Notes under the pieces: model-generated
What the model was told of the DNA's origin: nothing
Databases searched by the model: none
The model's input: the letters and a program-made list of their open reading frames with translations, nothing else
Made by a program: the position numbers and the translations under genes
Part shown: in pieces, positions 1-64,000 of the stretch
How positions within the stretch are numbered: position 1 is the first letter of the stretch
How the letters are laid out: each line of letters opens with the position of its first letter
Assembly (NCBI GenBank): GCA_030432295.1
Contig: JAUIHI010000027.1
Location: 1-64,000 of the forward strand
Length of the DNA stretch: 64,000 nucleotides
Direction: 5' to 3'
DNA from: Anaerolineae bacterium
GTDB taxonomy: Bacteria > Chloroflexota > Anaerolineae > Caldilineales > Caldilineaceae

Positions 1-1
1 A

Positions 2-52
2 GCCTTTCTGCGTCGTCGGCCTGCCACCAAAACCACCGTCTTCCCGGCGTAA
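2..52 (+). CDS. Possible 3' end of a gene entering from the left
   Basis: Frame 2 is open from the window edge to a TAA at 50-52 and reads as a basic 16-residue tail ([16 protein letters not shown]) with GC-rich codons like the neighbours. That is the only support, so it may be chance. Positions 53-126 hold nothing recognisable apart from an isolated DnaA-box-like TTATCCACC at 84-92. Confidence 0.25.
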
Positions 53-126
53 AGATGCTCTGCTATCCGTTTCTATTCTGTTTTTATCCACCATTTCTCT
101 GTCAACATATTTCAGGACTTGACACC

Positions 127-203
127 AATACCCAATACCCAATACCCAATACCCAATACCCAATACCCAATACCCAATACCCAATACCCAATACCCAATA
201 CCC
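127..203. repeat. Heptamer tandem repeat, AATACCC x 11
   Basis: Eleven exact head-to-tail copies of the 7-bp unit AATACCC lie just beyond the 3' end of the minus-strand gene at 208-966. The unit is not a multiple of three and no gene spans it. The same unit recurs in an inverted arrangement near the right end of the window (63673-63746). Exact identity of the copies suggests recent expansion by slippage, so copy number probably varies between strains. Confidence 0.95.
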
Positions 204-207
204 TTCT

Positions 208-966
208 CTACGCCTTTTGCAGCTTATCCGCCACCAGTGATGCCAGGAGGGTACGTTCCCGGTCGCCGTCAAAGAGAATCGAGATGCGCATCTCTGCGCC
301 TTCTCCGTCCAGGGCTGTGATGACACCCTCGCCAAAGCTGGTGTGCTTCACCCGTTGACCTTCGGTCAGGGTTTTGAACTTGCGCACAGCTTTGACCGGA
401 TCGGCTTTTTTGGCCGCTGCCGTGCTGGACTGTTGTAGCTCCGCCGAGATGCCCGCTTCCCGGTCCCGCCAGCTTTCGGCCAGAGTTGCCAGGGTCTGTT
501 CCGGTTTGGTGTGCAGATTGCCCCGGATGCGGTTGGCCTCTGCGATCACCTTTGCCAGATCGTTCATGGCTTTCTTCTTCTGTGCCTTCGCTTTGTCACT
601 TTGGGCCACCACTCGGCTAGCCCGGCTAAGCACAGTCAGCAGGCCATCCATCTGTTTGACCGGATCGTCCAGTGGATCGATGACTGCCAACTGCACGCCG
701 TTGGCTTTGCACATTTCCACACGTGTCTGGTCCCGCTGTTCGTCTTCCAGCGCCTCCCAATCGCTGCGGCGGCCCTGGCCTTTGGCAGTCAAGCCGGTGA
801 ACCGCACAGCCACGTCGATGCCGGGGAAGAGATAGTCCAACTTCAGCCGTCGCCGGGTGGCTGGGTTGATCAGCCAGGCCGGGCTGACATTCGGCTGCAT
901 CTCCTGGCCGTCGAAGCCCCGGGCCAGAATCTCCCGCCAGGCGTTCATATGCAGATAAGTAGACAT
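208..966 (-). CDS. Nuclease-like protein with C-terminal UvrD/PcrA-type Tudor tail
   Basis: This 252-residue protein ends in a domain (about residues 200-252) with the pattern [19 protein letters not shown], which matches the Tudor-like tail of UvrD/PcrA helicases that contacts RNA polymerase. No helicase domain precedes it. Residues about 40-100 ([16 protein letters not shown], then a charged helix and GVQLAVID) have the layout of a DUF559/Vsr-like restriction-endonuclease fold, but the usual acidic residue of the E-x-K strand appears to be Arg, so activity is doubtful. The middle is helical and Lys/Ala-rich. Start: ATG at 966 with AGGAG seven bases upstream. It is divergent from murJ. The tail assignment is fairly secure; the nuclease fold is inference. 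Confidence 0.7.
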
Positions 967-988
967 TCGGCTGCTCCTGTGGATTGCA

Positions 989-1022
989 AGAAGTCCGACT
1001 TATTCGTAAAAGCCGAACTTCA
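989..1022. repeat. Degenerate hairpin of the TTCGAC / TTTCCGAAA family
   Basis: The imperfect inverted repeat GAAGTCCGACTT ... AAGCCGAACTTC has the same spacing as the well-preserved copies at 34491-34524, 16244-16279 and 56511-56546. It sits in the divergent spacer between the nuclease-like gene and murJ, so it cannot be a simple terminator for either. Mismatches in both arms suggest an old, decaying copy. Confidence 0.65.
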
Positions 1023-1090
1023 TTTTTGGTTCATTCTCTCCTGTCAGTCTAGCACATTTGTTCCTTTTTTGGAAATCAGATTGCCCAATT

Positions 1091-2713
1091 ATGCCCCAGT
1101 CTGTTCACGAAGCCGACCCCTCTGCCACACCCGATCCATCCACTTCCAGCGCCCGCAGTATGGCCAGTGCGGCCGCGCTGGTGATGCTCTTCTTCATCCT
1201 CAGCCGGGCCACGGGTCTGCTGCGCGAGGTGGTCATCGGCGCCCAGTTTGGGACCAGCGCGGAATTGGACGCCTATCTGGCCGCCTTTCGCGTGCCCGAT
1301 CTGCTCTTTCAACTGGTGGCCGGGGGCGCGCTGGGCAGCGCCTTCATCCCCACCTTTTCCGCATCCTGGAGCCGGGGCAATCAGGCTGCGGCCTGGCTGC
1401 TTTTTAGCCGCATCCTCAATCTGGTCACACTCTTTCTGGTTGTGCTGGCGGGCAGCGCCGCGCTCCTGGCTCCCCTGCTGGTGGAGCGGGTGATCGCGCC
1501 CGGGTTCAGTCCCGACCAACAGGCGCTGACTGTGGACCTGATGCGCTGGATGCTGATCAGTACCGTCGTCTTTGGGGCCAGCGGGCTGGTGATGGGTGCG
1601 CTGAATGCGGCCCAGCACTTTCTGCTGCCCGCGGCCGCGCCGGTTCTCTACAATACGGCGATCATTGGCGGGGCCTGGCTACTGGCCCCGCGGTTGGGCG
1701 TCTATGGGCTGGTGATCGGTGTGGTGATCGGCGCACTGGCCCATCTGCTCGTCCAGTTGCCCGGTCTGCTGCGCCGGGGGGCCGTCTACCGCTTCAGCCT
1801 GGGCGCAGGCGATGCCGACGTGCGCGAGGTGGCCCGGCTGATGGGGCCGCGAGTGTTGGGGCTGCTCTTTGTCCAGCTCAACTTTCTGGTCAATACAATT
1901 CTGGCCAGCAACCTGCCCGCGGGCAGCCTGAGCGCGCTCAACTACGCCTGGCTGCTGATGCTGCTGCCCCAGGGCATCTTTGCCCAGGCCATCGCCACTG
2001 TGGCTTTTCCCACTTTTGCCGCCCAAATCGCCACGGGCAAACAGGCGGAGATGGGGCGCTCCCTGGCCCGCATCCTCTCGACGGTTCTATTTCTCACATT
2101 GCCTGCCACTGTCGTTTTGTTGGTGCTGCGTCTGCCTCTGGTCCAGTTGCTATTTCAACGGGGCAGTTTCTCTCTGGAAAGCAGCCACAGTGTCGCCTTT
2201 GCCCTGCAATTCTATGCCCTGGGGCTGGTGGCCCATTCGGTGGTGGAGATCGTCGTGCGGGCCTTCTACGCCCTCCACGACACATTGACGCCAGTGCTGG
2301 TGGGTGTGGGCGCGATGGTCCTGAATATTCTGCTCAGTCTGCTCTGGATTGGCGGGATGGGCTACGGCGGGCTGGCTCTGGCCAACAGCGCGGCCACGGC
2401 TGTGGAAATGGTGGTGCTGGTCTGGCTGCTGGGCAGGCGACTGGGCCGGATCGATCTGGCCGCGCTGGGCAGCAGTCTGCTGCGTTCTGGGCTGGCAGCG
2501 GCTGGGGTGGCCGGTGCGCTTTTGCTCTGGTTGGGCTGGATAACAGAGCAGCCACAACTCGACGCACTCTTGCCGCCGGGCTGGGTAGCAGGGCTGGGCG
2601 GATTGGTGCTGGCTGGGCTGGTCTATCTGCTGCTCAGTATGGCGTTGGGCAATCAGGAGTTGCGCAGCTTCACATCTCTGCTGGGGCGGCCTTCCCTAAC
2701 ACGAAACAAATGA
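1091..2713 (+). CDS. murJ: Lipid II flippase MurJ (MVF family)
   Basis: A 540-residue polytopic membrane protein that flips the lipid-linked peptidoglycan precursor (lipid II) across the inner membrane. The N-terminal block FFILSRATGLLREVVIGAQFG and the following LDAYLAAFRVPDLLFQLVAGGALGSAF region are diagnostic of the MurJ/MVF family, and about 14 hydrophobic segments can be followed. A polar, Ser/Pro/Thr-rich stretch of about 30 residues precedes the first membrane segment. I chose ATG at 1091; an in-frame TTG at 1058 would add eleven residues, and neither has a strong ribosome-binding site. It lies apart from other peptidoglycan genes; murA is 24 kb away. Confidence 0.95.
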   Translation: MPQSVHEADPSATPDPSTSSARSMASAAALVMLFFILSRATGLLREVVIGAQFGTSAELDAYLAAFRVPDLLFQLVAGGALGSAFIPTFSASWSRGNQAAAWLLFSRILNLVTLFLVVLAGSAALLAPLLVERVIAPGFSPDQQALTVDLMRWMLISTVVFGASGLVMGALNAAQHFLLPAAAPVLYNTAIIGGAWLLAPRLGVYGLVIGVVIGALAHLLVQLPGLLRRGAVYRFSLGAGDADVREVARLMGPRVLGLLFVQLNFLVNTILASNLPAGSLSALNYAWLLMLLPQGIFAQAIATVAFPTFAAQIATGKQAEMGRSLARILSTVLFLTLPATVVLLVLRLPLVQLLFQRGSFSLESSHSVAFALQFYALGLVAHSVVEIVVRAFYALHDTLTPVLVGVGAMVLNILLSLLWIGGMGYGGLALANSAATAVEMVVLVWLLGRRLGRIDLAALGSSLLRSGLAAAGVAGALLLWLGWITEQPQLDALLPPGWVAGLGGLVLAGLVYLLLSMALGNQELRSFTSLLGRPSLTRNK

Positions 2714-2821
2714 ACCGCTAATGAAAAGAATAGAAACCTGTGCTACACTAATTCGTAGTGCAGGATGTTAGAATTGTCGGCAGTATTGTCATTTGGACTT
2801 TTGGCTTGGAGGAGCTAAGCA

Positions 2822-3508
2822 ATGTTAGGTGGATACGGCTTATATATTTTGTTCAGTCTTCCCGCGCTGTTGCTGGGGCTTTGGGCACAGGCGAAGGTCA
2901 AATCGGCCTTCAACAAATACTCCAAAGTCGGTACAGGCCGTGGGCTGGCGGGCGCCCAGGTTGCCCGGATGATTCTGGACAGCAACGGCTTGCAGGCCGT
3001 CAATGTGGAGGAAGTCAACGGCTTTCTCAGCGATCACTACGACCCGCGCAGCAAGACGTTGCGTCTCAGTTCGAATGTCTATGGCAGCCAGAGTGTGGCC
3101 GCGGTGGGCGTGGCGGCCCACGAAGCCGGTCACGCCATTCAGGATCAGCAGGGCTATGCCGCGCTCAATCTGCGCAGCGCGATGGTTCCCAGCGTGCAGA
3201 TCGGCAGTTGGGTGGGACCGATTATCTTTTTCATCGGTCTCTTTCTGAATGTCCCGTCTCTGGCCTGGGCTGGCTTGATCTTCTTTGGCGCAACCGCACT
3301 CTTTACGGTCGTCACCCTGCCTGTGGAGTTCGACGCCAGCAAGCGGGCCAAGGCTATTCTGGTCAACCAGGGCGTTGTGACGACCACAGAGTTGCAGGGC
3401 GTCAATGCAGTGCTGGACGCGGCCGCTTTGACCTATGTGGCCGCGGCTTTGCAGGCCATCAGCACACTGCTCTATTACGCCTTTATTTTGATGGGGCGGC
3501 GGGACTAA
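2822..3508 (+). CDS. Membrane zinc metallopeptidase, YugP family
   Basis: This 228-residue protein has a hydrophobic N-terminal helix (residues 2-22), the zinc-protease signature HEAGH at residues 100-104, and three or four further hydrophobic segments after residue 120. Order and length match the YugP-like neutral zinc metallopeptidases (Zn_peptidase_2), whose substrates are unknown. The segment NGFLSDHYDPRSKTLRLS before the active site is typical of the family. A clear GGAGGAG lies eight bases before the ATG. A small membrane protein and an HtrA-type protease follow on the same strand with short gaps (16 and 39 bp), suggesting a small envelope-quality-control operon; that grouping is inference. 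Confidence 0.93.
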   Translation: MLGGYGLYILFSLPALLLGLWAQAKVKSAFNKYSKVGTGRGLAGAQVARMILDSNGLQAVNVEEVNGFLSDHYDPRSKTLRLSSNVYGSQSVAAVGVAAHEAGHAIQDQQGYAALNLRSAMVPSVQIGSWVGPIIFFIGLFLNVPSLAWAGLIFFGATALFTVVTLPVEFDASKRAKAILVNQGVVTTTELQGVNAVLDAAALTYVAAALQAISTLLYYAFILMGRRD

Positions 3509-3524
3509 GAAAGGAAGTAATCGA

Positions 3525-3803
3525 ATGTTTGTACAATTCAATCGTTTTGGACAGCGTTTTGGCAGCCGGGCTGGTGGCAATGCCGGTTGGCTGCTGATGG
3601 GGCCGGGACTGCTCCTGGCTGGGGTCGGTCTGGCGATCCTCATCTGGCCGGACCTGCTGGCTTTTATGGTGGCCGGGCTGTTGCTCTTTGCCGGGTTGAC
3701 CTTGGCCGCCTGGGGTTGGCAGATGACCCAACTTCAGAAGCGTATGCAGAATCAGGCACAAAGCGGGTATACTGAAGTCTATTACGAAGAACCCCGCTAC
3801 TAG
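3525..3803 (+). CDS. Small two-helix membrane protein, unknown function
   Basis: A 92-residue protein with two hydrophobic segments (about residues 20-42 and 44-66) separated by a short turn, followed by a polar, Gln/Arg-rich C-terminus ending in a tyrosine- and glutamate-rich tail (YTEVYYEEPRY). The start has AAAGGAAG seven bases upstream. It lies 16 bp after the zinc metallopeptidase gene and 39 bp before the HtrA-type protease, so co-expression is likely. I recognise no family; a membrane partner or adaptor for one of the flanking proteases is speculation from position alone. Confidence 0.8.
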   Translation: MFVQFNRFGQRFGSRAGGNAGWLLMGPGLLLAGVGLAILIWPDLLAFMVAGLLLFAGLTLAAWGWQMTQLQKRMQNQAQSGYTEVYYEEPRY

Positions 3804-3842
3804 CGTGACATAGCCGTCAGAATTGTCGGGAAGGACAGAGGA

Positions 3843-5135
3843 ATGATTGAAGAACCGAAGACCCGCAACCGCAACCGCAGCGCCTGGTTGATTCTGGGTG
3901 GAATTGGGGCGCTTTCGATTTTCGCCATCTGCGCGCTGGTCGTGGTGGCGGGCTTTTTTCTGGTCGTCACACCAAACAGCCGTGTGGAAAGCAGCGAACC
4001 CGCCTCCTTGCGTGCGCCAGTGGTACAGCAGGTGGCAACCCCTGCGCCACCGACCCAGCCGCTGGTGATCAGCGAAGGGGTGACTGACTACGAGACCGCC
4101 GTGCTGGTTGCCATCTATGAGAAGGTGGGGCCGTCGGTGGTGAATGTGGATGTGCTCAGTTTTGAGCGCAACCTGCCCCAGCAACTGCTGCCCCCGTCGT
4201 CACAGATCGATCCGGATTTACTGATCCCCCAGGGCCAGGGGTCCGGCTTTGTCTGGGATACGGAAGGGCATATCGTTACCAATGCCCATGTGGTGGACAG
4301 CGCGGATCAGGTGCAGATCACTTTCCCCGACGGGACGGTGACAATTGCAGAGGTGATTGGCATCGATCCCCACAGCGATCTGGCCGTACTGAAGATCGAC
4401 CCCACCGGATACAATCTGGTGCCGATATTGCCGGGTGATCTGGACCAGATGAAAGTGGGGATGCGGGTGGCTGCCATCGGCAATCCCTTTGGCTTTGCGG
4501 GCACAATGACCAGTGGCATTGTCAGCGCCATCGGGCGCAGCATCCCCGGTCTTGCCAGCTTTAGCATTCCCGAATCCATCCAGACGGACACGGCCATCAA
4601 TCCGGGCAACTCCGGCGGGCCATTGCTCAATGAACAGGGCGAGGTTATCGGTGTCAACGCCCAGATTCGTTCGGACGAGCGGGCCAACAGCGGTGTCGGC
4701 TTCGCCATCCCCATTACAATTGTCGAGCGGGTGATTCCTGTGTTGATCGCCGAAGGGCGCTACGAGCACTCCTACATTGGCATCAGCGGCAACACCTTCA
4801 GCCCCATCTGCGCCGAAGGGCTGGGCCTGGACGCCGAAATTCGCGGCGCGTATGTGAGCAGTGTTCTGTCCGGCACGCCTGCAGCCAGGGGTGGCCTGCG
4901 CGGGGGGAACGAGGAAGTTCAAAACGATTCCATCGGCATCTGCCCGACAGCGGCGGGCGGCGATCTGATCACCGCCATTGACGGCAGCCCGGTGACCCGT
5001 TTCGATGACCTGCTCATCTATCTGGAGCGCTACACCAGCCCTGGCGACAGCGTAACCCTCAGCGTCCTGCGCGACGGCAGGACGATTGAAGTCGATGTCA
5101 CATTGGCTCCCCGACCCGACTCTGTGCAGCCGTAG
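3843..5135 (+). CDS. Membrane-anchored HtrA/DegP-type serine protease with PDZ domain
   Basis: This 430-residue S1C-family protease has a short basic N-terminus, one signal-anchor helix (about residues 14-42), a Pro/Ala linker, a trypsin-like domain and one PDZ domain (about 315-425). The catalytic triad is visible: His149 in TNAHV, Asp179 in HSDLAVLKI, Ser257 in NPGNSGGP. Such proteins degrade or refold damaged proteins on the outer face of the membrane. The PDZ domain carries an extra loop with two cysteines (GGNEEVQNDSIGICPTAAGG), and another cysteine sits in the preceding SPICAEG; these could form a disulphide. Start at 3843 follows GGACAGAGGA. A strong terminator follows. Confidence 0.95.
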   Translation: MIEEPKTRNRNRSAWLILGGIGALSIFAICALVVVAGFFLVVTPNSRVESSEPASLRAPVVQQVATPAPPTQPLVISEGVTDYETAVLVAIYEKVGPSVVNVDVLSFERNLPQQLLPPSSQIDPDLLIPQGQGSGFVWDTEGHIVTNAHVVDSADQVQITFPDGTVTIAEVIGIDPHSDLAVLKIDPTGYNLVPILPGDLDQMKVGMRVAAIGNPFGFAGTMTSGIVSAIGRSIPGLASFSIPESIQTDTAINPGNSGGPLLNEQGEVIGVNAQIRSDERANSGVGFAIPITIVERVIPVLIAEGRYEHSYIGISGNTFSPICAEGLGLDAEIRGAYVSSVLSGTPAARGGLRGGNEEVQNDSIGICPTAAGGDLITAIDGSPVTRFDDLLIYLERYTSPGDSVTLSVLRDGRTIEVDVTLAPRPDSVQP

Positions 5136-5210
5136 GCGATACTGCGATAAGCTACTGAGATAATGGAGTGATGGGGCGGAGGCTTTCGTTGCCCCATTTG
5201 GCAGGACAAG

Positions 5211-5253
5211 AAAAAAGGAGGGGCTGTGTGCGCACACAGCCCCTCCTTTTTTT
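5211..5253. terminator. Bidirectional intrinsic terminator (15-bp perfect stem)
   Basis: GGAGGGGCTGTGTGC pairs perfectly with its inverse (5217-5246), flanked by six A on the left and seven T on the right. It lies between the convergent htrA-like gene and the zinc-ribbon gene, so it should stop transcription from both sides. Confidence 0.93.
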
Positions 5254-5281
5254 GATGGGCACAGACTACAATATCTCGGCC

Positions 5282-5689
5282 CTATTCCTCAAAATCAATG
5301 ATGTGTTCTTCCGTCCCCTGCCGCCAGACGCCGTTGCCATCGCCCACGGCCCAGGTGGAGCGGATGCGGACCGTCCGTTTGGGCCGTCCGCTCTCCTGCT
5401 GTGCGGGGGCAGCCCGGCGGGTTGCCGGGGCCGGGCGTGGCGTCGTCACTGCCGGGGGATTCTGGGCCATATCTTCCAGCCGTGCCCGCAGCAGTTTCCA
5501 GCCAGCGCGCACAGCCCAGCTCGCCAGACCTGCCGCCACAGGCAGCGCGGCGGCGGCCAATTGCACGGGCAGCTTTCGCTGTTCAACGGGCAGTCCCGCG
5601 CTTGTGTCATAGCCGCAGCTACTGCAAAAACGGCTGTCGAGAGCGACTTTGCCGCCACACTGGGAACAGACTCTGGATACGTCGCTCAT
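5282..5689 (-). CDS. Zinc-ribbon membrane-associated protein
   Basis: A 135-residue protein whose N-terminus carries a zinc-ribbon with two CxxC pairs (CSQCGGKVALDSRFCSSCG, about residues 8-26). A hydrophobic helix follows (about 45-65, AAAALPVAAGLASWAV), then a Pro/Ala/Arg-rich low-complexity linker and a short conserved-looking tail. Although the frame is open further upstream, ATG at 5689 with AAAGGAAT eight bases before it is the natural start, since the CxxC ribbon then begins right after the N-terminus. The domain layout resembles many small bacterial zinc-ribbon proteins without assigned function. Convergent with the htrA-like gene. Confidence 0.8.
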   Translation of the reverse strand: MSDVSRVCSQCGGKVALDSRFCSSCGYDTSAGLPVEQRKLPVQLAAAALPVAAGLASWAVRAGWKLLRARLEDMAQNPPAVTTPRPAPATRRAAPAQQESGRPKRTVRIRSTWAVGDGNGVWRQGTEEHIIDFEE

Positions 5690-5859
5690 GGCGATTCCTT
5701 TCATACGGATCAAAGCGTTGTGCTGCTGGGAGTATAGCACCCAGCGCCTTCTCTCTGCAAGCGTAGCAGCTTTCCCACAACCTGATGGCTCCGGTGGATT
5801 GGGTTTTGGCCCGCCCACGACTATAATTGGGGAATGAACGAAACGAGCAGTGAACCTCT

Positions 5860-6966
5860 ATGCGTACCGTCCTGCTAAGCAAAGCGCTGGTCGTCGGCGC
5901 TTATCAACGCAAAGCCGAAGAGATCGCCCGCCTGGGCGTGGACCTGACTGTGCTGACCCCTCCCGCCTGGCGGGATCGTCGGGGCGAGCAGGTGGCCGAA
6001 CGCATCTACACCGCTGGCTATGAATTGCGCACCATTCCCCTCCGATTCAACGGCAACTTCCATCTGCACCACTACCCGACCCTTTTGCGGGAATTGCAGG
6101 AGCTGTGCCCGGATGTGGTCCATCTGGACGAGGAACCCTACAATGCGGCCACCTGGCTGGGACTGCGGGCCGCGCGTCGAGTGGGGGCGGCGGCTACTTT
6201 CTTCGCCTGGCAGAATATCCAGCGCAGCTATCCACCCCCTTTCCGCTGGTTCGAGAAAGCCGTCTACGCAGGCTGTCCCCAGGCCATCGCCGGCAACCGG
6301 GACGCGGCAGACGTATTGCGCCGCAAAGGCTATGCCGGGGAAATCACCGTCCTGCCCCAGTTCGGCGTGGATCCGGCCCTCTTTTCGCCGCCAGAGCAGC
6401 CTGAGGCGAGTGCCACCCTGCGGATTGGCTATGCGGGTGGTCTATTGCCGGAAAAAGGCGTGGACCTGCTCCTGCGGGCCTGTGTCAATCTGCGGGGCGA
6501 GTGGCGGTTGGCGATTGCCGGGGGCGGGGCCGAGGAAGCGACTCTACGCGGGATGGCTGAAGAATTGGGCGTGGCCCCGCGGGTAGAATGGGAGCAGCGT
6601 ATCCCCAGTGACCGTATGGCTGGCTTCTATCAGGCGCTGGATGTGCTGGTGTTGCCCAGTCGTACGTTGCCCAACTGGAAGGAGCAATTTGGCCGGGTAC
6701 TGATCGAAGCAATGGCCTGTGGGGTGGCTGTGGTGGGCAGCAATTCCGGGGAGATTCCCCACGTCATTGGCGACGCCGGGCTGATCTTCCCAGAGGACGA
6801 CGCAGCGGCCCTGACGGATCATCTGCAACATCTGCTGGACGACCGGGCCGAGGCCAAAAGACTGGGTGAATCAGGCCGGGCCCGGGTGCTGGCCCATTTC
6901 ACAATGGCCCACATCGCCGCGGAGACAGTGGCTGTCTATCACAAACTATTGGAGACGGGTCGATGA
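5860..6966 (+). CDS. Glycosyltransferase family 4 (GT-B fold)
   Basis: A 368-residue retaining glycosyltransferase with two Rossmann-like halves. The C-terminal half has the GT4 donor-site pattern (IGYAGGLLPEKGVDLLL, then FGRVLIEAMACGVAVVGSNSGEIP with the conserved Glu), consistent with use of a nucleotide sugar. No signal peptide or membrane helix; such enzymes act on lipid-linked acceptors at the cytoplasmic membrane face. The substrate cannot be read from sequence. It is followed by a second GT4 gene and a polyprenyl-phosphate sugar transferase, so it probably belongs to an exopolysaccharide or glycolipid cluster. Confidence 0.9.
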   Translation: MRTVLLSKALVVGAYQRKAEEIARLGVDLTVLTPPAWRDRRGEQVAERIYTAGYELRTIPLRFNGNFHLHHYPTLLRELQELCPDVVHLDEEPYNAATWLGLRAARRVGAAATFFAWQNIQRSYPPPFRWFEKAVYAGCPQAIAGNRDAADVLRRKGYAGEITVLPQFGVDPALFSPPEQPEASATLRIGYAGGLLPEKGVDLLLRACVNLRGEWRLAIAGGGAEEATLRGMAEELGVAPRVEWEQRIPSDRMAGFYQALDVLVLPSRTLPNWKEQFGRVLIEAMACGVAVVGSNSGEIPHVIGDAGLIFPEDDAAALTDHLQHLLDDRAEAKRLGESGRARVLAHFTMAHIAAETVAVYHKLLETGR

Positions 6967-6967
6967 A

Positions 6968-7050
6968 TTTAACCACAAAGACACAAAGACACAAAGAAAA
7001 AATTCTTCTTTCTTTGCTTTTCTTCGTGCCTTTGTGTCTTTGTGGTTAAA
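6968..7050. repeat. Inverted CACAAAGA-unit hairpin element
   Basis: Three tandem 8-bp units (CACAAAGA) on the left are mirrored by TTTGTGTC units on the right. The outer arms 6968-6988 and 7030-7050 are exact inverse complements, with an A/T-rich centre. It fills almost the entire spacer between two glycosyltransferase genes, starting right after the upstream stop codon. Related copies lie at 40727-40777 (arms again perfect), 35690-35770 (degenerate), and inside the coding frame at 57621-57647. Confidence 0.93.
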
Positions 7051-7054
7051 CCCT

Positions 7055-8179
7055 ATGCACATCGCCATCAACGCCCAACTGCTGAATACGGAGGAGAGCT
7101 ACCGGGGCGCGGGGGTGAGCAACTACAGCCAGAATTTGCTGGCTGCGCTGGGCAAAGAACCGGGCGGCCATCGCTTGACGGCTTTTGTCTCTGACCCGCA
7201 CTTTTACACCGAAAACGTGACTCTGCGCCGCAGCCGGGGCTTTGTGGCAAACCCCCTGGCCCGCATCGCCTGGGAACAGACTGCCCTGCCCCTGGCGTTG
7301 AAGCAATTGGATGCGGATCTCATCCACGGCCTGGTGAACGTACTGCCTCTGGCGACGAATCTGCCCGGTGTGGTCACTGTCCACGACCTGAGCTTTGCGC
7401 GGATGCCGGAGAAACTGCCGCCGGCCAAGCGTTTCTACCTGACCCGTCTCTGTGGGGCGAGCGTAGCCAGGGCGCGGCGGGTGATTGCAGTCAGTCGCCA
7501 GACCGCCGACGATTTGATGGATTATTTTGGAGTAGACGCACAAAAAATTGAAGTTGTGTATAATGGGGTGGCTGAGAGCTTTCACCCCGGAGAGGCGGCA
7601 GGAACTGAACAATTTCGCATGTCCGCTGGCCTGCCGGAGCGGTTTCTGCTCTATCTGGGCACGTTGGAACCCCGCAAGAATCTGGCGCGTTTGATCGACA
7701 GCTACGCCCGCTGGCGGGAGAGCGATTCAAACGGGCGCGATGTGGCGCTGGTGTTGGCCGGTGGCAAAGGCTGGTACTATGACGAAATCTTTCAGCGGGT
7801 GCGGCAACGGGGGCTGGAAGATGTGGTCCATTTTCCCGGATTCATCCCTGCCGCTGTGCTGCCTCACTGGTATCGGGCTGCCGAAGCTTTTGTCTATCCC
7901 AGCCTCTTTGAGGGCTTTGGCCTGCCTGTGGCCGAGGCGATGGCCTGTGGCACGCCGGTGATTTGCAGCGACGCGGCCAGCTTGCTGGAAGTGGCCGGGG
8001 ACGCAGCCCTGATCTTTCCCGCCGAGGATACGGATGGGCTGGTGGATGCCTTGCAGAGGCTCTTTGCCCAGCCGGAAGTAGCGGCTGATCTGGCCCAACG
8101 GGGCTTGGCCCGCAGCCGTCGTTTTACGTGGAAACAGACGGCCCAGGAAACACTGACCGTCTATGCCGATGCAATGTAA
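7055..8179 (+). CDS. Glycosyltransferase family 4, mannosyltransferase-like
   Basis: A 374-residue GT4 enzyme. Typical marks are the acceptor-side VVTVHDLSFARMPE, the hinge IAVSRQTADDL...VVYNGV, and the donor-side YLGTLEPRKNLARLI and YPSLFEGFGLPVAEAMACG with the E-x7-E motif. This pattern is common in mannosyl- and glucosyltransferases of polysaccharide clusters. The frame stays open upstream into the hairpin element and the previous gene, but ATG at 7055 is the sensible start because the usual N-terminal strand (MHIAINAQLL) begins there. It follows another GT4 gene and precedes the sugar-1-phosphate transferase that would start the same glycan. Confidence 0.92.
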   Translation: MHIAINAQLLNTEESYRGAGVSNYSQNLLAALGKEPGGHRLTAFVSDPHFYTENVTLRRSRGFVANPLARIAWEQTALPLALKQLDADLIHGLVNVLPLATNLPGVVTVHDLSFARMPEKLPPAKRFYLTRLCGASVARARRVIAVSRQTADDLMDYFGVDAQKIEVVYNGVAESFHPGEAAGTEQFRMSAGLPERFLLYLGTLEPRKNLARLIDSYARWRESDSNGRDVALVLAGGKGWYYDEIFQRVRQRGLEDVVHFPGFIPAAVLPHWYRAAEAFVYPSLFEGFGLPVAEAMACGTPVICSDAASLLEVAGDAALIFPAEDTDGLVDALQRLFAQPEVAADLAQRGLARSRRFTWKQTAQETLTVYADAM

Positions 8180-8225
8180 CGCAAGCTGTTAGCTTGTGAA
8201 CCAGCGCAGGCTAACACTTGCGTTA
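8177..8225. repeat. Hairpin spanning the stop of one gene and start of the next
   Basis: Arms 8177-8193 (TAACGCAAGCTGTTAGC) and 8210-8225 are near-perfect inverse complements. The left arm begins with the stop codon of the GT4 gene; the right arm reaches the ATG at 8225. It could attenuate transcription or mask translation initiation of the next gene; no T-tract follows. Confidence 0.85.
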
Positions 8226-9742
8226 TGATGCTCAGAGTGATGACAACGACAGCCAAACCTTTGAAACGAACTCGTACAACCGCCACAGATCAGGACAATT
8301 GGCTGGTCGTTGTTGCCCAGCGCATCGGCCCTGCCTGGTGGCCGCTGCTCCTGCGCCTTTCCGATCTGTTGCTGATGGCCGTGGCCTTTTTGCTCTCCTA
8401 TTGGGTACGCTATCGGCTGCAATGGTTTCGGGCCGTCGATCCTGCCTTTCAGACCGATTTTGTCACCTATCTGCCCTTCGCAGGGATACTCATCGCCATT
8501 CTCTTCGTCTCCTTTGCTTTTTCTGGGGTCTATCGTCAGCGGCGGGACCGGGGCTGGCTGGAGGAGGTCTATACGATTGCCACGGCCACTACCCTGGGTG
8601 TGGTGACGCTGATTATCCTCAACCTCATTTTTGGCGAACTCTCCTACAGCCGTCTGATTTTCCTCTATGCGGCTGTCTTTGTCATACTTCTGCTGGGGAT
8701 CAGTCGGGCTGTGATTCTGCTGCTTCGGGGCTATTTGCGGGCGCGGGGGGTGGCCGTGCAGCGGGTGGTGCTGGTGGGCGCAGGGGATGTGGGACGGATG
8801 GTGATGCGCAATATCGCGGCCCGCCCCAATCTGGGCTATCGGCTCATCGGCTTTCTGGACGACAATCCCACGAAAAATACCACCGACATCGGGCGCTTCA
8901 AAGCCCTGGGACCTTTGGACAATTTTGAGCAGGTGCTCTCGGCCTATCCCGTGGACGAGGCTATCATCTGTCTGCCCTGGCAGAGCCACCGCACAGTGGC
9001 CCGGCTGCTCAACCAATGCGAGCTGGCCGGCGTGCGGGCGCACATTGTGCCGGACCTTTTCCAGTTGACGAAGAATCAGATGCGGGTGGAGGACCTGAAC
9101 GGTGTGCCGCTGATCAGTACACGGGATGTCTCGATTGCCGGGGTGAATCTCATCGTCAAGCGGCTGATGGACCTGGCGATCGTCTCCGTCGGCGCGATCT
9201 TTGCCCTGCCGGTGGGGCTGCTGATCGCACTTGCCATCCGTCTGGATTCCTCTGGGCCGATCATCTACAGTCAAACCCGCGTGGGCAAGAACGGCAAGCA
9301 CTTTGCCATCTACAAATTCCGCTCGATGGTTATAGACGCGGAGGAGCGTCGGGAGGAGGTCGCCGCGCTCAACGAGGCCACCGGCCCCCTCTTCAAAGTG
9401 CGGGACGATCCCCGGCGCACGCGGGTGGGGCGTTTTCTGCGCCGTTTCAGCCTGGACGAATTGCCCCAACTCATCAACGTGCTGCGCGGGGAGATGAGCT
9501 TTATCGGTCCCCGCCCCAATCTGCCCGAAGAGGTGGCCCAATACAAAGATTGGCACAGCAAACGGCTTTCGGTCAACCCCGGCATGACCGGTCTGTGGCA
9601 GGTGAACGGGCGGAGCGACCTGACCTTCGACGAAATGGTGCTGCTGGACATCTATTACGCGGAAAATTGGAGCCTGGGGATGGACTTGGGCATTCTGCTG
9701 ATGACCGGGCCCCGGGTGCTTTTCGCGAAGGGGGCGTACTAA
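8225..9742 (+). CDS. Polyprenyl-phosphate sugar-1-phosphate transferase (WbaP/WcaJ type)
   Basis: A 505-residue initiating enzyme for exopolysaccharide or O-glycan assembly; it transfers hexose-1-phosphate from a nucleotide sugar to undecaprenyl phosphate. Four or five N-terminal membrane helices (about 30-155) precede a Rossmann-like CoA-binding domain (GAGDVGRMVMRN, about 180-300), a fifth helix (about 315-345) and the C-terminal catalytic domain with YKFRSMVIDAE, FLRRFSLDELPQL, GEMSFIGPRPNLPEE and NPGMTGLWQVNGRSDL. The start is ATG at 8225, inside a hairpin arm; ATG at 8240 is a plausible alternative. Length and domain order are normal. It probably acts with the two GT4 enzymes upstream. 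Confidence 0.95.
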   Translation: MMLRVMTTTAKPLKRTRTTATDQDNWLVVVAQRIGPAWWPLLLRLSDLLLMAVAFLLSYWVRYRLQWFRAVDPAFQTDFVTYLPFAGILIAILFVSFAFSGVYRQRRDRGWLEEVYTIATATTLGVVTLIILNLIFGELSYSRLIFLYAAVFVILLLGISRAVILLLRGYLRARGVAVQRVVLVGAGDVGRMVMRNIAARPNLGYRLIGFLDDNPTKNTTDIGRFKALGPLDNFEQVLSAYPVDEAIICLPWQSHRTVARLLNQCELAGVRAHIVPDLFQLTKNQMRVEDLNGVPLISTRDVSIAGVNLIVKRLMDLAIVSVGAIFALPVGLLIALAIRLDSSGPIIYSQTRVGKNGKHFAIYKFRSMVIDAEERREEVAALNEATGPLFKVRDDPRRTRVGRFLRRFSLDELPQLINVLRGEMSFIGPRPNLPEEVAQYKDWHSKRLSVNPGMTGLWQVNGRSDLTFDEMVLLDIYYAENWSLGMDLGILLMTGPRVLFAKGAY

Positions 9743-9788
9743 AATCGGCGCCCTATCACTGGCTCTCCTGCAGAAAGGCAAATTCTCC

Positions 9789-9880
9789 CGCAGAGTCGCA
9801 GGGGCGCAGAGGATTTCAGGAGCGAAATCTGCTTGTATCAGAGTTCATCAGCGTTTATCAGTGGCTCAAATGGCTTTTTG
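9789..9880. repeat. Degenerate short-unit repeats in a convergent spacer
   Basis: The spacer downstream of the sugar transferase holds a run of CGCAGAG-like units (about 9789-9812) and then a copy of the TTCATCAGCG-type 10-bp family (about 9838-9875) ending in CAGTGGCTCAAATGGC. Closely similar ends occur at 48745-48775 (CAGTGGCTAAATGGC) and, inverted, at 50437-50470. No gene is seen here. Confidence 0.7.
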
Positions 9881-9891
9881 TAGGAGAGTCA

Positions 9892-10998
9892 TCATTTTTT
9901 TGCAATCGCCGCCTGCACCAGAGAAGGCACTTTGGCAATGCCTGCCTGATTCCAGACCCGGTATGCCTCGACGGTGGTCTCTTTTTCTCTCAACGCTTCC
10001 GGCTGGTGGAGCAGGCGCTGGATCAGCCCGATCTGTTCCTGGCCGGTCAGCGCCACCCAACCCAGCCCGTAATCCCGAATCATTTCCAGATTGCCTTCTT
10101 CCTGGCCGGGGATGAATGTGGTTGCCAGAAAGGGCTTGCCCAGGGTCACGGATTCAAAAAGCATATTGGGGCCAGCCTTGCCCATCACCAGATCGGCGCA
10201 GGCCATCCAGGGCGCAATTGTTTTTGTGAAGGGGAGGACGTGACAGCGTTTGTGCTCCCGAAAGTGCCGTTGCAGGAGTTGGTTTGTGCCTGTGGCCAGA
10301 ATCAATTGTAGGGCTGGGTGGCCCTGGCTATCTGTCAAGGACAGCAGACGCTCGACTGTGCGGGCAAAGCCGGCGCTGCCTTCTCCGCCGCCCTGTAGAA
10401 AGATTGTCAAGCGCTGCCGGTTGAAGCCAGTTTCGGCCCAGGCCCACTCTGCTGCCGCCGGATCGGGCGCGTAGAATTGACGGCGGGTGGGCCAACCGAT
10501 CAGATGGGTCTTGTCTGGCTGCACCTGGGCCGCCAATGCTTGGGCATAGACTTCCCGGCTGGGGGCCAGATGCAGGGCCGCATTCTTCACTGTCAGCCAG
10601 GCAGAATGCAGGGTGCGGGGGTCCGAATAGAGCAGGACGAGGGGCATCTGCGGGGCGACTTTCTGCACCGAATAGGAGAAAAAGGGATAGGTGGAGAGGA
10701 CGGCTGCTGGTCGTTCCTGGGCAATCAGCGTACGCAGACGGCTGCGGATCAGCCCGCTGAAAAGTTTGTGGGTACGGCTGGCTCGGCGCGGCGTATTGGA
10801 AAGCTGGAATTCCGCACTCCACAGCCAGAGCGCATAGCGGCTGACCAACTGATAGTGGCGGTGAATCCAGCGGGGCTGGGGATCGATGACACTGCTGGTA
10901 AAATCATCCGCCAGGATATCGGCCAAAGATTCGGCCAGACTCACGTGGCCGCCGCCGGTTTTAGAGGTAAGGATCAGCAAGTGGCGTGGATCGTTCAT
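9892..10998 (-). CDS. MGDG-synthase/UgtP-like glycosyltransferase (GT28), first copy
   Basis: A 368-residue GT-B enzyme of the family that makes glycosyl-diacylglycerol lipids (plant MGD synthase, Bacillus UgtP) and is related to MurG. The N-terminal TSKTGGGHVSLAESLADIL is the glycine-rich lipid-acceptor loop. The C-terminal LQGGGEGSAGFA, the segment MACADLVMGKAGPNMLFESV and IPGQEEGNLEMI form the nucleotide-sugar site. Start: ATG at 10998 gives the canonical N-terminus; sixteen extra in-frame residues upstream would run into the opposite gene's leader. It is divergent from the alpha/beta hydrolase and, across it, from a second homologue at 11825. Sugar and lipid specificity cannot be read from sequence. 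Confidence 0.88.
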   Translation of the reverse strand: MNDPRHLLILTSKTGGGHVSLAESLADILADDFTSSVIDPQPRWIHRHYQLVSRYALWLWSAEFQLSNTPRRASRTHKLFSGLIRSRLRTLIAQERPAAVLSTYPFFSYSVQKVAPQMPLVLLYSDPRTLHSAWLTVKNAALHLAPSREVYAQALAAQVQPDKTHLIGWPTRRQFYAPDPAAAEWAWAETGFNRQRLTIFLQGGGEGSAGFARTVERLLSLTDSQGHPALQLILATGTNQLLQRHFREHKRCHVLPFTKTIAPWMACADLVMGKAGPNMLFESVTLGKPFLATTFIPGQEEGNLEMIRDYGLGWVALTGQEQIGLIQRLLHQPEALREKETTVEAYRVWNQAGIAKVPSLVQAAIAKK

Positions 10999-11033
10999 TG
11001 CTGGTTTGAATTGTCCGGTGGAGTGATGGGGTG

Positions 11034-11783
11034 ATGGAAGTGACAACGCTCAATTATCGGATGATTGGTTCCGGGCCACCCCTGCTGTTGGTCCACGGCT
11101 TTGGTGTCAGCTTCCAAATCTGGCGGGAACTGGCCCCTCTCCTGGCCGAACATTTCTGTCTGATAACGGTGGAATTGCCCGGTCAGGGAGACTCAGCGCC
11201 GCCTCGTCCAGGGCAAAGTTACACCGAAGCTGCCGTGACCGCTATCGAGAGTGTACGTCAGAAATTGGGGATTCCCAAATGGGCCGTTCTGGCCTATTCG
11301 ATTGGGGCTGGCGTGGCTGTCGCCTACACCGCAGCCCACCCGGAGCGTACATCCGCCCTTGTGCTTGTCTGCCCGCCGCTTTTGAAGGGCTGGCGCTGGT
11401 GGAATCTGCGTTCTCTGCTCTGGCTGGATGATCGCCAAGCAGCCATCGGCGACTGGCTGCTCTCTGGCTGGCGGCTCTATGGACTGGTGGCACTTATTGG
11501 TTTCAACGCTCGCCCCGTTCCGCTCACCCGCGAGTGGGTAGAGGAGATTGTCCGCCAACCCTTGCCTGTGCTGAAAGCGTGTCTGCGGGAATTTCCCCCG
11601 GCAGAACCGCTGTTGGCGGGAATAGACGAGCGCTGGCTGTTGGTCTGCGGAACCCGGGATATTGTCTCCATCCGTCCGCCGCGCCGAGGTGTGACAGTCG
11701 TCTATTTTGACGGGGATCACAGCGGGCCGGTGCGTATGGCCGAGCCAATTGCCGAAAAGGTGAGCGGTTTTCTGACACAGTAG
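11034..11783 (+). CDS. Alpha/beta hydrolase
   Basis: A 249-residue protein with the alpha/beta-hydrolase fold: an early LLLVHGFGVSFQIW oxyanion-hole HG motif, the nucleophile elbow LAYSIGAG (serine), and a late histidine in GDHSGPV. There is no signal peptide, so it is cytoplasmic or membrane-associated. ATG at 11034 or the GTG one codon earlier is the start; only 35 bp separate it from the divergent glycosyltransferase start. Its place between two MGDG-synthase-like genes suggests a lipase or acyl-transfer role in glycolipid turnover, which is inference. Confidence 0.88.
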   Translation: MEVTTLNYRMIGSGPPLLLVHGFGVSFQIWRELAPLLAEHFCLITVELPGQGDSAPPRPGQSYTEAAVTAIESVRQKLGIPKWAVLAYSIGAGVAVAYTAAHPERTSALVLVCPPLLKGWRWWNLRSLLWLDDRQAAIGDWLLSGWRLYGLVALIGFNARPVPLTREWVEEIVRQPLPVLKACLREFPPAEPLLAGIDERWLLVCGTRDIVSIRPPRRGVTVVYFDGDHSGPVRMAEPIAEKVSGFLTQ

Positions 11784-11824
11784 GGGCACTGCGTCTCATT
11801 GCCCTGCAATTATCGAGTGATCTT

Positions 11825-12964
11825 ATGCAACGCGTGTTGATTTTGATGAGTGATACGGGCGGTGGTCACCGGGCCAGTGCACAGGCATTGGCTGCGGGCT
11901 TTGCTGAGCGCTACGGCGATCGCTTCGATGTGCAGATGGTCGATCTGTGGACCAATTATACTCCCTGGCCTATCAATCAGGTACCCAAAAGCTACCGGGC
12001 ACTGGTGACGGATTATCTCTGGCTATGGAAGGCGGCCTGGCGGACTGGTGAACAAACGGTTGTGACCGAGCCGGGGATGCGTCTGGTTGGGCGTCTGGTG
12101 CGTCGGGCCATCCGCCGGGCCTTTGACGAATATCAACCGGATGTGGTGATTTCCGTCCATCCGCTGATGCAGCACGTACCCCTGCGCCTGCTGCGCCACA
12201 AGCTCCATTCGTCCATACCCTTTGTCACAGTTGTCACCGATCTGGTCTCGGTGGCTTCGGTCTGGTATCACCCGGAAGTGGACCGCTGTTTTGTCGCCAG
12301 TGAAGAGGCCGTGCGCCGGGCCAAACGGGTCGGGTTGCGGGATAGTCAGATTAGTTTGGTGGGTTTGCCCATCCGCCCCGCCTTTGCCAAACCCGTGGCG
12401 ACGAAGGAATCTCTGCGTCTCTCTTTGGGGCTGGATAGCGACCGGATGACCGCTCTGTTGGTGGGTGGCGGTGAAGGGATGGGACCGGTGGGGGAGATTG
12501 CCCGTGCGGTGGCGGCACGGCTGGCCGCGGATGGACGTAATGCCCAGTTGGTGGTCATCTGCGGGCGCAATGCAACTCTGCATCGGGAAATGTCTGCCCA
12601 CCCCTGGCCCCTGTCTGTGCGGGTGGAAGGTTTTGTGCAGAATATGCCCGAATGGATGGCTGCCAGCGATTGTGTGGTCACCAAAGCCGGGCCGGGCACA
12701 ATCGCCGAATCTCTGGTCTGCGGGCTGCCGATTCTGCTCACCGGCTTCATCCCCGGTCAGGAAGAGGGCAATGTGCCCTTTGTCACGGAGAATGGCGTAG
12801 GCGCATACTGTGAAGACCCGGCTGAGATCGGGGCTATCCTCAGCCGCTGGTTTGGTCCGCAGCAAGCGCGGCTGGCCGAGATGGGTGTCAAGGCCAAGTC
12901 AATGGGCCGTCCCCAGGCCACCTTTGAGATTGTGGAGGAGATTGCCGGGCTGTTGGACAAATGA
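11825..12964 (+). CDS. MGDG-synthase-like glycosyltransferase (GT28), second copy
   Basis: A 379-residue protein with the full plant-type monogalactosyldiacylglycerol-synthase pattern: MSDTGGGHRASAQALAAGF at the N-terminus, SVHPLMQHVPLRLL, TVVTDLVSVASVWYHPEVDR, VGLPIRPAF, LLVGGGEGMGPV, and the donor block VVTKAGPGTIAESLVCGLP with IPGQEEGNV. It likely glycosylates diacylglycerol on the cytoplasmic membrane face. It resembles the canonical MGD enzymes more closely than the paralogue at 9892-10998, which lacks the HPL and TVVTDL blocks; the pair could act in sequence. Start ATG at 11825. It follows the alpha/beta hydrolase by 41 bp. Confidence 0.93.
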   Translation: MQRVLILMSDTGGGHRASAQALAAGFAERYGDRFDVQMVDLWTNYTPWPINQVPKSYRALVTDYLWLWKAAWRTGEQTVVTEPGMRLVGRLVRRAIRRAFDEYQPDVVISVHPLMQHVPLRLLRHKLHSSIPFVTVVTDLVSVASVWYHPEVDRCFVASEEAVRRAKRVGLRDSQISLVGLPIRPAFAKPVATKESLRLSLGLDSDRMTALLVGGGEGMGPVGEIARAVAARLAADGRNAQLVVICGRNATLHREMSAHPWPLSVRVEGFVQNMPEWMAASDCVVTKAGPGTIAESLVCGLPILLTGFIPGQEEGNVPFVTENGVGAYCEDPAEIGAILSRWFGPQQARLAEMGVKAKSMGRPQATFEIVEEIAGLLDK

Positions 12965-13001
12965 AAGAACCGCCGGGTTTCGGAAAACCCGGCGGTTCTT
13001 T
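12964..13001. terminator. Terminator-like hairpin with TTTCGGAAAA core
   Basis: Seventeen-base perfect arms (12964-12980 and 12985-13001) around CGGA sit at the stop codon of the MGDG-synthase-like gene and before the convergent toxin gene. The core GGGTTTCGGAAAACCC is shared, with compensating arm changes, by the elements at 55083-55126 and 57831-57862. The right arm ends in TTCTTTT, enough for a weak intrinsic terminator. Confidence 0.88.
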
Positions 13002-13005
13002 TGTG

Positions 13006-13359
13006 TCATCGCCACTGATTCAGCCAGCGTACCTGGCCGACCCACTCCTCGGCGGTGGTTTCGGTCAACATTCGGTCTATGGCACGGATCAGGCTGGACA
13101 GGGTCCAGTCTTTTTGATCGGCCACCAGAAGGCCAGCGTGGGTTTGGGTATAGACTAGGGGTACGAAATCCTTGATATTGAAAGTGAAGACGATTCTGCC
13201 TCTTTGGGTTGCTTCTCTCAGTTGCGTTTCGTCATCAGCATCTTCCACAATCCACTCATTCGGCGTTCGGGTCACATCGTGACCGCGCTCCGCCAAGACT
13301 CTCGCCAATGTTTTGGAAGAGGTGTCGGAGTCAAGATGCAACAGGGGCTTCGTTGGCAT
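13006..13359 (-). CDS. DUF5615 PIN-like toxin
   Basis: A 117-residue protein with the DUF5615 pattern: N-terminal LHLDSDTSSKTLARVLAERGHDVTRT, a middle ...DADDETQLREATQRGRIVFTFNIKDF and GLLVADQ near residue 80. These are PIN-like proteins with conserved acidic residues (Asp10, Asp12, Asp71 region) thought to form a nuclease site, normally the toxin half of a toxin-antitoxin pair. The ATG at 13359 lies inside the 3' end of the upstream DUF433 gene (29-bp overlap) with GAGG seven bases before it, so translation is probably coupled. Its target is unknown. Confidence 0.85.
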   Translation of the reverse strand: MPTKPLLHLDSDTSSKTLARVLAERGHDVTRTPNEWIVEDADDETQLREATQRGRIVFTFNIKDFVPLVYTQTHAGLLVADQKDWTLSSLIRAIDRMLTETTAEEWVGQVRWLNQWR

Positions 13360-13750
13360 ATTGGGCCTCTAATCCAACCTCTGTGGCAATTGCCTGATCG
13401 ATTTCTTCGGTATGTGCGGCATAGAATGCCAGCGCATCCCGTACAGCTGCCTCGCTGACAGGCCACTCATCGGCAATCTGTGCCACTGACAATCCCCAAT
13501 GCTTGTTTGCCACCACCAGCGTCTTCACGCGCAGATTTGTCCCCCGAATCATTGGCTGCATAGTGCCGGAGCCGCCTCGTTTGTAAGTGACAAGAGGGAA
13601 GCGGGGATCGTCCAAACTCTGCTTCAGACCACCCACCTTTTCCGCCACAGCCCATTGAATAAATTGGTTAAGCGAGACCCCCTGCTGCTTGGCCAGGGAC
13701 TCGGCTTCCTGTTTGAGTGTGCTGGGCAGGTTGAGTGCGTATCGGGCCAT
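13331..13750 (-). CDS. DUF433 antitoxin with N-terminal ribbon-helix-helix segment
   Basis: A 139-residue antitoxin. Residues 1-40 (MARYALNLPSTLKQEAESLA, then QGVSLNQFIQWAVAEKV) look like a CopG/HicB-type ribbon-helix-helix DNA-binding segment. Residues 60-125 carry the DUF433 signature: PMIRGTNLRVKTLV, LSVAQIADEWP-VSEAAVRDALAFY. It should bind its own promoter and neutralise the DUF5615 protein encoded immediately downstream and overlapping it. Although the frame is open far upstream, that stretch is antisense to an oxidoreductase gene; ATG at 13750 is the natural start. The start lies 63 bp from the stop of that oxidoreductase gene. Confidence 0.85.
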   Translation of the reverse strand: MARYALNLPSTLKQEAESLAKQQGVSLNQFIQWAVAEKVGGLKQSLDDPRFPLVTYKRGGSGTMQPMIRGTNLRVKTLVVANKHWGLSVAQIADEWPVSEAAVRDALAFYAAHTEEIDQAIATEVGLEAQYANEAPVAS

Positions 13751-13812
13751 TTTTCCACTCCATTTCATCGCTAGAAACACTGAGCACATCGTATGCGATG
13801 TGGTAGGGGATG

Positions 13813-15030
13813 TCAAGTGCCTATTCGATTTGCGTCGAATATCCCTGGATGGCTCCCCTCTGCCATCAGCCCGAAGGCCCGCTCGGCCACTTTTATGCCC
13901 AGCCCCATTCCGTGACCGTTGAACCCCACGCAGTAGAAGACGCTGGGCAGATCGGGCAATTCTCCCACCAGAGGCAGGCCGTCGTCGGTAAAACCCATTG
14001 TCCCTGCCCAGCGGTGGCTGATGGGCACATCCGCCAGTTCGGGGAAGTATTGGGCAGTGTAGGCGGCAATGTCTGCCTGCACCTTTGCTGTGACGTTTTC
14101 GTCCGTGTGCCCCGCTTCTGCCGCAAAATTCAGATGGCGCGCACCGCCGATCAGCCAGCGACCTAACCCCGGCTGATTTGCTTCGGCCACCTGGCGAAAG
14201 TAGTAGTAGCCGAAATGGCTGTAGCCCGCGGTGGGGAAGACGAGGGGCGCGGGTTCGCTCACCTGAATCTGTCCCCGCTGGGGATGAACTTTGCCCTGGA
14301 AGAAGGGGTGGAGCAGGGCAGAGTAGCCGTTGGTAGCCAGCATAACCCGGCGGGCAGCCACAGTGCCTCGGCTGCTGATCACCCGCAGGCCCGCGCCCTC
14401 TGTCGCAATTTTCTTCACTGCCGCCCCACTGATCACCGGCACGCCAGCCGCTTCGATCAGCGCCCGGTTGAAGTGAGCCGGCTGGATCACTCCGTCCGTC
14501 GGTCGATGCAGCCCGGCCAGAAAGCCCCGGCCAAAGGGATCGGTGGGCGTGAAGTGGTGGTCGAAGCCGTCTTCCTGTAGCAAGCGCATAGACTTGGCCA
14601 GGGCATCTGCCTCCTCTGGGCAGTCGGCCAGCAGCCAGCTTCCGCAGCGCTGGTGGGGGACGCCCAGATCGGCGGCCAGCCCCAGCATCATCTCCCGGTT
14701 GTAGATGGTAAGCTGCCAGAGTTCCCTGGCCGTCTGCCGCCCGTATTGCTGGATCGCGCTGGCATAGCTTTCGGCAATCCCACACAGGGCCATGCCTGCG
14801 TTGCGGCCTGTCGCTCCCAGGGCGGGCTGGCGCGCATCCAGCAGCAGCGCGTCGATGCCGGCTTGCTTGGCAAACCAGGCGATGCTACTACCGATGACGC
14901 CACCGCCCACAATGCAGAGATCGGTCTCCAACGCCAGCGGCTCGGCTGCGTCGCTCACAGGGACAGGCAGGCCGATACTCTGCTGCCAGAAGGAGGTGGT
15001 AGCGAAGTGGCTGAGAGGAGAGGAAGCCAT
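13813..15030 (-). CDS. FAD-dependent amino-acid/polyamine oxidoreductase (DadA/PuuB-like)
   Basis: A 405-residue DAO-family flavoprotein. The dinucleotide-binding motif ETDLCIVGGGVIGSSIAWF is at about residues 35-53, a GATGRNAG segment contacts FAD, and the C-terminus has the family block HRWAGTMGFTDDGLPLVGEL and GFNGHGMGLGIKVAE. Such enzymes deaminate or oxidise amino acids, N-methyl amino acids or gamma-glutamyl amines, passing electrons to oxygen or a carrier. The substrate cannot be assigned. It begins 14 bp after the stop of the glycosidase-like gene, so the two form an operon, though no functional link is obvious. Confidence 0.88.
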   Translation of the reverse strand: MASSPLSHFATTSFWQQSIGLPVPVSDAAEPLALETDLCIVGGGVIGSSIAWFAKQAGIDALLLDARQPALGATGRNAGMALCGIAESYASAIQQYGRQTARELWQLTIYNREMMLGLAADLGVPHQRCGSWLLADCPEEADALAKSMRLLQEDGFDHHFTPTDPFGRGFLAGLHRPTDGVIQPAHFNRALIEAAGVPVISGAAVKKIATEGAGLRVISSRGTVAARRVMLATNGYSALLHPFFQGKVHPQRGQIQVSEPAPLVFPTAGYSHFGYYYFRQVAEANQPGLGRWLIGGARHLNFAAEAGHTDENVTAKVQADIAAYTAQYFPELADVPISHRWAGTMGFTDDGLPLVGELPDLPSVFYCVGFNGHGMGLGIKVAERAFGLMAEGSHPGIFDANRIGT

Positions 15031-15044
15031 AGAGAGAGGTCCTT

Positions 15045-16217
<1,173 letters not shown>

Positions 16218-16243
16218 AGGGAAGTCCGTTTGGAGAGGGGGTT

Positions 16244-16279
16244 CAGCAGTTCGACTTTTTCCGAAATGTCGAACTGCTG
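16244..16279. repeat. Hairpin, TTCGAC / TTTCCGAAA family
   Basis: Arms CAGCAGTTCGAC and GTCGAACTGCTG surround a TTTTTCCGAAAT core. The outer bases differ from the copy at 34491-34524 but remain paired, so the stem covaries. It lies between the patatin gene and the glycosidase-like gene, both on the minus strand, and could act as a terminator or transcript-end stabiliser for the patatin mRNA. Confidence 0.9.
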
Positions 16280-16288
16280 GCAGTCGAG

Positions 16289-17593
16289 TTAGTGGGCCAG
16301 ACCTGCGCTCAGGCGGTGCAGGCTGGATTCCAGCCGATCTAGCGCACCGAGCAGGCTGTGGCTCTCTCTGCGCCTGTTGCTCTGATCGAAGACCCGGCGC
16401 AATACTTCCGGTGCATAGTTGGCGCTGCGCACCTCTTCCAACTCCTCTTGGACCAGCCGGGGGGATATTTCGATGCCGTGGCGGGCCAGCACCTGCTGAA
16501 AGTAGGCGAAGTTCTCGCACAGGCCCACTGTCACCGATTCAAAGCCGTGGTTGATCACCCGCAGGCGGCTGGCATAGTCCATCAGATCGTAGCCGAACAT
16601 CTTCTGGTCGTCGCTGCGCGGCTCGATGAGAATGATGTCTACGTCCGGGTATTTCTGGCGCAGACTTTTGATGTGATAGCGCAGCCCGGAGTGGAGCAAT
16701 ACCCGCAACACCTGACGGCCAATCGCCCGCATTCCCCCTTCGGAGAGTTGGTGGCCCTCACCGTAGATTTCCCGGGCATTGAGGGGCGTCATCGGATTGA
16801 TGCAGACGACGAGCTTTGCGCCGGCCTCAATTGCCAGATCGATGCTGGCGTTGCCCCGGATGCTGCCGTCGATGTACTCTTTGCCGTAAATTTTCACCGG
16901 CTTGTAAAGCAGAGGCACTGCGCTGCTGGCCGCCACGGCTTTGCTGATGGGAACGACACCCTCGCCGCCTTTGCCAAAGATAGCCCGATCGCCTGTGTTC
17001 AGATCGGTGGCGACGATGTAAAGGTCCTTCTCCAACAGGTCAAAGCGGTTGATGTGGCCGGGTTGGGCCAGCACTTCGTCCAGATAGCGCTCCAGCGCGC
17101 TGCCGCTGTAGAGACCAGCAGGCAACAGATCGGTCAGGTCCCACAGAAAATCGGTGATTGTCATATCGGTGAGATGATTTGTGTAGGCGCGCAGGGTGCG
17201 CAGAAATGTGGCAGGCAGGCCGGGGATGCGACGTAGCGCCCCGCCCAGATTGGCCTGAAAGATGTCGTTGGCCTGAATGCCCCGTACCTCCGGGTGGTTG
17301 TCCTCGATGGCCTGCATCATCTCGGTTGGGGTCATGCCGTTGGCAATCATCGACCCCACCAGCGCGCCCGCACTCGTCCCCACATAGATGTCAAAGTCGT
17401 TGACCGAGTGGTTGGTGAGCATATCGTTCATAGCCCGCAGCGCGCCGATCTCGTAGACAGCGCCGGTGATGCCACCCCCAGCCAATACCAGCGCGCTCTT
17501 GCCTGCGCCGGGTCTGCTGCCATTGGCTTTGCCCGCAGAGCGGACGGTTGGGGGGATATATTCTTCTATTTCGTCGTCGATTTGCATAGCCAT
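16289..17593 (-). CDS. Patatin-like phospholipase
   Basis: A protein of about 434 residues with the patatin fold. The glycine-rich oxyanion loop LAGGGITGAVYEIGAL is near residue 45, the nucleophile is the Ser of VGTSAGALVGSMIANG (about residue 74), and the catalytic Asp of the dyad lies in EYIDGSIRGNASIDLAIE. Such enzymes hydrolyse acyl lipids; no signal peptide is present, so it acts from the cytoplasm. The C-terminal 100 residues are charged and family-specific. Start is uncertain among GTG 17602, ATG 17593 and ATG 17587; none has a clear ribosome-binding site. Confidence 0.92.
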   Translation of the reverse strand: MAMQIDDEIEEYIPPTVRSAGKANGSRPGAGKSALVLAGGGITGAVYEIGALRAMNDMLTNHSVNDFDIYVGTSAGALVGSMIANGMTPTEMMQAIEDNHPEVRGIQANDIFQANLGGALRRIPGLPATFLRTLRAYTNHLTDMTITDFLWDLTDLLPAGLYSGSALERYLDEVLAQPGHINRFDLLEKDLYIVATDLNTGDRAIFGKGGEGVVPISKAVAASSAVPLLYKPVKIYGKEYIDGSIRGNASIDLAIEAGAKLVVCINPMTPLNAREIYGEGHQLSEGGMRAIGRQVLRVLLHSGLRYHIKSLRQKYPDVDIILIEPRSDDQKMFGYDLMDYASRLRVINHGFESVTVGLCENFAYFQQVLARHGIEISPRLVQEELEEVRSANYAPEVLRRVFDQSNRRRESHSLLGALDRLESSLHRLSAGLAH

Positions 17594-17701
17594 AGAGTCC
17601 ACTCTGACTTATGAGTTGCGCTGAGAATAGGAGGCGCAGACAAATCCAGACTGCGTTTGTCTGTCGGGATAATCAGCAAAAATCAGTTCAAATCATCAAA
17701 C

Positions 17702-18250
17702 TCAGCGCCCAGCGTCTTCGTCTTCTTCTTCCGCCAGGGCGTTGAGTTGTTCGGTCAATTGGGTCAGCTTGTCCCGCAGGTCCACAATGTCCCGGTTGGT
17801 GGGGATATTCAGCCGGTGCAGAATAGCTGCCATATTTTCGTCGAGCCGGGTCAGTTCTTTGCCCTCGCTCTGCAATTCTGCGGCCACGGATTTGGCCTGT
17901 TCCGCGCTCAGCTTCCCGGCCTTGACCAGTTGGGAGAGACGTTCTTCGATGAGTCCCACACCCGCGGGCAGACTGCCCTGCACCTGACGCAGTAGGAAGT
18001 CGAGGGTATCGCCGCCTGTGCGGATCAGATTTGTCATCAGGGATTGGGGCAGGAAACCGGACTGGCGCTTCTCCATTTCCAGGATAATCTGGCTGAGGGT
18101 AAGGCTGGTCAGATCGTCGCCCGTTTCGTGGTCCGTGACGGTGACCTCCGCGCCGTCCTGGATCATCTGCGCGATCTGCTCCAGCGTCACGTAATGCTTG
18201 GCTTCCATGTCGTAGAGTTTGCGGTTGGGGTAGCGTTTGATCTGGGGCAT
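17702..18250 (-). CDS. PHA-synthesis regulator PhaR-like DNA-binding protein
   Basis: A 182-residue protein beginning with PQIKRYPNRKLYD, the hallmark of the PhaR/PHB-accumulation-regulator N-terminal DNA-binding domain (about residues 2-60, with SLTLSQIILEME). The C-terminal half is a long amphipathic helix region (about 75-170) like phasins, which may bind polyhydroxyalkanoate granules or self-associate. No PHA synthase is in the window; the acetyl-CoA acetyltransferase at 34543 could supply acetoacetyl-CoA, a loose link. GGAAA seven bases before ATG 18250 favours that start over ATG 18256. Confidence 0.88.
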   Translation of the reverse strand: MPQIKRYPNRKLYDMEAKHYVTLEQIAQMIQDGAEVTVTDHETGDDLTSLTLSQIILEMEKRQSGFLPQSLMTNLIRTGGDTLDFLLRQVQGSLPAGVGLIEERLSQLVKAGKLSAEQAKSVAAELQSEGKELTRLDENMAAILHRLNIPTNRDIVDLRDKLTQLTEQLNALAEEEDEDAGR

Positions 18251-18424
18251 GGACATTTCCTGCTAAAAATGGGCAATCTGATATTTTGGTCATACGCGGT
18301 GGCAAGTGTGGAGATGATAGCACACAATGGCGCGGTGCGTCAATCGTCGTTTTTGCATAATGTCTATTGGATGAGCAGTGCCGAAACAAAAATCTTGTCG
18401 AACTGTCAGGACGACGCAACCTAC

Positions 18425-18470
18425 AAAGAAGCGAGACATCCGTGGGAATGATACGGAGTCTCGCTTCTTT
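18425..18470. terminator. Terminator-like hairpin downstream of the sulfite-oxidase-like gene
   Basis: Thirteen-base arms (AAAGAAGCGAGAC, 18425-18437; inverse at 18458-18470) enclose a 20-base loop, 20 bp past the stop of the minus-strand gene at 18490. No long U-tract follows on that strand, so it may be an RNA-end stabiliser rather than an efficient terminator. Confidence 0.7.
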
Positions 18471-18489
18471 CAAGTTTTGGGTTAGGGAA

Positions 18490-19122
18490 CTACCAGCCGA
18501 AGCGTTCTTCCAGCCAGGGGTCGCCTTCCATGTGATAGCCGTGGCGCTCCCAGAAACCGGGCCGGTCGCCCTGCATAAATTCCAGACCCCGCAGCCATTT
18601 GGCGCTCTTCCAGAGATATTTTTTGGGCACGAGTAGGCGCATGGGATAGCCGTGATCCGGTTCCAGGGGCTTGCCGTCGTAGAGATAGGCCAGCATTGTG
18701 TCGTCGTCGTCCAGCACATCCAGGCCGATGTTGGTGGTGTAGCCCTGATCGCAGTGGGCCATTACGTGGGTGGCTGCCAGGTCGATGTCGAGCAGCTTCA
18801 CAAAATCCCGCCACGCCACGCCGGTCCAGGTGGTGTCCAGTTTGCTCCAACGGGTGACGCAGTGGATGTCCACCGTCTGGGACTGCTGGGGTAGTTCCAT
18901 CAGATCGGCCCAGGAGAAGCGCTTCTCCTCTCCCACCAGCCCGAAGACCCGCAGGTCCCAGCCGTTGAGATTGGGGTAGCGCACAGTCTCCCCGTAGGTG
19001 AGGACGGGAAAGCGCTCGCTGAGAAACTGGCCGGGGGGCGTTCGCTCGTCCCGATTCTCGCCGGGCAGGTTCTTCACACGCTTGAGGCGTTCGACTTTTT
19101 TGAAGGGGTTTTCAATGCGCAT
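18490..19122 (-). CDS. Sulfite-oxidase-family molybdopterin oxidoreductase
   Basis: A 210-residue protein made only of the oxidoreductase molybdopterin-binding domain (as in YedY/MsrP and short sulfite-oxidase relatives). The molybdenum-ligand cysteine is in [21 protein letters not shown] (about residue 93); [19 protein letters not shown] and [12 protein letters not shown] are typical C-terminal signatures. It has no signal peptide or Tat motif, so it appears cytoplasmic, unlike MsrP. It starts 4 bp after the upstream unknown gene, so they are likely translated together. Natural substrate unknown; no partner cytochrome or MsrQ-like membrane protein is adjacent. Confidence 0.9.
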
Positions 19123-19126
19123 AATC

Positions 19127-19627
19127 CTATATCTCCGCGGTCACAAAGGCCAAAGCAGCCTTCTGCTGAGCAATCTGGTCAATCTCTATTTCCAGTGCAT
19201 TTATAAACTGTCTGACATCAGATGCTTCCACCGAAAATTTACCGCCAACATAAACTGGTTTGGGCTGGTCGTCTGCCCGTATCATCACACAGACAGTTAC
19301 CTCTCCCTCGCCATTGGGCGACAGATCAGCATCCAGGAGAGAAAACTCAAAGTCCAATTCGGCAGGAACAAAGACAAATGATTCTGTATCTCCAAACAAA
19401 TCGCCGTCGTCTTCATTTGCAAAATCTAAGAAGTGGCGCGCACTGGTTATCAATCGACGGTAATCGTTCAGGGCTAATGTCGGGGTGCGTTGCGGTTGTA
19501 CAAGCAGAGTCTGACGGTTGACCAGAATGCGCAAGAGAAGATCACTGCGAATCCACTCCTCGCCAGGAATTTCAAATTCCAGAGGCATCAAATGAAAGGT
19601 AAACTGCTCAGTTTTGAGTTTGGCCAT
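19127..19627 (-). CDS. Hypothetical protein, unknown function
   Basis: A 166-residue soluble acidic protein ([20 protein letters not shown]...). It is predicted mostly beta strand in the first two thirds, with a long acidic loop ([15 protein letters not shown]), and ends in an amphipathic helix ([27 protein letters not shown]). The general look recalls small immunity-type proteins, but I recognise no specific family. It is sandwiched in a tight minus-strand unit: 6 bp after the DUF4258-like gene and 4 bp before the molybdopterin oxidoreductase. Partnership with the DUF4258-like protein is suggested by spacing only. Confidence 0.75.
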
Positions 19628-19633
19628 TTGATT

Positions 19634-19903
19634 TCACCGCCACCCGTAATTACGGGCCAAATTGTGTAACTCGTGTTTTGTCACACTTGCCAGCACTGTC
19701 ACAACCCCGTCGTCGTCCAGGACAACGATGTCGTATCGATTGGTGCTTTGCCTTTTCGCAAAAACTTGAGCGCCGTCGTCCTGCACAAAACGATGGGAGA
19801 AACTATCGATCACACCATCCACATCTACCGAGCGTTCTGTCAATCGACGAGTCGCGTGCTTTGTAAGTTTTCTGCCACCGGCTGTGTACTCGTACTCATC
19901 CAC
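19634..19903 (-). CDS. DUF4258-like small protein
   Basis: An 89-residue protein with the DUF4258 pattern: a helix TKHATRRLTERSVDVDGVIDSFSH (His followed by the R-x-x-ER element), then beta strands FAKRQSTNRYDIVVLDDDGVVTVL and a final helix KHELHNLARNYGWR. Members are often the putative toxin of small two-gene modules, related in fold to RelE/BrnT-like proteins. GTG at 19903 has GAGG seven bases upstream; TTG at 19909 is the alternative. The following gene starts 6 bp downstream, the spacing expected for a toxin-antitoxin pair. Function is inferred. Confidence 0.7.
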   Translation of the reverse strand: MDEYEYTAGGRKLTKHATRRLTERSVDVDGVIDSFSHRFVQDDGAQVFAKRQSTNRYDIVVLDDDGVVTVLASVTKHELHNLARNYGWR

Positions 19904-19954
19904 GGCCAAACCTCATCGAGTGACTCTGAATCCGCTCGATTCGTTCGCATCTTT

Positions 19955-21229
19955 TTATGCCACAAAGCGCTTCAACACCAGCGTCGCGTTCTGGCCGCCC
20001 AGGCCAAAGCCATTGCATATCCCCGCATCCACCCTGTGTTCTCGGCTCTGGTTGGGTACGTAGTCCAGATCGCAGTCCGGGTCAGGAATTTCGTAGTTGA
20101 TGGTGGGCAGCACCCGATTCTCCTGCATCGCCTTGACCAGCACCGCCGCGCTCTGCGCGCCGGCCGCTCCCATTGCGTGGCCGATACTGCTTTTGATGCT
20201 GGTGACGGGGATGGCGTAGGCAGCTTCGCCAAAGACCCGTTTGATAGCGGCGGTCTCCATTGTATCGTTGAGCATCGTGCCCGTGCCGTGAGCCACAATC
20301 CAGTCGATCTGCTTCGGGGCCAGACCGCTCTCGGCCAGGGCCAGGGACATGCAGGTCATCGCGCCTGTGCCTGTGGGTTCCGGGGCCACCATATCGTAGG
20401 CATCTTCGCTGATGGCATAGCCGGCAAATTCGGCCAAAATCGTTGCGCCCCGGGCCTGGGCGTGTTCCAATGTTTCCAGCACAAAGACCCCCGCGCCCTC
20501 GCCCACGACCATCCCGTCCCGGTTGCCGCTGAAGGGGGCACAGGCGCTCTCCGGGTTGTCGTTGTTGGTGCTGGCCGCGCCCAGACGGCTGAAGGTGGTG
20601 ATGATCATCGGCGAGAGATAGCCCTCTGCGCCCCCGGCGATCATCACATCCGCGTCGCCCCGTTGCAGGCGGCGGGTTGCTTCGCCGATGGATGTGATGC
20701 CTGTGGCACAGGCGGTCACCTGACTGTTGGTTGGCCCGGTGACGCCCAGTTTGATGGCGATAAAAGTGGGTGTGCCGCTGATCAGTGCCGCGGTGCCGTT
20801 GGCCGGATTGAAGCGTCGGGGACCGCCTTTAGCCAGTTTGGCGCTCTCCTCCTCCACAATATCCCAGCCGCCAAAGGCCAGACCGATCTCCACACCGATC
20901 CGCGTACGATTCTCCTGCTCCAAATCCAGCCCGGACATGGCTACTGCATCCTGGGCGGCTTTGTAGGCAAATTGGGTGCCCCGGCCTGTGCGTCGGGCAT
21001 CTTTGCGGTCCATATAGACATTGGCGTCCCAATCGTTCACCCGCCCATTGATTTGGGTGGGGAACTCGGAAGCATCCCAGTGGGTGATGGCGCTGGTTCC
21101 CGATTTGCCCGCAGCCATCTGCGCCCAGGAAGTGGTCAGGTCGTGGCCCAGGGGCGTGACCAGCCCCACACCGGTGACGACGACGCGACGGCTTGGATTT
21201 GCAGCAGAAGAATGTCCATTCGTATTCAT
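19955..21229 (-). CDS. fabF: Beta-ketoacyl-ACP synthase II
   Basis: A 424-residue thiolase-fold condensing enzyme of fatty-acid elongation. Start region RRVVVTGVGLVTPLGHDL, active-site cysteine in TACATGITSIGEA, the two active-site histidines in AHGTGTMLNDTMET and SSIGHAMGAAGAQ, and the C-terminal NGFGLGGQNATLVLKRF are all canonical. It adds malonyl-ACP to acyl-ACP in the cytoplasm. No acpP, fabD or fabG of the usual fab cluster is adjacent, so this is a stand-alone copy. A plausible promoter lies at 21276-21305 on its strand. Confidence 0.97.
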   Translation of the reverse strand: MNTNGHSSAANPSRRVVVTGVGLVTPLGHDLTTSWAQMAAGKSGTSAITHWDASEFPTQINGRVNDWDANVYMDRKDARRTGRGTQFAYKAAQDAVAMSGLDLEQENRTRIGVEIGLAFGGWDIVEEESAKLAKGGPRRFNPANGTAALISGTPTFIAIKLGVTGPTNSQVTACATGITSIGEATRRLQRGDADVMIAGGAEGYLSPMIITTFSRLGAASTNNDNPESACAPFSGNRDGMVVGEGAGVFVLETLEHAQARGATILAEFAGYAISEDAYDMVAPEPTGTGAMTCMSLALAESGLAPKQIDWIVAHGTGTMLNDTMETAAIKRVFGEAAYAIPVTSIKSSIGHAMGAAGAQSAAVLVKAMQENRVLPTINYEIPDPDCDLDYVPNQSREHRVDAGICNGFGLGGQNATLVLKRFVA

Positions 21230-21275
21230 AAGATACTCAACATTTCATTAGAGGTTGTGGGCGAATTGTACACAA

Positions 21276-21305
21276 TAGATAACACGACGGAGCGGGTATT
21301 GTCAA
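21276..21305 (-). promoter_or_regulatory. Possible sigma-70 promoter for fabF
   Basis: On the minus strand TTGACA (21300-21305) is followed 18 bp later by TATCTA (21276-21281), giving a leader of about 40 bases before the fabF ATG. The -35 box is perfect and the -10 box moderate. Confidence 0.5.
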
Positions 21306-21349
21306 TGATCAGAGATGCATTCAGCTTCAAATAGCAGGGATTCCTGAAA

Positions 21350-21404
21350 AAGTGAAACGTGAAACGTGAGATTGTTGGACCCTCTCACGTTTCACGTTTC
21401 ACTT
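21350..21404. repeat. Inverted GTGAAAC-heptamer hairpin
   Basis: Tandem GTGAAAC units on the left (21350-21371) are mirrored exactly on the right (21382-21404), with a 10-base centre. It lies 35 bp past the ygeW-like stop and probably ends that operon's transcript. A degenerate relative lies at 25765-25817 and a half-copy at 42661-42679. Confidence 0.93.
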
Positions 21405-21438
21405 TATTCACAGCGTCGCTACCCTACGCAGCACCCTC

Positions 21439-22416
21439 TTACCGCATGGTCAACGCCATCACTGCCTTCTGCGCGTGGAGCCGGTTCTCCGCCTCGTCGT
21501 AGACCACCGAATTGGGGCCGTCGATCACCCCGTCGGTGACTTCAATGTTGCGGTCGGCGGGCAGGCAGTGCATATAAATTGCGTTGTCCTTGGCCAGGGC
21601 CATGCGCCGCTCGTCGGTGATCCAATCCGTATACTGGCTGCCGATGGCTGCGCTTTCGTCGTTGTCGCTGGTGGTGAGCAGTGCGCCCCAGCTCTTGGGA
21701 TAGACAATATCTGCGTCCACAAAGCCAGCGTCGAAGTCGTCCAATTGCTCGAAGCTGCCGCCGTGTTTGCGCACATTGTCCTTGGCCTGCTGCACAATAT
21801 CCGGCATCAGTTTGTACTCCGGCGGATGGGTCAGGCGCACATTCATCCCAAAGCGGGTCATCTGCAAAATCAGACTCTGGGGCACGGAAATCGGCTTCTG
21901 GTAGCTGCTAGCGTAGGCCCAACTGACATTAATCGTCTTCCCTCGCGGGTCGCCCACCTTTTCGATAATCGTCATCAGGTCGGCCAGAATCTGGAAGGGG
22001 TGATAGACATCGCACTGCATATTCAGCACCGGAATCCGGCTGGCAGCGGCCACGTCGTTGATATATTTGTTGCCAAAGTCCCAGTCGCACTGGCGGATGG
22101 CGATGCCGTCGTAGTAGCGCCCGTAGATTTCGCCGATCTCTTTGGCCGTGTCGCCGTGGCTGATCTGCGTTGTGGTGCTGTCGATGAAAGCTGCGTGGCC
22201 TGCCATCTGGGCCATGCCCACCTCAAAGCTGGAGCGGGTGCGGGTGCTGGTGAAGAAGAAGAGCAGAGCCAGGGTTTTGTCCTCCAGCAACGGGTGGCGG
22301 ATGCCCAGCGCCCGGTCCCGCTTGAGTTTGAAGGCCACGTCCATAACCGTCTCGATCTCTTCTTTGCTGAAATCCATGTCGCTGATAAAGTCGCGACCGC
22401 GTAAATCTGTCTGCAT
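21439..22416 (-). CDS. ygeW: Knotted carbamoyltransferase, YgeW-like
   Basis: A 325-residue member of the aspartate/ornithine carbamoyltransferase superfamily. The carbamoyl-phosphate loop is FTSTRTRSSFEVGM (residues about 53-66); the second-substrate region reads MQCDVYHPFQILADLMT, and ...SWAYASSYQKPISVPQSL plus IVYPKSWGALL match the knotted YgeW group rather than anabolic ArgF. HCLPADRNIEVTDGVIDG and AENRLHAQKAV close the fold. YgeW enzymes are thought to run catabolically, splitting a ureido acid to yield carbamoyl phosphate; the true substrate is unproven. The neighbouring carbamate kinase fits. Start ATG 22416 follows GAGGAGC. An anabolic transcarbamylase is the main alternative. Confidence 0.82.
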   Translation of the reverse strand: MQTDLRGRDFISDMDFSKEEIETVMDVAFKLKRDRALGIRHPLLEDKTLALLFFFTSTRTRSSFEVGMAQMAGHAAFIDSTTTQISHGDTAKEIGEIYGRYYDGIAIRQCDWDFGNKYINDVAAASRIPVLNMQCDVYHPFQILADLMTIIEKVGDPRGKTINVSWAYASSYQKPISVPQSLILQMTRFGMNVRLTHPPEYKLMPDIVQQAKDNVRKHGGSFEQLDDFDAGFVDADIVYPKSWGALLTTSDNDESAAIGSQYTDWITDERRMALAKDNAIYMHCLPADRNIEVTDGVIDGPNSVVYDEAENRLHAQKAVMALTMR

Positions 22417-22469
22417 TGAAAGCTCCTCGAATACTGAATGATTGTGTTGATACCGATACTTCTTTCTTG

Positions 22470-22543
22470 CGACGACGGACGAAAGAGGAAGGACGAACCA
22501 ATTTCGCTATACGTTTGTCTTTTCTCTTTCGCCTGTCGTCGTT
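22470..22543. repeat. GACGACGG-type hairpin overlapping the carbamate kinase 3' end
   Basis: The left arm (22470-22493, GACGACGGACGAAAGAGG) lies in the spacer and the right arm (about 22519-22543, CTCTTTCGCCTGTCGTC) lies within the last codons of the carbamate kinase gene, so the stop codon sits in the loop. It is related to the perfect 33-bp-armed element at 49558-49626 (shared GGACGAACCAATT-type centre). Confidence 0.85.
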
Positions 22544-23505
22544 GCTTCATTTTTTACAATCCTCGTCCCCGTCTCCCCTGCCAGCGCCCGCTCCAGATTG
22601 TCCGGGTCGGTGATTAGGCACCAGGCGTCGGGATTCTGGCTGGCTTCCAGAAATTCGATGCAGGCGTCGATCTTCGGGCGCATACTGCCCGGGGCGAAGT
22701 GACCTTCTTCCCGGTAGCGCCTGGCCTCGGCCACAGTCATCGACGGGATATTCTGCTGGTTGGGTTTGCCAAAATTGATCGCCACCTGTTCCACGCCAGT
22801 GCTGATCAGAAAGAGTTCTGCACCCAGTTCACGGGCAAGCAGACTGCTGGCCCGGTCTTTGTCGATGACCGCAGAGACGCCCCGTAGCTCGCCTTTGGAA
22901 TTGCGCACAACTGGAATGCCACCGCCACCACAGGCCACCACAATCCAGCCCAGTTCAACAGCGTGCTGGATAGCCTTCAATTCGACAATTTCCACAGGCA
23001 CAGGCGAAGCCACCACCCGCCGCCAGCCTCGCCCCGCATCTTCCACCACCCGCCAGCCTGTTCGTTCAAAGACCCGAGCCGTAGCTTCGTCCAGAAAGCC
23101 GCCGATGGGTTTGGTGGGATTCTGAAAGGCCGGGTCGTTCTCGTCTACCCGCACTTGGGTGACGATTGTGATGGTCTGCCTGGGAATCTTCCACTGAAAA
23201 AATTCGTTGTTCAGCGCCTGTTGCAGCATATAGCCGATAGACCCCTGGGTGTCAGCCACAATCAGACTCAGGGGGGTTGTGTGGACTTCGTGGGCGGCCA
23301 GTTCGTTGCGGCGCAGAATAAAGCCCACCTGCGGCCCATTGCCGTGGGTGACGATCGCGCGCCAGCCTTTTTCCACCATCCCCGCGATGTGACTGGTCGT
23401 CTCCCGCACCGCGTCCCACTGGTGGGCCACGTCGGGCTGCTTGTTGTCAGCAATCAGAGAGTTGCCGCCGATGGCGACGACGGCGAGAGGGGATTGGGTT
23501 GGCAT
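22507..23505 (-). CDS. arcC: Carbamate kinase
   Basis: A 332-residue amino-acid-kinase-fold enzyme that makes ATP and carbamate from carbamoyl phosphate and ADP. Marks: N-terminal VVAIGGNSLIAD, IVTHGNGPQVGFILRR, PLSLIVADTQGSIGYMLQQAL, KPIGGFLDEATA, VVACGGGGIPVV, AVIDKDRASSLLA, and FAPGSMRPKIDACIEFLE near the C-terminus. It lies in one minus-strand unit with the YgeW- and YgeY-like genes, as yqeA does with ygeW/ygeY in E. coli, so a catabolic ATP-yielding role is likely. Start ATG 23505 has AGAGG upstream. The last residues (TTTGEREKTNV) are encoded by a palindromic repeat arm, extending the usual C-terminus. Confidence 0.93.
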   Translation of the reverse strand: MPTQSPLAVVAIGGNSLIADNKQPDVAHQWDAVRETTSHIAGMVEKGWRAIVTHGNGPQVGFILRRNELAAHEVHTTPLSLIVADTQGSIGYMLQQALNNEFFQWKIPRQTITIVTQVRVDENDPAFQNPTKPIGGFLDEATARVFERTGWRVVEDAGRGWRRVVASPVPVEIVELKAIQHAVELGWIVVACGGGGIPVVRNSKGELRGVSAVIDKDRASSLLARELGAELFLISTGVEQVAINFGKPNQQNIPSMTVAEARRYREEGHFAPGSMRPKIDACIEFLEASQNPDAWCLITDPDNLERALAGETGTRIVKNEATTTGEREKTNV

Positions 23506-23512
23506 AAGGCCT

Positions 23513-24169
23513 CTATAAGATTAATTCCTCGCCCAGGCGGCGAAGGTCAGCCAGAAAAACTTCCTTGTCCGGTGCAGAAATCCAGCGAATGAGTCGCCAA
23601 TCGTCTTCGGTAGCCGTGCAGAGAACCCGTGCCAGATCGGCAGGAAAGATGCCTGCAGCTTTGCTGTCCGCTCCTTCTATAGCTCTCTCCAACGACAGTC
23701 CTAATTTTGTACAAAAACCCCAGATGTCGGCCAAGTCTTTGGGCTGCTCCCGGTCAATTACAGCCGTGACTTTGTTGGCGAGGATATTTTCGGCGGTATC
23801 GACGGGGCCAAGCAGCGGATGTTTGTATGCGCTGCCGACGCGGGAGCGCACATCATTGACCAAATCGATCTGTAAAGCCGTCTGGTTTTGATGAAGTATA
23901 AGCCGCCCGAAGCGAGGGTCTCGCTGTATCACCCGCGTCTGCCACAGATTACTTTGTTGCAGTCCATTTACAGCCCGATCTACCCAGAGTCCAAAACGGT
24001 CGTCGTCGTTGACGAAAAGGTCCAGATCGTCCGAAAATCGGTGTTGAAGGTATGCGCGCGATGCGGCTGTTCCACCGGTCAAATAGAGATCGGTTTCAAG
24101 CCCAGCAATCACCTGTAAAACCTGGTCCTGAAATGGATAAAGAATGTTCTGGTAGAATTGAGCATCCAT
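23513..24169 (-). CDS. AbiEii/AbiGii-type nucleotidyltransferase (toxin-like)
   Basis: A 218-residue protein with the nucleotidyltransferase signature YLTGGTAASRAYLQHRFSDDLDLFV (residues about 29-53; GG-S/T and D-x-D) found in AbiEii/DUF1814 toxins, which modify tRNA acceptor ends or similar targets. The helical C-terminal half (KDLADIWGFCTKLGLS...) is typical. Start: ATG 24169, 4 bp after the stop of the partner gene. It sits inside the ygeY-arcC-ygeW operon, 7 bp before the carbamate kinase start. It is probably the toxin half of a type IV-like pair. Toxicity has not been shown for this protein. Confidence 0.85.
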   Translation of the reverse strand: MDAQFYQNILYPFQDQVLQVIAGLETDLYLTGGTAASRAYLQHRFSDDLDLFVNDDDRFGLWVDRAVNGLQQSNLWQTRVIQRDPRFGRLILHQNQTALQIDLVNDVRSRVGSAYKHPLLGPVDTAENILANKVTAVIDREQPKDLADIWGFCTKLGLSLERAIEGADSKAAGIFPADLARVLCTATEDDWRLIRWISAPDKEVFLADLRRLGEELIL

Positions 24170-24173
24170 TTTT

Positions 24174-24479
24174 CTAAAGCACCTCTGGATGGTATTCCGG
24201 CAACCACTTGACAAGAAAGTCAAAACCCCGCCGCCTGCCATCCGAACGTAATCGATTGCGCCATTGAGACCAGTCTTGCACAAGAATACGGTAGCCTAGC
24301 CGATGGATAATCTCCCGATAGGGCGCGTATTCTAAAAGGCGCACCGCGGCCCAATCCCGGCCCAGCCGCCCCAGCGTGACCTTCCCGTCCAGCATGGCCT
24401 GGAAGGTCTCCTCGTCGATGTCGTAATCCCACACATACCAGAGCCGCTTGCCCGGCTGGGCTTCTGCTTGCCCGTCCAT
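24174..24479 (-). CDS. Small partner of the AbiEii-like protein, putative antitoxin
   Basis: A 101-residue protein with an aromatic N-terminal motif RLWYVWDYDIDEETFQAMLDG, a GRLGRDWAAVRLLEYAPYREIIHRLGYRIL segment and a basic C-terminal third (RNRLRSDGRRRGFDFLVKWL). The WDYD...AAVRLLEYA...EI layout resembles small DUF6922-like proteins encoded just before AbiEii-type nucleotidyltransferases. ATG 24479 has AGGAGA seven bases upstream, and its stop is 4 bp before the toxin-like gene, so the two are surely co-translated. Antitoxin function is inferred from position. Confidence 0.68.
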   Translation of the reverse strand: MDGQAEAQPGKRLWYVWDYDIDEETFQAMLDGKVTLGRLGRDWAAVRLLEYAPYREIIHRLGYRILVQDWSQWRNRLRSDGRRRGFDFLVKWLPEYHPEVL

Positions 24480-24502
24480 TCGCTCTCCTGCCTTCAATCC
24501 GT

Positions 24503-24537
24503 GCCAATCCTGACGATCCGTGTAAATCCGTGTCCTT
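24503..24537. repeat. Half-element of the ATCCGTGT/ACACGGAT family
   Basis: Tandem imperfect 10-bp units (GATCCGTGTA, AATCCGTGTC) occupy the spacer right after the YgeY-like stop codon. The same units occur at 37724-37765 (ACACGGATTTTCACGG...) and in 50437-50535. No inverted partner arm is seen here. Confidence 0.7.
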
Positions 24538-25744
24538 ATTTCTGGATCAGCCCAGGCAGCACCGCATAGAACTCCGTGGCCTTCACCACTTCGTCCAGGG
24601 ATACACTGTCCAGCACTGTATGCGCGGTCACTTCGTCGCCGGGGCCAAAGCCGATGGAGGGGATGCCCGCTTTGCCTGCCCAATAGATGCCGTTTGTGCT
24701 GAAATTCCACTTGCCCGGCGCGGCGTCGGGCAGACCGGTCAGCGTGCGCGCAGCCTGGCCCGCCTGCACCAGCGGATGGCCCTCTTCCAGCGCCCAAGCC
24801 GGGAAGTATTTGTCCACCGGGAAGACGAAGCCGGTGTAGCTGGGGTCGTCGTAGAAGAGCATCTCAACGGTCACATCGCCCCGCTCCCGATTCTCCGCGG
24901 GGATGAGCTGGCGCACCTGCTCGATGACATCTTCCACGCCTTCGCCAAAAGTGACCCGGCGGTCGATGTAGACGGTGCATTCGTTGGGCACAGCGTTGAT
25001 GCTGGGGGTCTCAGCGGCGATATCTGTCACTGTGATTTTGCCGTGGCCCAGAAAGGGGTGATCGCCCAGTTCCGGCTCCAGTTGGCTGACGCCCTCAATC
25101 ACCGGCAGCACTTTGTAGATGGCGTTGTCGCCCAGGTGGTTGCTGGCCGCGTGGGCGCTCTTGCCCTTGGCGACGACTTTCATCTCTACCCGGCCTTTGT
25201 GGCCCCGATAGACGAGCATCTTCGTCGGCTCGCCGATGACGACAAAATCCGGACGGATGCCCTCGTGCTCCACAAAGGCGTGGGGCGCAATGCCGTCGCA
25301 CCACTCCTCCATATTGCCAAAATAGTAGGCCGTCCAGCCTTCCAGCAGGCCGAGACGCTGGGCAATCGCCAGCCCGTAGACCATCCCCGGCGTGCTGCCC
25401 TTTTCGTCGCAGGCCCCTCGCGCGTAGAAGACGCCGTCCTCAATTTTGCCCTGGAAAGGGTCCCACTGCCACTCGTCCGGGTCGCCGATGCCGACGGTAT
25501 CGATGTGGCTGTCGTAGACCAGCACCCGTGGCCCGTTGCCGATGCGCCCGACTGTGTTGCCCATACTGTCGAACCAGACTTCATCGAAGCCCAGTTTCTT
25601 CATTTCGGCCTGCACCCGTTCGCCCACCGGGCCGATTTGGGAATCCATTGAGGGGATGGCGCAGATTTCGCGCAGAAATGAGATGATGTCGTCGCTGTGG
25701 CTGGCGACTTGGGATTGGACTTTCTCAATATCAATCGTTGACAT
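24536..25744 (-). CDS. ygeY: YgeY-type M20 metallohydrolase
   Basis: A 402-residue M20-family di-metal amidohydrolase. Metal-binding segments are VYDSHIDTVGIGD, RGACDEKGSTPGMVYG, MEEWCDGIAP (general-base Glu) and the C-terminal GPGDEVTAHTVLDSV. The sequence ARGACDEKGSTPGM and the dimer-domain signature CTVYIDRRVTFGE follow YgeY-family hydrolases linked in other bacteria to ygeW and carbamate kinase. It should hydrolyse an N-acyl or N-carbamoyl amino acid, providing a substrate for the rest of the operon, though the substrate is not known. Start ATG 25744 has AGAGGAAG eight bases upstream. It follows the GntR regulator gene by 59 bp. Confidence 0.88.
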   Translation of the reverse strand: MSTIDIEKVQSQVASHSDDIISFLREICAIPSMDSQIGPVGERVQAEMKKLGFDEVWFDSMGNTVGRIGNGPRVLVYDSHIDTVGIGDPDEWQWDPFQGKIEDGVFYARGACDEKGSTPGMVYGLAIAQRLGLLEGWTAYYFGNMEEWCDGIAPHAFVEHEGIRPDFVVIGEPTKMLVYRGHKGRVEMKVVAKGKSAHAASNHLGDNAIYKVLPVIEGVSQLEPELGDHPFLGHGKITVTDIAAETPSINAVPNECTVYIDRRVTFGEGVEDVIEQVRQLIPAENRERGDVTVEMLFYDDPSYTGFVFPVDKYFPAWALEEGHPLVQAGQAARTLTGLPDAAPGKWNFSTNGIYWAGKAGIPSIGFGPGDEVTAHTVLDSVSLDEVVKATEFYAVLPGLIQK

Positions 25745-25764
25745 GCGGCTTCCTCTGGCAAAAG

Positions 25765-25817
25765 TGATACGTGAAATGTAAAAGTACCCGATGATTTCAC
25801 TCTTTAGATTTCACGTT
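25765..25817. repeat. Degenerate ACGTGAAAT-type hairpin overlapping the GntR gene end
   Basis: Left-arm units ACGTGAAATGTAAAAG lie in the spacer before ygeY; the right arm (TTCACTCTTTAGATTTCACGT) supplies the last codons and stop of the GntR-type gene. It is a weaker relative of the perfect GTGAAAC hairpin at 21350-21404. Confidence 0.65.
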
Positions 25818-26547
25818 TTCGGATGATGTGGAAATCGAAAAAATTGGGCACGTAATAGTTGCGGGAATAGAAACGGGGCTGGTGGGCCGCGCTGTAGACT
25901 GTCTGTTCGACGAAAAAGAGGGGCGTCTGCCCACCCACACCCAGCGCTCCACAGATGGCTTCTGTGCCGTGGACGGGCGCGATGTGGGCCACGGCGTAGG
26001 CGATGTCATAGCTTTCCCGGTTGTCCAACAGAAGATGGAGCAGGGATGTGGCCGCTGACTGGATCGCCGCCGCCTCGACAAAACCCTCCGGCGTCACTTC
26101 CAGCAGATAGGCCACCGGGCTGCCCGCCACTGTCACTGTGCTGGTGACGACTGTCAACGGTTCGCCCTCGTCGATGCTCAGGCGCTGGGCTGCTTTGGGC
26201 AGAGCGGCTTCGGTGCAGACGGTCCGCTGCAAAAAAGTCGGCAAAATCTGGCGGCTGGCCAAGAGCATTTCGATGGATTCGAGACTTTCCAGACCGCTCT
26301 CGATATAGGGCGGACGTAGGTTGACGAATGTGCCCACCCCCTGCTTGCGGTTGATGATTCCCTGCTGCTCGAAGCTGCGCAGGGCCTCGCGCAGTGTGGC
26401 CCGACTGACGCCAAGCTGCTGGGCCAGTTCTGGCTCTGGGGGGAGTTTGTCGCCGGGCCGATAGCCGCCGGTTTCCAGCAGCGCGTGCAAGCTCTCTTCG
26501 ATTTGCACATAGCGGGGGCGGCTGGGTGCAGTGGCAGTGGCAATCAT
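25804..26547 (-). CDS. GntR-family regulator (HutC/UTRA type)
   Basis: A 247-residue regulator. Residues about 12-75 form the GntR winged helix (YVQIEESLHALLETGGYRPGDKLPPEPELAQQLGVSRATLREALR, then QGIINRKQGVGTFV). The C-terminal two thirds match the UTRA ligand-binding fold (LTVVTSTVTVAGSPVAYLLEV ... FFVEQTVYSAAHQPRFYSRNYYVPNFFDFHI). It probably senses a metabolite of the downstream hydrolase/carbamoyltransferase pathway and controls that operon. A perfect 38-bp palindrome 25 bp upstream of the ATG is its likely operator. ATG 26547 is preferred; an in-frame TTG at 26568 would overlap the operator flank. Confidence 0.92.
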   Translation of the reverse strand: MIATATAPSRPRYVQIEESLHALLETGGYRPGDKLPPEPELAQQLGVSRATLREALRSFEQQGIINRKQGVGTFVNLRPPYIESGLESLESIEMLLASRQILPTFLQRTVCTEAALPKAAQRLSIDEGEPLTVVTSTVTVAGSPVAYLLEVTPEGFVEAAAIQSAATSLLHLLLDNRESYDIAYAVAHIAPVHGTEAICGALGVGGQTPLFFVEQTVYSAAHQPRFYSRNYYVPNFFDFHIIRKREI

Positions 26548-26571
26548 CGGCACGCTCTCAGGAAACAAACA

Positions 26572-26609
26572 ATCCAGTTGTCTGACAAATATTTGTCAGA
26601 CAACTGGAT
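26572..26609. promoter_or_regulatory. Perfect 38-bp palindromic operator for the GntR-type regulator
   Basis: Two 19-base perfect arms meet at 26590/26591. Each half contains TTGTCTGACAA, with the GT-n-AC core typical of GntR operators, so the site holds two adjacent half-operators. It lies immediately upstream of the regulator gene and downstream of murA. It lacks a T-tract and is not at a gene end, so it is unlikely to be a terminator. Autoregulation of the regulator and its operon is inferred. Confidence 0.85.
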
Positions 26610-26632
26610 TATAGAAAGGGTTGGGGCAAATG

Positions 26633-27937
26633 TCAATCTATCCGCTCGATCTTTGCTCCCAATGTCCGCAGCTTTTCGTCGATGCGCTGATAGCCCCGGT
26701 CGATCTGGTGGCTGTTGCCGATAGTCGTCTTGCCTTTCGCGGCCAGCGCAGCCAGAACCAGCGCCATCCCTGCCCGGATGTCCGGGCTGGTGATCGTCTG
26801 GCCTGTCAACTGGCTGGGGCCGACGACGACCGCCCGGTGGGGATCGCAGAGGATGACCTGCGCGCCCATAGCCACCAGTTTGTCCACAAAATAGAGCCGC
26901 CCGTCGTACATCTTCTCGTGGATCAGCACAGTGCCCTTGGCCTGGGTCGCCATGACCAATGCGATGCTCATCAGGTCCGGCGGGAAGGCAGGCCAGGGCT
27001 GGTCGTCGATGCGGGGGATTGCACCGCCAAAATCCGTGCGCACCCTCAGCTCCTGTTCGTCGGCCACGACCAGAGACCAGCCAGTCGCGCTCCCTGGGTC
27101 TGCTTCCCGCCGCATATGCACCCCCAACCGATCCACAAAGACCATCTCCATCATCCGCAGATGTTTGGGGACAATGCCGCTGATGCGCAGTTCGCCGGTA
27201 GTGATGGCGCCCAGGCCAATGTAGCTGCCGATCTCCATATAGTCCGGCCCGACTGTATATTCTGCGCCCTTCAGCCGCGCCTGGCCGTGGATGGTGAGGG
27301 TGTTGCTGCCGATGCCTTCGATGGGGCAGCCCATTCGCACCAGCAGATGGCAGAGGTCCTGGATGTGGGGTTCGCTGGCCGCGTTGCGCAGAATTGTCTT
27401 GCCCTCGGCCAGGGATGCGGCCATTACGCCGTTTTCTGTGGCTGTGACCGACGCCTCGTCCAGCAGAATATCCTTCCCGCGCAGACGCCCGTTCGTCTTC
27501 ATCTCAAAGCGGCCATTGTGGACCATCTCCACGCCCAGGCTATTGAAGATTTGCAGATGGGTGTCGATGCGCCGCCGTCCAATGTCGTCGCCCCCGGCGG
27601 TGGCGGGCACGGCAAAGTGGCCGTGGCGAGTAAGCAGGGGACCCATCAGCGTCAGGGAGCCGCGAATCTGGGCAAAGAGGCGGGGTTCCGGCTCTGTGCT
27701 GCGCAGATCCGCGGCGCAGAGGGTGACGCTGGAACCGTTGCGCTGCACATCCACGCCGAGACCGGACAGAATTTCCAACACTGCGTCCACATCCCCAATC
27801 TGGGGCATATTGTGCAGGGTGATGGGTTCGTCGGTGAGCAGGCAGGCTTCGGCCATAGGCATCGCTGCATTTTTATTGCCGCTGGGTGCCACCGTTCCCT
27901 GAATGGGTGAGCCGCCTTCAATAATATAAGAGGACAT
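26633..27937 (-). CDS. murA: UDP-N-acetylglucosamine 1-carboxyvinyltransferase, Asp-type active site
   Basis: A 434-residue enzyme transferring enolpyruvate from PEP to UDP-GlcNAc, the first committed step of peptidoglycan synthesis. The N-terminal [21 protein letters not shown] and the C-terminal [19 protein letters not shown] are canonical. At the active-site loop the usual GGCxIGxRP reads GGDDIGRRR, so residue 117 is Asp where E. coli has Cys115. Asp at this place, as in Mycobacterium, gives active but fosfomycin-insensitive MurA. Start ATG 27937 follows CCGGAG. No other mur gene is adjacent. Confidence 0.96.
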
Positions 27938-28233
27938 AAGCAATCTCCGGATTGTGAAATTTTGCGTGGAGCCGTAGGATCAGCACGGCTTCAAACGCAG
28001 GCAAAGGACGAACTGTTCCCGTTTTTTTGTATAGAAGTGGCTCCATTGTAGCCTCCCCCTTCTTGGCGCGTCAACTGAAGGAAGGAGGGGAGAACGGTTA
28101 ATTTCGTTGTCCCATATTCTCCCTATTTGTTGGGAACGAATGTTCTAAAACAGTCCCCCTGAAACTTCGTCTTTTGCCCGATCTGTGGTAAAATTCGGTT
28201 AGTTGAAATCCATCATTTTCTAGCCTATCATCT
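27938..28233. other. Divergent spacer between murA and a membrane-protein gene
   Basis: This 296-bp stretch should hold the murA promoter (minus strand) and that of the plus-strand membrane-protein gene. A short inverted repeat (AGCCGT ... ACGGCT, about 27969-27985) lies in the murA leader. I see no gene, tRNA or tandem repeat. Confidence 0.6.
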
Positions 28234-29238
28234 ATGCAGTCAGCCGAAGGAATTGGTTTGGGTATCATCGATAGTCTTTCTGCCGGCTACCGGTTGCTGG
28301 TTCGGCGACTGGAGCTTCTCTTGCTGCCGCTGCTGCTGGATGCCTTTCTCTGGTTTGCGCCCCGCTTGAGCATTGAACCGCTTCTGCAACGGTTTGCCTC
28401 CTTTTATGTGGGCCTTTTCGACCAAATGGGTGATGCGGCTGTGGCCGCTGGGCCGGGCTTGGCCGATCTGCCTGCCCAGGTGACAGCAGCGGTGGACACT
28501 GCTGGCAAGTCGTTCAATCTTTTCGATCTGCTGGTCAGCTCTTCGCTTTATCACGTGCCCAGCCTGCTGGTCATATTGCCGGACCTGAAGATGGGCCAGG
28601 CCAGCCAGGATATTGTGTCGCTTTTCAATGCCGGCGGCAGCGGGCTTTTCTTGGGTTTGTTGGGCCTGCTTCTGGGTGTGGTCTATATGAATCTGCTGGC
28701 CCGAATTGTGCCGCTTGGGGAAGGCGAAAAGGGTGTGACCCCACCCCTTTTTCTCTCTGTGGTTGTGCGACACTGGTTACGCTCCCTGGGCTTTTTGCTG
28801 GCACTGGTGCTCTTTTTGCTTATGCTCTACATTCCTGTTGGGGTGGGAGTGGCTGTGCTGATGCTCATTAGCCCCGCACTGGGAGTTGGCGCAATGATGC
28901 TGATGAGCGGGCTGATGACAGTGATCTTTTTCTATCTATACTTTGTGACTGTGGCGCTGGTGCTGGACAATTTGGGCGTGCGGGCCGCGGTGATGCGTAG
29001 TATTGTGCTGGTACGCAACAACTTTTGGAGCACTCTCGGCTTTTTTTTGCTGACCAACCTGATCTCCGTGGGGATTACCCTGCTACTGCGGGATATCGCA
29101 ACGATGGGCCTGGCTGGTCTGGTAGGAAGCGCACTGGTCAACGCTTTTGTGGGCACTGGTCTGGCCGTGGCGCTGCTTATCTTCTATCGCACCCGACTGA
29201 TTGTGACAGCGGAGAAAGTGCAGGGCCAAAAGGCATAG
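28234..29238 (+). CDS. Polytopic membrane protein, unknown function
   Basis: A 334-residue integral membrane protein with about six or seven hydrophobic segments: LLLPLLLDAFLWFAP near residue 28, a long soluble loop (about 50-120), then segments around 140-160, 185-205, 205-245, 265-290 and 295-320. It contains glycine-, alanine- and leucine-rich helices and a VRNNFWSTLGFFLLTNLI segment that resembles the membrane domains of DUF975/DUF4013-type glycerophosphoryl-diester-phosphodiesterase-like proteins, but I cannot assign a family. Start ATG 28234. It precedes gyrB by about 110 bp on the same strand; no functional link is evident. Confidence 0.75.
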   Translation: MQSAEGIGLGIIDSLSAGYRLLVRRLELLLLPLLLDAFLWFAPRLSIEPLLQRFASFYVGLFDQMGDAAVAAGPGLADLPAQVTAAVDTAGKSFNLFDLLVSSSLYHVPSLLVILPDLKMGQASQDIVSLFNAGGSGLFLGLLGLLLGVVYMNLLARIVPLGEGEKGVTPPLFLSVVVRHWLRSLGFLLALVLFLLMLYIPVGVGVAVLMLISPALGVGAMMLMSGLMTVIFFYLYFVTVALVLDNLGVRAAVMRSIVLVRNNFWSTLGFFLLTNLISVGITLLLRDIATMGLAGLVGSALVNAFVGTGLAVALLIFYRTRLIVTAEKVQGQKA

Positions 29239-29249
29239 CCTGCACGTAG

Positions 29250-31301
<2,052 letters not shown>

Positions 31302-31306
31302 GAAGG

Positions 31307-31376
31307 GCGGACGCAGATTTTCATGATTTTAATTGATCTGCGCAGATCAATTAAAATCATGAAAATCTGCGTCCGC
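31307..31376. repeat. Perfect 70-bp palindrome (35-bp arms, no spacer)
   Basis: The left arm 31307-31341 starts GCGGACGCAGATTTTCATGA and is followed directly by its exact inverse complement (31342-31376). It lies between gyrB and the MazG-like gene. A partly decayed copy of one arm (ACGCAGATTTTCCTGATTT) starts at 31753, and short arm pieces lie at 52707-52727. No loop and no mismatch suggest recent origin or active maintenance. It may also end the gyrB transcript. Confidence 0.97.
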
Positions 31377-31408
31377 TCTTTTATTTGCATCAGAAAGAAC
31401 GGTTGTCG

Positions 31409-31747
31409 ATGGACAAGACGAGTTTCAATATCTACCAGCAGCAGTCCCGCAAGACCTGGAATCTGGTGCATACAGACCACGCGATTGTCTATCCCACCCT
31501 CGGCCTGGTCAACGAAGCCGGGGAAGTAGCCGGAAAAGTCAAGAAGATTTTTCGGGATAAAGGCGGGCAGATCGGGGAGGCGGAGCGTCAGGCGCTCAAG
31601 GGTGAACTAGGCGATGTGCTCTGGTATCTGACCCAAATCTGCACAGAACTGGACCTGACTCTGGAAGAAGTGGCCGCCTACAACCTGGAAAAGCTCTTTG
31701 ATCGTCTGGAGCGGGGCGTCATCCGGGGTGATGGGGATGTGAGATAG
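31409..31747 (+). CDS. MazG-like nucleotide pyrophosphohydrolase
   Basis: A 112-residue all-alpha NTP-PPase of the MazG/iMazG (DUF550-like) group. The metal-binding helices carry the family pattern LGLVNEAGEVAGKVKK (E-x-x-E) and GELGDVLWYLTQICTELDL (E-x-x-D). Such proteins hydrolyse canonical or damaged (d)NTPs to NMP and pyrophosphate, a house-cleaning role. ATG 31409 follows AAAGAACGG; an in-frame TTG at 31385 lies inside or beside the palindrome and is unlikely. It is convergent with rpoD, separated by a strong shared terminator. Confidence 0.88.
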   Translation: MDKTSFNIYQQQSRKTWNLVHTDHAIVYPTLGLVNEAGEVAGKVKKIFRDKGGQIGEAERQALKGELGDVLWYLTQICTELDLTLEEVAAYNLEKLFDRLERGVIRGDGDVR

Positions 31748-31749
31748 TA

Positions 31750-31886
31750 AGCGGGACGCAGATTTTCCTGATTTGGATTGATCTGCGCTGATTTGCATAG
31801 CAGATAAAAGAGCGGGACGGTCATTTCGACCGTCCCGCTCTTTTATCTGCGTAAATCTGTCTGTTTCTGCGTACTCTGCGTCCCGG
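31750..31886. repeat. Composite repeat around a terminator, related to the 70-bp palindrome
   Basis: GGGACGCAGA at about 31753 and its inverse TCTGCGTCCC at about 31876 form an outer inverted repeat. The left part carries a diverged arm of the 31307-31376 family (GCAGATTTTCCTGATTTGG...GATCTGCGCTGAT); tandem TCTGCGTAA/TCTGTTTCTGCG-like units lie on the right. The 20-bp-stem terminator sits in the middle. Confidence 0.8.
31803..31847. terminator. Bidirectional intrinsic terminator (20-bp perfect stem)
   Basis: GATAAAAGAGCGGGACGGTC (31803-31822) pairs perfectly with 31828-31847 around a 5-base loop. A- and T-tracts within the stem foot provide U-runs for both strands. It separates the convergent MazG-like gene and rpoD. 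Confidence 0.93.
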
Positions 31887-31887
31887 C

Positions 31888-33177
<1,290 letters not shown>

Positions 33178-33321
33178 ACCCTCCCTGTCCGGGCGGCTGA
33201 TCTGGTGAACATAAGGGGGTGTCGATGGACACCAAAACCAGATCAGTCGCGTAAAATGGTAACTTGATATTCTACAATAATTTTGTCAACAACTGGGTAA
33301 TCAATTTCACAATTTCGATTT

Positions 33322-34263
33322 CTATACCGCTTCCTTCATATCCCAGATTTTCCCCTGCCGTGCATAGCGTCGGCCACAGGAACCACAGACCACTTCGTTT
33401 TCCCCGTCCCATTCCATCTGGGAGGTATTACAATGGGGACAGCGCAACAGCCCCGGAACATCCGCCGCCCCTGTGGAAGGCGATTGGGGTGCTCCGTTGC
33501 CGGGAGCGCTGGCTTGCACAAAGACACTGGGCGCAACCGGAAAGCGTCCGCTCAATCCGAAAAAGGGCTGCTCGATCCCCACCAGGCGCTTTTCGGAAAT
33601 CCGCTCTTTCAAAACAGGCAGGCGAAAATGGGAGACGCCAAATTGTCGTCTGATTTCCAGCCCGGCCTGCCCCATCCGCTCTGTCATCCAATCCGGGTGA
33701 AAGTCGTAGTTGAGTTTCACGAACTCCACCGGCTCGGCGGCAAAGGGTGACCACTTCTGGCGACCCAGCAGCCAGCGAGCCATCGCCTTCAAATTGCGTT
33801 TGTTGGCATATTCCAGCACAGCCACACTTTGGCTGTGCAACACCCGACGCAACTGGCCCAGTGCCTGGGGCACATCGGCCAAGTGGTGCATCACCCGCAC
33901 CATCACCAGCGTATCCAGCACGCCGTCGGCCAGGGGCAATTTGTAGACATTCCCTGCCACAAAGACAAATCGGGGATCATCCCCCCAGCGGGCAACTGCC
34001 TCTTGCAGCAGAGTTCTGCTATAATCAAAGAGAACAATCTGCTCGTAGCCCAGATACATATCGGCCAATCGTCCGAAGCCAGCGCCAATTTCAGCAATGC
34101 GACGGCCTTTGGCTGGCAGCAGTTGAGAGAGAGCCGCCCGTTCTACGGCGTCTTCATATTCCCGACCCTGGCCTACCCAAAAATCCGTGCGGTAACCACT
34201 GCCTTCGTAATCAATAACCGGTATTCCGTTGCTGTCATTCAATTCGGTCTGTCCTGCAATCAT
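33322..34263 (-). CDS. SAM-dependent class I methyltransferase with C-terminal zinc-ribbon
   Basis: A 313-residue protein. Residues about 40-150 form a Rossmann methyltransferase with the SAM motif RIAEIGAGFGRLADMYLG, an acidic strand end (VLFDYSRTLLQEA) and VMVRVMHHLADVPQAL typical of UbiE/Methyltransf_11 enzymes. The last 45 residues (LLRCPHCNTSQMEWDGENEVVCGSCGRRYAR) are a Trm112/YbaR-like zinc-ribbon with two CxxC pairs. The combination is common in uncharacterised methyltransferases. Start ATG 34263; an in-frame TTG 24 bp upstream is less likely. It is the first gene left of the parS site on the minus strand. Confidence 0.87.
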   Translation of the reverse strand: MIAGQTELNDSNGIPVIDYEGSGYRTDFWVGQGREYEDAVERAALSQLLPAKGRRIAEIGAGFGRLADMYLGYEQIVLFDYSRTLLQEAVARWGDDPRFVFVAGNVYKLPLADGVLDTLVMVRVMHHLADVPQALGQLRRVLHSQSVAVLEYANKRNLKAMARWLLGRQKWSPFAAEPVEFVKLNYDFHPDWMTERMGQAGLEIRRQFGVSHFRLPVLKERISEKRLVGIEQPFFGLSGRFPVAPSVFVQASAPGNGAPQSPSTGAADVPGLLRCPHCNTSQMEWDGENEVVCGSCGRRYARQGKIWDMKEAV

Positions 34264-34341
34264 AATTTTGGATCCCAGCAGAATCAATGGGAAATCTGCA
34301 TCTCTTTTTGATGCACTGGTTTCTGTGTAATTGCTCTTCTA

Positions 34342-34357
34342 TGTTTCACGTGAAACA
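34342..34357. promoter_or_regulatory. parS: Perfect parS centromere site (ParB-binding)
   Basis: TGTTTCACGTGAAACA is an exact match to the bacterial parS consensus (TGTTNCACGTGAAACA) and a perfect 16-bp palindrome. It lies in the 279-bp intergenic spacer between a methyltransferase and a thiolase gene. ParB binds such sites and ParA/SMC then segregate the origin region. No parA/parB gene is in the window. The spacer 34264-34542 also holds a short CTCGCATT hairpin (34379-34397) and a TTCGAC-family hairpin (34491-34524). Confidence 0.9.
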
Positions 34358-34490
34358 ATTGCCCAAGGATACGCCGGGTCCTCGCATTAAAAAATGCGAG
34401 AGAAAAGCTTTCTCCTCGCATTTAGAACAGTATAGCACGCTCCTAAACCGATTTCAATACCCAATTTGCGCTTTTTTGCACGAATATAAA

Positions 34491-34524
34491 AGAAGTTCGA
34501 CTTTTTCCGAAAAGTCGAACTTCT
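34491..34524. repeat. Perfect hairpin, TTCGAC / TTTCCGAAA family
   Basis: Fifteen-base perfect arms (AGAAGTTCGACTTTT and its inverse) surround TCCG. It lies 12 bp before the ribosome-binding site of the thiolase gene, in the 5' leader, so it is not a terminator for an upstream same-strand gene. Sister copies with compensating arm changes: 16244-16279, 56511-56546 and degenerate 989-1022. Confidence 0.93.
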
Positions 34525-34542
34525 CGATTCCAGGAGGCTCCT

Positions 34543-35679
34543 ATGCGAGAGGCTGTGATCGTCGAAGCAGTGCGTACACCCGCCGGCAAATTTCGGGGTT
34601 CGCTCAGCACAATTGAACCCATCTCCCTGGCTGCGCTGGTTCTCAGAGAAGTCGTGGATCGGGCTGGGATCGGCCCGGCAGCGGTGGACGATGTAATTAT
34701 GGGCTGTGTTACCCAGACCGGCGAGCAGGGGGCCAATATCGGGCGATTGGCCGCGCTCTACGCCGGTTTTCCCGTGGATGTGGCGGCGGTCAGCATCAAC
34801 CGGATGTGCGGCTCCAGCCAGCAGGCCATCCACTTTGCAAGCCAGTCGATTGTGGCGGGGGATGCGGATGTGGTCATCGCCGCCGGGGTGGAGTCGATGA
34901 GCCGGGTGGCGATGGGCAGCGATTATCCATCCCGATTTCCCGAAAACCCGCCCTATCCATTGCTGCACCAGGGCGAATCAGCAGAACTGATTGCCCGAAA
35001 GTGGGGTTTCAGCCGGGAAGCACTGGACGAATACAGCTACCACAGCCACGTGAAGGCTGCCGCGGCCACGAAAGCCGGTCACTTTCAGCGCGAAATCCTG
35101 CCCGTCGCCGTCGGACAAAACGGCGACAGCCGCGTGCTTGACTACGACGAGGGCATTCGCTTCGAGCCAAATCTGGCAAAAATGGCTGCGCTCAAGCCAG
35201 CTTTCCGGGAAGATGGGGTAATCACAGCGGGCAACGCCAGCCAGATCAGCGACGGCGCGGCCGCTGTGCTGGTGATGGAACGCAGCAAAGCCGAATCTCT
35301 GGGTTTGAAGGCCCGCGCCCGCTTCCTCAGCCGGGTGGCCGTGGGCAGCGACCCGGAACTGATGCTCACCGGGCCGATTGCCGCCACCGAAAAGGCGCTG
35401 AAGCGGGCCGGTCTCTCTATCGGCCAGATGGATGTGATCGAAATCAACGAAGCCTTTGCTCCGGTAGTCCTGGCCTGGGCCGCGGAGATCGAGCCGCCGC
35501 TGGAACGGGTCAATCCCAACGGGGGCGCGATTGCATTGGGCCACCCTCTGGGCGCGACTGGGGCAAAGCTGATGACGTCACTGCTCCACGAACTGGAACG
35601 CACGGGTGGGCGCTATGGCTTGCAAACGATGTGCATCGGCCACGGCCAGGCTACCGCCACAATTATCGAACGGCTTTGA
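34543..35679 (+). CDS. Acetyl-CoA acetyltransferase (thiolase)
   Basis: A 378-residue thiolase that condenses two acetyl-CoA or cleaves 3-ketoacyl-CoA. The acylation cysteine is Cys89 in INRMCGSSQQAI; NEAFAPVVLAW and GGAIALGHPLGATGAKLM carry the catalytic Asn/His. The last cysteine lies in QTMCIGHGQATATII, where the usual CxGGG is CIGHG. Possible roles are fatty-acid oxidation or acetoacetyl-CoA supply for polyhydroxyalkanoate, consistent with the PhaR-like gene at 17.7 kb but not proven. ATG 34543 follows AGGAGGCTCCT, an excellent ribosome-binding site. Slightly shorter than the usual 390 residues. Confidence 0.94.
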   Translation: MREAVIVEAVRTPAGKFRGSLSTIEPISLAALVLREVVDRAGIGPAAVDDVIMGCVTQTGEQGANIGRLAALYAGFPVDVAAVSINRMCGSSQQAIHFASQSIVAGDADVVIAAGVESMSRVAMGSDYPSRFPENPPYPLLHQGESAELIARKWGFSREALDEYSYHSHVKAAAATKAGHFQREILPVAVGQNGDSRVLDYDEGIRFEPNLAKMAALKPAFREDGVITAGNASQISDGAAAVLVMERSKAESLGLKARARFLSRVAVGSDPELMLTGPIAATEKALKRAGLSIGQMDVIEINEAFAPVVLAWAAEIEPPLERVNPNGGAIALGHPLGATGAKLMTSLLHELERTGGRYGLQTMCIGHGQATATIIERL

Positions 35680-35689
35680 AACAGCTTTG

Positions 35690-35770
35690 AGCCACAAAGA
35701 AACGAAGGCGCAATGGAAAAGCAATTCTCCTCCTTCTCTTCTTCGTGCTTTTGGCTCTTTGCGGTTGTTT
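35690..35770. repeat. Degenerate CACAAAG hairpin element
   Basis: GAGCCACAAAGAAACGAAGGCGC on the left and CTTCGTGCTTTTGGCTCTTTGCGG on the right are diverged arms of the CACAAAGA family (compare 6968-7050, 40727-40777). It begins 11 bp after the thiolase stop and may end that transcript. The rest of the 355-bp spacer up to 36034 holds the leader RNA described next; 35771-35890 shows nothing recognisable. Confidence 0.65.
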
Positions 35771-35894
35771 TCGCCGTTTTGCGCTTTTGACAGTCTGCCG
35801 GTGCCGTGCTAGACTTGCACAATCTTGCCCAATCATTCGACGATTTTGACCGATGGCAAACCAAAAGATGAATTGTACCTACTTTTTGAGGAAA

Positions 35895-35998
35895 AGCCCT
35901 GAGCAGTAGCCAGACAGTGTCTGGACCTTTGCGCGTGGGCAGGGTGCAAGTCTTTCACCCCAGCTATGCAAGGCTCTCCGGACGGAGAGCCTTTTTTT
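35895..35998 (+). promoter_or_regulatory. Candidate structured leader RNA with intrinsic terminator
   Basis: CCCTG (35897-35901) can pair with CAGGG (35940-35944), enclosing a CCAGACA/TGTCTGG hairpin (35910-35924). An alternative hairpin GGGTG/CACCC (35942-35960) competes for the same bases. Then a perfect 10-bp stem (AAGGCTCTCC, 35970-35993) runs into seven T. This is the layout of a riboswitch or attenuator that stops transcription before the PaiB-arg genes. I could not match it to any known riboswitch or T-box class. Confidence 0.6.
35970..35998 (+). terminator. Intrinsic terminator in the leader upstream of paiB-argC
   Basis: AAGGCTCTCC / GGAGAGCCTT with a GGAC loop is followed by TTTTTTT. 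It stands 37 bp before the start of the PaiB-like gene and is not at the end of a same-strand gene, so conditional readthrough is likely. Confidence 0.88.
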
Positions 35999-36034
35999 GT
36001 TGTCACCAATTTTTTGTGGATAAAAGCGCCAAAA

Positions 36035-36691
36035 ATGTACGTTCCATCGGTCAATCGGGAAGAAAATATTGCCGTCCTGCACCAGATGATGCGGACCAAC
36101 AGCTTCGCTACCCTCGTTACCAGCGACCCTACTGTCAACGGTGGCGCGCCGGTGGCCACCCATCTGCCTGTACTGCTGCGACCGGAAGAGGGCAACTGTG
36201 GGGTGCTGGCTGCCCATCTGGCCCGGGCCAACAGCCAATGGCGACACTTTCAGCCAGGGCGGGAGGTGCTGGTCATCTTTCAGGATGCCCACGCCTACGT
36301 TTCGCCCTCCTACTACACCCCCGGTTTCAGCGTGCCCACCTGGAATTACAGCGCGGTCCACGCCTACGGCACCCCGCAGATTGTGGAGGAACCCGCTGCT
36401 GCGATGGGGATGCTGGACGAACTGGTGGCGGTCTACGAGCAGCCCCGGCCCGCTCCCTACACGACTGATTGGGATGACGAGCGGGCCGTCAAAATGACCG
36501 GAGCGATTGTGGCTTTTACAATTGAGATCACCCGGCTGGAGGGCAAGCGCAAACTGAGCCAGAACCGCACGCTGGCCGACCGGCAGGGAGTGATTGACGC
36601 ATTGCAGTGCGGGAACCCGGACGAACGAAAAGTCGCTGAGACAATGGCGGCAGACCTGGCAAAACTTCAGGAGGCACAATTAAATGTATAA
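36035..36691 (+). CDS. PaiB-family FMN-binding protein
   Basis: A 218-residue protein of the PaiB/split-barrel flavin-binding family: N-terminal MYVPSVNREENIAVLHQMMR, then NSFATLVTS, GVLAAHLARANSQWRHF, VIFQDAHAYVSPSYY and VPTWNYSAVHAYGTPQIVEE, and C-terminal RLEGKRKLSQNR. Bacillus PaiB is described as a negative regulator of sporulation and protease genes, but the family is probably an FMN- or haem-linked enzyme. ATG 36035 gives the canonical N-terminus; the frame extends upstream into the leader terminator. Its stop overlaps the argC start by 8 bp, so it is tightly coupled to arginine synthesis here, an association worth noting. Confidence 0.9.
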   Translation: MYVPSVNREENIAVLHQMMRTNSFATLVTSDPTVNGGAPVATHLPVLLRPEEGNCGVLAAHLARANSQWRHFQPGREVLVIFQDAHAYVSPSYYTPGFSVPTWNYSAVHAYGTPQIVEEPAAAMGMLDELVAVYEQPRPAPYTTDWDDERAVKMTGAIVAFTIEITRLEGKRKLSQNRTLADRQGVIDALQCGNPDERKVAETMAADLAKLQEAQLNV

Positions 36692-37718
36692 AGCAGGCAT
36701 TGCCGGCGCGTCCGGCTACACAGGCTACGAATTGCTCAAACTGATCCACCGCCATCCCCAATTGGAGGTGGGCTGGTTGACCAGCGAGAGCAGCGCGGGC
36801 GGCGTTTTCAGCGATCTCTACCCGGTGGACTGGGACTACCCGCTGATTTCACTGGAAGATGCCCTGGCCCGGGTGAATGAGGTGGATGTGGTCTTCCTCT
36901 GCCTGCCCCACGCGGCGTCGATGGAGGCAGTCAAATCCTTCTACGACACGGGCATTCTTGCCATCGACCTCAGCGCCGACTTCCGCCTGGCCGATCCGGC
37001 TGTCTACACCCGCTGGTATGGGCTGGAGCACACGGCCCAGGAGCTTTTGCAGGTGGCCCGCTACGGTCTCTGCGAACTCTACCGGGAGAATATCCGGGGC
37101 GGACAACTGATCGCTGTGCCCGGCTGCTACCCGACGAGCGTCAATTTGGGGCTGTATCCTCTGGCAAAAGCTGGCTGGCTGGGGGAGCGGGTGATTGTGG
37201 ATTCCAAAAGCGGTGTTTCCGGTGCGGGCCGCAAACCGAAGCTGAACTATCACTTCACCGAAGCCAATGAAAATATCACCCCCTACAGTGTAGGCTATCG
37301 CCACCGCCACGTGGCCGAGATGGAGCAGGTGCTCAACAACGTCAACGGCAAGCAGCACAACACCCGCTTCACTTTTACGCCCCATCTGCTTCCGGTGAAT
37401 CGGGGCATTCTCAGTACAATATATGTGGACGTGCCCGCGGGTGTCACCGAGGCAGAGATTCGGGGACTCTACGCCGAAAGTTACGACGGCGAACCCTTTA
37501 TCCATCTGATTCCAGCGGGGCAGCAGGCCAGCCTTTCCCATACGGTCAATACCAACCGCTGCGCCATCGCTATCACGCCTGTAGACCCGTCCCAGCCCAA
37601 CGGCACGGAGTATATCGTCACGGCCAGCCTGGACAATCTGATCAAAGGGGCCAGTGGCCAGGCGTTGCAGAATTTCAATATCATCAAAGGTCTGGACGAG
37701 ACCGCCGGACTGCTATAG
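36684..37718 (+). CDS. argC: N-acetyl-gamma-glutamyl-phosphate reductase
   Basis: A 344-residue NADPH-dependent enzyme, third step of arginine biosynthesis. The NAD(P)-binding N-terminus is AGIASGASGYTGYELL-like (AGIAGASGYTGYELLKLIHRH), the catalytic cysteine is in VPGCYPTSVNLGLYPLAK, and HRHVAEM with the later LPVNRGILSTIYVDV are family signatures. It reduces N-acetylglutamyl phosphate to the semialdehyde in the cytoplasm. ATG 36684 lies inside the end of the PaiB-like gene (8-bp overlap) after an AGGAGGC site. Followed by the rRNA methylase, argB, argD, an ArgA-like GNAT and carA on the same strand. Confidence 0.97.
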   Translation: MYKAGIAGASGYTGYELLKLIHRHPQLEVGWLTSESSAGGVFSDLYPVDWDYPLISLEDALARVNEVDVVFLCLPHAASMEAVKSFYDTGILAIDLSADFRLADPAVYTRWYGLEHTAQELLQVARYGLCELYRENIRGGQLIAVPGCYPTSVNLGLYPLAKAGWLGERVIVDSKSGVSGAGRKPKLNYHFTEANENITPYSVGYRHRHVAEMEQVLNNVNGKQHNTRFTFTPHLLPVNRGILSTIYVDVPAGVTEAEIRGLYAESYDGEPFIHLIPAGQQASLSHTVNTNRCAIAITPVDPSQPNGTEYIVTASLDNLIKGASGQALQNFNIIKGLDETAGLL

Positions 37719-37723
37719 GAATG

Positions 37724-37765
37724 GGACACGGATTTTCACGGATGAACACAGATTGACACAGATAT
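37724..37765. repeat. ACACGGAT/ACACAGAT-unit repeat at a gene start
   Basis: Imperfect 10-bp units (GACACGGATT, TTCACGGATG, AACACAGATT, GACACAGATA) occupy the gap after argC and run into the 5' end of the methyltransferase frame. It is the direct-repeat half of the family seen inverted at 50437-50535. Confidence 0.75.
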
Positions 37766-38505
37766 TTCTGGAGGGTCAGGTTTCGGTGGCTGCGGCGTTA
37801 CAGTCGCCCTATCGGGACGTGCAGGTGGTCTATGTGCGGGCAGACCGGAATGATCGTGCACTGCGCTGGCTGGAACACCGGGCGCGGGAAGCCGCTGTTC
37901 CCATCGAGCGCAAGTCGGGTGAAGAGATCGACGCCCTGGCTGAAGGTGACAGCCACGGCGGGGTGGTGGCGCTGGTGGGCGAGCGGCGCACAGTTGAGAT
38001 GTCCGATCTGCTGCCTACTGATCGACCGGCCTTTGTGGTGATGCTGGACGGGATTGAAGACCCTTTCAACTTTGGGCAAGCCGTACGCTCGCTCTATGCC
38101 TGTGGTGCGGATGGCCTGGTGCTGCGTCCCCGCAACTGGCTGAGTGCGGCGGCGACGGTGGCCCGCTCCTCGGCTGGTGCGTCGGAACTGATCCCCACCG
38201 CGATTGCGGAGAGCGCGGAGGAGGCTGCCACCTTTTTTCAGCGCAAAGGGCTGACGGTTGCCTGCGCCGCAGAGGAAGAATCGGTGTCAATCGATCGGGC
38301 TGACCTGACCCGCCCTCTCTTTTTGCTCATCGGCGGGGAAAAACGGGGCATCACCCGCTCCTTTTTGCGCCAGACAGACTTGCGCCTGGAAATCCCCTAT
38401 GCCCGGGCGTTTCGTCAATCTCTGGGCGTGACCGCAGCAGCGGCGATTTTGGGCTACGAAGTGATGCGGCAGCGGGGGCAAGGCGATGAAGAGATGACAA
38501 GATGA
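37753..38505 (+). CDS. SpoU/TrmH-family RNA 2'-O-ribose methyltransferase
   Basis: About 250 residues with the TrmH/RlmB layout: an N-terminal substrate-binding L7Ae-like domain (EGQVSVAAALQS ... VVYVRADRNDRALRWL ... SHGGVVALVGERR) and a C-terminal SPOUT knot domain with MLDGIEDPFNFGQAVRSLYACGADG, SAAATVARSSAGASE and LLIGGEKRGITRSFL, SLGVTAAAAILGYEV. It methylates 23S rRNA or tRNA using SAM. The start is unclear: TTG 37753 lies in a repeat, and GTG 37786, ten bases after GGAGGG, would drop the EGQ motif. The repeat may have replaced the original start. Same strand as the arg genes. Confidence 0.85.
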   Translation: MTQIFLEGQVSVAAALQSPYRDVQVVYVRADRNDRALRWLEHRAREAAVPIERKSGEEIDALAEGDSHGGVVALVGERRTVEMSDLLPTDRPAFVVMLDGIEDPFNFGQAVRSLYACGADGLVLRPRNWLSAAATVARSSAGASELIPTAIAESAEEAATFFQRKGLTVACAAEEESVSIDRADLTRPLFLLIGGEKRGITRSFLRQTDLRLEIPYARAFRQSLGVTAAAAILGYEVMRQRGQGDEEMTR

Positions 38506-38607
38506 CAAAAGAAAAGGACGATGCGTGCTCGCCACTTGCAACCAGTGCTCACCGGTTCGCTTTCTGCGTGTAACTGTCCATTTTCGTAGATGAAGGAATG
38601 ATTTTAG

Positions 38608-39432
38608 ATGACTGAACAGCAGAATACTCAAACATTTGAAATACCAGCCGTCGCCGACGACCGCTACGTCGTCGTGCTGAAAATCGGCGGCAACGAACTA
38701 GACGACGAAGCCTTTTTGTATGGGCTGGCGAAGGCTGTGCAATCCCTCAAAGAGGGGGGCAAGCAGCCGGTGATTGTCCACGGCGGCGGCAAGGCCATCG
38801 CCGAAATGCAGGCCAAATTGGGGCTAAAAACTGAATTCCTCGACGGTCTGCGTATCACCAGCGACGCGGATGTGGATGTGGTGGAGATGATTTTGAGCGG
38901 GCTGATGAACAAACGCATCGTGCGCGCGCTCATCAACCAGGACATCCAGGCCGCGGGTATCAGCGGTGTGGACAACGGAACCGTCTACGTGGAAAAGATG
39001 TGGCATCCCGCCGGTGATCTGGGCCGGGTAGGCGAAGTCCAGGATGTGGACCTGCGTCTGATCAAAGCCCTCTTCGCCGCCGACATTGTACCGGTGATCA
39101 GCCCGGTCAGCTTTGGGGCATTCGATGCCAAGAGCTACAACGTCAACGCCGATCACGTGGCCGCTGCGGTGGCGGCCAAACTGGGCGCAATCCGCCTCGT
39201 CTTTGTGAGCAACGTGCCCGGCGTCCTCATCGCCGACCGGGTGATTCGGGCCGTCACCGCGGATCAGGCCGAGGCGTGGATCGCCGACGGCAATATCTTC
39301 GGCGGGATGGTTCCCAAAGTCAGGAGTGCCATTGAAGCGGTCAGGAATGGCGTGGCCCAGGCGGTGATTACAAACATTGCCGGGGTGCAGGAGGAGAGCG
39401 GGACTGGAATTATTGGGGGGAAGGGTTTTTGA
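38608..39432 (+). CDS. argB: Acetylglutamate kinase
   Basis: A 274-residue amino-acid-kinase-family enzyme, second step of arginine biosynthesis, phosphorylating N-acetylglutamate. VVVLKIGGNELDD and PVIVHGGGKAIAEMQAKLGL form the nucleotide/substrate loops; FLDGLRITSDADVDVVEMILSG binds acetylglutamate; YNVNADHVAAAVAAKLGA and GGMVPKVRSAIEAV complete the pattern. The N-terminal 18 residues are polar and variable, so this resembles the arginine-sensitive hexameric type only if that extension forms the extra helix; that cannot be judged here. It follows the rRNA methylase by about 100 bp. Confidence 0.96.
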   Translation: MTEQQNTQTFEIPAVADDRYVVVLKIGGNELDDEAFLYGLAKAVQSLKEGGKQPVIVHGGGKAIAEMQAKLGLKTEFLDGLRITSDADVDVVEMILSGLMNKRIVRALINQDIQAAGISGVDNGTVYVEKMWHPAGDLGRVGEVQDVDLRLIKALFAADIVPVISPVSFGAFDAKSYNVNADHVAAAVAAKLGAIRLVFVSNVPGVLIADRVIRAVTADQAEAWIADGNIFGGMVPKVRSAIEAVRNGVAQAVITNIAGVQEESGTGIIGGKGF

Positions 39433-39516
39433 GTGGATGATTAGCTAATTGGGCGACTTGCACACAAGCGAATTACCCAATCAACCAATCACCGAATCAA
39501 CCACAAAGGAGAAGAG
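39433..39516. repeat. AACCAATCA-type octamer element
   Basis: ACCCAATC, AACCAATC, ACCGAATC and AACCACAA form four imperfect 8-bp units (39475-39506) before the argD ribosome-binding site. TAGCTAATTGGGCGACTTG at 39442-39460 is a partly inverted left arm. This is the same design as other families but more decayed. Confidence 0.55.
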
Positions 39517-39520
39517 ATAC

Positions 39521-40708
39521 GTGAACACCCAAGAAGTCATCCAAAACGAAGAAAATTACGTCCTCGGCGTCTACAGCCGCCCGCCTTTTGTGCTGGAGCG
39601 GGGCCAGGGCAGCACAGTCTACGACAGCGAAGGCAAGGCCTATCTGGACTGTGTGGCAGGCATTGCGGTCAATGTGCTGGGCTACAGCGACCCCGGCGTC
39701 AACCAGGCCATCGCCGAAGCCGCCGAAACGGGAATGCTGCACGTGAGCAATCTTTACCACACGGAACCCCACGCCCGTCTGGCAAAGCAGCTCTGCGAGA
39801 CCAGCTTTGCCGATAAAGTGCATTTCAGCCTGACCGGGGCCGACGCCAACGAAGGCGCTTTCAAATTTGCTCGGCGTTATGCCCGGGAGCAGGGCCACGA
39901 GGACAAGTACGAAATCCTCGCCTTCTCCAACGCTTTTCACGGGCGGCTCTTTGGCACACTGGCCGCCACGCCCCGGGAAAAATACCAGCAGCCCTTCCAG
40001 CCGTTGATGCCCGGCGTACACTTCGCCGAATTCAACAATCTGGCCAGCGCCCAGGCAGCGATGAGCGACAAAGTCTGTGCGATTATCGTTGAGCCCATCC
40101 AGGGCGAAGGAGGCATCTACCCGGCTACTCAGGAATTCTTGCAGGGCTTGCGCGATCTCGCCGATAAGTACGACGCCCTTCTCATCTTCGATGAAGTGCA
40201 GTGCGGGCTGGGGCGAGCGGGCACACTCTGGGGCTATCAGGGCTACGGCGTGGAGCCGGACGTCCTGACGGTTGCCAAGCCCCTGGCCGCGGGTCTGCCC
40301 ATCGGCGCGATTCTCATGCGCCAGAAGGTGGCCGACGCTATGCACAAGGGCGACCACGCCAGCACCTTTGCCGGCAACCCCTTCACCACCCACGTGGCAA
40401 ACTATGTAGTGGAGCGGGTCTCCCAGCCCGATTTCCTGGCCGATGTGCGGGAAAAGGGCGAGTATCTGATGGAACTGCTGGCCGAACTCAACAGCCCCCA
40501 CGTCGTGGAAATCCGGGGCAAAGGGCTGATTGTCGGCGTGGAACTGGACATCGAAGCTGGACCAATTGTCAACAACGGCTACGAGCGAGGCCTTCTGCTC
40601 GTCAGCGCCGGGCCAAATGTCGTGCGCTTTGTGCCGCCGTTGACAATCACAAAGAACGAACTGGCGACCGCAGTCGGTCTCCTCGGCGAGATTCTGCAGG
40701 AAATGTAA
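39521..40708 (+). CDS. argD: Acetylornithine aminotransferase
   Basis: A 395-residue class-III PLP transaminase converting N-acetylglutamate semialdehyde to N-acetylornithine. Marks: RGQGSTVYDSEGKAYLDCVAG, FSLTGADANEGAFKFARRYA, AFSNAFHGRLFGTL, VEPIQGEGGIYPA, IFDEVQCGLGRAGTLWGYQ, and the PLP lysine in VLTVAKPLAAGLPIGA. GTG 39521 has AAAGGAGAAGAG upstream and gives the expected N-terminus; the frame is open further upstream through a repeat. The role in arginine rather than lysine synthesis is inferred from its neighbours. Confidence 0.96.
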   Translation: MNTQEVIQNEENYVLGVYSRPPFVLERGQGSTVYDSEGKAYLDCVAGIAVNVLGYSDPGVNQAIAEAAETGMLHVSNLYHTEPHARLAKQLCETSFADKVHFSLTGADANEGAFKFARRYAREQGHEDKYEILAFSNAFHGRLFGTLAATPREKYQQPFQPLMPGVHFAEFNNLASAQAAMSDKVCAIIVEPIQGEGGIYPATQEFLQGLRDLADKYDALLIFDEVQCGLGRAGTLWGYQGYGVEPDVLTVAKPLAAGLPIGAILMRQKVADAMHKGDHASTFAGNPFTTHVANYVVERVSQPDFLADVREKGEYLMELLAELNSPHVVEIRGKGLIVGVELDIEAGPIVNNGYERGLLLVSAGPNVVRFVPPLTITKNELATAVGLLGEILQEM

Positions 40709-40726
40709 CATTTGTGTTGGGTCTTT

Positions 40727-40777
40727 AACCACAAAGGCACAAAGAAAGATGTGTTCTGCCTTTGTGCCTTTGTGGTT
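40727..40777. repeat. Perfect CACAAAGGCACAAAG hairpin
   Basis: AACCACAAAGGCACAAAG (40727-40744) is exactly mirrored at 40760-40777. It lies between argD and the ArgA-like gene, 19 bp after the argD stop, with the next ribosome-binding site only about 10 bp beyond. Same family as 6968-7050. Confidence 0.94.
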
Positions 40778-40804
40778 GTTCCGACTTTAGGAGAAAAACC
40801 GACA

Positions 40805-41404
40805 ATGGCTGTCGCGATTCGTCAGGGCCAACCGGGGGATATTCCGGAATTAGTAGAGATGATCAATGGCTTTGCGGGCCGCAATCTGATGTTGCCCCGC
40901 ACGCCGGAAGCTGTGATGAAGACCCTGCCCGACTGGCTGGTGGCGGTGGAGCGGGAGACAGACGGCACGGAAAGCTTGCTGGGCTGCGGTTCGCTCGTCG
41001 CCCTCACCCCGGAACTGGCCGAAGTGCGCTCGCTGGCCGTCCACGAGCGGGGACAGGGCAAGGGTGTGGGCAGTACGGTCGTGGAAAATCTGGTGGCCCT
41101 GGCCAAGGCTCGTGAGTTCAGCCAGGTCTGCGCACTGACCCTGCGCGAGGAGTTCTTCCAGCGCCTCGGCTTTGAAATCGTAGACCGCTGGAGCATCAGC
41201 CCGAAGCTCTGGCAGGAGTGCATCTACTGCCCCAAATTCCACCGCTGTGACGAAGTGGCAGTGGTGAAATATCTGACCGTCCGCCGCCCGGAAGAGGCCG
41301 GCCCGGGTAAGCACGTCGCAGCCAATCCCCTGCTCAAATGGCAGGCCTGGCAGCCGCTGAAGCTGGCCTATTCCTATAAACCGATCCATCTGCACGAGGA
41401 ATAG
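40805..41404 (+). CDS. Short GNAT-type N-acetylglutamate synthase (ArgA-like)
   Basis: A 199-residue acetyltransferase of the GNAT fold with the acetyl-CoA loop SLAVHERGQGKGVGSTVVENL. The C-terminal block LREEFFQRLGFEIVDRWSISPKLWQECIYCPKFHRCDEVAVVKYL matches the short stand-alone N-acetylglutamate synthases used for arginine biosynthesis in many bacteria. Its place after argC-argB-argD and before carA, and the absence of argJ in the cluster, support a role making N-acetylglutamate from acetyl-CoA and glutamate. Start ATG 40805 follows AGGAGAAAAA. Confidence 0.88.
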   Translation: MAVAIRQGQPGDIPELVEMINGFAGRNLMLPRTPEAVMKTLPDWLVAVERETDGTESLLGCGSLVALTPELAEVRSLAVHERGQGKGVGSTVVENLVALAKAREFSQVCALTLREEFFQRLGFEIVDRWSISPKLWQECIYCPKFHRCDEVAVVKYLTVRRPEEAGPGKHVAANPLLKWQAWQPLKLAYSYKPIHLHEE

Positions 41405-41480
41405 TCATCAGTCATCAGTAATCAGTCATCAGTTGGTGTGCGTAAAGCCACTGATGACTAATTACTGATGACTGATGACT
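41403..41480. repeat. Inverted AGTCATC-heptamer element
   Basis: Four AGTCATC-type 7-bp units (41403-41434) are mirrored by four units on the right (41448-41480), with a 13-base centre. It starts inside the stop region of the ArgA-like gene and fills most of the spacer to carA. The two arms are nearly perfect inverse complements apart from one inserted base-pair region. Confidence 0.93.
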
Positions 41481-41508
41481 GTTCACTCCCACTGTACGGA
41501 GTCTTTGA

Positions 41509-42678
41509 GTGAACGCAATACTGGCACTGGCCAATGGCCGCGTCTTTCATGGAACCGCCTTTGGCGCGGCCACAACTGTCGTCGGCGAAGTCGTCTTCAA
41601 TACCAGCCTCACCGGCTATCAGGAGGTCATCACCGACCCCTCCTACCGGGGGCAGATGGTCTGTATGACCGTCTCTCACGTGGGCAATACGGGCATCAAC
41701 CGGGAGGATGTGGAGAGCGACCGCCCCCAGATCACTGCTTTTGTCGTGCGGGAGATCAGCCCGGTTGTCTCCAACTGGCGGGCCAACGAAAGTCTGCACA
41801 GCTATCTCAAGCGGCACGACATTCCGGGCATCAGCGAAGTGGATACCCGCGCCCTCACCCGCCTGCTGCGGGACGAAGGCGTGCTCCACGGCGCGCTCTG
41901 CACCGACGGCAGCAAAGACGCGGACGAACTCATCGCGCTGGCCCGGTCCTGGGAAGGGCTGGACGGGCGGGATTTGGTCAAGGAAGTCACCTGCCGGGAG
42001 ACCTACGCCTGGACCGACGGCACAAAAGTCGAGTGGACGCCGGTCGCTTCCGGCCCGGACACCCGCAGCCAGGCCACAGCCACCACTGCCGAGCGCCATT
42101 TTCCGCTGGTCGTTGCCTACGACTTTGGAATTAAGCAGAATATCCTGCGCCGCTTGACCAGCCACAACCTGCGGGTAGTCGTCGTCCCTGCCGACACCCC
42201 CGCCGCGGATGTGCTGGCTATGCAGCCCGACGGCATCTTCCTCAGCAATGGCCCCGGTGACCCGGCGGGCCTGCCCTACGCGTCGGAAGCCGTGGCCCAA
42301 CTGCTGGAAGCGGGCATCCCCACCTTTGGCATCTGCCTGGGCCATCAGATCATCGGGCGTGCCCTGGGCGGGGATACTTATAAGCTCAAATTCGGCCATC
42401 ACGGCGGCAACCAACCGGTCTCTGATGTGGACAGTACAAATGTGCAGATCACCGCACAGAACCACAACTACGCGGTGGACGACGCTACCCTGCCCGCCCA
42501 CGTGGAAATTACCCATCGCAACCTCAACGACGGCACGGTCGAAGGCATGCGCCTGACTGATCGCCCTGTCTTTTGTGTGCAATACCACCCGGAAGCCAGC
42601 CCTGGACCCCACGACGCTGACTTGCTTTTCGCAAAATTTGCACAGATGATACACGAGAATGTGAAACGTGATGCGTGA
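41509..42678 (+). CDS. carA: Carbamoyl-phosphate synthase small subunit
   Basis: A 389-residue glutamine amidotransferase subunit that supplies ammonia to CarB for carbamoyl phosphate, feeding arginine and pyrimidine synthesis. The N-terminal domain has [20 protein letters not shown]; the class-I amidotransferase domain carries [28 protein letters not shown] (nucleophile Cys) and [19 protein letters not shown] (His-Glu). GTG 41509 follows ACGGAGTC. CarB is not in the window. It ends the plus-strand arginine set and borders the candidate replication origin. Confidence 0.96.
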
Positions 42679-42909
42679 AGTTGTGGATAAATTGGTGGAT
42701 AAGTGGCTCTTTGTGTGGATAAATGAATGTGCTTTGTCTTGAGTTTCGGTTCAGGATTGTAAAATTTTTTTGGTGGTTGTGGGATATTCCTGTAGTGAAT
42801 GTAACAAGAATGCCGAATTTGTGCATTTGTATTGTGTGATAGTGTATTTATTGCAGTAAATTTGTGTGAATTGAAAGTGTATTTTTGTGTTTATTTTGTG
42901 TGTAAAAAT
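42679..42909. other. oriC: Candidate replication origin (DnaA boxes plus AT-rich GT tract)
   Basis: Three DnaA boxes in the same orientation lie within 41 bp: TGTGGATAA at 42682-42690, GGTGGATAA at 42694-42702 and TGTGGATAA at 42714-42722. They are followed by about 150 bp that is strongly AT-rich and strand-asymmetric (T/G-rich, many TTTGTGTG-like words), a plausible unwinding element. No gene lies here. gyrB, rpoD and parS lie within 14 kb. dnaA and dnaN are not adjacent, so this remains a candidate. Confidence 0.65.
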
Positions 42910-42929
42910 GCAACCCGTGGAAAAGCTCT

Positions 42930-43706
42930 GTGTCGACTCCCACAATTCGCACAATTGAAGAAGCTTCCCTCAATGCTTGGCCCGCCCGCCAGCAGTTGGT
43001 GGACGACGGCTGGCTGATCCGCTTCAACGACGGCTACACCCGGCGCTCCAATTCGGTCAACCCCATTTATACATCGGAAATTGGGGATGCTCCGCTGGAA
43101 GGTCGGCTGGAAAAGTGGGAGCGCTTCTACTGGGAAAAGGGCCGCCCTTGCATCGTCAAAATTACACCGCTGGTGCAGCCGTCCCATCTGGACGCAGTGC
43201 TGGACGAGCGGGGCTATCGCTACGAAGCTCCGACAGGTGTGCGTATCCGCAGCCTAGCCGAGCCACTCGCCCCGCCGGATGCTATCCCCGACGGCCACGC
43301 GGTCGTCGAATCCGCGTGCTCTGACGCCTGGCTGGAAAGCTACACCACTTTCAGCGCTACGCCACCGGCAACCCTCGCGCCCATGCGCGCGATTCTGGAC
43401 AACATCGCGCCTGCCTGCTGCTATGTGACCCAATCGGTGGGCGGTGTGCCCGTCGCCAGCGGTCTGGGCGTGCTGGAAGGCCCGCTCTTCGGTCTCTACG
43501 ATATTGTGACCAGCCCCGCCCAGCGGGGCAAAGGCTACGGCGTCCATCTGCTCCACAGTCTGTTGGCCTGGGCACGGGAAAATGGCGCATCCCACGCCTA
43601 TCTGGCCGTGATGGATGATAACGCCCCGGCCCGGCGGCTCTATGACAAGTGGGGCTTTGTGGAGGTGTATAAGTACTGGTATCGGGTGAAAGAAAGTGAA
43701 AAATGA
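42930..43706 (+). CDS. GNAT-family N-acetyltransferase (two-domain)
   Basis: A 258-residue protein whose C-terminal half is a GNAT domain: ...LYDIVTSPAQRGKGYGVHLLHSLLAWARENG (acetyl-CoA loop R-G-x-G-x-G) and DNAPARRLYDKWGFVEVYKYWYRV. The N-terminal half (ASLNAWPARQQLVDDGWLIRFNDGYTRRSNSVNP) matches the companion domain found in a group of proteins annotated as putative GNAT acetyltransferases. Substrate unknown. GTG 42930 is the start, with GGAAAAG upstream. Its ATG-A overlap with the homoserine dehydrogenase gene (4 bp) indicates translational coupling. First gene right of the candidate origin. Confidence 0.88.
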   Translation: MSTPTIRTIEEASLNAWPARQQLVDDGWLIRFNDGYTRRSNSVNPIYTSEIGDAPLEGRLEKWERFYWEKGRPCIVKITPLVQPSHLDAVLDERGYRYEAPTGVRIRSLAEPLAPPDAIPDGHAVVESACSDAWLESYTTFSATPPATLAPMRAILDNIAPACCYVTQSVGGVPVASGLGVLEGPLFGLYDIVTSPAQRGKGYGVHLLHSLLAWARENGASHAYLAVMDDNAPARRLYDKWGFVEVYKYWYRVKESEK

Positions 43707-44737
43707 CCAAAACCATCAACCTCGCCCTCTCCGGCCTGGGCAATGTGGGACGCAACTTTCTGCGCATTATCGAGACGAAATCCGAGCGCCTAGCCGCGGA
43801 CTACGGCCTGGCTCTGCGCGTCGTCGCGGTGGCGGATAGCAGTGGCTGCGCGGTGAATCCCGACGGCTTCGATCCCCATGCCCTGCGTCTGCACAAAGAG
43901 GCGGGGGGACAGGTGGCCGATCTGCCCGAATACAAACCGGGATACACATTGGCCGACTTCCTGGCCCTGCCCGGCTTCTGCGATTTTCTGCTAGAAGCCT
44001 CGCCGGTCAACCTGAGCGACGGTGAACCGGGGCTGGGGTATGTCCGGGCCGCGCTGGGCGCGGGTATCTCCTGTGTGCTGGCCAACAAAGGACCGCTGGT
44101 GCTGGCCTTCCACGAACTGCACCGGCTGGCCGCGGCGACCGGCGCGGAGCTGGCCTTCTCCGCTACGGTCTGCGGCGCGCTGCCGGTGGTGAACATTGGC
44201 CGTCGGGACCTGATCGCCGCGGACATCTCCCTGCTGCGGGGCATCTTCAACAGCACCAGCAACTTCATTCTGGACGAGATGGCGGGCGGGCGTTCCTATG
44301 CTGACGCCCTGGCCGAGGCCCAGCGCCGGGGCATCGCCGAGACTGACCCATCGCTGGATGTGGAAGGCTGGGATACGGCCAACAAACTGACGATTCTCGC
44401 CAACAGCTTTCTGGGGGTAGAGGTGACGCTGGCCGATGTGGCCGTGCAGGGGATTACGGACATCAATGCCGAGCAATTGGCCGAGCAGCGGGCGAGGGGC
44501 AATGTCATCAAATTGGTGGCCGAGGCGAAGCAGGTCGGGGATGGCTACCAACTCTCCGTTGCGCCGGTGGCTCTGCCCGCCGACGATTTTCTGGCCGGGT
44601 GCGGCGGCTGGGAAATGGGTGTGGAAATCCACAGCGATCTGTATGGGAAAATGTTCCACAAAATTTGGGAAAGGGAACCCTTGCCCACTGCGGCCGCAAT
44701 GCTGCGGGATGTAGTCAATCTGCTGGCAGGAAGCTAA
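43703..44737 (+). CDS. hom: Homoserine dehydrogenase
   Basis: A 344-residue NAD(P)H-dependent enzyme reducing aspartate semialdehyde to homoserine (threonine/methionine/isoleucine pathway). NLALSGLGNVGRNFLRII is the dinucleotide loop; CVLANKGPLVLAFHEL and SATVCGALPVVNI lead to the catalytic domain with GIFNSTSNFILDEMAGG, AQRRGIAETDPSLDVEGWDTANKL. No C-terminal ACT domain is present, so it should be feedback-insensitive or regulated otherwise. It overlaps the preceding GNAT gene by 4 bp. No thrB/thrC neighbours. Confidence 0.94.
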   Translation: MTKTINLALSGLGNVGRNFLRIIETKSERLAADYGLALRVVAVADSSGCAVNPDGFDPHALRLHKEAGGQVADLPEYKPGYTLADFLALPGFCDFLLEASPVNLSDGEPGLGYVRAALGAGISCVLANKGPLVLAFHELHRLAAATGAELAFSATVCGALPVVNIGRRDLIAADISLLRGIFNSTSNFILDEMAGGRSYADALAEAQRRGIAETDPSLDVEGWDTANKLTILANSFLGVEVTLADVAVQGITDINAEQLAEQRARGNVIKLVAEAKQVGDGYQLSVAPVALPADDFLAGCGGWEMGVEIHSDLYGKMFHKIWEREPLPTAAAMLRDVVNLLAGS

Positions 44738-44909
44738 GGAGACGAATTTTCACAGGTTGAACCCCTGGAAATGTGTATCCTTTTTGAGGATAGGTTAATG
44801 TGAACGGTTATCTTCCTGTGCGAGGGTGTGATGGAACTTTTGTGTTCATTTTCACGTCGCAATAGGTGTAGTGTCTATTCTTTATCGTTCTCATTCGGCA
44901 GGTGACCCT

Positions 44910-47255
44910 ATGACCCATCCCAACTACTCATTTGAGCCTTCTCTGTCCACCCGCTGGACCAGGCTGGGCCAGGGCCGCGCACCGCTAATCGCTGTCCTGA
45001 TCCTGGCCGCGTTGGTGCTGAGCGCCTGCCTTTCTTTGCTGGGGCCTACTGGACCAGTGCGCACGCCGGTCGTCCTGCCCACTGATGGCGGCGACCAGCC
45101 CCAGATTGCCATCTCGCCGCCCAGCGGCTATGCGGGCGTCTATGTGCAGGTGGTGGGCAACGGTTGGCCCGCCAACGATCTGGTGCTGGTTGTGCTGAGC
45201 GACGACGCCGGACGCAGTGGTATTCTGGCAGCCAGTGCGGCCAATCCCAACGGTCAAGTGACCACCGGCTTTCTCTATCCCATCAGCCCCCGCTGGCTGA
45301 GCACCGGGCCGCATACAATTGTGGCCTACACTGCCGACGGCAATTTGCAGGCCAGCGCTGAATTTCAGGTGACGCCCGGTGAAGGGGTGACACCCGCTGC
45401 GGCCACGGCCCAGCCTTCTCCCACCGGGCTTGTCATCCAAACCCCGACCGCCAGACCCACCGCCGGAGCAGCAGCCACCGCCAGCGCAGCGGCGACCGCC
45501 ACTCCCAGGGCCACGGCCACAACTGCGGCGACTGCCGTCGCGACCGCCACTGCCGCGCCCACGCCGATTGTCATCACCGACTGGCGGGGCGATTATTGGA
45601 CCAACTCTACTCTCTCCGGCGAACCGGCGTTAGTGCGCAATGATGCAGCGGTCTTTTTTGACTGGGGCAGCGGTTCGCCCGCGTCCAATCTGCCCGCGGA
45701 CCAATTCAGCGCCCGCTGGACCCGCCAGTTGAACTTCGATGCAGGCGTCTACCGCTTCTTCGTGGAAGTAGACGACGGCGCGCGGCTTTACATCGACGAT
45801 CAACTGGTGCTGGACGAATGGCGGGCTGGTTCCCAGCGGGTGGCATCGGCCACTGTTTCTCTGCCTGCGGGCCGTCACTCCCTGCGCATGGAATACTTCG
45901 AGCGCACGGGCAATGCCCTGGCCCGCTTCTGGTGGGAGCGCCAGCTTGCCTTCACCGGCTGGGAGGGACAGTATTTCACTAATCCCAATTTGCAGGGGGA
46001 CCCGGCGCTGGTGCGGGACGACGCCACCATCAACTTTGTATGGGGAACCGGTAGTCCGGCTTCGGTTATCGGCGGGGATAATTTCTCGGTGCGTTGGAAG
46101 CGTACTGTCGCCTTTGACGCGGGCCGCTACCGCTTCTACGCCCGTATGGACGACGGTCTGCGGGTGCGGGTGGACGGTCAGTTGATTCTGGACGAATGGC
46201 GGGATGGCTCGGACCGTACAGTTGCCACAGATGTGGAACTGCCCGGTGGCAATCACCAGATCGAAGTGGAATACTACGAGAAGAGCGGCGGCGCGCTGGT
46301 GAGCTTCTGGTGGGAGGTGGCTCCGGAACCCACGCCCACCTTCACACCGATCTGGACAGTCACGTCTACGGCGACGGATGTACCGTCGGCCACGCTTACA
46401 GCTACCGACGCACCCACGGCGACAGCGACAGCCACGGAAACGCCCACCTCCTTACCGGAGCCGACCGTGACACCGACCGCAACGGCCACCGAGACTTCGG
46501 CAGAAACGCCGACGGTAACCCCGACGGACGTCCCAACTGAGACGCCGACGCCGACCGTCACTGGGACAGTAACGGTTGTTGCCGGCAGCGGCGGCACAGT
46601 CACACCCATCTCAGAAAGCCTGGAAATCGGCCAACCGGTTGCCTTTGCCCGTTTGACGATGCCCCAGCTTCTGGCACCCAAACGCAGCCTTTTTCTGATG
46701 ATAGATTCGGAAGAGGAATGGAGCAACCTGTTGGACGGTCTGCGCCCGTTGCCCAGCCCCCGGCCCGGCCTGCGAGTGACACCCCCTGGACGGGGAGCAA
46801 CCGCAACGCCTACTATAACACCGACGCTGACACCGTCGCCGTCGCCGACGCCGACTTCGACGCCCACACCCACGGAGACGGTGTCAGATGCGGGTGATGG
46901 CCCGGCCGATATGCCCGATAGCCCGCCTGCCCCGCCAGAGGAGACAAAGGGGAAGATGGCAGCGGAGGTAACAGCGTCAGTCAAGCCTGACTTTGCCGAG
47001 GATGTGGTGCTGGTGGCGATTCTGGGTGCGGATCGGCTGGGGCAATCGGTTCAGATTGTCGATGTGCGGCAGGAGGCCAACGAACTTTGGGTGAAAGTGC
47101 GCATCAATCCTCTGTCGGGTCGGGCTATTTTGTCGGATGGGGTCGCCGATGGGGTTGTGGTGCGCCGGGATGCACTGCCTGCATTGAATTCTTTGGTCGT
47201 CCATTTCGTGGATGACTTTTATGAGGCGTTGGATGTCGAAGATAATTCCCGGTAG
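44910..47255 (+). CDS. Lipoprotein with two PA14 domains and Thr/Pro-rich linkers
   Basis: A 781-residue surface protein. A hydrophobic segment ends in a lipobox-like LVLSAC (Cys about residue 40). An immunoglobulin-like domain (about 60-155) precedes an Ala/Thr/Pro-rich linker. Two consecutive PA14-type domains follow (about 223-345 and 348-472; each with WRGDYWTNSTLSG- or WEGQYFTNPNLQG-type start, FDAGxYRF, DDGxRxxxDxQLxLDEW and FWWE end), then two long T-P-E low-complexity stretches and a C-terminal domain (about 690-781) without match. PA14 domains bind carbohydrate or host/cell-wall glycans. ATG 44910 is chosen; GTG 44871 is upstream. The low-complexity tracts are candidates for glycosylation. 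Confidence 0.88.
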   Translation: MTHPNYSFEPSLSTRWTRLGQGRAPLIAVLILAALVLSACLSLLGPTGPVRTPVVLPTDGGDQPQIAISPPSGYAGVYVQVVGNGWPANDLVLVVLSDDAGRSGILAASAANPNGQVTTGFLYPISPRWLSTGPHTIVAYTADGNLQASAEFQVTPGEGVTPAAATAQPSPTGLVIQTPTARPTAGAAATASAAATATPRATATTAATAVATATAAPTPIVITDWRGDYWTNSTLSGEPALVRNDAAVFFDWGSGSPASNLPADQFSARWTRQLNFDAGVYRFFVEVDDGARLYIDDQLVLDEWRAGSQRVASATVSLPAGRHSLRMEYFERTGNALARFWWERQLAFTGWEGQYFTNPNLQGDPALVRDDATINFVWGTGSPASVIGGDNFSVRWKRTVAFDAGRYRFYARMDDGLRVRVDGQLILDEWRDGSDRTVATDVELPGGNHQIEVEYYEKSGGALVSFWWEVAPEPTPTFTPIWTVTSTATDVPSATLTATDAPTATATATETPTSLPEPTVTPTATATETSAETPTVTPTDVPTETPTPTVTGTVTVVAGSGGTVTPISESLEIGQPVAFARLTMPQLLAPKRSLFLMIDSEEEWSNLLDGLRPLPSPRPGLRVTPPGRGATATPTITPTLTPSPSPTPTSTPTPTETVSDAGDGPADMPDSPPAPPEETKGKMAAEVTASVKPDFAEDVVLVAILGADRLGQSVQIVDVRQEANELWVKVRINPLSGRAILSDGVADGVVVRRDALPALNSLVVHFVDDFYEALDVEDNSR

Positions 47256-47399
47256 GGTGGGCTACACGACTTCCAGTGCTATCTGAACCAGCGCATCCAC
47301 CTGCCGCCGGACCGCCAGCAGTGGCCGGATGTCGAACTGATCCGGGTTGCCAATCGGACACGAGGAATCGAATAATTGTTCTCCATCAACAGCGAAGAT
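47256..47399. other. Spacer without recognisable gene
   Basis: These 144 bp between the PA14 lipoprotein and a GNAT gene contain no hairpin or tandem unit and no start with a ribosome-binding site. Coding-like composition on the minus strand (about 47276-47360) may be a decayed gene fragment, but I cannot identify it. Confidence 0.4.
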
Positions 47400-47936
47400 A
47401 TGAAATACCACAGCGACCCCACCCATCTGGAACAGGCCGCGGCGGCCAACCCGCCCACTATCGTATCTGTCACCGTCGGCACCGCCAACCCCTACAGCCC
47501 CGCGGCCCGGTTGCTGGTGGACCACCTGTGGGAGGAACTGGACCGGCGCTATGGCCCCAACCCGGACTCTCGCTTCACCCCGGAACAGATCGACGTGCCG
47601 GGGCTGCTCTTTGTCATCGCCAAAGCCGACGGGCGACCGGTGGGCTGCGGCGCGCTCCTGCCCCTGGCCGAGGGCGTCGGCGAGGGGGTCGGCGAGATCA
47701 AACGGATGTGGGTGGAGCCGGATGCCCGCGGCCAGGGGGTGGCCCAGGCGATTCTCTACGGGCTGGAGTCGATGGCCGCGGAGAAGGGCTACCACACCCT
47801 GCGCCTGGAAACGGGCATTCGACAGCCCGAAGCCATCGCCCTCTACACACGCTGGGGCTATGCGCCGATTGATTGCTGGGGAGTCTATGCCGATGACCCC
47901 ATCAGCCGCTGTTTCGAGAAGAAGTTGCGCGAATGA
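47400..47936 (+). CDS. GNAT-family N-acetyltransferase
   Basis: A 178-residue single-domain acetyltransferase. The acetyl-CoA motif is IKRMWVEPDARGQGVAQAILYGLE, followed by LRLETGIRQPEAIALYTRWGYAPI and a conserved-looking end (DDPISRCFEKKL). The N-terminus (ANPYSPAARLLVDHLWEEL) matches a common group of small GNAT proteins. ATG 47400 is preferred; a TTG at 47376 adds eight residues. It overlaps the PhnD-like gene by 4 bp (ATGA), so the two are translationally coupled. Substrate unknown. Confidence 0.88.
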   Translation: MKYHSDPTHLEQAAAANPPTIVSVTVGTANPYSPAARLLVDHLWEELDRRYGPNPDSRFTPEQIDVPGLLFVIAKADGRPVGCGALLPLAEGVGEGVGEIKRMWVEPDARGQGVAQAILYGLESMAAEKGYHTLRLETGIRQPEAIALYTRWGYAPIDCWGVYADDPISRCFEKKLRE

Positions 47937-48727
47937 ACACCCTCGTCCTCACCTCCCTGCAGGCCGCCAACGCAGACCCGATAATCCGGGCTATTGCCGA
48001 ATACCTGTCCGGCAAGCTCGGCCTGCCCGTCACCTTTGCCGACGCCCCCCGCTGGCAGGATCGGGAAATCCTCTTCGACGGGGGCGAAGTCCAGATTGCC
48101 TGGCTCTGTGGGCTGGTCTATGTGGAGAAGCGGGACGCGGGCGCGCCGATTGACCTGCTGGCTGCGCCGGTGATGGACGGCCCCCATTACGCAGGGCGAC
48201 CGGTCTACTTCTCCGATGTGGTGGTGCGGGCCGACAGCCCGTTCCACACTTTCGCTGAACTGCGCGGCAGACGCTGGGCCTACAACAATATTGGCTCCCA
48301 CTCCGGCTACAACATCACCCGCTATCACCTGGCGACGTTGGGTGAAGATGCCAGCTTTTTTGGCCGGGTGCTGGAAGCGGGCGCACACCAGGCCGCGCTG
48401 TCGATGATTTTGGCCGGGGAGATCGACGCCGCGGCCATCGACAGCACTGTCCTGGAAACCGAACTCCTTCTGCGCCCGGAGATTGTCGAGCAGATTCGCA
48501 CGGTCGAGCGGCTCGGCCCCAGCCCGATTCCACCCTGGGTGGTGCGCCGGGATGTGCCGTCTACGCTGGTAGCCGAAATCCGGCGCGCTTTTGTGGAGAT
48601 GCACGCCGATCCCGCGAGCTCTGCTCTGCTGGCTCAGGCCCAAATGCGTCACTTTGCCCCAGTCATCGACAGCGACTACGACCCCATCCGCCGGATGGCC
48701 GCGCTGGCCGAGCGGGTGACGCTCTAA
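47933..48727 (+). CDS. PhnD-like phosphate/phosphonate-type binding protein without signal peptide
   Basis: A 264-residue protein with the PBPb/PhnD fold: LVLTSLQAANADPIIRAIAEYL, IQIAWLCGLVYVEKRDAG-like strand, FAELRGRRWAYNNIGSHSGYN, ILAGEIDAAAIDSTVLE, and a C-terminal helix set. Transport-linked PhnD proteins are exported, but this one begins directly with the first strand and lacks any signal or lipobox, and no ABC permease or ATPase gene is near. It may therefore be a cytoplasmic sensor or enzyme-like relative. It is coupled to the preceding GNAT gene. Confidence 0.85.
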   Translation: MNTLVLTSLQAANADPIIRAIAEYLSGKLGLPVTFADAPRWQDREILFDGGEVQIAWLCGLVYVEKRDAGAPIDLLAAPVMDGPHYAGRPVYFSDVVVRADSPFHTFAELRGRRWAYNNIGSHSGYNITRYHLATLGEDASFFGRVLEAGAHQAALSMILAGEIDAAAIDSTVLETELLLRPEIVEQIRTVERLGPSPIPPWVVRRDVPSTLVAEIRRAFVEMHADPASSALLAQAQMRHFAPVIDSDYDPIRRMAALAERVTL

Positions 48728-48739
48728 ATCGCCTTCCCC

Positions 48740-48778
48740 ATCCGGGTTTATCAGTGTTCATCAGTGGCTAAATGGCAA
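48740..48778. repeat. TTTATCAGTGTTCATCAGTGG repeat copy
   Basis: Tandem 10-bp units (TTTATCAGTG, TTCATCAGTG) are followed by GCTAAATGGC, as at 9845-9875 and, inverted, at 50437-50470. It lies in the 69-bp spacer before the SDR gene. Confidence 0.8.
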
Positions 48779-48796
48779 TCGAAGGAGAACCGACAA

Positions 48797-49549
48797 ATGA
48801 CCGACAAACCCTTGGCTGGAAAAAACGCGCTGATCACCGGCGCGGGGCGGGGGATTGGCCGAGCCATCGCCCTGGCCTATGCGGAAGCCGGCGCGGCTGT
48901 CGGCTGCGCGGCCCGCACCCAGCGCGAAATTGATGGAGTGACGGCAGAGATTCGGGCGCGAGGAGGCAAAGCTGTCGCCATCCCCGTGGACGTGACCGAC
49001 CGGACTTCGGTGCAGCAGATGACCGAATCGCTGGTGGCTGCCTTTGGCGGGCTGGATATTCTGGTGATCAACGCGGGGGTGAACCGGGATCGGCGCACAG
49101 TCGAGGAGAGCGTGCCGGAGGAGTGGCTGGGCACGCTGGATGTGAATCTGAACGGCGCGTATTACTGCGCCCAGGCCGCCATCCCCCATCTGAAAGCCCG
49201 GGGAGGCGGAAAGATCATCACCACCGGTTCAGGAATGGGACACCGAGGCAGCCCGGAGCGTTCAGCCTACTGCGTCTCCAAAGCCGGGCTGTGGATGCTC
49301 ACCCGCTGCCTGGCCCAGGAGCTATGGCCCTTCAATATCAGTGTCAACGAACTGGTCCCCGGCCCGGTGCAAACGTCGATGACTGCCGATGACAGCAGCC
49401 AGGGCAGCCGACCCGCCGCCGGTCCCAGTGCCCAGAGCGAATGGCAAAAAAGGCCAGAGGATGTGGTTCCCCTGGCCCTTTTTCTGGCAACCCAACCCCT
49501 CGTCGGCCCCACTGCCCAAAGTTTCAATCTGATGCGGCGGGATGGATAA
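48797..49549 (+). CDS. Short-chain dehydrogenase/reductase
   Basis: A 250-residue classical SDR. KNALITGAGRGIGRAIALAYA is the NAD(P) loop, LDILVINAGVN the NAG motif, and the catalytic Ser-Tyr-Lys appear as TTGSGMGHRG...SAYCVSKAGLWMLTR. Substrate unknown; close to 3-ketoacyl-ACP reductase-like and sugar-alcohol dehydrogenases. ATG 48797 has AAGGAGAACC upstream. Convergent with a second SDR gene, separated by a long palindrome. Confidence 0.92.
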   Translation: MTDKPLAGKNALITGAGRGIGRAIALAYAEAGAAVGCAARTQREIDGVTAEIRARGGKAVAIPVDVTDRTSVQQMTESLVAAFGGLDILVINAGVNRDRRTVEESVPEEWLGTLDVNLNGAYYCAQAAIPHLKARGGGKIITTGSGMGHRGSPERSAYCVSKAGLWMLTRCLAQELWPFNISVNELVPGPVQTSMTADDSSQGSRPAAGPSAQSEWQKRPEDVVPLALFLATQPLVGPTAQSFNLMRRDG

Positions 49550-49557
49550 GAACAGCG

Positions 49558-49626
49558 GACGACAGACGACAGACGGAGGACCAACCAGTTCCGAATTGGT
49601 TCGTCCTCCGTCTGTCGTCTGTCGTC
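49558..49626. repeat. Inverted GACGACA-heptamer palindrome (33-bp arms)
   Basis: GACGACAGACGACAGACGG... (49558-49590) is mirrored, with only two mismatches, by 49594-49626. It separates two convergent SDR genes and may serve as a bidirectional terminator-like hairpin. The centre (GGACCAACCAGTTCCGAATTGG) resembles that of the element at 22470-22543. Confidence 0.94.
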
Positions 49627-49630
49627 GTCT

Positions 49631-50416
49631 TCACACCTGCTCCGCTCTTTTGGCGTTGTTGCGCCCGTAGAGCGAATACTGCTCCACTTCGTAGACGACG
49701 CCGTTGGCCGGCGCGGACTCGTCCGAGAGCCAGAAGACGACGTGAGAGGCGATTTGCTCCGGGGTGGTCAGCATCCCCGTGGGTGCATAGGCGGGGTCCA
49801 CATTGAACTGCCAGCCTTCCGGCAGCCCCTCGCTCTGCTTCAGCGCGATTTCGTTGGGCGAAGTCACCCAGCCCACATTCAGGTGAATGACCCGAATTTT
49901 CTCAGTTGCCAGGGCATTGGCCAGGTTGCGGCTGGCGGTCTGTAAGCCCCCTTTGGCCGCGGAATAGGGCAGCAGATTGGGCGCGCCGGAAAGCGCGTTG
50001 ATGGAGCCGATGTTGACCAGCACACCGCCGCCCTGGGCGCGGAAGTGGGGCACGGCAGCCCGTGCAGTCAGCAGGGGCGCGCGCAGGTTGACCGCCAGAA
50101 TCGTGTCGATCATCCCTGCGTCGCTCTCTTCCAGCGTAGCCCGGGTGGTGAGCGCGGCGTTGTTGACCAGCCCGTCGATGCGCCCAAAGTGCTCGACCGT
50201 CGCCTGCACCACCCGCTCGCAGAATGTGGGATCCGCCACGTCGCCCACGACGTAGGCCGCGGCGTCGCCCAAATCTTCTGCCACCGCCCGCGCCCGTTCC
50301 GCGTTGCGCCCGTGCACCATCACCCGCGCACCCTCGGCCACCGCACGCCGGGCCGTCGATTCCCCGATTCCCGTCGAGGAACCGGTCACCAGAATTACTT
50401 TTCCATCCAGCAACAT
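49631..50416 (-). CDS. Short-chain dehydrogenase/reductase
   Basis: A 261-residue classical SDR with KVILVTGSSTGIGESTARRAV, IDGLVNNAALTTRATLEES, GVLVNIGSINALSGAPNLLPYSAAKGGLQTASRNL (Ser-Tyr-Lys) and a C-terminal SDESAPANGVVYEVEQYSLYG. Such enzymes oxidise or reduce sugars, polyols or hydroxy acids; the neighbouring Gfo/Idh/MocA gene on the same strand suggests sugar or polyol catabolism. ATG 50416 with GGGAG upstream is the start, since the open frame beyond it is repeat sequence. It may be co-transcribed after the Gfo/Idh/MocA gene despite the 120-bp repeat between them. Confidence 0.92.
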   Translation of the reverse strand: MLLDGKVILVTGSSTGIGESTARRAVAEGARVMVHGRNAERARAVAEDLGDAAAYVVGDVADPTFCERVVQATVEHFGRIDGLVNNAALTTRATLEESDAGMIDTILAVNLRAPLLTARAAVPHFRAQGGGVLVNIGSINALSGAPNLLPYSAAKGGLQTASRNLANALATEKIRVIHLNVGWVTSPNEIALKQSEGLPEGWQFNVDPAYAPTGMLTTPEQIASHVVFWLSDESAPANGVVYEVEQYSLYGRNNAKRAEQV

Positions 50417-50436
50417 TTCATTCTCCCGTTCTGAAA

Positions 50437-50535
50437 ATAGCCACTGATGAACGCTGATGAACACGGATAGAGACAGATGAACACAGATAAAATCTGCGAA
50501 AATCTGTGTTCATCTGCGTAATCTGCGTTCCGCTT
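50437..50535. repeat. 10-bp-unit composite repeat (CTGATGAACG / CAGATGAACA)
   Basis: Direct 10-bp units (CTGATGAACG, CTGATGAACA, CGGATAGAGA, CAGATGAACA) are followed by an inverted arm (AATCTGTGTTCATCTG, 50500-50516) so that about 50474-50516 can form a hairpin. It fills the gap between the Gfo/Idh/MocA and SDR genes. Related to 9838-9875, 24503-24537, 37724-37765 and 48740-48778. Confidence 0.88.
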
Positions 50536-50536
50536 T

Positions 50537-51532
50537 TTATACAGCCTGCCAGCTGCCCGCGGCCGCGGAGCGATACATCGCTTCCATCACAGCGCTGCGA
50601 TAGGCGGCTTCGCGCACGCCCACCAACTGGGCCTCTTTGCCGACCAGCGCGTCCAGAAAGAGTTCAAAGGCGTGGGGCCAGGCTTCGGGCAGATTCGTAT
50701 AGGGCGTCTTGCCGTCGCTGCCCAGCTTCTCGCTTTTGATGTAGACTTCGCTGCGGTCGTGTACCCAGGCGTGGCCTTCGGTCCCGCTGATCTCAAAAGT
50801 GACCGGATCCGCCACGTCTACCCAGCCCGCGGCCAGGCTGCCGATGACGCCGCTGGTGAAGCGGATCAGCCCTTCGCCAGCCTCGTCGCAGGCCGGGCCG
50901 TACTTGCCCGTCACCACCTGCGTCTCAGCCACCACCCGGCGCACATCCCCAAACATCCACAGGAGCAGGTCCAGGGCGTGGGTTCCCAAATCGCCAAAGG
51001 CCGCCACGCCGCCCCGTTTTACGTCCGTCATCCACAGCCATTCCGGGGTGAACCAATCGCCCAGGGAGCCGCTGTGGCAGTTGCTGGCCCGCACACGGGT
51101 GATCTGCCCGAAGGTGCCTGCTTCCACCTGCTCTTTGAGGAAGAGGTGGGCCGGGATGCCCCGCTGGAAATAGCCGGTCTGGAAAAGAACGCCCGCTTTT
51201 TCAATGGCCGCGGCCATTGCATCCGCGTCGGCTTTGCCCAGGCCCAGGGGTTTCTCAATAAACATATGCTTGCCCGCGGCAGCTCCGGCCAGGACCAGGT
51301 CCTGGTGGATGTCCGTCTCCGAGCAGATAATCACACCCTCGATGCTGCTGTCTGCCCAGACCGCAGCCGGGTCGTCGATGACAGGCGCGCCCAACTCCGC
51401 GCCCCGCTTCTCCGAGCGCGCCCGGTCCGGGTCCCAGACAGCGACGGTCTTGACATCTGTGCGGGCTTGCAGTCGTTTGACAAAGCCCGGTGTGTGGATG
51501 TGCGCGCAGCCGATCAGTGCTACATTTTTCAT
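50537..51532 (-). CDS. Gfo/Idh/MocA-family oxidoreductase
   Basis: A 331-residue NAD(P)-dependent dehydrogenase of sugar or inositol type. KNVALIGCAHIHTPGFVKRL starts the Rossmann fold; GKHMFIEKPLGLGKADADAM holds the family EKP motif with catalytic Lys; the C-terminal domain has GGVAAFGDLGTHALDLLLWMFG. Substrate unknown. ATG 51532 is chosen for its canonical N-terminus; the upstream open frame is short. It is divergent from the PdxA-like gene (166 bp apart), sharing a promoter region. Confidence 0.93.
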   Translation of the reverse strand: MKNVALIGCAHIHTPGFVKRLQARTDVKTVAVWDPDRARSEKRGAELGAPVIDDPAAVWADSSIEGVIICSETDIHQDLVLAGAAAGKHMFIEKPLGLGKADADAMAAAIEKAGVLFQTGYFQRGIPAHLFLKEQVEAGTFGQITRVRASNCHSGSLGDWFTPEWLWMTDVKRGGVAAFGDLGTHALDLLLWMFGDVRRVVAETQVVTGKYGPACDEAGEGLIRFTSGVIGSLAAGWVDVADPVTFEISGTEGHAWVHDRSEVYIKSEKLGSDGKTPYTNLPEAWPHAFELFLDALVGKEAQLVGVREAAYRSAVMEAMYRSAAAGSWQAV

Positions 51533-51698
51533 CAGAATGCCTCTCTTCTTTGAGCGTTCGTGGTTTTCCATACGCCGTTGTGAAACCGATCACAGATAAG
51601 TGTACCAGTTTGGCGGGCATACGCAAGCGTTGACCCGCCCCGTTTCTGGTGATAGGATACCAGATAGCGAATCCAATCCACCCTGCATAGGAAGACGA

Positions 51699-52703
<1,005 letters not shown>

Positions 52704-52731
52704 AGAAGAGGGACGCAGATAAACGCAGATT
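52704..52731. repeat. Half-copy of the ACGCAGAT family
   Basis: GGACGCAGATAAACGCAGATT lies between two convergent stop codons. It is a fragment of the arm type seen at 31307-31376 and 31750-31886, with no inverted partner. Confidence 0.65.
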
Positions 52732-52732
52732 C

Positions 52733-53893
52733 CTATTCTTCCGATAGAACTCGGCCCAGCCGCGCCACGCCTTCTTCAATTTCGGCTTCCCCGAAATGGG
52801 CAAAACTCAGCCGCAGGCAATTGCCCAATCCGCCTACACTGGAACAGCGGACACCCGGCAGAAAACCCACCCCGGCTGTGTGGGCCGCGGACAGCAGCGC
52901 TGCCGTATCGATCCCCTCATCCATCTCCAGCCAGAAAAAGTAGCCGCCGTCGGGCTTCTGCCACCTGGCCATTCCACCCAAATGGCGGTGCAGCGCAGCG
53001 TCCATCACATCAATCCGTCGTCGGTAGATTTCGCGCAGACCAGCCAGATATTCCCCTTGCGAGCCCTTCTCCAACGCCACCCGCACCAGATTGGATGTGA
53101 AGTGATTCAGTCCGCCGCCGCTGTCCACCAGGCCGCAGGTGACGAAGCGCTGCACAACTTCCGGCGCGGCCTGAATCCAGCCCAGACGCAGACCGGGGGC
53201 CAGAATTTTGGAAAAGGAGCCGATGGAGAGCACCCGTCCACTCTCTGTGCGGGCGGCCAGGGGCGCAGGTGGCAGCGCAGCCTGCGTGGCGTTGTAGTGG
53301 AGCAACTGGTATACTTCATCGGCTACAATCGTAAAATTGTGTTTGTGGGCCAGGGCCACCAGTTCTTCCCGGCGCTGGGCCGAAAGGGTGTGGCCGGTGG
53401 GGTTCTGAAAAGCGGGGATTGTGTAGACGAAGACCGGCTGCTGTTGGGCCAGGGCTATTTCTAGCGCGTCCATACGCAGGCCGTTTTCGTCGCTGGGGAT
53501 GGGCACAGCATTCAGCCGGAAATCTTCACGCAGAATGCGCAGGGCCAGAAAATAGCTCGGCTCCTCCACAAAGACAGTGTCGCCCGGCTGTGTGAAAAGG
53601 GTGCAGATCAGCGTCAATGCCTGGGATGCCCCCGCCGTCACCATCAACTGCTCCGGCCCGACCGGCGAGGCATATTCTGCGCTCAAAAAATCGGCCAGTG
53701 CCTGACGGAAGCGCCCGTCCCCCTGCTCGTAGCCGTAGTTGAGAAGTTCCGTATCTCCTTCGGCGAAACGCACTTCTGCGGACTGGCGCATCAGGTCCAG
53801 GGGCAACAGATCGAAACCTGGCTGACCGATGCCGAAGTCGATGAGGGATGAGGTTCGGTTTACTTGCGACGAACGCAGGGCAGGACTTTTCAT
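52733..53893 (-). CDS. Class I/II PLP aminotransferase (2-aminoadipate aminotransferase-like)
   Basis: A 386-residue fold-type I aminotransferase. Marks: LIDFGIGQPGFDLLPLDLM, VTAGASQALTLI, YTIPAFQNPTGHTLSAQRREELV (Asn of NPTG), VADEVYQLLHY and the PLP lysine in IGSFSKILAPGLRLGW. This is the LysN/AroAT-like group related to MocR C-terminal domains, but no winged-helix domain is present. Probable roles are branched or aromatic amino-acid transamination. ATG 53893 follows GGAGATAT. Divergent from the sialidase gene. Confidence 0.92.
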   Translation of the reverse strand: MKSPALRSSQVNRTSSLIDFGIGQPGFDLLPLDLMRQSAEVRFAEGDTELLNYGYEQGDGRFRQALADFLSAEYASPVGPEQLMVTAGASQALTLICTLFTQPGDTVFVEEPSYFLALRILREDFRLNAVPIPSDENGLRMDALEIALAQQQPVFVYTIPAFQNPTGHTLSAQRREELVALAHKHNFTIVADEVYQLLHYNATQAALPPAPLAARTESGRVLSIGSFSKILAPGLRLGWIQAAPEVVQRFVTCGLVDSGGGLNHFTSNLVRVALEKGSQGEYLAGLREIYRRRIDVMDAALHRHLGGMARWQKPDGGYFFWLEMDEGIDTAALLSAAHTAGVGFLPGVRCSSVGGLGNCLRLSFAHFGEAEIEEGVARLGRVLSEE

Positions 53894-53972
53894 TGGGATA
53901 TCTCCTGTTGACGGGATAGGCGAACGCTATCCCATCGGCTGCCAATTGTCAATTCCACAGAAGGAAAGACCG

Positions 53973-55088
53973 ATGCTCACCAAAACCGACATCTTCACCG
54001 CCCGCACCGGCGGCTACTGGAACTACCGGGTCCCCGGCATCCTCTGCACCACAAACGGCGTCATCCTGGCAACGGTCGAGGCCCGCACAGGCACGGGCAG
54101 CGATTGGGATGGCAACGACATTCTCCTGCGCCGTAGCCTGGACGGGGGCGTCTCCTGGCAGCCGCCCCAACTGATAGTGAGCCACAAAACGTATGGCCCC
54201 GGCCCGGTGAGCAATTTTGTGCTTTTCGCTGACGCGGATGGGACGGTCCACGCGCTCTACTGCCACAACTACGAGCGGGTTTTTTATCTGCGAAGCGGAG
54301 ATGACGGCACAACTTTCTCCCGGCCGGTGGAGATTACCGAAAGCCTGGTCGCTTTCCGCGCCGAATATACCTGGCGGGTTATTGCCACCGGGCCGGGTCA
54401 CGGCATTCAACTGCGCAGCGGGCGGCTGCTGGTCCCCGTCTGGATGTCCGACGGCAGCGGCACGGAATTTGGCGCGGGCAAGCTGGGCCACCGCCCCTCT
54501 GAAGTGGCGACGATCTACAGCGACGACGGCGGCAAAAACTGGCGTTGCGGGGAAATTTTCGTCCATTCCAACGGGCGCATTATCAATCCCAGCGAAACTC
54601 TGGCTGTGGAACTTGACGACGGGCGGGTGCTCTGCAACATCCGCAGTGAATGCCCCCAGAACCGGCGGCTGATCGCTATCAGTCCTGACGGCGCGGGGCG
54701 TTGGACTGAGCCAGTCTTCGACGACGCGCTGCTGGAGCCGGTCTGTATGGCCAGTCTCCTGCGTCTGCGCCAGCCGGATGCCGACGGGCAAGGCGTCTAT
54801 CTTTTCGCCAATCCGGACAATCTGGAAAATGAACTGACGCCTCCGGGCCGCACTCTGGCCCACGACCGCAAGCGGCTGACGGCCAAAATGAGCGCAGACG
54901 ACTGCAACACCTGGCCGGTTTCCCGTGTGTTGGAAGCGGGGCCGTCCGGCTATTCGGATTTGGCCGAAGCGCCCGATGGGTCGATTCTCTGTATCTACGA
55001 ACGGGGGATGCTCAGCCGCATGACCGACACGGCTTCCGTGGCTGTCGCCCGCTTTGATCGGGGGTGGCTTTCTGCTAATGAGGCGTAA
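53973..55088 (+). CDS. Exo-alpha-sialidase-like protein (GH33 fold)
   Basis: A 371-residue six-bladed beta-propeller with repeated Asp-box motifs (SLDGGVSW, SGDDGTTF, SDDGGKNW). The N-terminal YWNYRVPGILCTTNGVIL resembles the RIP motif bearing the first catalytic arginine, later arginines (NIRSECPQNRR) and DGSILCIYERG near the end match the sialidase active site. It may cleave terminal sialic acid or related nonulosonic acids. No signal peptide, so it acts inside the cell unless exported otherwise. ATG 53973 with AAGGAAAG upstream is chosen. A strong palindrome follows. Confidence 0.88.
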   Translation: MLTKTDIFTARTGGYWNYRVPGILCTTNGVILATVEARTGTGSDWDGNDILLRRSLDGGVSWQPPQLIVSHKTYGPGPVSNFVLFADADGTVHALYCHNYERVFYLRSGDDGTTFSRPVEITESLVAFRAEYTWRVIATGPGHGIQLRSGRLLVPVWMSDGSGTEFGAGKLGHRPSEVATIYSDDGGKNWRCGEIFVHSNGRIINPSETLAVELDDGRVLCNIRSECPQNRRLIAISPDGAGRWTEPVFDDALLEPVCMASLLRLRQPDADGQGVYLFANPDNLENELTPPGRTLAHDRKRLTAKMSADDCNTWPVSRVLEAGPSGYSDLAEAPDGSILCIYERGMLSRMTDTASVAVARFDRGWLSANEA

Positions 55089-55126
55089 TACCTGCCAGGT
55101 TTCGGAAAACCTGGCAGGTATTACGC
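55083..55126. terminator. Terminator-like palindrome with TTTCGGAAAA core
   Basis: Arms of about 20 bases (GCGTAATACCTGCCAGGTTT and inverse) surround CGGA, overlapping the sialidase stop codon (TAA at 55086-55088). The inner CCTGCCAGGTTTCGGAAAAC matches exactly the in-frame element at 57831-57862. T-rich bases follow only weakly (TACGTTTTTG). Confidence 0.88.
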
Positions 55127-55226
55127 TACGTTTTTGATTCGCGGGAAAATGGATACAATGAGACAGGCAGTCCCAAATGCTGAGACCTGCTGATACCGAT
55201 ACCCCCCAATCTGAGGAGAAAAGACA

Positions 55227-56096
55227 ATGGCTGCACCCGCTGCGGAACGCACCTACGATGACGGTCTGGCCGCTCCCTACGCGCCGGATCTTTACCACTA
55301 CGACCACATCGCTGCTGACGGACTGAACGGCTTTGATGCCATCGACGATCAGGCCATCGCCCGCTTTGATCGGGAAGGCTATCTGGTCGTTCACAACGCT
55401 TTTTCGCCCCAGGAGGTGAAGGGAGGTTTGGACGGGCTGCTGCGTCTGATTTCCGGCGAAGTAGCCGACTTCAACGGGGTAATGTACGAGCGGGCCGCGT
55501 CGGGGATGCCGGTAGATGAGATGGCCCCTGAGCAGCGCCAGGACTACGTGCGCAAATTTATGTGGTTCGAGCAGCACGACGAACGGCTCCACGCGATGGC
55601 CCACCACCCCAAACTCCTGGCCGCGCTGGAACGTCTCATCGGCGAGACGCCCTTTCTCTTTCAGGATATGGCTCTGCTCAAGCCGCCCCACATTGGCCGG
55701 GAAAAGCCCTGGCACCAGGACCACGCCTACTTCCAACTGGCGTTGAATACCCGGGTTGTCGGCTGCTGGATTGCCCTGGACGAAGCCACCACCGAAAACG
55801 GCTGTATGATTGTCATCCCCGGCACACACCGTCAGGGACCGGTTGTCCACTTCCAGCGGCGGGACTGGCAGATATGTGACACGGACATAAAGAATCAGGG
55901 CGCAACCGCGGTTCCTCTCAAGCCCGGTGGCTGTCTGCTCTTCAGCAGCCTAATCCATCACGGCACACCCACCAACAATTCGGGTCTGCGCCGACGGGCC
56001 GTGCAGTTCCACTATCGCCCGGCCAGCGCGCCCAAGACGACGGTGGAAGAGCGGCTAGCAATCTTTGGCGAAGAGGGCAAGGATGTGACCTGCTAG
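55227..56096 (+). CDS. Phytanoyl-CoA dioxygenase-family Fe(II)/2-oxoglutarate oxygenase
   Basis: A 289-residue PhyH-family dioxygenase. Iron ligands are visible: PWHQDHAYFQL (His and Asp of H-x-D) and LIHHGTPTNNSG (distal His); LRRRAVQFHYRP holds the 2-oxoglutarate-binding Arg. GCWIALDEATTENGCMIVIPGTHRQGP is the family core strand. It hydroxylates an unknown small substrate. ATG 55227 has GAGGAGAAAAG upstream. It follows the sialidase gene by 138 bp with a palindrome between; a link with sugar catabolism is speculation. Confidence 0.92.
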   Translation: MAAPAAERTYDDGLAAPYAPDLYHYDHIAADGLNGFDAIDDQAIARFDREGYLVVHNAFSPQEVKGGLDGLLRLISGEVADFNGVMYERAASGMPVDEMAPEQRQDYVRKFMWFEQHDERLHAMAHHPKLLAALERLIGETPFLFQDMALLKPPHIGREKPWHQDHAYFQLALNTRVVGCWIALDEATTENGCMIVIPGTHRQGPVVHFQRRDWQICDTDIKNQGATAVPLKPGGCLLFSSLIHHGTPTNNSGLRRRAVQFHYRPASAPKTTVEERLAIFGEEGKDVTC

Positions 56097-56136
56097 GAAG
56101 CGACAGCCTCGTTGGTCTGCGGTCACAACTTCACAA

Positions 56137-56229
56137 ATGGAGGAGCCGACGGGAGTTTTGGATCGTTTTTCCCTTTCCGGTCGCACTGCGCTCGTCACAG
56201 GTGGGATGCAGGGCATACGGAGGCTCTAA
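56137..56229 (+). pseudogene. Truncated remnant of an SDR gene
   Basis: A 30-codon frame beginning with ATG 56137 (ribosome-binding-like GGAG is inside it) reads MEEPTGVLDRFSLSGRTALV then TGGMQGIRRL and stops at TAA 56227. FSLSGRTALVTGGMQGI is the start of the NAD-binding fold of a short-chain dehydrogenase, but the glycine after GI is replaced and the gene breaks off. The rest of the SDR is absent; a minus-strand small gene follows at once, so a deletion or insertion event joined them. It is not in the coordinates of any intact gene. Confidence 0.75.
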
Positions 56230-56248
56230 CAGATGGGAATACCCGTGC

Positions 56249-56425
56249 CTATTGGGACTCAGCACTGCTCCCTGTCGGGCCGCTGGGCCGCACCTGCTGT
56301 TCCACCTGCTTGATCCGGTCGGTCAATTCCTGTATCTGCAACAGAATTTGCCCAATCGCCTGTTCGGTGGTGATCTTTTCCTGCGCCCACAGTTTGATGA
56401 ATTGCTGAAGATTGTACTGGCTCAT
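56249..56425 (-). CDS. Small coiled-coil protein (58 residues), regulated by an inverted-repeat operator
   Basis: MSQYNLQQFIKLWAQEKITT starts a 58-residue frame continuing EQAIGQILLQIQELTDRIKQ, whose heptad pattern suggests a helical, coiled-coil oligomer, then a short Pro/Gly/Ser tail. AAAGGAATCG lies nine bases before ATG 56425. A near-consensus promoter (TTGACA-17-TACAAT) embedded in a 25-bp-armed inverted repeat lies 48 bp upstream. The adjacent XRE-family regulator gene probably controls it: the same operator core is found before that gene. Function unknown; it could be an antitoxin-like or adaptor peptide. Confidence 0.7.
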   Translation of the reverse strand: MSQYNLQQFIKLWAQEKITTEQAIGQILLQIQELTDRIKQVEQQVRPSGPTGSSAESQ

Positions 56426-56441
56426 CGCACGATTCCTTTGG

Positions 56442-56504
56442 GTGTTGACAAAATATACGTTAGCGTATTTGAATTGTAAACGCTAACGTATATTTTGTCA
56501 ACAC
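56442..56504 (-). promoter_or_regulatory. Promoter with 25-bp inverted-repeat operator
   Basis: Perfect 25-base arms (56442-56466 and 56480-56504), each containing TATACGTTAGCGT, flank a 13-base centre. On the minus strand TTGACA (56496-56501) and TACAAT (56473-56478) are 17 bp apart, so a repressor bound here would cover the -10/-35 region. The core ATACGGTAGCGTAAGTATACG recurs at 57067-57087 in front of the XRE gene. Confidence 0.88.
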
Positions 56505-56510
56505 CTAATT

Positions 56511-56546
56511 AGAACGTTCGACTTTTTTCCAAAAGTCGAACGTTCT
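56511..56546. repeat. Hairpin, TTCGAC family
   Basis: Arms AGAACGTTCGACTTTT and inverse (56511-56526, 56531-56546), 8 bp past the XRE-regulator stop. The outer AGAACG pairs replace the AGAAGT or CAGCAG of sister copies, another compensated stem. Likely ends the XRE transcript. Confidence 0.9.
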
Positions 56547-56554
56547 ATAGTCTT

Positions 56555-57040
56555 CTATGCGGTGTAGGGGAATTGGGTCTGTTCGGCCACAATCGAGAGG
56601 ACAGTCGTGGAAGCACCGCGTGGCTCGTAGACGCCGGTCTCCCACTCGCTGATGGTGGATTGGCGCACGCCCAACTTTCGGGCAAATTCAGTCTGGGTCA
56701 TCTCTAAATGGACACGCAGGGCTTTTACAAGCGTTGCGTCCCAGACCGGCTCGCCGTCGATGCGTTGGACCTCGTAGACCTGGCCGGGACGCCGAAATGT
56801 GACCTGTTCGTTCGTTATATCCACCTCTTCGGCGTGATAGCCAGCCAGCATCCAGGCTTTGGCCTGCACCGCGCCGCTGCTCCGGTTGCTCCACCAGGCA
56901 CGCTGGGAGCGAGCAGTGGCGGGCAGGGATACGCCGAGAATCTGCTCAATTGCAGTGAAGCTCAGGCTGATTTCATTTTCCCCAGACTGGCGCAGATATT
57001 CCTGGAGAGGGTAGTATTTGCTAGTGATTACATCGCTCAT
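56555..57040 (-). CDS. XRE-family regulator with N-terminal DUF7662-like domain
   Basis: A 161-residue protein. The N-terminal half (YYPLQEYLRQSG ... SFTAIEQILGVSLPATARSQRAWWSNRSSG) matches the DUF7662-type domain found alone or in restriction- and defence-linked proteins. A short bridge (EEVDITNEQVTFRRPGQVYEV) leads to a C-terminal helix-turn-helix of XRE type (LRVHLEMTQTEFARKLGVRQSTISEWETGVYEPRG). It likely represses itself and the small gene at 56249, because both promoters share the TACGKTAGCGTA element. ATG 57040 is followed by the family N-terminus. Ligand or partner unknown. Confidence 0.85.
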   Translation of the reverse strand: MSDVITSKYYPLQEYLRQSGENEISLSFTAIEQILGVSLPATARSQRAWWSNRSSGAVQAKAWMLAGYHAEEVDITNEQVTFRRPGQVYEVQRIDGEPVWDATLVKALRVHLEMTQTEFARKLGVRQSTISEWETGVYEPRGASTTVLSIVAEQTQFPYTA

Positions 57041-57065
57041 TTTGGCCTGCTCGACATCGACAGAT

Positions 57066-57089
57066 CATACGGTAGCGTAAGTATACGCC
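57066..57089. promoter_or_regulatory. Putative operator copy upstream of the XRE regulator
   Basis: CATACGGTAGCGTAAGTATACG (57066-57087) matches the half-sites of the 56442-56504 operator (ATACGTTAGCGTA) and is itself a degenerate inverted repeat. It lies 26 bp upstream of the regulator's start codon, in a good position for autorepression. Confidence 0.65.
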
Positions 57090-57128
57090 ACTCTTCTTTT
57101 CCCACCAAATGATTGCCTGGATTTCCCA

Positions 57129-58325
57129 ATGAACGAGACAATTCTCATCCTGGCCGACGACCTGACCGGCGCAGCGGATACGGCTTCCCGCTGTCGGGCC
57201 GCGGGTCTGTCGGCCACAATTTTCCTCACACCGCCCCAGCCGCCCCTACCCGCGGGCGTCGTCGCCTTCACCTCCGATTCCCGCCACCTGCCGCCAGCCG
57301 AAGCAGCTCAGCGGGTACGAGAAGTCGCTGAGCCGCTCGTCGAACAGTCTGTCCTCTGGTACAAGAAAATCGACTCCACCCTGCGCGGCAATATCGGCAG
57401 TGAGTTGGATGCGCTGCTGGACCTGTTGGAGGCACCCGCCGCGCTGGTCTGCCCCGCTTTCCCGGCCCAGGCGCGGGGACTGGTCAACGGCCATCTGGTG
57501 GCGCCGGGTGGCCCGCCAGTGGGCGTGCATCTGCCGTCCCTGCTGCGGGAGCAGAGCCGCCATCCGGTGCTATCGTTTTCGTTGGAGGATGTACGATCCG
57601 GGGAACTGGCAGAGCGATTTCAACGCAAAGGCGCAAAGGTGCAAAGCGGTGTCCTGAGCCAGTCAAAGGGGGGAAAAGGGGGGAAGGAACGGTCGATTTT
57701 TGTGGTGGATGGAATGACGGACGAGGATTTGGGGCTGATTGTGGACGGGGCCGCGACACTTCCGGGTCTGCTGCTCTGTGGCAGCGCGGGGCTGATTGGG
57801 GAGGTGGCGAAACGACAGGGAAAGGGCAAAGACCTGCCAGGTTTCGGAAAACCTGGCAGGTCTGACGGCAACGCGCTCGTTGTTGTGGGCAGCGGCAGTC
57901 CGATGGCCCACCAGCAGATCGACGGGCTGTTGTCCGCATTTCCCGACGCGGCGCGGGTAGTCATTGAAGCGGATAATCGCTCGTCTGTGGCATCCACTCA
58001 CCCGCTCGTCCTCATTCACCAGCCCCGGCCCGCGCCCGGCGCAGTGCTGGACGGCCCCGAAGCCCGGCGAAGGGCCAATCTTCTGGCCGACGCGGCTCTG
58101 GCACAGATTGGGCAAAAGCCGCCGGACCTGCTGTTCCTTGTGGGGGGAGACACCGCCGTGGCCGTCCTCTCCCGTCTGGGCGTGGAGCGGCTGACTGTCG
58201 AACGCGAACTGTTGCCGGGGATGCCACTTTGCACGGCGACGGTCAATGGACACACGCTGCGAGTGGTAATGAAGCCAGGGAGTTTTGGGGACGAGAATGC
58301 GCTGGTAGAAGCGCTGGAGCGTTGA
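57129..58325 (+). CDS. Four-carbon acid sugar kinase (DUF1537/OtnK-DtnK-like) with two repeat-derived insertions
   Basis: A 398-residue kinase. The N-terminal domain shows ILILADDLTGAADTASRC and WYKKIDSTLRGNIGSELDALLD with VCPAFPAQARGLVNGHL; the C-terminal domain shows LVVVGSGSPMAHQQI and DLLFLVGGDTAVAVLSRLGV ... PLCTATVNGHTLRVVMKPGSFGDENAL. It phosphorylates D-threonate, D-erythronate or similar acids for the PdxA2-like dehydrogenase. Two segments do not belong to the family: residues about 165-191 (QRKGAKVQSGVLSQSKGGKG...) begins with the CACAAAGG-like intergenic repeat and residues about 235-245 (DLPGFGKPGRS) are a perfect copy of the TTTCGGAAAA palindrome. The reading frame stays open. 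Start ATG 57129. Confidence 0.9.
   Translation: MNETILILADDLTGAADTASRCRAAGLSATIFLTPPQPPLPAGVVAFTSDSRHLPPAEAAQRVREVAEPLVEQSVLWYKKIDSTLRGNIGSELDALLDLLEAPAALVCPAFPAQARGLVNGHLVAPGGPPVGVHLPSLLREQSRHPVLSFSLEDVRSGELAERFQRKGAKVQSGVLSQSKGGKGGKERSIFVVDGMTDEDLGLIVDGAATLPGLLLCGSAGLIGEVAKRQGKGKDLPGFGKPGRSDGNALVVVGSGSPMAHQQIDGLLSAFPDAARVVIEADNRSSVASTHPLVLIHQPRPAPGAVLDGPEARRRANLLADAALAQIGQKPPDLLFLVGGDTAVAVLSRLGVERLTVERELLPGMPLCTATVNGHTLRVVMKPGSFGDENALVEALER
57621..57647. repeat. CACAAAGG-like repeat inside a coding region
   Basis: CAACGCAAAGGCGCAAAGGTGCAAAG has the same unit spacing as the CACAAAGGCACAAAG intergenic hairpins, with G for A at some places. It lies in the DUF1537 kinase gene and is in frame. 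The inverted partner arm is absent. Confidence 0.7.
57831..57862. repeat. Perfect 32-bp palindrome inside a coding region
   Basis: GACCTGCCAGGTTT / AAACCTGGCAGGTC around CGGA is identical in its inner 28 bases to the terminator-like palindrome at 55083-55126. It lies in frame within the DUF1537 kinase gene (residues about 235-245), where it could form a strong mRNA hairpin. Its length, 32 bp, is not a multiple of three, so one extra target or flanking change was needed to keep the frame. Confidence 0.93.
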
Positions 58326-58347
58326 AACGTTTGAACGCTCCAGCGCT
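58310..58347. terminator. Hairpin at convergent gene ends
   Basis: AGCGCTGGAGCGTT (58310-58323) and its inverse (58334-58347) form a stem that contains the DUF1537 kinase stop codon (58323-58325) and ends 4 bp before the stop of the convergent aminotransferase gene. No long T-tract follows, but TTTATCACTTT is present. Confidence 0.8.
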
Positions 58348-58350
58348 TTA

Positions 58351-59538
58351 TCACTTTAACGCTTCCACATTCTCCCGCACTTTCAGAATCGCGTTCGCCA
58401 CGTCGTCCATCTCCTCTGGCTCGGCCAGAAGCAGATTTTGCCCCAGCGCGACGGTCTGCTCGCAGAGCCGTTCGGCGTTGGGGCTGGGCGTGACCCGGCT
58501 GTAGGGTTCCACCAGCGGCGGCTGCTGGTAGAGGGGATAGGGATAGACGGCTGTGGCGGGGATGCCTTCGGCGCGCAGGGCGGCGATGAGCTTCTCTCTG
58601 GACAGACCGGCGAAACGTTCGGCGTCGTAGCGCATCAGAAAAATGTGGTGGGCGTGGGCGTCGGCCCGTGGGTCCCAGTGCTGGGGTGTCAGGCCGTCGA
58701 TCTCTTCCAGGAAGCTGCGGAGTCGGCGGGCGTTTGCCATCCGCCGCTGTAGCTGTTCGTCCAGACGGGCCAAGCCAGCGGATAGGATAGCCGCCTGCCA
58801 GCCGCTCAGCCGCAGATTCGTGCCCAGATTCGGATGTTCGTACCACATCCCGTCGCTGCTGCGTCCGCAGTTGGCAATGCTCCACAGCTTTTCAGCCAGG
58901 ACCGGGTCGTTGGTGAGCAGCGCGCCGCCTTCGCCCGCGGTCAGGTTTTTGCTGGCCTGAAAGCTGAAGGAGCCAACTGTGCCCAGCGCGCCCACGGGTT
59001 TGCCATTCCAACTGCTGCCGTGGGCGTGGGCAGCGTCTTCAATCACCGCCAATCCGTGACGGGCCGCCAGGGGCAGGAGCGCGTCCAGATCGGCAGGCAG
59101 GCCGCCGAAGTGGACGGGGATGACAGCTTTCGTGCGCTCACTGATGGCCGCTTCCACCGCGGGGATGGAGAGATTCCACGTCTCCAACTCCACATCGGCA
59201 AAGACGGGGGTGGCCCCGACAATACGCACAGCCGAAGCCGTGGCGACAAACGTGTAGGGGGGCACAATTACTTCGTCGCCGGGGCCGATGCCAAGGGCAC
59301 GCAGCGCGGTTTCCAGGGTCGTCGTGCCGTTGACTGTTGTGACGCAGTGGGCCGCTGCGTGGCGGGCAGCAAAAGCGGCTTCGAAGTCACGCACGGCTTT
59401 GTCGTAGCCGCCCCACTCGCCCCGTTCCAGGACGGCGAGCAGGCCGGATCGTTCGCTTTCATCCCACTGGGGCCAGCGGGGCCAGGCTTTGTTGCGGACA
59501 GGTGTACCGCCCTGAAGGGCGAGGGTGGAGGATGGCAT
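58351..59538 (-). CDS. DegT/DnrJ/EryC1/StrS-family PLP aminotransferase
   Basis: A 395-residue sugar aminotransferase-like enzyme. GTPVRNKAWPRWPQW (as in AHBA-synthase and StsC/StsS relatives), CVTTVNGTTTLETALRALGIGPGDEVIVPPYTFVAT, ...VIEDAAHAHGSSWNGKPVG and the PLP lysine in SFSFQASKNLTAGEGGALLTND are clear. These enzymes make amino sugars, aminocyclitols or related molecules. The substrate is uncertain; no other amino-sugar biosynthetic gene is adjacent. Start ATG 59538 is 37 bp downstream of the ArsR-type regulator stop, so the regulator gene and this gene are probably one operon. Confidence 0.93.
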   Translation of the reverse strand: MPSSTLALQGGTPVRNKAWPRWPQWDESERSGLLAVLERGEWGGYDKAVRDFEAAFAARHAAAHCVTTVNGTTTLETALRALGIGPGDEVIVPPYTFVATASAVRIVGATPVFADVELETWNLSIPAVEAAISERTKAVIPVHFGGLPADLDALLPLAARHGLAVIEDAAHAHGSSWNGKPVGALGTVGSFSFQASKNLTAGEGGALLTNDPVLAEKLWSIANCGRSSDGMWYEHPNLGTNLRLSGWQAAILSAGLARLDEQLQRRMANARRLRSFLEEIDGLTPQHWDPRADAHAHHIFLMRYDAERFAGLSREKLIAALRAEGIPATAVYPYPLYQQPPLVEPYSRVTPSPNAERLCEQTVALGQNLLLAEPEEMDDVANAILKVRENVEALK

Positions 59539-59576
59539 AGGATTTCTCACTTTGGGTTGATTGGGGTGGGTAGCGA

Positions 59577-60188
59577 CTACTTCTCCCGCCAATAGCGGTC
59601 TCCACTGCTGGTGCGGCCCATATAGCCGTAATCCACCATCTCCCGGCGCAGGATGGCCGGATCGTCGAAGGTGTGCCAGCGGTTGAGGAGATCGTTGACT
59701 TCGGTTTCGCTGTAGAGGTGGTTGGGCTGAAATTTCTCCACCAGATAGTCGAGCAGATTTTTCTGATCGGAGGGTGTGCGCGGCCAGTGGATGAGCAGCC
59801 CTTCCCGGTCCAGAAAACGGTGCAGATTTTGGGGCAGCTTGCGCCGCGCATCCGACAAAACCGCCTGGGCATTTTCCGCGGAGAGCAACTGGCTGAGAAG
59901 GGCGAATACCTCCTCCACCCGCTCTCGGCGCAAGCGATAGCTTTTGTTTGCGCCGTCGCCCCGCTCTTCTGCGATGAAACCGGCGGCCACCAACTGGCTC
60001 AGGTGGCGGGAAACGGTGGACTGGGTGACATCCAATTCTTCGATGATTGCCTGGGCGCGTAATGTTTCGCTGGCGGCCAGCAGTTCGAGAATCTGGAGTC
60101 GGGTGTCATCGGTCAGCGCCCGCAGGGGAAAGAGAACCTGGCCCCGGGGAATCGGCTGAGACCGGGCAATTGCGCTCTGATCTTGCAC
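59577..60188 (-). CDS. ArsR-family HTH regulator with DUF2087 C-terminal domain
   Basis: A 203-residue regulator. Residues 17-90 form a winged helix of ArsR type (LRALTDDTRLQILELLAAS ... LDVTQSTVSRHLSQLVAAGFI), and the C-terminal 80 residues match DUF2087 (FLDREGLLIHWPRTPSDQKNLLDYLVEKFQPNHLYSETEVNDLLNRWH ... ILRREMVDYGYMGRTSSGDRYWR). Such proteins are little studied; the second domain may sense a small molecule or bind a partner. It precedes the DegT-type aminotransferase in the same orientation. Start ATG 60188 follows GGAGGTATTTCC. Confidence 0.9.
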   Translation of the reverse strand: MQDQSAIARSQPIPRGQVLFPLRALTDDTRLQILELLAASETLRAQAIIEELDVTQSTVSRHLSQLVAAGFIAEERGDGANKSYRLRRERVEEVFALLSQLLSAENAQAVLSDARRKLPQNLHRFLDREGLLIHWPRTPSDQKNLLDYLVEKFQPNHLYSETEVNDLLNRWHTFDDPAILRREMVDYGYMGRTSSGDRYWREK

Positions 60189-60291
60189 GGAAATACCTCC
60201 TGAAGTTCAAATATGCAATGATGTGCATAATTGCATATTCTATCAGGCCAGCCGAGAAGTCTCCAAAATCCCGCGGTTGAGATCGCACAGA

Positions 60292-60639
60292 CTACAGAAT
60301 TTCAAAAAAGCGCAATAGGGCATACAGAATAACTGCGCCAGTCACAATCTGCCAGGCGTTGCCGATCAGCCAGGCCAGGGGGCCAACCCGATAGCCCAGG
60401 GATTCCAGCTTCTGTTTGAGTTGGCCTGCGCTCGGCTCGGTCAGGCTGCTGCCGTCGGGAAAGACGAGGGTGGGCACGCTTTCGTTGCCCTCATTGAGAG
60501 CGCGCACCTTCGCCGCTGCTGTCGGGTCGCGGGTGATATCGATGTAGTCGTAGGGAACTTTGGCCTGGGCCAGGAGTCCACGCACGGGTGGGAGTCCTGG
60601 GCAGATGGGTGTGCCGTAGAGGGTGATGGGGGTGGGCAA
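60292..60639 (-). CDS. Glutaredoxin-like protein with single active-site Cys and C-terminal membrane helix
   Basis: A 115-residue protein with an NrdH/glutaredoxin fold (PITLYGTPICPGLPPVRGLLAQAKVPYDYIDITRDP ... GNESVPTLVFPDGSSLTEPS). The active site is CPGL, so the second cysteine of CxxC is missing (monothiol type), and cis-Pro is present in SVPTLV. A hydrophobic helix at the C-terminus (about 88-112, WLIGNAWQIVTGAVILYALLRFF) anchors it in the membrane, unusual for this family. Start ATG 60639. It is flanked by the ArsR regulator and a long TGCTGCG hairpin. Confidence 0.85.
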   Translation of the reverse strand: MPTPITLYGTPICPGLPPVRGLLAQAKVPYDYIDITRDPTAAAKVRALNEGNESVPTLVFPDGSSLTEPSAGQLKQKLESLGYRVGPLAWLIGNAWQIVTGAVILYALLRFFEIL

Positions 60640-60671
60640 ATGAGCCTCATTTCCACAAGCTGAAGTGCGTT

Positions 60672-60738
60672 TTCGCTGCGTGCTACGTGCTGCGTGAGAT
60701 CACCATCCGATCTCACGCAGCACGTAGCACGCAGCTTT
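60672..60738. repeat. Inverted TGCTGCG/GTGCTAC-heptamer hairpin without a gene
   Basis: GCTGCGTGCTACGTGCTGCG (about 60673-60692, plus GTGAGAT) is mirrored perfectly by ATCTCACGCAGCACGTAGCACGCAGC on the right, with a centre of about 10 bases. The arm structure is the same as that flanking the four-helix-bundle gene at 62104-62592 (arms at 62115-62133 and 62603-62626). Confidence 0.94.
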
Positions 60739-60765
60739 AGAAAGCGGACTGTCGTTCCCGCAAAC

Positions 60766-62094
60766 TTACGCGTACACCTTCTCCTCTTCCATCACCCACG
60801 GGCTGGTCATCTGGCCGTCCTCAAAACTGAGGGGAAGCTCGGCCACAATCGACAGCCGGGGATGGGCTTCCACAATCTCCCGCATACTGGGGCTGACGTA
60901 GAAATCTTCCAGGCTGAGGGTGTCGCGGATGAAGACAAAGCGGGCCTCTGCGGGCGGTTCCGCGCAGATGCGCACGGATGTGTGGAGCGCTGTCTCGTCG
61001 GTGGGCATGACGAGGGGGATGTGGGAGCGCTGGGCGCTGAAGATACCGCTGGTGATGGCGTTGGTGTAGGTCGCCACCCAATCGATCTTTTCGTAGACCC
61101 GGGCCGTCGTCACATTGGCCAGACCCAGACCGCTGATATTGCCGTGGGTCTCTTCGGTCAGGTCGAGGACGGTGATAATCGCCACATCCACATTGCCGAA
61201 GCCTTCGGGCTGGCGGGGAATCCACAGGCGGCTGATGACATTTGTGTCCATCCCTGTGCCGGAGATATTCTTGCCCAACTCGCGCACAACCAGAATGTCC
61301 ACTTCGTCGAAGGGGATGCGGGCCAGATAATTCTTGGCGGTCTCCAGATAGTCGGCCTCTTTTTGGGTTCCCACTTCCGACGCATTCAGGCCGACGATTA
61401 GGCCCGTGTCTTCGTAGGCGTTCTCAATCGGGCAGATGGCCCCCCGGAAGTTTGTGTTTGTCTCGTAGACTCGGGCTGCTGGTTCCAGATAGCGCTGGAA
61501 GTTGCGCCCGCCGCCCGCGTGCATCATCGCCGCACCGGCCTGTTTGCCCAGACCGATGACACACATTTTGGAGGGGCCACTCTCCAGATGGCTGCGGAAA
61601 TCTGTGTGGGGTTTGATGCGGCTGACCAGAATCGCGTGGTCCGCGTCCACCGAATCCTTGCCCTGGCAGAGGGCCGGGCCGTCGGGGATGCGCCCGATCT
61701 CGACCACTTCCATTGTGGCGCGCACTTCCACGCCCATCGCTTCGGTGGTGATGCCGTAGCCCGCCAGAATCTCCAATTGGCCTTCGACAGTCGCGCCGCC
61801 GTGGCTGCCCATCGCGGGCATAATGTGGGGTTTCATCCCAGCGGCTTTCAGGTGATCGACTGTGGCCCGCACGATTTTCGAGAGGTTGGCGATGCCCCGG
61901 CTGCCCGCGCCCACAGCGACTGTATCGCCGGGCTTCATTTTCGCCATTATCCCGCTCTCGCGTAGCTGTTTGCCCACTTCGGCGTGGATGTCGTGGACGC
62001 GAGGGGTGTCGAAAGTCTGATGCACGGCCAGTACTGTTTCCGGCAGGGCTGCGGGAAAGTTGAGTTTCTTGATTTCGTCGAGTACGTTTTGCAT
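60766..62094 (-). CDS. LarA-like (lactate racemase N-domain) protein
   Basis: A 442-residue protein with the LarA_N (DUF2088) fold: GDTVAVGAGSRGIANLSKIVRATVDHL, PHIMPAMGSHGGATVEGQLEIL, DADHAILVSRIKPHTDFRSHLESGPSKMCVIGLGKQAGA and ILVVRELGKNISGTGMDTNV. LarA racemises lactate using a nickel pincer nucleotide; this family also includes other 2-hydroxyacid racemases and epimerases. The His and Lys positions (SHGG, SRIKPHTD, GLGKQ) expected for cofactor contact are present. The cofactor-making larBCE genes are not here. Start ATG 62094. Confidence 0.88.
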   Translation of the reverse strand: MQNVLDEIKKLNFPAALPETVLAVHQTFDTPRVHDIHAEVGKQLRESGIMAKMKPGDTVAVGAGSRGIANLSKIVRATVDHLKAAGMKPHIMPAMGSHGGATVEGQLEILAGYGITTEAMGVEVRATMEVVEIGRIPDGPALCQGKDSVDADHAILVSRIKPHTDFRSHLESGPSKMCVIGLGKQAGAAMMHAGGGRNFQRYLEPAARVYETNTNFRGAICPIENAYEDTGLIVGLNASEVGTQKEADYLETAKNYLARIPFDEVDILVVRELGKNISGTGMDTNVISRLWIPRQPEGFGNVDVAIITVLDLTEETHGNISGLGLANVTTARVYEKIDWVATYTNAITSGIFSAQRSHIPLVMPTDETALHTSVRICAEPPAEARFVFIRDTLSLEDFYVSPSMREIVEAHPRLSIVAELPLSFEDGQMTSPWVMEEEKVYA

Positions 62095-62103
62095 GGGTTT
62101 CTC

Positions 62104-62592
62104 CTAGTTGATAGGTGCTGCGTGCTGCGTGACAGTCGAGTCATCGACAGTGTACGTGGGATTCGTGTTGTATGGAACGGTATCTTCTTTCAGGTTTTGT
62201 TGGCGTTGATCAGAAAGCATTGTGAGTAGGAGGCGGATAATACTGGTCAGTTGTCCGCATCGGTGATCTGTGACAGCTTGGCCCAAAATGTGACGACCGG
62301 CATAATACCAGTTGCGTGCTTCCCTGGCCGAGCCAAGCGCATATTCGTAGTACCGGGCGCGATCTCTACCAGAGCTTTTGCTGTAGCCTTCCGCCAGATT
62401 CGCGCCTATCGAACCAACGGAGCGATATAGTTGATCTGCCAGACTTTTCATACGTGGATCGTTGCTGAGCTTGCTTACATCAGCCCAGCAAATATCTACG
62501 CAGAAAAGAGCCAACCGATACGCTTGCAGCCGCCAGAGAGGGTCATCTGTCAAATATCCCGGTACAGACTTTTCCCACTCCTCATACGTCAT
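62104..62592 (-). CDS. S23-type four-helix-bundle protein, flanked by inverted heptamer arms
   Basis: A 162-residue protein of the four-helix-bundle (S23/IVP-like) family: LQAYRLALFCVDICWADVSKL, SLADQLYRSVGSIGANLAEGYSKSSGRDRARYYEYALGSAREARNWYYAGRHIL and LTSIIRLLLTMLSDQRQ. These proteins are encoded as stand-alone genes or inside 23S rRNA intervening sequences and resemble the Avd protein of diversity-generating retroelements. Here no rRNA is near. ATG 62592 has a GAGGTGA ribosome-binding site that is the end of a TGCTGCG repeat arm; the C-terminus (TVTQHAAPIN) is read from the opposite arm. Mobility as a repeat-bounded cassette is inferred. Confidence 0.88.
   Translation of the reverse strand: MTYEEWEKSVPGYLTDDPLWRLQAYRLALFCVDICWADVSKLSNDPRMKSLADQLYRSVGSIGANLAEGYSKSSGRDRARYYEYALGSAREARNWYYAGRHILGQAVTDHRCGQLTSIIRLLLTMLSDQRQQNLKEDTVPYNTNPTYTVDDSTVTQHAAPIN
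62115..62133. repeat. Left TGCTGCG heptamer arm of the S23-gene element
   Basis: GTGCTGCGTGCTGCGTGAC holds two heptamer units and lies over the last codons of the four-helix-bundle gene. The right arm (62603-62626) is its inverted partner with three units. Confidence 0.88.
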
Positions 62593-62602
62593 CCGTTTCA
62601 CC

Positions 62603-62626
62603 TCACGCAGCACGAAGCACGCAGCA
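62603..62626. repeat. Right TGCTGCG heptamer arm of the S23-gene element
   Basis: Three inverted heptamer units (read on the minus strand: TGCTGCG TGCTTCG TGCTGCG, then TGA) lie 10 bp upstream of the four-helix-bundle start codon and reach the last codons of the MDR dehydrogenase gene only 4 bp away. Confidence 0.88.
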
Positions 62627-62629
62627 TTC

Positions 62630-63640
62630 TTACGGCTCCAGCACAACCTTCACCAGATCGCTCTCGCCCTTGGCCAGTTGACGGAAAATCTCTGATCCCT
62701 CGTCCAGACTGGCGATGCGTTCGATCAGTGGCTCCACATTCAGCCGCCCATCTGCCATTGCTGCGATGGCCGCGGCGAAGTCCTTCTCGTCAAAGCCGTA
62801 GGTGCCGCGCACAGTCAATTCGCGGGTGACAATCGCCTGCATATCAATCGTAATTGTCTTGGCACTGTTGCCGATCCACGTAATCTGTCCGCCGTTGCGG
62901 GTGGCGTCCACGGCCTGCTGCGCAGTAGGTGTGATGCCCACAGCCTCGAAAGCCACGTCCACGCCGCCGCCAGTCATTTCCCGGATCACAGCCACCGCGT
63001 CCTGTTCGCCCACATTGATGACCACATCCGCGCCCAATTCCTCGGCCAGTTCCAGCCGGTGGGCCGAGCGATCCGTGACGAATATTTTGCCTGCGCCCTT
63101 TGCCCGTGCCCAGAGCATCGCCATCAGCCCGATGGGACCGGCCCCGATCACGGCCACACTCTGCATCGGATCGATGGGGGTAATCGTTGCAGCGTGCATT
63201 GTCACTGCCACGGGTTCGCAGAGCGCGGCCCGCTGCCAACTGAGCTTTTCTGGCTTGCGGAAGAGCTGGGAGCAGCGCACTACCACCCGTTGAGCATAGG
63301 CCCCGTGCTCGTCCATTCCGGTCATGCGCCGATTGGGGGAGCGGTTGATGGGGTAGGGGTCCGGGCCGGTCGCCACGGAATAGAAGGGGATGACCACCAC
63401 TTCGTCCCCGGTTTTCCACCCTTCCACCCCATCGCCCAGCCCAGCGACGACACCGGCAAATTCGTGGCCCATCACAACTCCCGGCGTGCGACGGCCTGTG
63501 CTGCCCGTATAGCCGTGTACATCCGAGCCACAGATGCCCACCGCTTTCACGTCTATCAATACTTTGCCTGGCCCCGGTGTGGGATCGGCCATCTCTTCGA
63601 TGGGCATTTCCCACGGGCCACGATACATAAGCGCTTTCAT
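62630..63640 (-). CDS. Medium-chain dehydrogenase (zinc MDR) lacking the structural-zinc cysteines
   Basis: A 336-residue MDR oxidoreductase. Catalytic zinc ligands are visible: Cys in AVGICGSDVHGYTG (about residue 37), His/Glu in GVVMGHEFAGVV (about 58-59). The NAD(P)-binding part has SVAVIGAGPIGLMAMLWARAKGAGKIFVTDRSAHRLELA. The loop that normally carries four structural-zinc cysteines is replaced by IPFYSVATGPDPYPINRSPNRRMTG, so that zinc is absent. Similar loss occurs in some reductase branches. Substrate is probably a polyol or amino-acid-derived alcohol. Start ATG 63640. Confidence 0.92.
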   Translation of the reverse strand: MKALMYRGPWEMPIEEMADPTPGPGKVLIDVKAVGICGSDVHGYTGSTGRRTPGVVMGHEFAGVVAGLGDGVEGWKTGDEVVVIPFYSVATGPDPYPINRSPNRRMTGMDEHGAYAQRVVVRCSQLFRKPEKLSWQRAALCEPVAVTMHAATITPIDPMQSVAVIGAGPIGLMAMLWARAKGAGKIFVTDRSAHRLELAEELGADVVINVGEQDAVAVIREMTGGGVDVAFEAVGITPTAQQAVDATRNGGQITWIGNSAKTITIDMQAIVTRELTVRGTYGFDEKDFAAAIAAMADGRLNVEPLIERIASLDEGSEIFRQLAKGESDLVKVVLEP

Positions 63641-63891
63641 CTGATTTCAATTCCTTTGCAGGGGAGTGGATATAGGATATTGGGTATTGGATATTTCGGA
63701 TTCGGTCACCATCTGCTCACTCACAAATATCTACTACCCAATACCTGCGTTCTCCTCAAATGGTGTCATTTTCCGGGCAATTTGTCAATCCAGAGATTCG
63801 GCCCCATTGCGCGATTACCGGGGCGCTTCTATAATAACCTATCTGCACGGGCAGACGGAGTGAAAACCAGTGGAATAGGGGAGGCAGATTT
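63641..63891. other. Divergent spacer with an inverted AATACCC-type element
   Basis: The 251-bp gap between the MDR gene and the right-end isomerase gene holds a degenerate hairpin (63673-63746) and no gene I can support. Promoters for both flanking genes should be here; I do not see a convincing pair of boxes. Confidence 0.6.
63673..63746. repeat. Inverted GGGTATT/AATACCC element
   Basis: AGGATATTGGGTATTGGATATTT (63674-63696) pairs imperfectly with AAATATCTACTACCCAATACC (63725-63745). The GGGTATT/AATACCC unit equals that of the 11-copy array at 127-203, showing both direct and inverted arrangements of one unit in the same chromosome. Confidence 0.75.
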
Positions 63892-64000
63892 ATGTATCCG
63901 AATTTGAACACCGGCGCAATCGGTGTAAAAGCTACTTTTGGTGAAGCCGTCGAGTTGGCCGCCCGTCATGGCTTTAAGGGGATCGACTTTTCGATTGAAG
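63892..64000 (+). CDS. Sugar isomerase/epimerase-like TIM-barrel protein, N-terminus only
   Basis: The first 36 residues (MYPNLNTGAIGVKATFGEAV, then ELAARHGFKGIDFSIE) match the N-terminal strand-helix of xylose-isomerase-like TIM-barrel sugar phosphate isomerase/epimerases, where the first strand ends before a helix holding E/A-rich turns and a GFKGIDFS beta-2 segment follows. ATG 63892 has GGGGAGGCAG upstream, an ideal site. The gene is cut by the window edge. Neighbouring dehydrogenase and sugar-acid genes suggest carbohydrate catabolism. Confidence 0.8.
   Translation, partial: MYPNLNTGAIGVKATFGEAVELAARHGFKGIDFSIE

Follow-up and report, generated by a model that had tools for sequence, protein, structure and literature searches.

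A family of 34 bp palindromes is present in the DUF1537 kinase gene of the analysed window (the whole stretch of 64,000 nucleotides) and in more than ten other genes of the same genome (G000). The palindrome in the kinase gene is not recent, as it is common to all seven members of the genus and missing from other genera. We consider it fairly likely that such lineage-specific palindromes spread in the ancestor of the genus, partly into genes, and that their arms have been kept by template switching. More tentatively, we propose that coding palindromes may have been kept perfect over genus-level time through arm-to-arm copying, loop inversions and a reading frame in which wobble positions pair with each other.

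The kinase gene and its repeats

The features of the window that concern us here are the following.

57129 to 58325, plus strand: DUF1537 kinase gene (four-carbon acid sugar kinase, DtnK/OtnK-like), 398 aa, with three repeats inside
57620 to 57647, plus strand: CGCAAAGG-type repeat, encoding QRKGAKVQS
57651 to 57669, plus strand: copy of the GTCCTGAGCYTGTCGAAGG repeat family with 2 mismatches, within an 8-codon addition unique to this genome
57830 to 57863, no strand: perfect palindrome of 34 bp with arms AGACCTGCCAGGTTT and loop CGGA, encoding (K)DLPGFGKPGRS (residues 234-245) in the predicted inter-domain linker
12966 to 12999, no strand: 34 bp family member AGAACCGCCGGGTTTCGGAAAACCCGGCGGTTCT, directly after a gene
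34491 to 34524, no strand: 34 bp family member of the AGAAGTTCGACTTTT type, intergenic
55083 to 55126, no strand: perfect palindrome of 44 bp that shares the 30-base core of the kinase palindrome and overlaps the stop of gene 53829-55088
56510 to 56547, no strand: related palindrome with 17 bp arms (TAGAACGTTCGACTTTT), intergenic

The kinase ORF is intact despite its repeats, as had been noted in the initial annotation, and both Pfam domains were matched (SBD_N, residues 5-223; NBD_C, residues 250-392). The best structural matches are 1yzy, 5dmh and 4xfr, and the protein has both the domains and the fold of a DUF1537 kinase. Its palindrome (AGACCTGCCAGGTTT-CGGA-AAACCTGGCAGGTCT) is perfect, with fully paired 15 bp arms and a 4 nt loop, and its RNA has a fold z of -4.4; the initial annotation had recognised it but, with 57831-57862, had made it two bases too short. 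Likewise, the core in common with the palindrome at 55083-55126 exists but comprises 30 bases and not 28 (ACCTGCCAGGTTTCGGAAAACCTGGCAGGT, at 55090-55119 and 57832-57861). As that palindrome overlaps a stop codon, it supplies the end of the upstream protein as well as a hairpin.

The CAAAGG-type repeat that had been described from the kinase gene is found at 57620-57647. This CACAAAGG-type repeat reads CAACGCAAAGGCGCAAAGGTGCAAAG; across about 0.9 Mb of the genome it has 8 further strict copies, all of them intergenic. A third family had been overlooked: the GTCCTGAGCYTGTCGAAGG repeat at 57651-57669 has 47 copies in the genome at up to 2 mismatches (control: 0). With the CGCAAAGG-type repeat, the palindrome and the GTCCTGAGCYTGTCGAAGG copy, three families of dispersed repeats are thus represented in the gene.

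AlphaFold2 predicts residues 232-248 as a low-confidence coil that links helix 220-231 to strand 249-253 (pLDDT below 50 at residues 241-244), and the peptide coded by the palindrome would accordingly form the inter-domain linker in this model. The proposed location of both repeats in loops or linkers therefore agrees with the model for the palindrome but not for the CAAAGG-type repeat, as QRKGAKVQ is predicted to prolong helix 159-172. Residues 173-184, which correspond to the third repeat, are predicted to be disordered. The palindrome is probably of no special use to the enzyme.

Conservation of the site within the genus

The palindrome occurs at identical codons of the DUF1537 gene in 7 of 7 genus genomes, the copy of G002 being split over two contigs. 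The CGCAAAGG-coded peptide, QRKxAKxQR, is also genus-wide, intact or decayed, and adds about 8 residues. The initial annotation had taken the repeats for insertions into this gene; a fresh insertion is contradicted by the finding that all seven genomes have the palindrome together with the CAAAGG-derived peptide or its remnant. The seven proteins form one clade, within which support is weak, and the homologues from other genera are devoid of both the palindrome and the CGCAAAGG-type repeat.

It had been suggested that insertions should be recognisable by their absence from relatives. For the palindrome the answer is divided: its sequence is absent from other genera, but the linker is no longer in the genus (30-31 residues) than elsewhere (29-36 residues, unrelated in sequence). 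As the linkers are equally long, a simple length-adding insertion is unsupported at this site.

The 34 bp palindrome family

A survey of hairpins across 864 kb revealed a distinct class with 15 bp arms, a 4 nt loop and the ends AGA...TCT. The survey found 90 hairpins with arms of at least 11 in the real sequence, against 0 and 1 in Markov shuffles of the window and of a 400-kb contig stretch, respectively. The strict family pattern, AGAN9TTTN4AAAN9TCT, which by itself fixes the ends and the TTT/AAA, is matched at 105 places in G000, while the reversed-pattern control gave 0, so that the family is not a product of chance. Pairing is perfect in 59 of the 67 located copies. Rfam matches, which are to hairpins, are all below the gathering score.

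The six genus mates have 88, 58, 56, 40, 18 and 4 strict copies. Among the other genomes of the family Caldilineaceae most have none and the range is 0-5; one genome of another genus (G020) has 44, almost every one AGACCTGCC-type. The relatives used for comparison are assemblies from metagenomes that carry the labels Caldilineaceae or Litorilinea. Four contigs of G002 (C184, C387, C563 and C660) start exactly at a 34 bp palindrome, which suggests that the assembly breaks at the repeat.

The window also contains, at 56438-56510, a long AT-rich inverted repeat (GTGTTGACAAAATATACGTTAGCG...CGCTAACGTATATTTTGTCAACAC), which adjoins a small helix-turn-helix-like gene (56555-57040) and has matches to Rfam microRNA families below the gathering score.

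Copies inside other genes

With gene calls that rest on a simple hexamer score, about 15 of the 31 located AGACCTGCC-type copies in G000 are within predicted CDSs of unrelated proteins, and about 2 of the 36 located AGAAGTTCG-type copies, one of these two having a doubtful start. Coding sequence makes up about 84-89% of the sample, and relative to this share copies of both kinds are underrepresented in genes. The copy at C16:74671 was not counted as a sound in-gene case, because the likely true start of the gene (lipoprotein signal) falls after it. The hosts include NUDIX, chorismate-binding, methyltransferase, NB-ARC, histidine kinase and PALP enzyme genes, among others, and the gene of an ABC-F-like protein hosts a AGAAGTTCG-type copy. 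The view of the initial annotation that dispersed repeats occur in frame in coding DNA thus holds for many genes.

Many of the in-gene copies are kept at the same place in genus orthologues and are missing from homologues of other genera. The histidine kinase copy is present in G000 and G005 and missing in G006, G002 and G003. Decayed orthologous copies were found in the chorismate-binding gene and, for NUDIX, in G006. In a sample of strict copies from G005, 3 of 27 are in genes, a figure that is low partly because the strict pattern misses in-gene copies with a single mismatch in this genome. Gains at in-gene sites amount to 8-18 residues and no exact empty site was found among the relatives, which are too divergent for the insertion size to be defined exactly.

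At some of these sites other repeats are found. The ABC-F gene of G002 has PPYPPKIGGQGG at the palindrome site (L159), the PALP gene of G001 has ACGGAT repeats (L156), and another repeat-like segment occurs in G001 (L187/L195) at the site orthologous to L027:1499. Between species of the genus, the same protein loops hold different repeat-like segments, as if some loops collect repeats.

Paired changes in the arms and inversion of the loop

Among 62 AGACCTGCC-type copies there are 29 paired double changes, 12 one-sided changes and no unpaired doubles. Independent sites would give 0.4 paired doubles against the 29 seen, although the copies are related and compensated cells do not count as independent events. 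For the DUF1537 site, paired double changes occur in 4 cells; 1 of 500 shuffles gave as many. Here, the third base of a GAC codon pairs with the third base of an AGG codon, the pair being C-G, G-C or T-A depending on the species. C-G results in D...R and G-C in E...S, so that the pairing of two codons makes their residues co-vary in the peptide.

Loops differ much more than arms between orthologous in-gene copies (50% versus 9.6% of bases). Synonymous identity at in-gene sites is 164 of 184 in the arms compared to 1366 of 2096 in the flanks, a contrast which is overstated because the sites were chosen as perfect in G000. In the L009 gene, the coding strand of the loop reads TCCC in G001 and G004 and GGGA in G006, at the same orthologous site. 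Copies with a GGGA loop occur once each in G001, G004 and G006 and no donor copy was seen; a single such copy per genome speaks against a second copy of the same assembly as the source. A variant in G003 (AGATGTGCC) has two adjacent compensated pairs and is unique among the four strict copies of that genome. Multiple compensatory changes together with fully inverted loops have been described as marks of template switching (PMC8794818), and conserved stems with two-sided changes, combined with variable or inverting loops, fit this process, with one arm serving as template for the repair of the other during replication.

In the favoured frame, bases i and 33-i are partners and third codon positions face third positions. 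This frame is used by 10 of 15 in-gene copies, while the other frames are used by 4 and 1 (p = 0.015 versus equal use). With third positions paired to third positions, joint changes of both arms cost little. The preference may also result from a tolerable peptide (DLPGFPKPGRS, rich in proline and glycine).

Proposed origin and maintenance of the palindromes

We propose that the family spread in the ancestor of the genus (Caldilineaceae), probably by some transposition-like process, and that some copies entered genes where an extra or changed loop was tolerated. The DUF1537 copy would have been fixed before the genus diversified and would now code for a flexible linker between the sugar-binding and the nucleotide-binding domain. 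During replication, hairpin-guided template switching would use one arm as template for the other and at times invert the loop, with selection at the protein level filtering the outcomes. We infer that this process, and not selection on the hairpin, maintains the arms. However, the arm sequence itself is conserved and template switching keeps the pairing only, so that selection, homogenisation or youth of the family must contribute too.

Several observations could be read as signs of a functional nucleic-acid element, such as a protein site on chromosome or RNA or an mRNA structure, that is selected wherever it is located: the arm sequence is conserved beyond the need of the protein while the loop is free, changes are compensatory, the fold is strong and many intergenic copies directly follow genes. 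We nevertheless regard such a function as rather unlikely, since copy numbers vary from 4 to 105 among genus mates, single copies are gained and lost freely, and compensated variants at many arm positions leave no fixed recognition sequence beyond the ends and TTT/AAA, which are set by the search pattern. Unlikely, too, is a still-mobile selfish palindrome of the Rickettsia kind (MITE- or REP-like), with species differences that reflect separate subfamily insertions at hot sites. Dispersal, presence or absence of in-gene copies within the genus and the occupation of the same loops by members of other repeat families (ABC-F in G002; the PALP and L027 gene sites in G001) would agree with mobility. 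Against it, target site duplications (k = 1-5) were absent at palindrome copies. Neither lone arms nor a larger element with such ends were found in about 0.9 of 6.7 Mb, apart from one imperfect match, and there is no 34 bp element within 1.5 kb of the seven matches to PF01797 (Y1 transposase). In addition, loop types and arm variants that are unique occur at orthologous sites without donor copies. That the kinase segment is an ordinary conserved linker peptide, palindromic by chance, is hardly credible: its length equals that of linkers in other genera, but the same 30-34 bases recur between genes and, in other frames, in unrelated genes, and these dispersed copies refute it.

A viral source was rejected, as no copies of the AGACCTGCC arms were found in viral contigs.

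The more tentative reading, in which coding palindromes are actively kept perfect by arm-to-arm copying, would mean that a mutational process at the DNA level continuously writes part of many protein sequences.

Comparison with known elements

MITEs differ from the 34 bp family, which lacks target site duplications. REP elements of the GTAG type are known from Chloroflexi (PMC3733652), and REPs of the GTAG/CGTC type, including intragenic ones, resemble the family in being hairpins of 20-40 bp with tens to hundreds of copies, some of them in genes. However, the unpaired GTAG or CGTC tag is missing here (within 8 nt, the tetranucleotides or their complements occur in 6 and 4 of 134 flanks), the symmetric stems have 15 bp compared to 5-13 in REPs, and no RAYT gene lies beside 34 bp copies. 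The same genome has a REP/RAYT-like unit of another family: a Y1 transposase-like gene (L209, C16:142602-142841), one of the seven PF01797 matches, lies between palindromes at C16:141310-141367 and C16:142909-142964, which are long and different (TGTAACGCAAGC...GCTTGCGTTACA).

Rickettsia palindromic elements are dispersed, occur intergenically and in frame in unrelated protein genes, and are tolerated by their hosts (PMC10969869, PMC2229807); loss of repeat identity over time has been reported for them (PMC6649704). The resemblance pointed out in the initial annotation is one of behaviour, as in-frame copies in unrelated genes and intergenic copies are found here as well. It does not extend to length (34 bp versus 105-150 bp) or to decay, because this family, from Chloroflexota, has kept its symmetry, with arms that are perfect or nearly so. 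In-frame palindromes have long been regarded as a decaying peculiarity of Rickettsia. The family from this unrelated phylum is much shorter, occupies over ten genes in a single genome and has orthologous copies genus-wide, and it represents a natural experiment on the persistence of perfect palindromes.

Perfect coding palindromes that are apparently maintained, with a phase that pairs third positions, have been described from mitochondria of Nematomorpha, where template switching was proposed (PMC6649704). The family described here is similarly found in genes, apparently maintained and paired at wobble positions, but the nematomorph palindromes reach 284 bp and are not a dispersed bacterial repeat family. 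Template-switching hairpins have further been described in RNA genes (rRNA, microRNA; PMC8794818), and here they are matched by paired double changes and inverted loops in protein-coding DNA, which has no obvious need for RNA structure. With loops inverted in place and paired non-synonymous changes (D...R to E...S) within proteins, template switching becomes open to direct tests in bacteria. These changes are also a warning that covariation in coding DNA need not indicate a functional RNA. Of the systems described so far, those nearest to the 34 bp family are the Rickettsia palindromic elements and the intragenic REPs.

What the first reader, a model, noticed from the sequence alone, without database searches (positions are those of the whole stretch)
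62104..62626. Four-helix-bundle (S23-like) gene bounded by inverted heptamer arms, with a gene-less sister hairpin about 1.5 kb away
The gene is flanked by TGCTGCG arms in inverted orientation, whose right arm supplies its ribosome-binding site and whose left arm supplies its C-terminal codons. The hairpin at 60672-60738 has the same arms without a gene. This pattern suggests a small mobile element: full-length copies carry the four-helix protein, and short copies are non-autonomous derivatives. S23/Avd-like proteins bind nucleic acid and act with reverse transcriptase in known systems, so a role in hairpin-repeat spread is conceivable.
Basis: partly seen in the sequence, partly recalled or inferred. 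Interest (0 to 1): 0.78.

Follow-up and report, generated by a model that had tools for sequence, protein, structure and literature searches.

The report
Mobile hairpin gene with seven-letter arms
A small protein gene of unknown purpose, long known only as a passenger inside some bacterial ribosomal RNA genes, turns out across many bacterial phyla to sit between mirror-image arrays of seven-letter DNA words; the gene and its arms behave as one tiny mobile element, which links three puzzles that had been studied apart.

Summary
The window gene (62104-62592, minus) is an S23/23S-rRNA-IVP four-helix-bundle gene between inverted heptamer arms; a gene-less hairpin with the same words lies at 60675-60735. 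In the window's class, 69% of 97 S23 genes have inverted flanking arms against 2% of 305 similar-sized ORFs; across Bacteria 67 of 79 exceed the 99th percentile of random positions, mostly as period-7 arrays. Arm words differ between loci but follow the S23 protein lineage (permutation z about 12), so arms and gene travel together. Orthologous empty sites exist for several elements in the genus, including this one, and at 90-98% identity in cyanobacterial plasmids; one shows a 5-bp target duplication. At some sites a gene-less word hairpin replaces the S23 copy. Insertions sit at the stop codon of a co-directional gene. S23 is under strong purifying selection (dN/dS 0.03-0.14). The genome lacks any RVT_1 reverse transcriptase, and Y1 transposases carry different repeats, so neither proposed enzyme is supported. 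Best reading: a foldback-like mobile element, of which the 23S rRNA intervening sequence is the known rRNA form, with S23 probably recognising its own arms. The mobilising chemistry is unknown.

The parts
62104..62592 (-). S23 / 23S-rRNA-IVP four-helix-bundle protein gene (162 aa, ATG at 62592-62590)
   Evidence: PF05635 52 bits, TIGR02436 58 bits; AlphaFold model pLDDT 86.6 matches S23 structures 2gsc Z 17.1 and 2rld Z 16.7; dN/dS 0.07 against the orthologue in G005
62602..62626 (.). 5' arm of the element (upstream of the gene on the minus strand): heptamer array CTGCGTGCTTCGTGCTGCGTGAG, starting just after the stop codon of the dehydrogenase gene
   Evidence: inverted match to the other arm 17/18
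62115..62132 (.). 3' arm of the element: heptamer array overlapping the last codons of the S23 gene
   Evidence: 18/18 identical in the orthologous element of G005
62598..62604 (-). Shine-Dalgarno-like GAGGTGA straddling the inner edge of the 5' arm
   Evidence: read from sequence
62113..62628 (.). whole inserted element; sister species G006 and G003 carry about 10-15 nt of plain intergenic DNA here
60675..60735 (.). gene-less sister hairpin, same words, 27-nt perfect arms, 7-nt loop

Best explanation
A compact foldback-like mobile element: two inverted arrays of a 7-nt (sometimes 8-nt) word enclosing a single S23 gene. SHOWN: arms and gene form one unit that is inserted and absent at orthologous sites; the words follow the S23 lineage; gene-less hairpins with the same vocabulary are abundant in this genome and can occupy the same sites; insertions sit at the stop codon of a co-directional gene; the S23 protein is kept by purifying selection. 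INFERRED: the S23 protein, probably a pentamer as the five-chain crystal structures of its relatives suggest, recognises its own word array or the hairpin formed by the two arms in single-stranded DNA or RNA, and by doing so lets the element and matching gene-less hairpins be copied into new sites with host enzymes; keeping this function in place would explain the constraint on resident copies. The known 23S rRNA intervening sequence would be the rRNA-inserted form. UNKNOWN: which enzyme cuts and joins, and whether the intermediate is DNA or RNA.
For: Arms around 69% of 97 S23 genes against 2% of 305 ORFs; 67 of 79 loci across Bacteria above the 99th percentile of random positions (15.6), best period 7 in 63 of 67. 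Protein-word correlation r 0.29, permuted maximum 0.08, n=131, non-syntenic pairs from different genomes. One site carries two different S23 lineages in sister species, each with its own words. Empty sites in the genus and in cyanobacterial plasmids, with GTAAT duplicated at one. Gene-less hairpins at orthologous sites. Word hairpins 37.5 per Mb in G000 against 0 in 400 kb of G033 and 0 in 316 kb of four S23-free genomes. Insertion at the stop codon, 90 of 108 co-directional. dN/dS 0.03-0.14. Coxiella 23S IVS: 28-bp stem and tandem heptamers GACAGAT before its S23 ORF (PMC4990558).
Against: No recombinase, nuclease or polymerase motif is known in S23, and no enzyme was identified. Covariation of word and protein shows co-travel, not binding. 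A clean target duplication is seen at only one site; other empty sites are too diverged or give an ambiguous duplication. Strong constraint on resident copies is unusual for a purely selfish element. Some S23 genes (genus g8, Cytophaga) show no clear arms. In Coxiella the S23 protein is reported as probably not synthesised in vivo (PMC4990558).
Confidence: 0.6

Rival explanations
1. The heptamer hairpins are the mobile or self-expanding unit (slippage, fold-back synthesis or another system), and S23 genes are cargo that lodges in hairpin loops, as in rRNA loops.
For: Gene-less hairpins far outnumber S23 copies; one site has a gene-less hairpin in G000 and an S23 copy in G005; rRNA IVSs replace tetraloops (PMC4990558).
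Against: Words follow the S23 lineage across unrelated sites and phyla, and two S23 lineages at one site carry different words. No word hairpins were seen in 316 kb of S23-free genomes. Deletion derivatives such as Nostoc C052 pC052_E show loss from S23 copies.
Confidence: 0.2
2. Spread through RNA: the transcribed hairpin with S23 bound is reverse-transcribed or reverse-inserted, in the way Avd assists a DGR reverse transcriptase.
For: Sense orientation with host genes, position at stop codons, rRNA-inserted members, and the Avd-like fold (8ub8 Z 13.7, 4dwl Z 13.2).
Against: No RVT_1 in G000 (0 candidates, 9 S23 genes) or in G014, G016, G017, G020, G058, G060, which carry 5-8 S23 genes each.
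Confidence: 0.15
3. Not mobile in practice: S23 and its hairpin are a host regulatory cassette in operons (for example an mRNA-binding autoregulator), inherited vertically and lost often.
For: Purifying selection in place, conserved arms (about 90% against 79% in spacers), operon position and orientation.
Against: Recent presence/absence between near-identical plasmids, with a target duplication at one site; very different host genes; the same S23 lineage at many unrelated sites.
Confidence: 0.15
4. The arms are REP sequences moved by the genome's Y1 (RAYT) transposases.
For: Y1 genes are present in most genomes with arms and absent in genus g8, whose S23 genes largely lack arms.
Against: Y1 genes are flanked by ordinary palindromes with different sequences, not word arrays.
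Confidence: 0.06

Closest known systems
23S rRNA intervening sequences (IVS) with S23 ORF (Coxiella, Leptospira)
   Same: S23 gene inside a stem formed by inverted ends, about 430 nt; Coxiella has up to three tandem heptamers before the ORF (PMC4990558)
   Different: These copies sit at protein-gene junctions, in many copies per genome, with lineage-specific words and gene-less derivatives; RNase III excision not tested
Heptameric G-rich repeats of Xanthomonas (GGGANTN)n and Nostoc GGGGA(C/T)T; cyanobacterial STRR repeats
   Same: Same period and similar words; 70 inverted convergent pairs reported in X. campestris (PMC4692102)
   Different: The authors found no link with mobile elements and do not mention S23
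Drosophila foldback (FB) elements
   Same: Inverted ends made of short tandem repeats around a loop that may hold a gene (from general knowledge)
   Different: Eukaryotic, much longer, unrelated protein; analogy only
REP/BIME sequences with RAYT transposases
   Same: Autonomous gene copies flanked by hairpins plus many gene-less hairpins
   Different: Y1 enzyme and conserved palindromes instead of S23 and word arrays
DGR accessory protein Avd
   Same: Same fold (Z 13-14)
   Different: 5-6% identity, no reverse transcriptase in the genome; template and variable repeats were not looked for

Membership tests
S23 / 23S rRNA-IVP protein family (PF05635, TIGR02436) | profile score above curated cut-off | tested here: met
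   52.3 bits against 33.8; 57.7 against 24
S23 / 23S rRNA-IVP protein family (PF05635, TIGR02436) | GxxRxxxSxxxNxxE-type motif and four-helix bundle | tested here: met
   Q54, S61, N65, E68 invariant, R57 nearly so; model matches 2gsc and 2rld
23S rRNA intervening sequence | S23 ORF within inverted ends | tested here: met
23S rRNA intervening sequence | location inside a 23S rRNA gene | tested here: not met
   lies between a dehydrogenase gene and a Lar_N-like gene; so it may work like an IVS but is not a 23S IVS
23S rRNA intervening sequence | excision by RNase III | not testable with these tools
   needs RNA work
REP/RAYT | Y1 transposase gene between REP palindromes | tested here: not met
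   gene is S23; Y1 loci carry different repeats
DGR (Avd) | reverse transcriptase in the genome | tested here: not met
   no PF00078 hit in G000
Transposable element (general) | precise presence/absence with target-site duplication | tested here: inconclusive
   presence/absence clear at many sites; GTAAT duplication at one, ambiguous at others

The most novel reading that the evidence does not exclude
A previously unrecognised, domain-wide class of mobile elements whose only protein is a non-enzymatic-looking S23 bundle that reads lineage-specific heptamer arrays, that has generated many of the heptameric repeats and in-operon hairpins of bacterial genomes, and of which the 23S rRNA IVS is one branch.
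Probability: 0.45. Interest if true: 0.92.

Novelty: new variant of a known kind. Interest (0 to 1): 0.8.

Why it matters
It gives context to an abundant orphan family (S23, 'four helix bundle protein'), suggests an origin for heptameric repeats reported in Xanthomonas and cyanobacteria without explanation, and accounts simply for S23 genes noted in cas loci (an insertion between cmr2 and cmr3). If S23 proteins recognise their own words, the family would be a large natural set of sequence-specific nucleic-acid binders, directly testable by swapping arms and proteins.

Tried and rejected
Reverse transcriptase partner and Y1/RAYT partner: not supported. Arms determined by the site: rejected, since one site carries two S23 lineages with different words. 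Chance or base composition: rejected by random segments, swapped flanks, real ORFs and the reversed-pattern control. First alignment A1 was too diverse for a collection scan, so A2 was used, which biases the bacteria-wide sample to one S23 branch. The swapped-flank control in that sample is inflated (99th percentile 26, median 9.5) because the words recur across phyla, so the random-position control was used there. One antisense shadow ORF (L094) and a short entry (L076) were dropped from the final correlation. Open-access searches found no paper linking S23 to heptamer arrays, but most subscription journals and preprints are not covered. VIA-align matches to pectin methylesterase inhibitors (Z 13.6) tie with Avd, so the Avd link by fold alone is weak; PMC10053308 cites a structural alignment of Avd with 2GSC.

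Full report
OBSERVATION. The minus-strand gene at 62104-62592 is an S23/23S_rRNA_IVP protein. It lies between inverted heptamer arrays at 62115-62132 and 62602-62626, and a gene-less hairpin with the same words lies at 60675-60735. The heptamer TGCTGCG alone is only mildly enriched in the window (32 against 18.3 expected), but the 22-nt array occurs 31 times in the genome with up to 2 mismatches against 0 for the reversed pattern.

GENERALITY IN THE GENOME AND CLASS. The genome has nine PF05635 genes. On inspection eight of the nine have obvious inverted word arrays, mostly with different words, and the ninth (L157) has a matching but distant right arm. PF05635 occurs in 45 of 61 related genomes. 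For 98 S23 genes the best local alignment of upstream flank to reverse-complemented downstream flank has median 19.0, against 9.5 for swapped flanks and for random segments; 69% exceed the 99th percentile of the controls. Against 305 ORFs of 300-900 nt: 69% versus 2% above the same threshold (Fisher p 4e-45).

GENERALITY IN BACTERIA. Eighty S23 loci from many phyla were fetched. Of 79 testable, the median score is 22 against 10 for random positions; 67 exceed the 99th percentile (15.6), and 63 of these have best period 7. The shared profile in this branch is close to T-A/G-G-G-G/C-A-G. In the window's class periods 7 (50 elements) and 8 (21) dominate. The query biases this sample to one S23 branch.

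WORDS FOLLOW THE PROTEIN. Between non-syntenic elements in different genomes, S23 identity correlates with arm 4-mer similarity (r 0.28, permuted maximum 0.07; combined set of 131: r 0.29, permuted maximum 0.08; the window's class against other Bacteria: r 0.17, permuted maximum 0.10). The site of L153 carries a GACGGC-word S23 in G000 and an AGTGAAC-word S23 of another lineage in G006 and G004. So arms belong to the element, not the site. This shows co-travel; binding is inferred.

MOBILITY. The window's element is absent from the orthologous gap in G006 and G003 and present in G005; G001, G002 and G004 hold other genes there. Further empty sites occur in the genus for L152, L153 and L154. 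Two sites show a gene-less word hairpin where a sister species has S23: a histidine kinase gene (70-nt hairpin in G000:C6, S23 copy in G005) and the L071 site. In cyanobacterial plasmids the empty state is seen at up to 98% identity: Trichormus variabilis plasmid C against Nostoc linckia, Fremyella and N. carneum plasmids, with GTAAT on both sides of the insert and once in the empty site. A deletion derivative (Nostoc C052 pC052_E) and, at another site, a gene-less hairpin of about 220 nt (Nostoc ATCC 53789) were seen. Four further junctions are filled or empty in relatives, and S23 lies between cmr2 and cmr3 in Picosynechococcus PCC 7003 but not PCC 7002, which offers a simple account of S23 in cas loci (PMC3936711).

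POSITION. Of 108 elements with a near upstream neighbour, 90 follow a co-directional gene (control 490 of 707, Fisher p 0.003). The arm starts at a median of -1 nt from that gene's stop codon. Twelve frame readings (in 11 elements) stay open through the whole element, including three inside long host ORFs of the window's class.

GENE-LESS HAIRPINS. In 400 kb of random G000 sequence 15 word hairpins were found (37.5 per Mb), most with words matching known S23 arms; none in 400 kb of G033, whose S23 genes lack clear arms, and none in 316 kb from four S23-free genomes. The sample of S23-free genomes is small and lineage effects are possible.

SELECTION. Orthologous S23 pairs in place have dN/dS 0.03-0.13, and cyanobacterial pairs at different sites 0.10-0.14. 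Arms of orthologous elements are about 90% identical against about 79% in spacers (pooled, leaving out one pair with large inserts).

MECHANISM. The window protein models as a four-helix bundle (pLDDT 86.6) like 2gsc and 2rld, with a weaker match to DGR Avd. G000 has no RVT_1 reverse transcriptase. Its Y1 genes carry ordinary REP palindromes. I therefore favour S23 as the arm-recognising factor of a foldback-like element moved by host enzymes, with confidence about 0.6; the chemistry is not shown.

KNOWN RELATIVES. The Coxiella IVS, a 428-nt S23 element in 23S rRNA with a 28-bp stem, has up to three tandem heptamers before its ORF (PMC4990558), so I regard it as the rRNA form. Heptamer arrays in Xanthomonas and Nostoc were described without a link to S23 (PMC4692102). 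No open-access paper found here joins these. Because IVSs are already known as S23-bearing selfish elements, I rate this a new variant of a known kind, with a real chance that it deserves a class of its own.

Noticed in passing
63668-63745: Second gene-less word hairpin near the element (TATTGGGTATTGGATATT...AAATATCTACTACCCAATA); many genus-wide copies appear, and the same words form the arms of an S23 gene in G020 (L110).
   Followed up: partly
21349-21405, 22470-22541, 41399-41484, 49558-49626, 58309-58348, 6968-7050, 40727-40777: Other gene-less hairpins in the window whose arms look like degenerate 7-8 nt word arrays.
   Followed up: partly
L189, L193, L198: Y1 (RAYT-like) genes flanked by REP palindromes of the type GTAGGTGCGGTTT..AACCGCAC, a separate repeat system in the same genomes.
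   Followed up: partly
L292, L293, L291, L290: The same gene junctions that hold S23 elements in one species hold what look like toxin-antitoxin or DUF433-like gene pairs, or REP pairs, in sister species: shared landing sites. Gene identities read by eye, not searched.
   Followed up: no
L074-site orthologues L281, L290, L291: One-sided word arrays (TGACCCAATCACCCAATC...) that also encode the N-terminal residues of the next protein, without an S23 gene or left arm.
   Followed up: no
L303: S23 copy in G005 at the L152 site broken by another repeat-like insert, arms retained.
   Followed up: no
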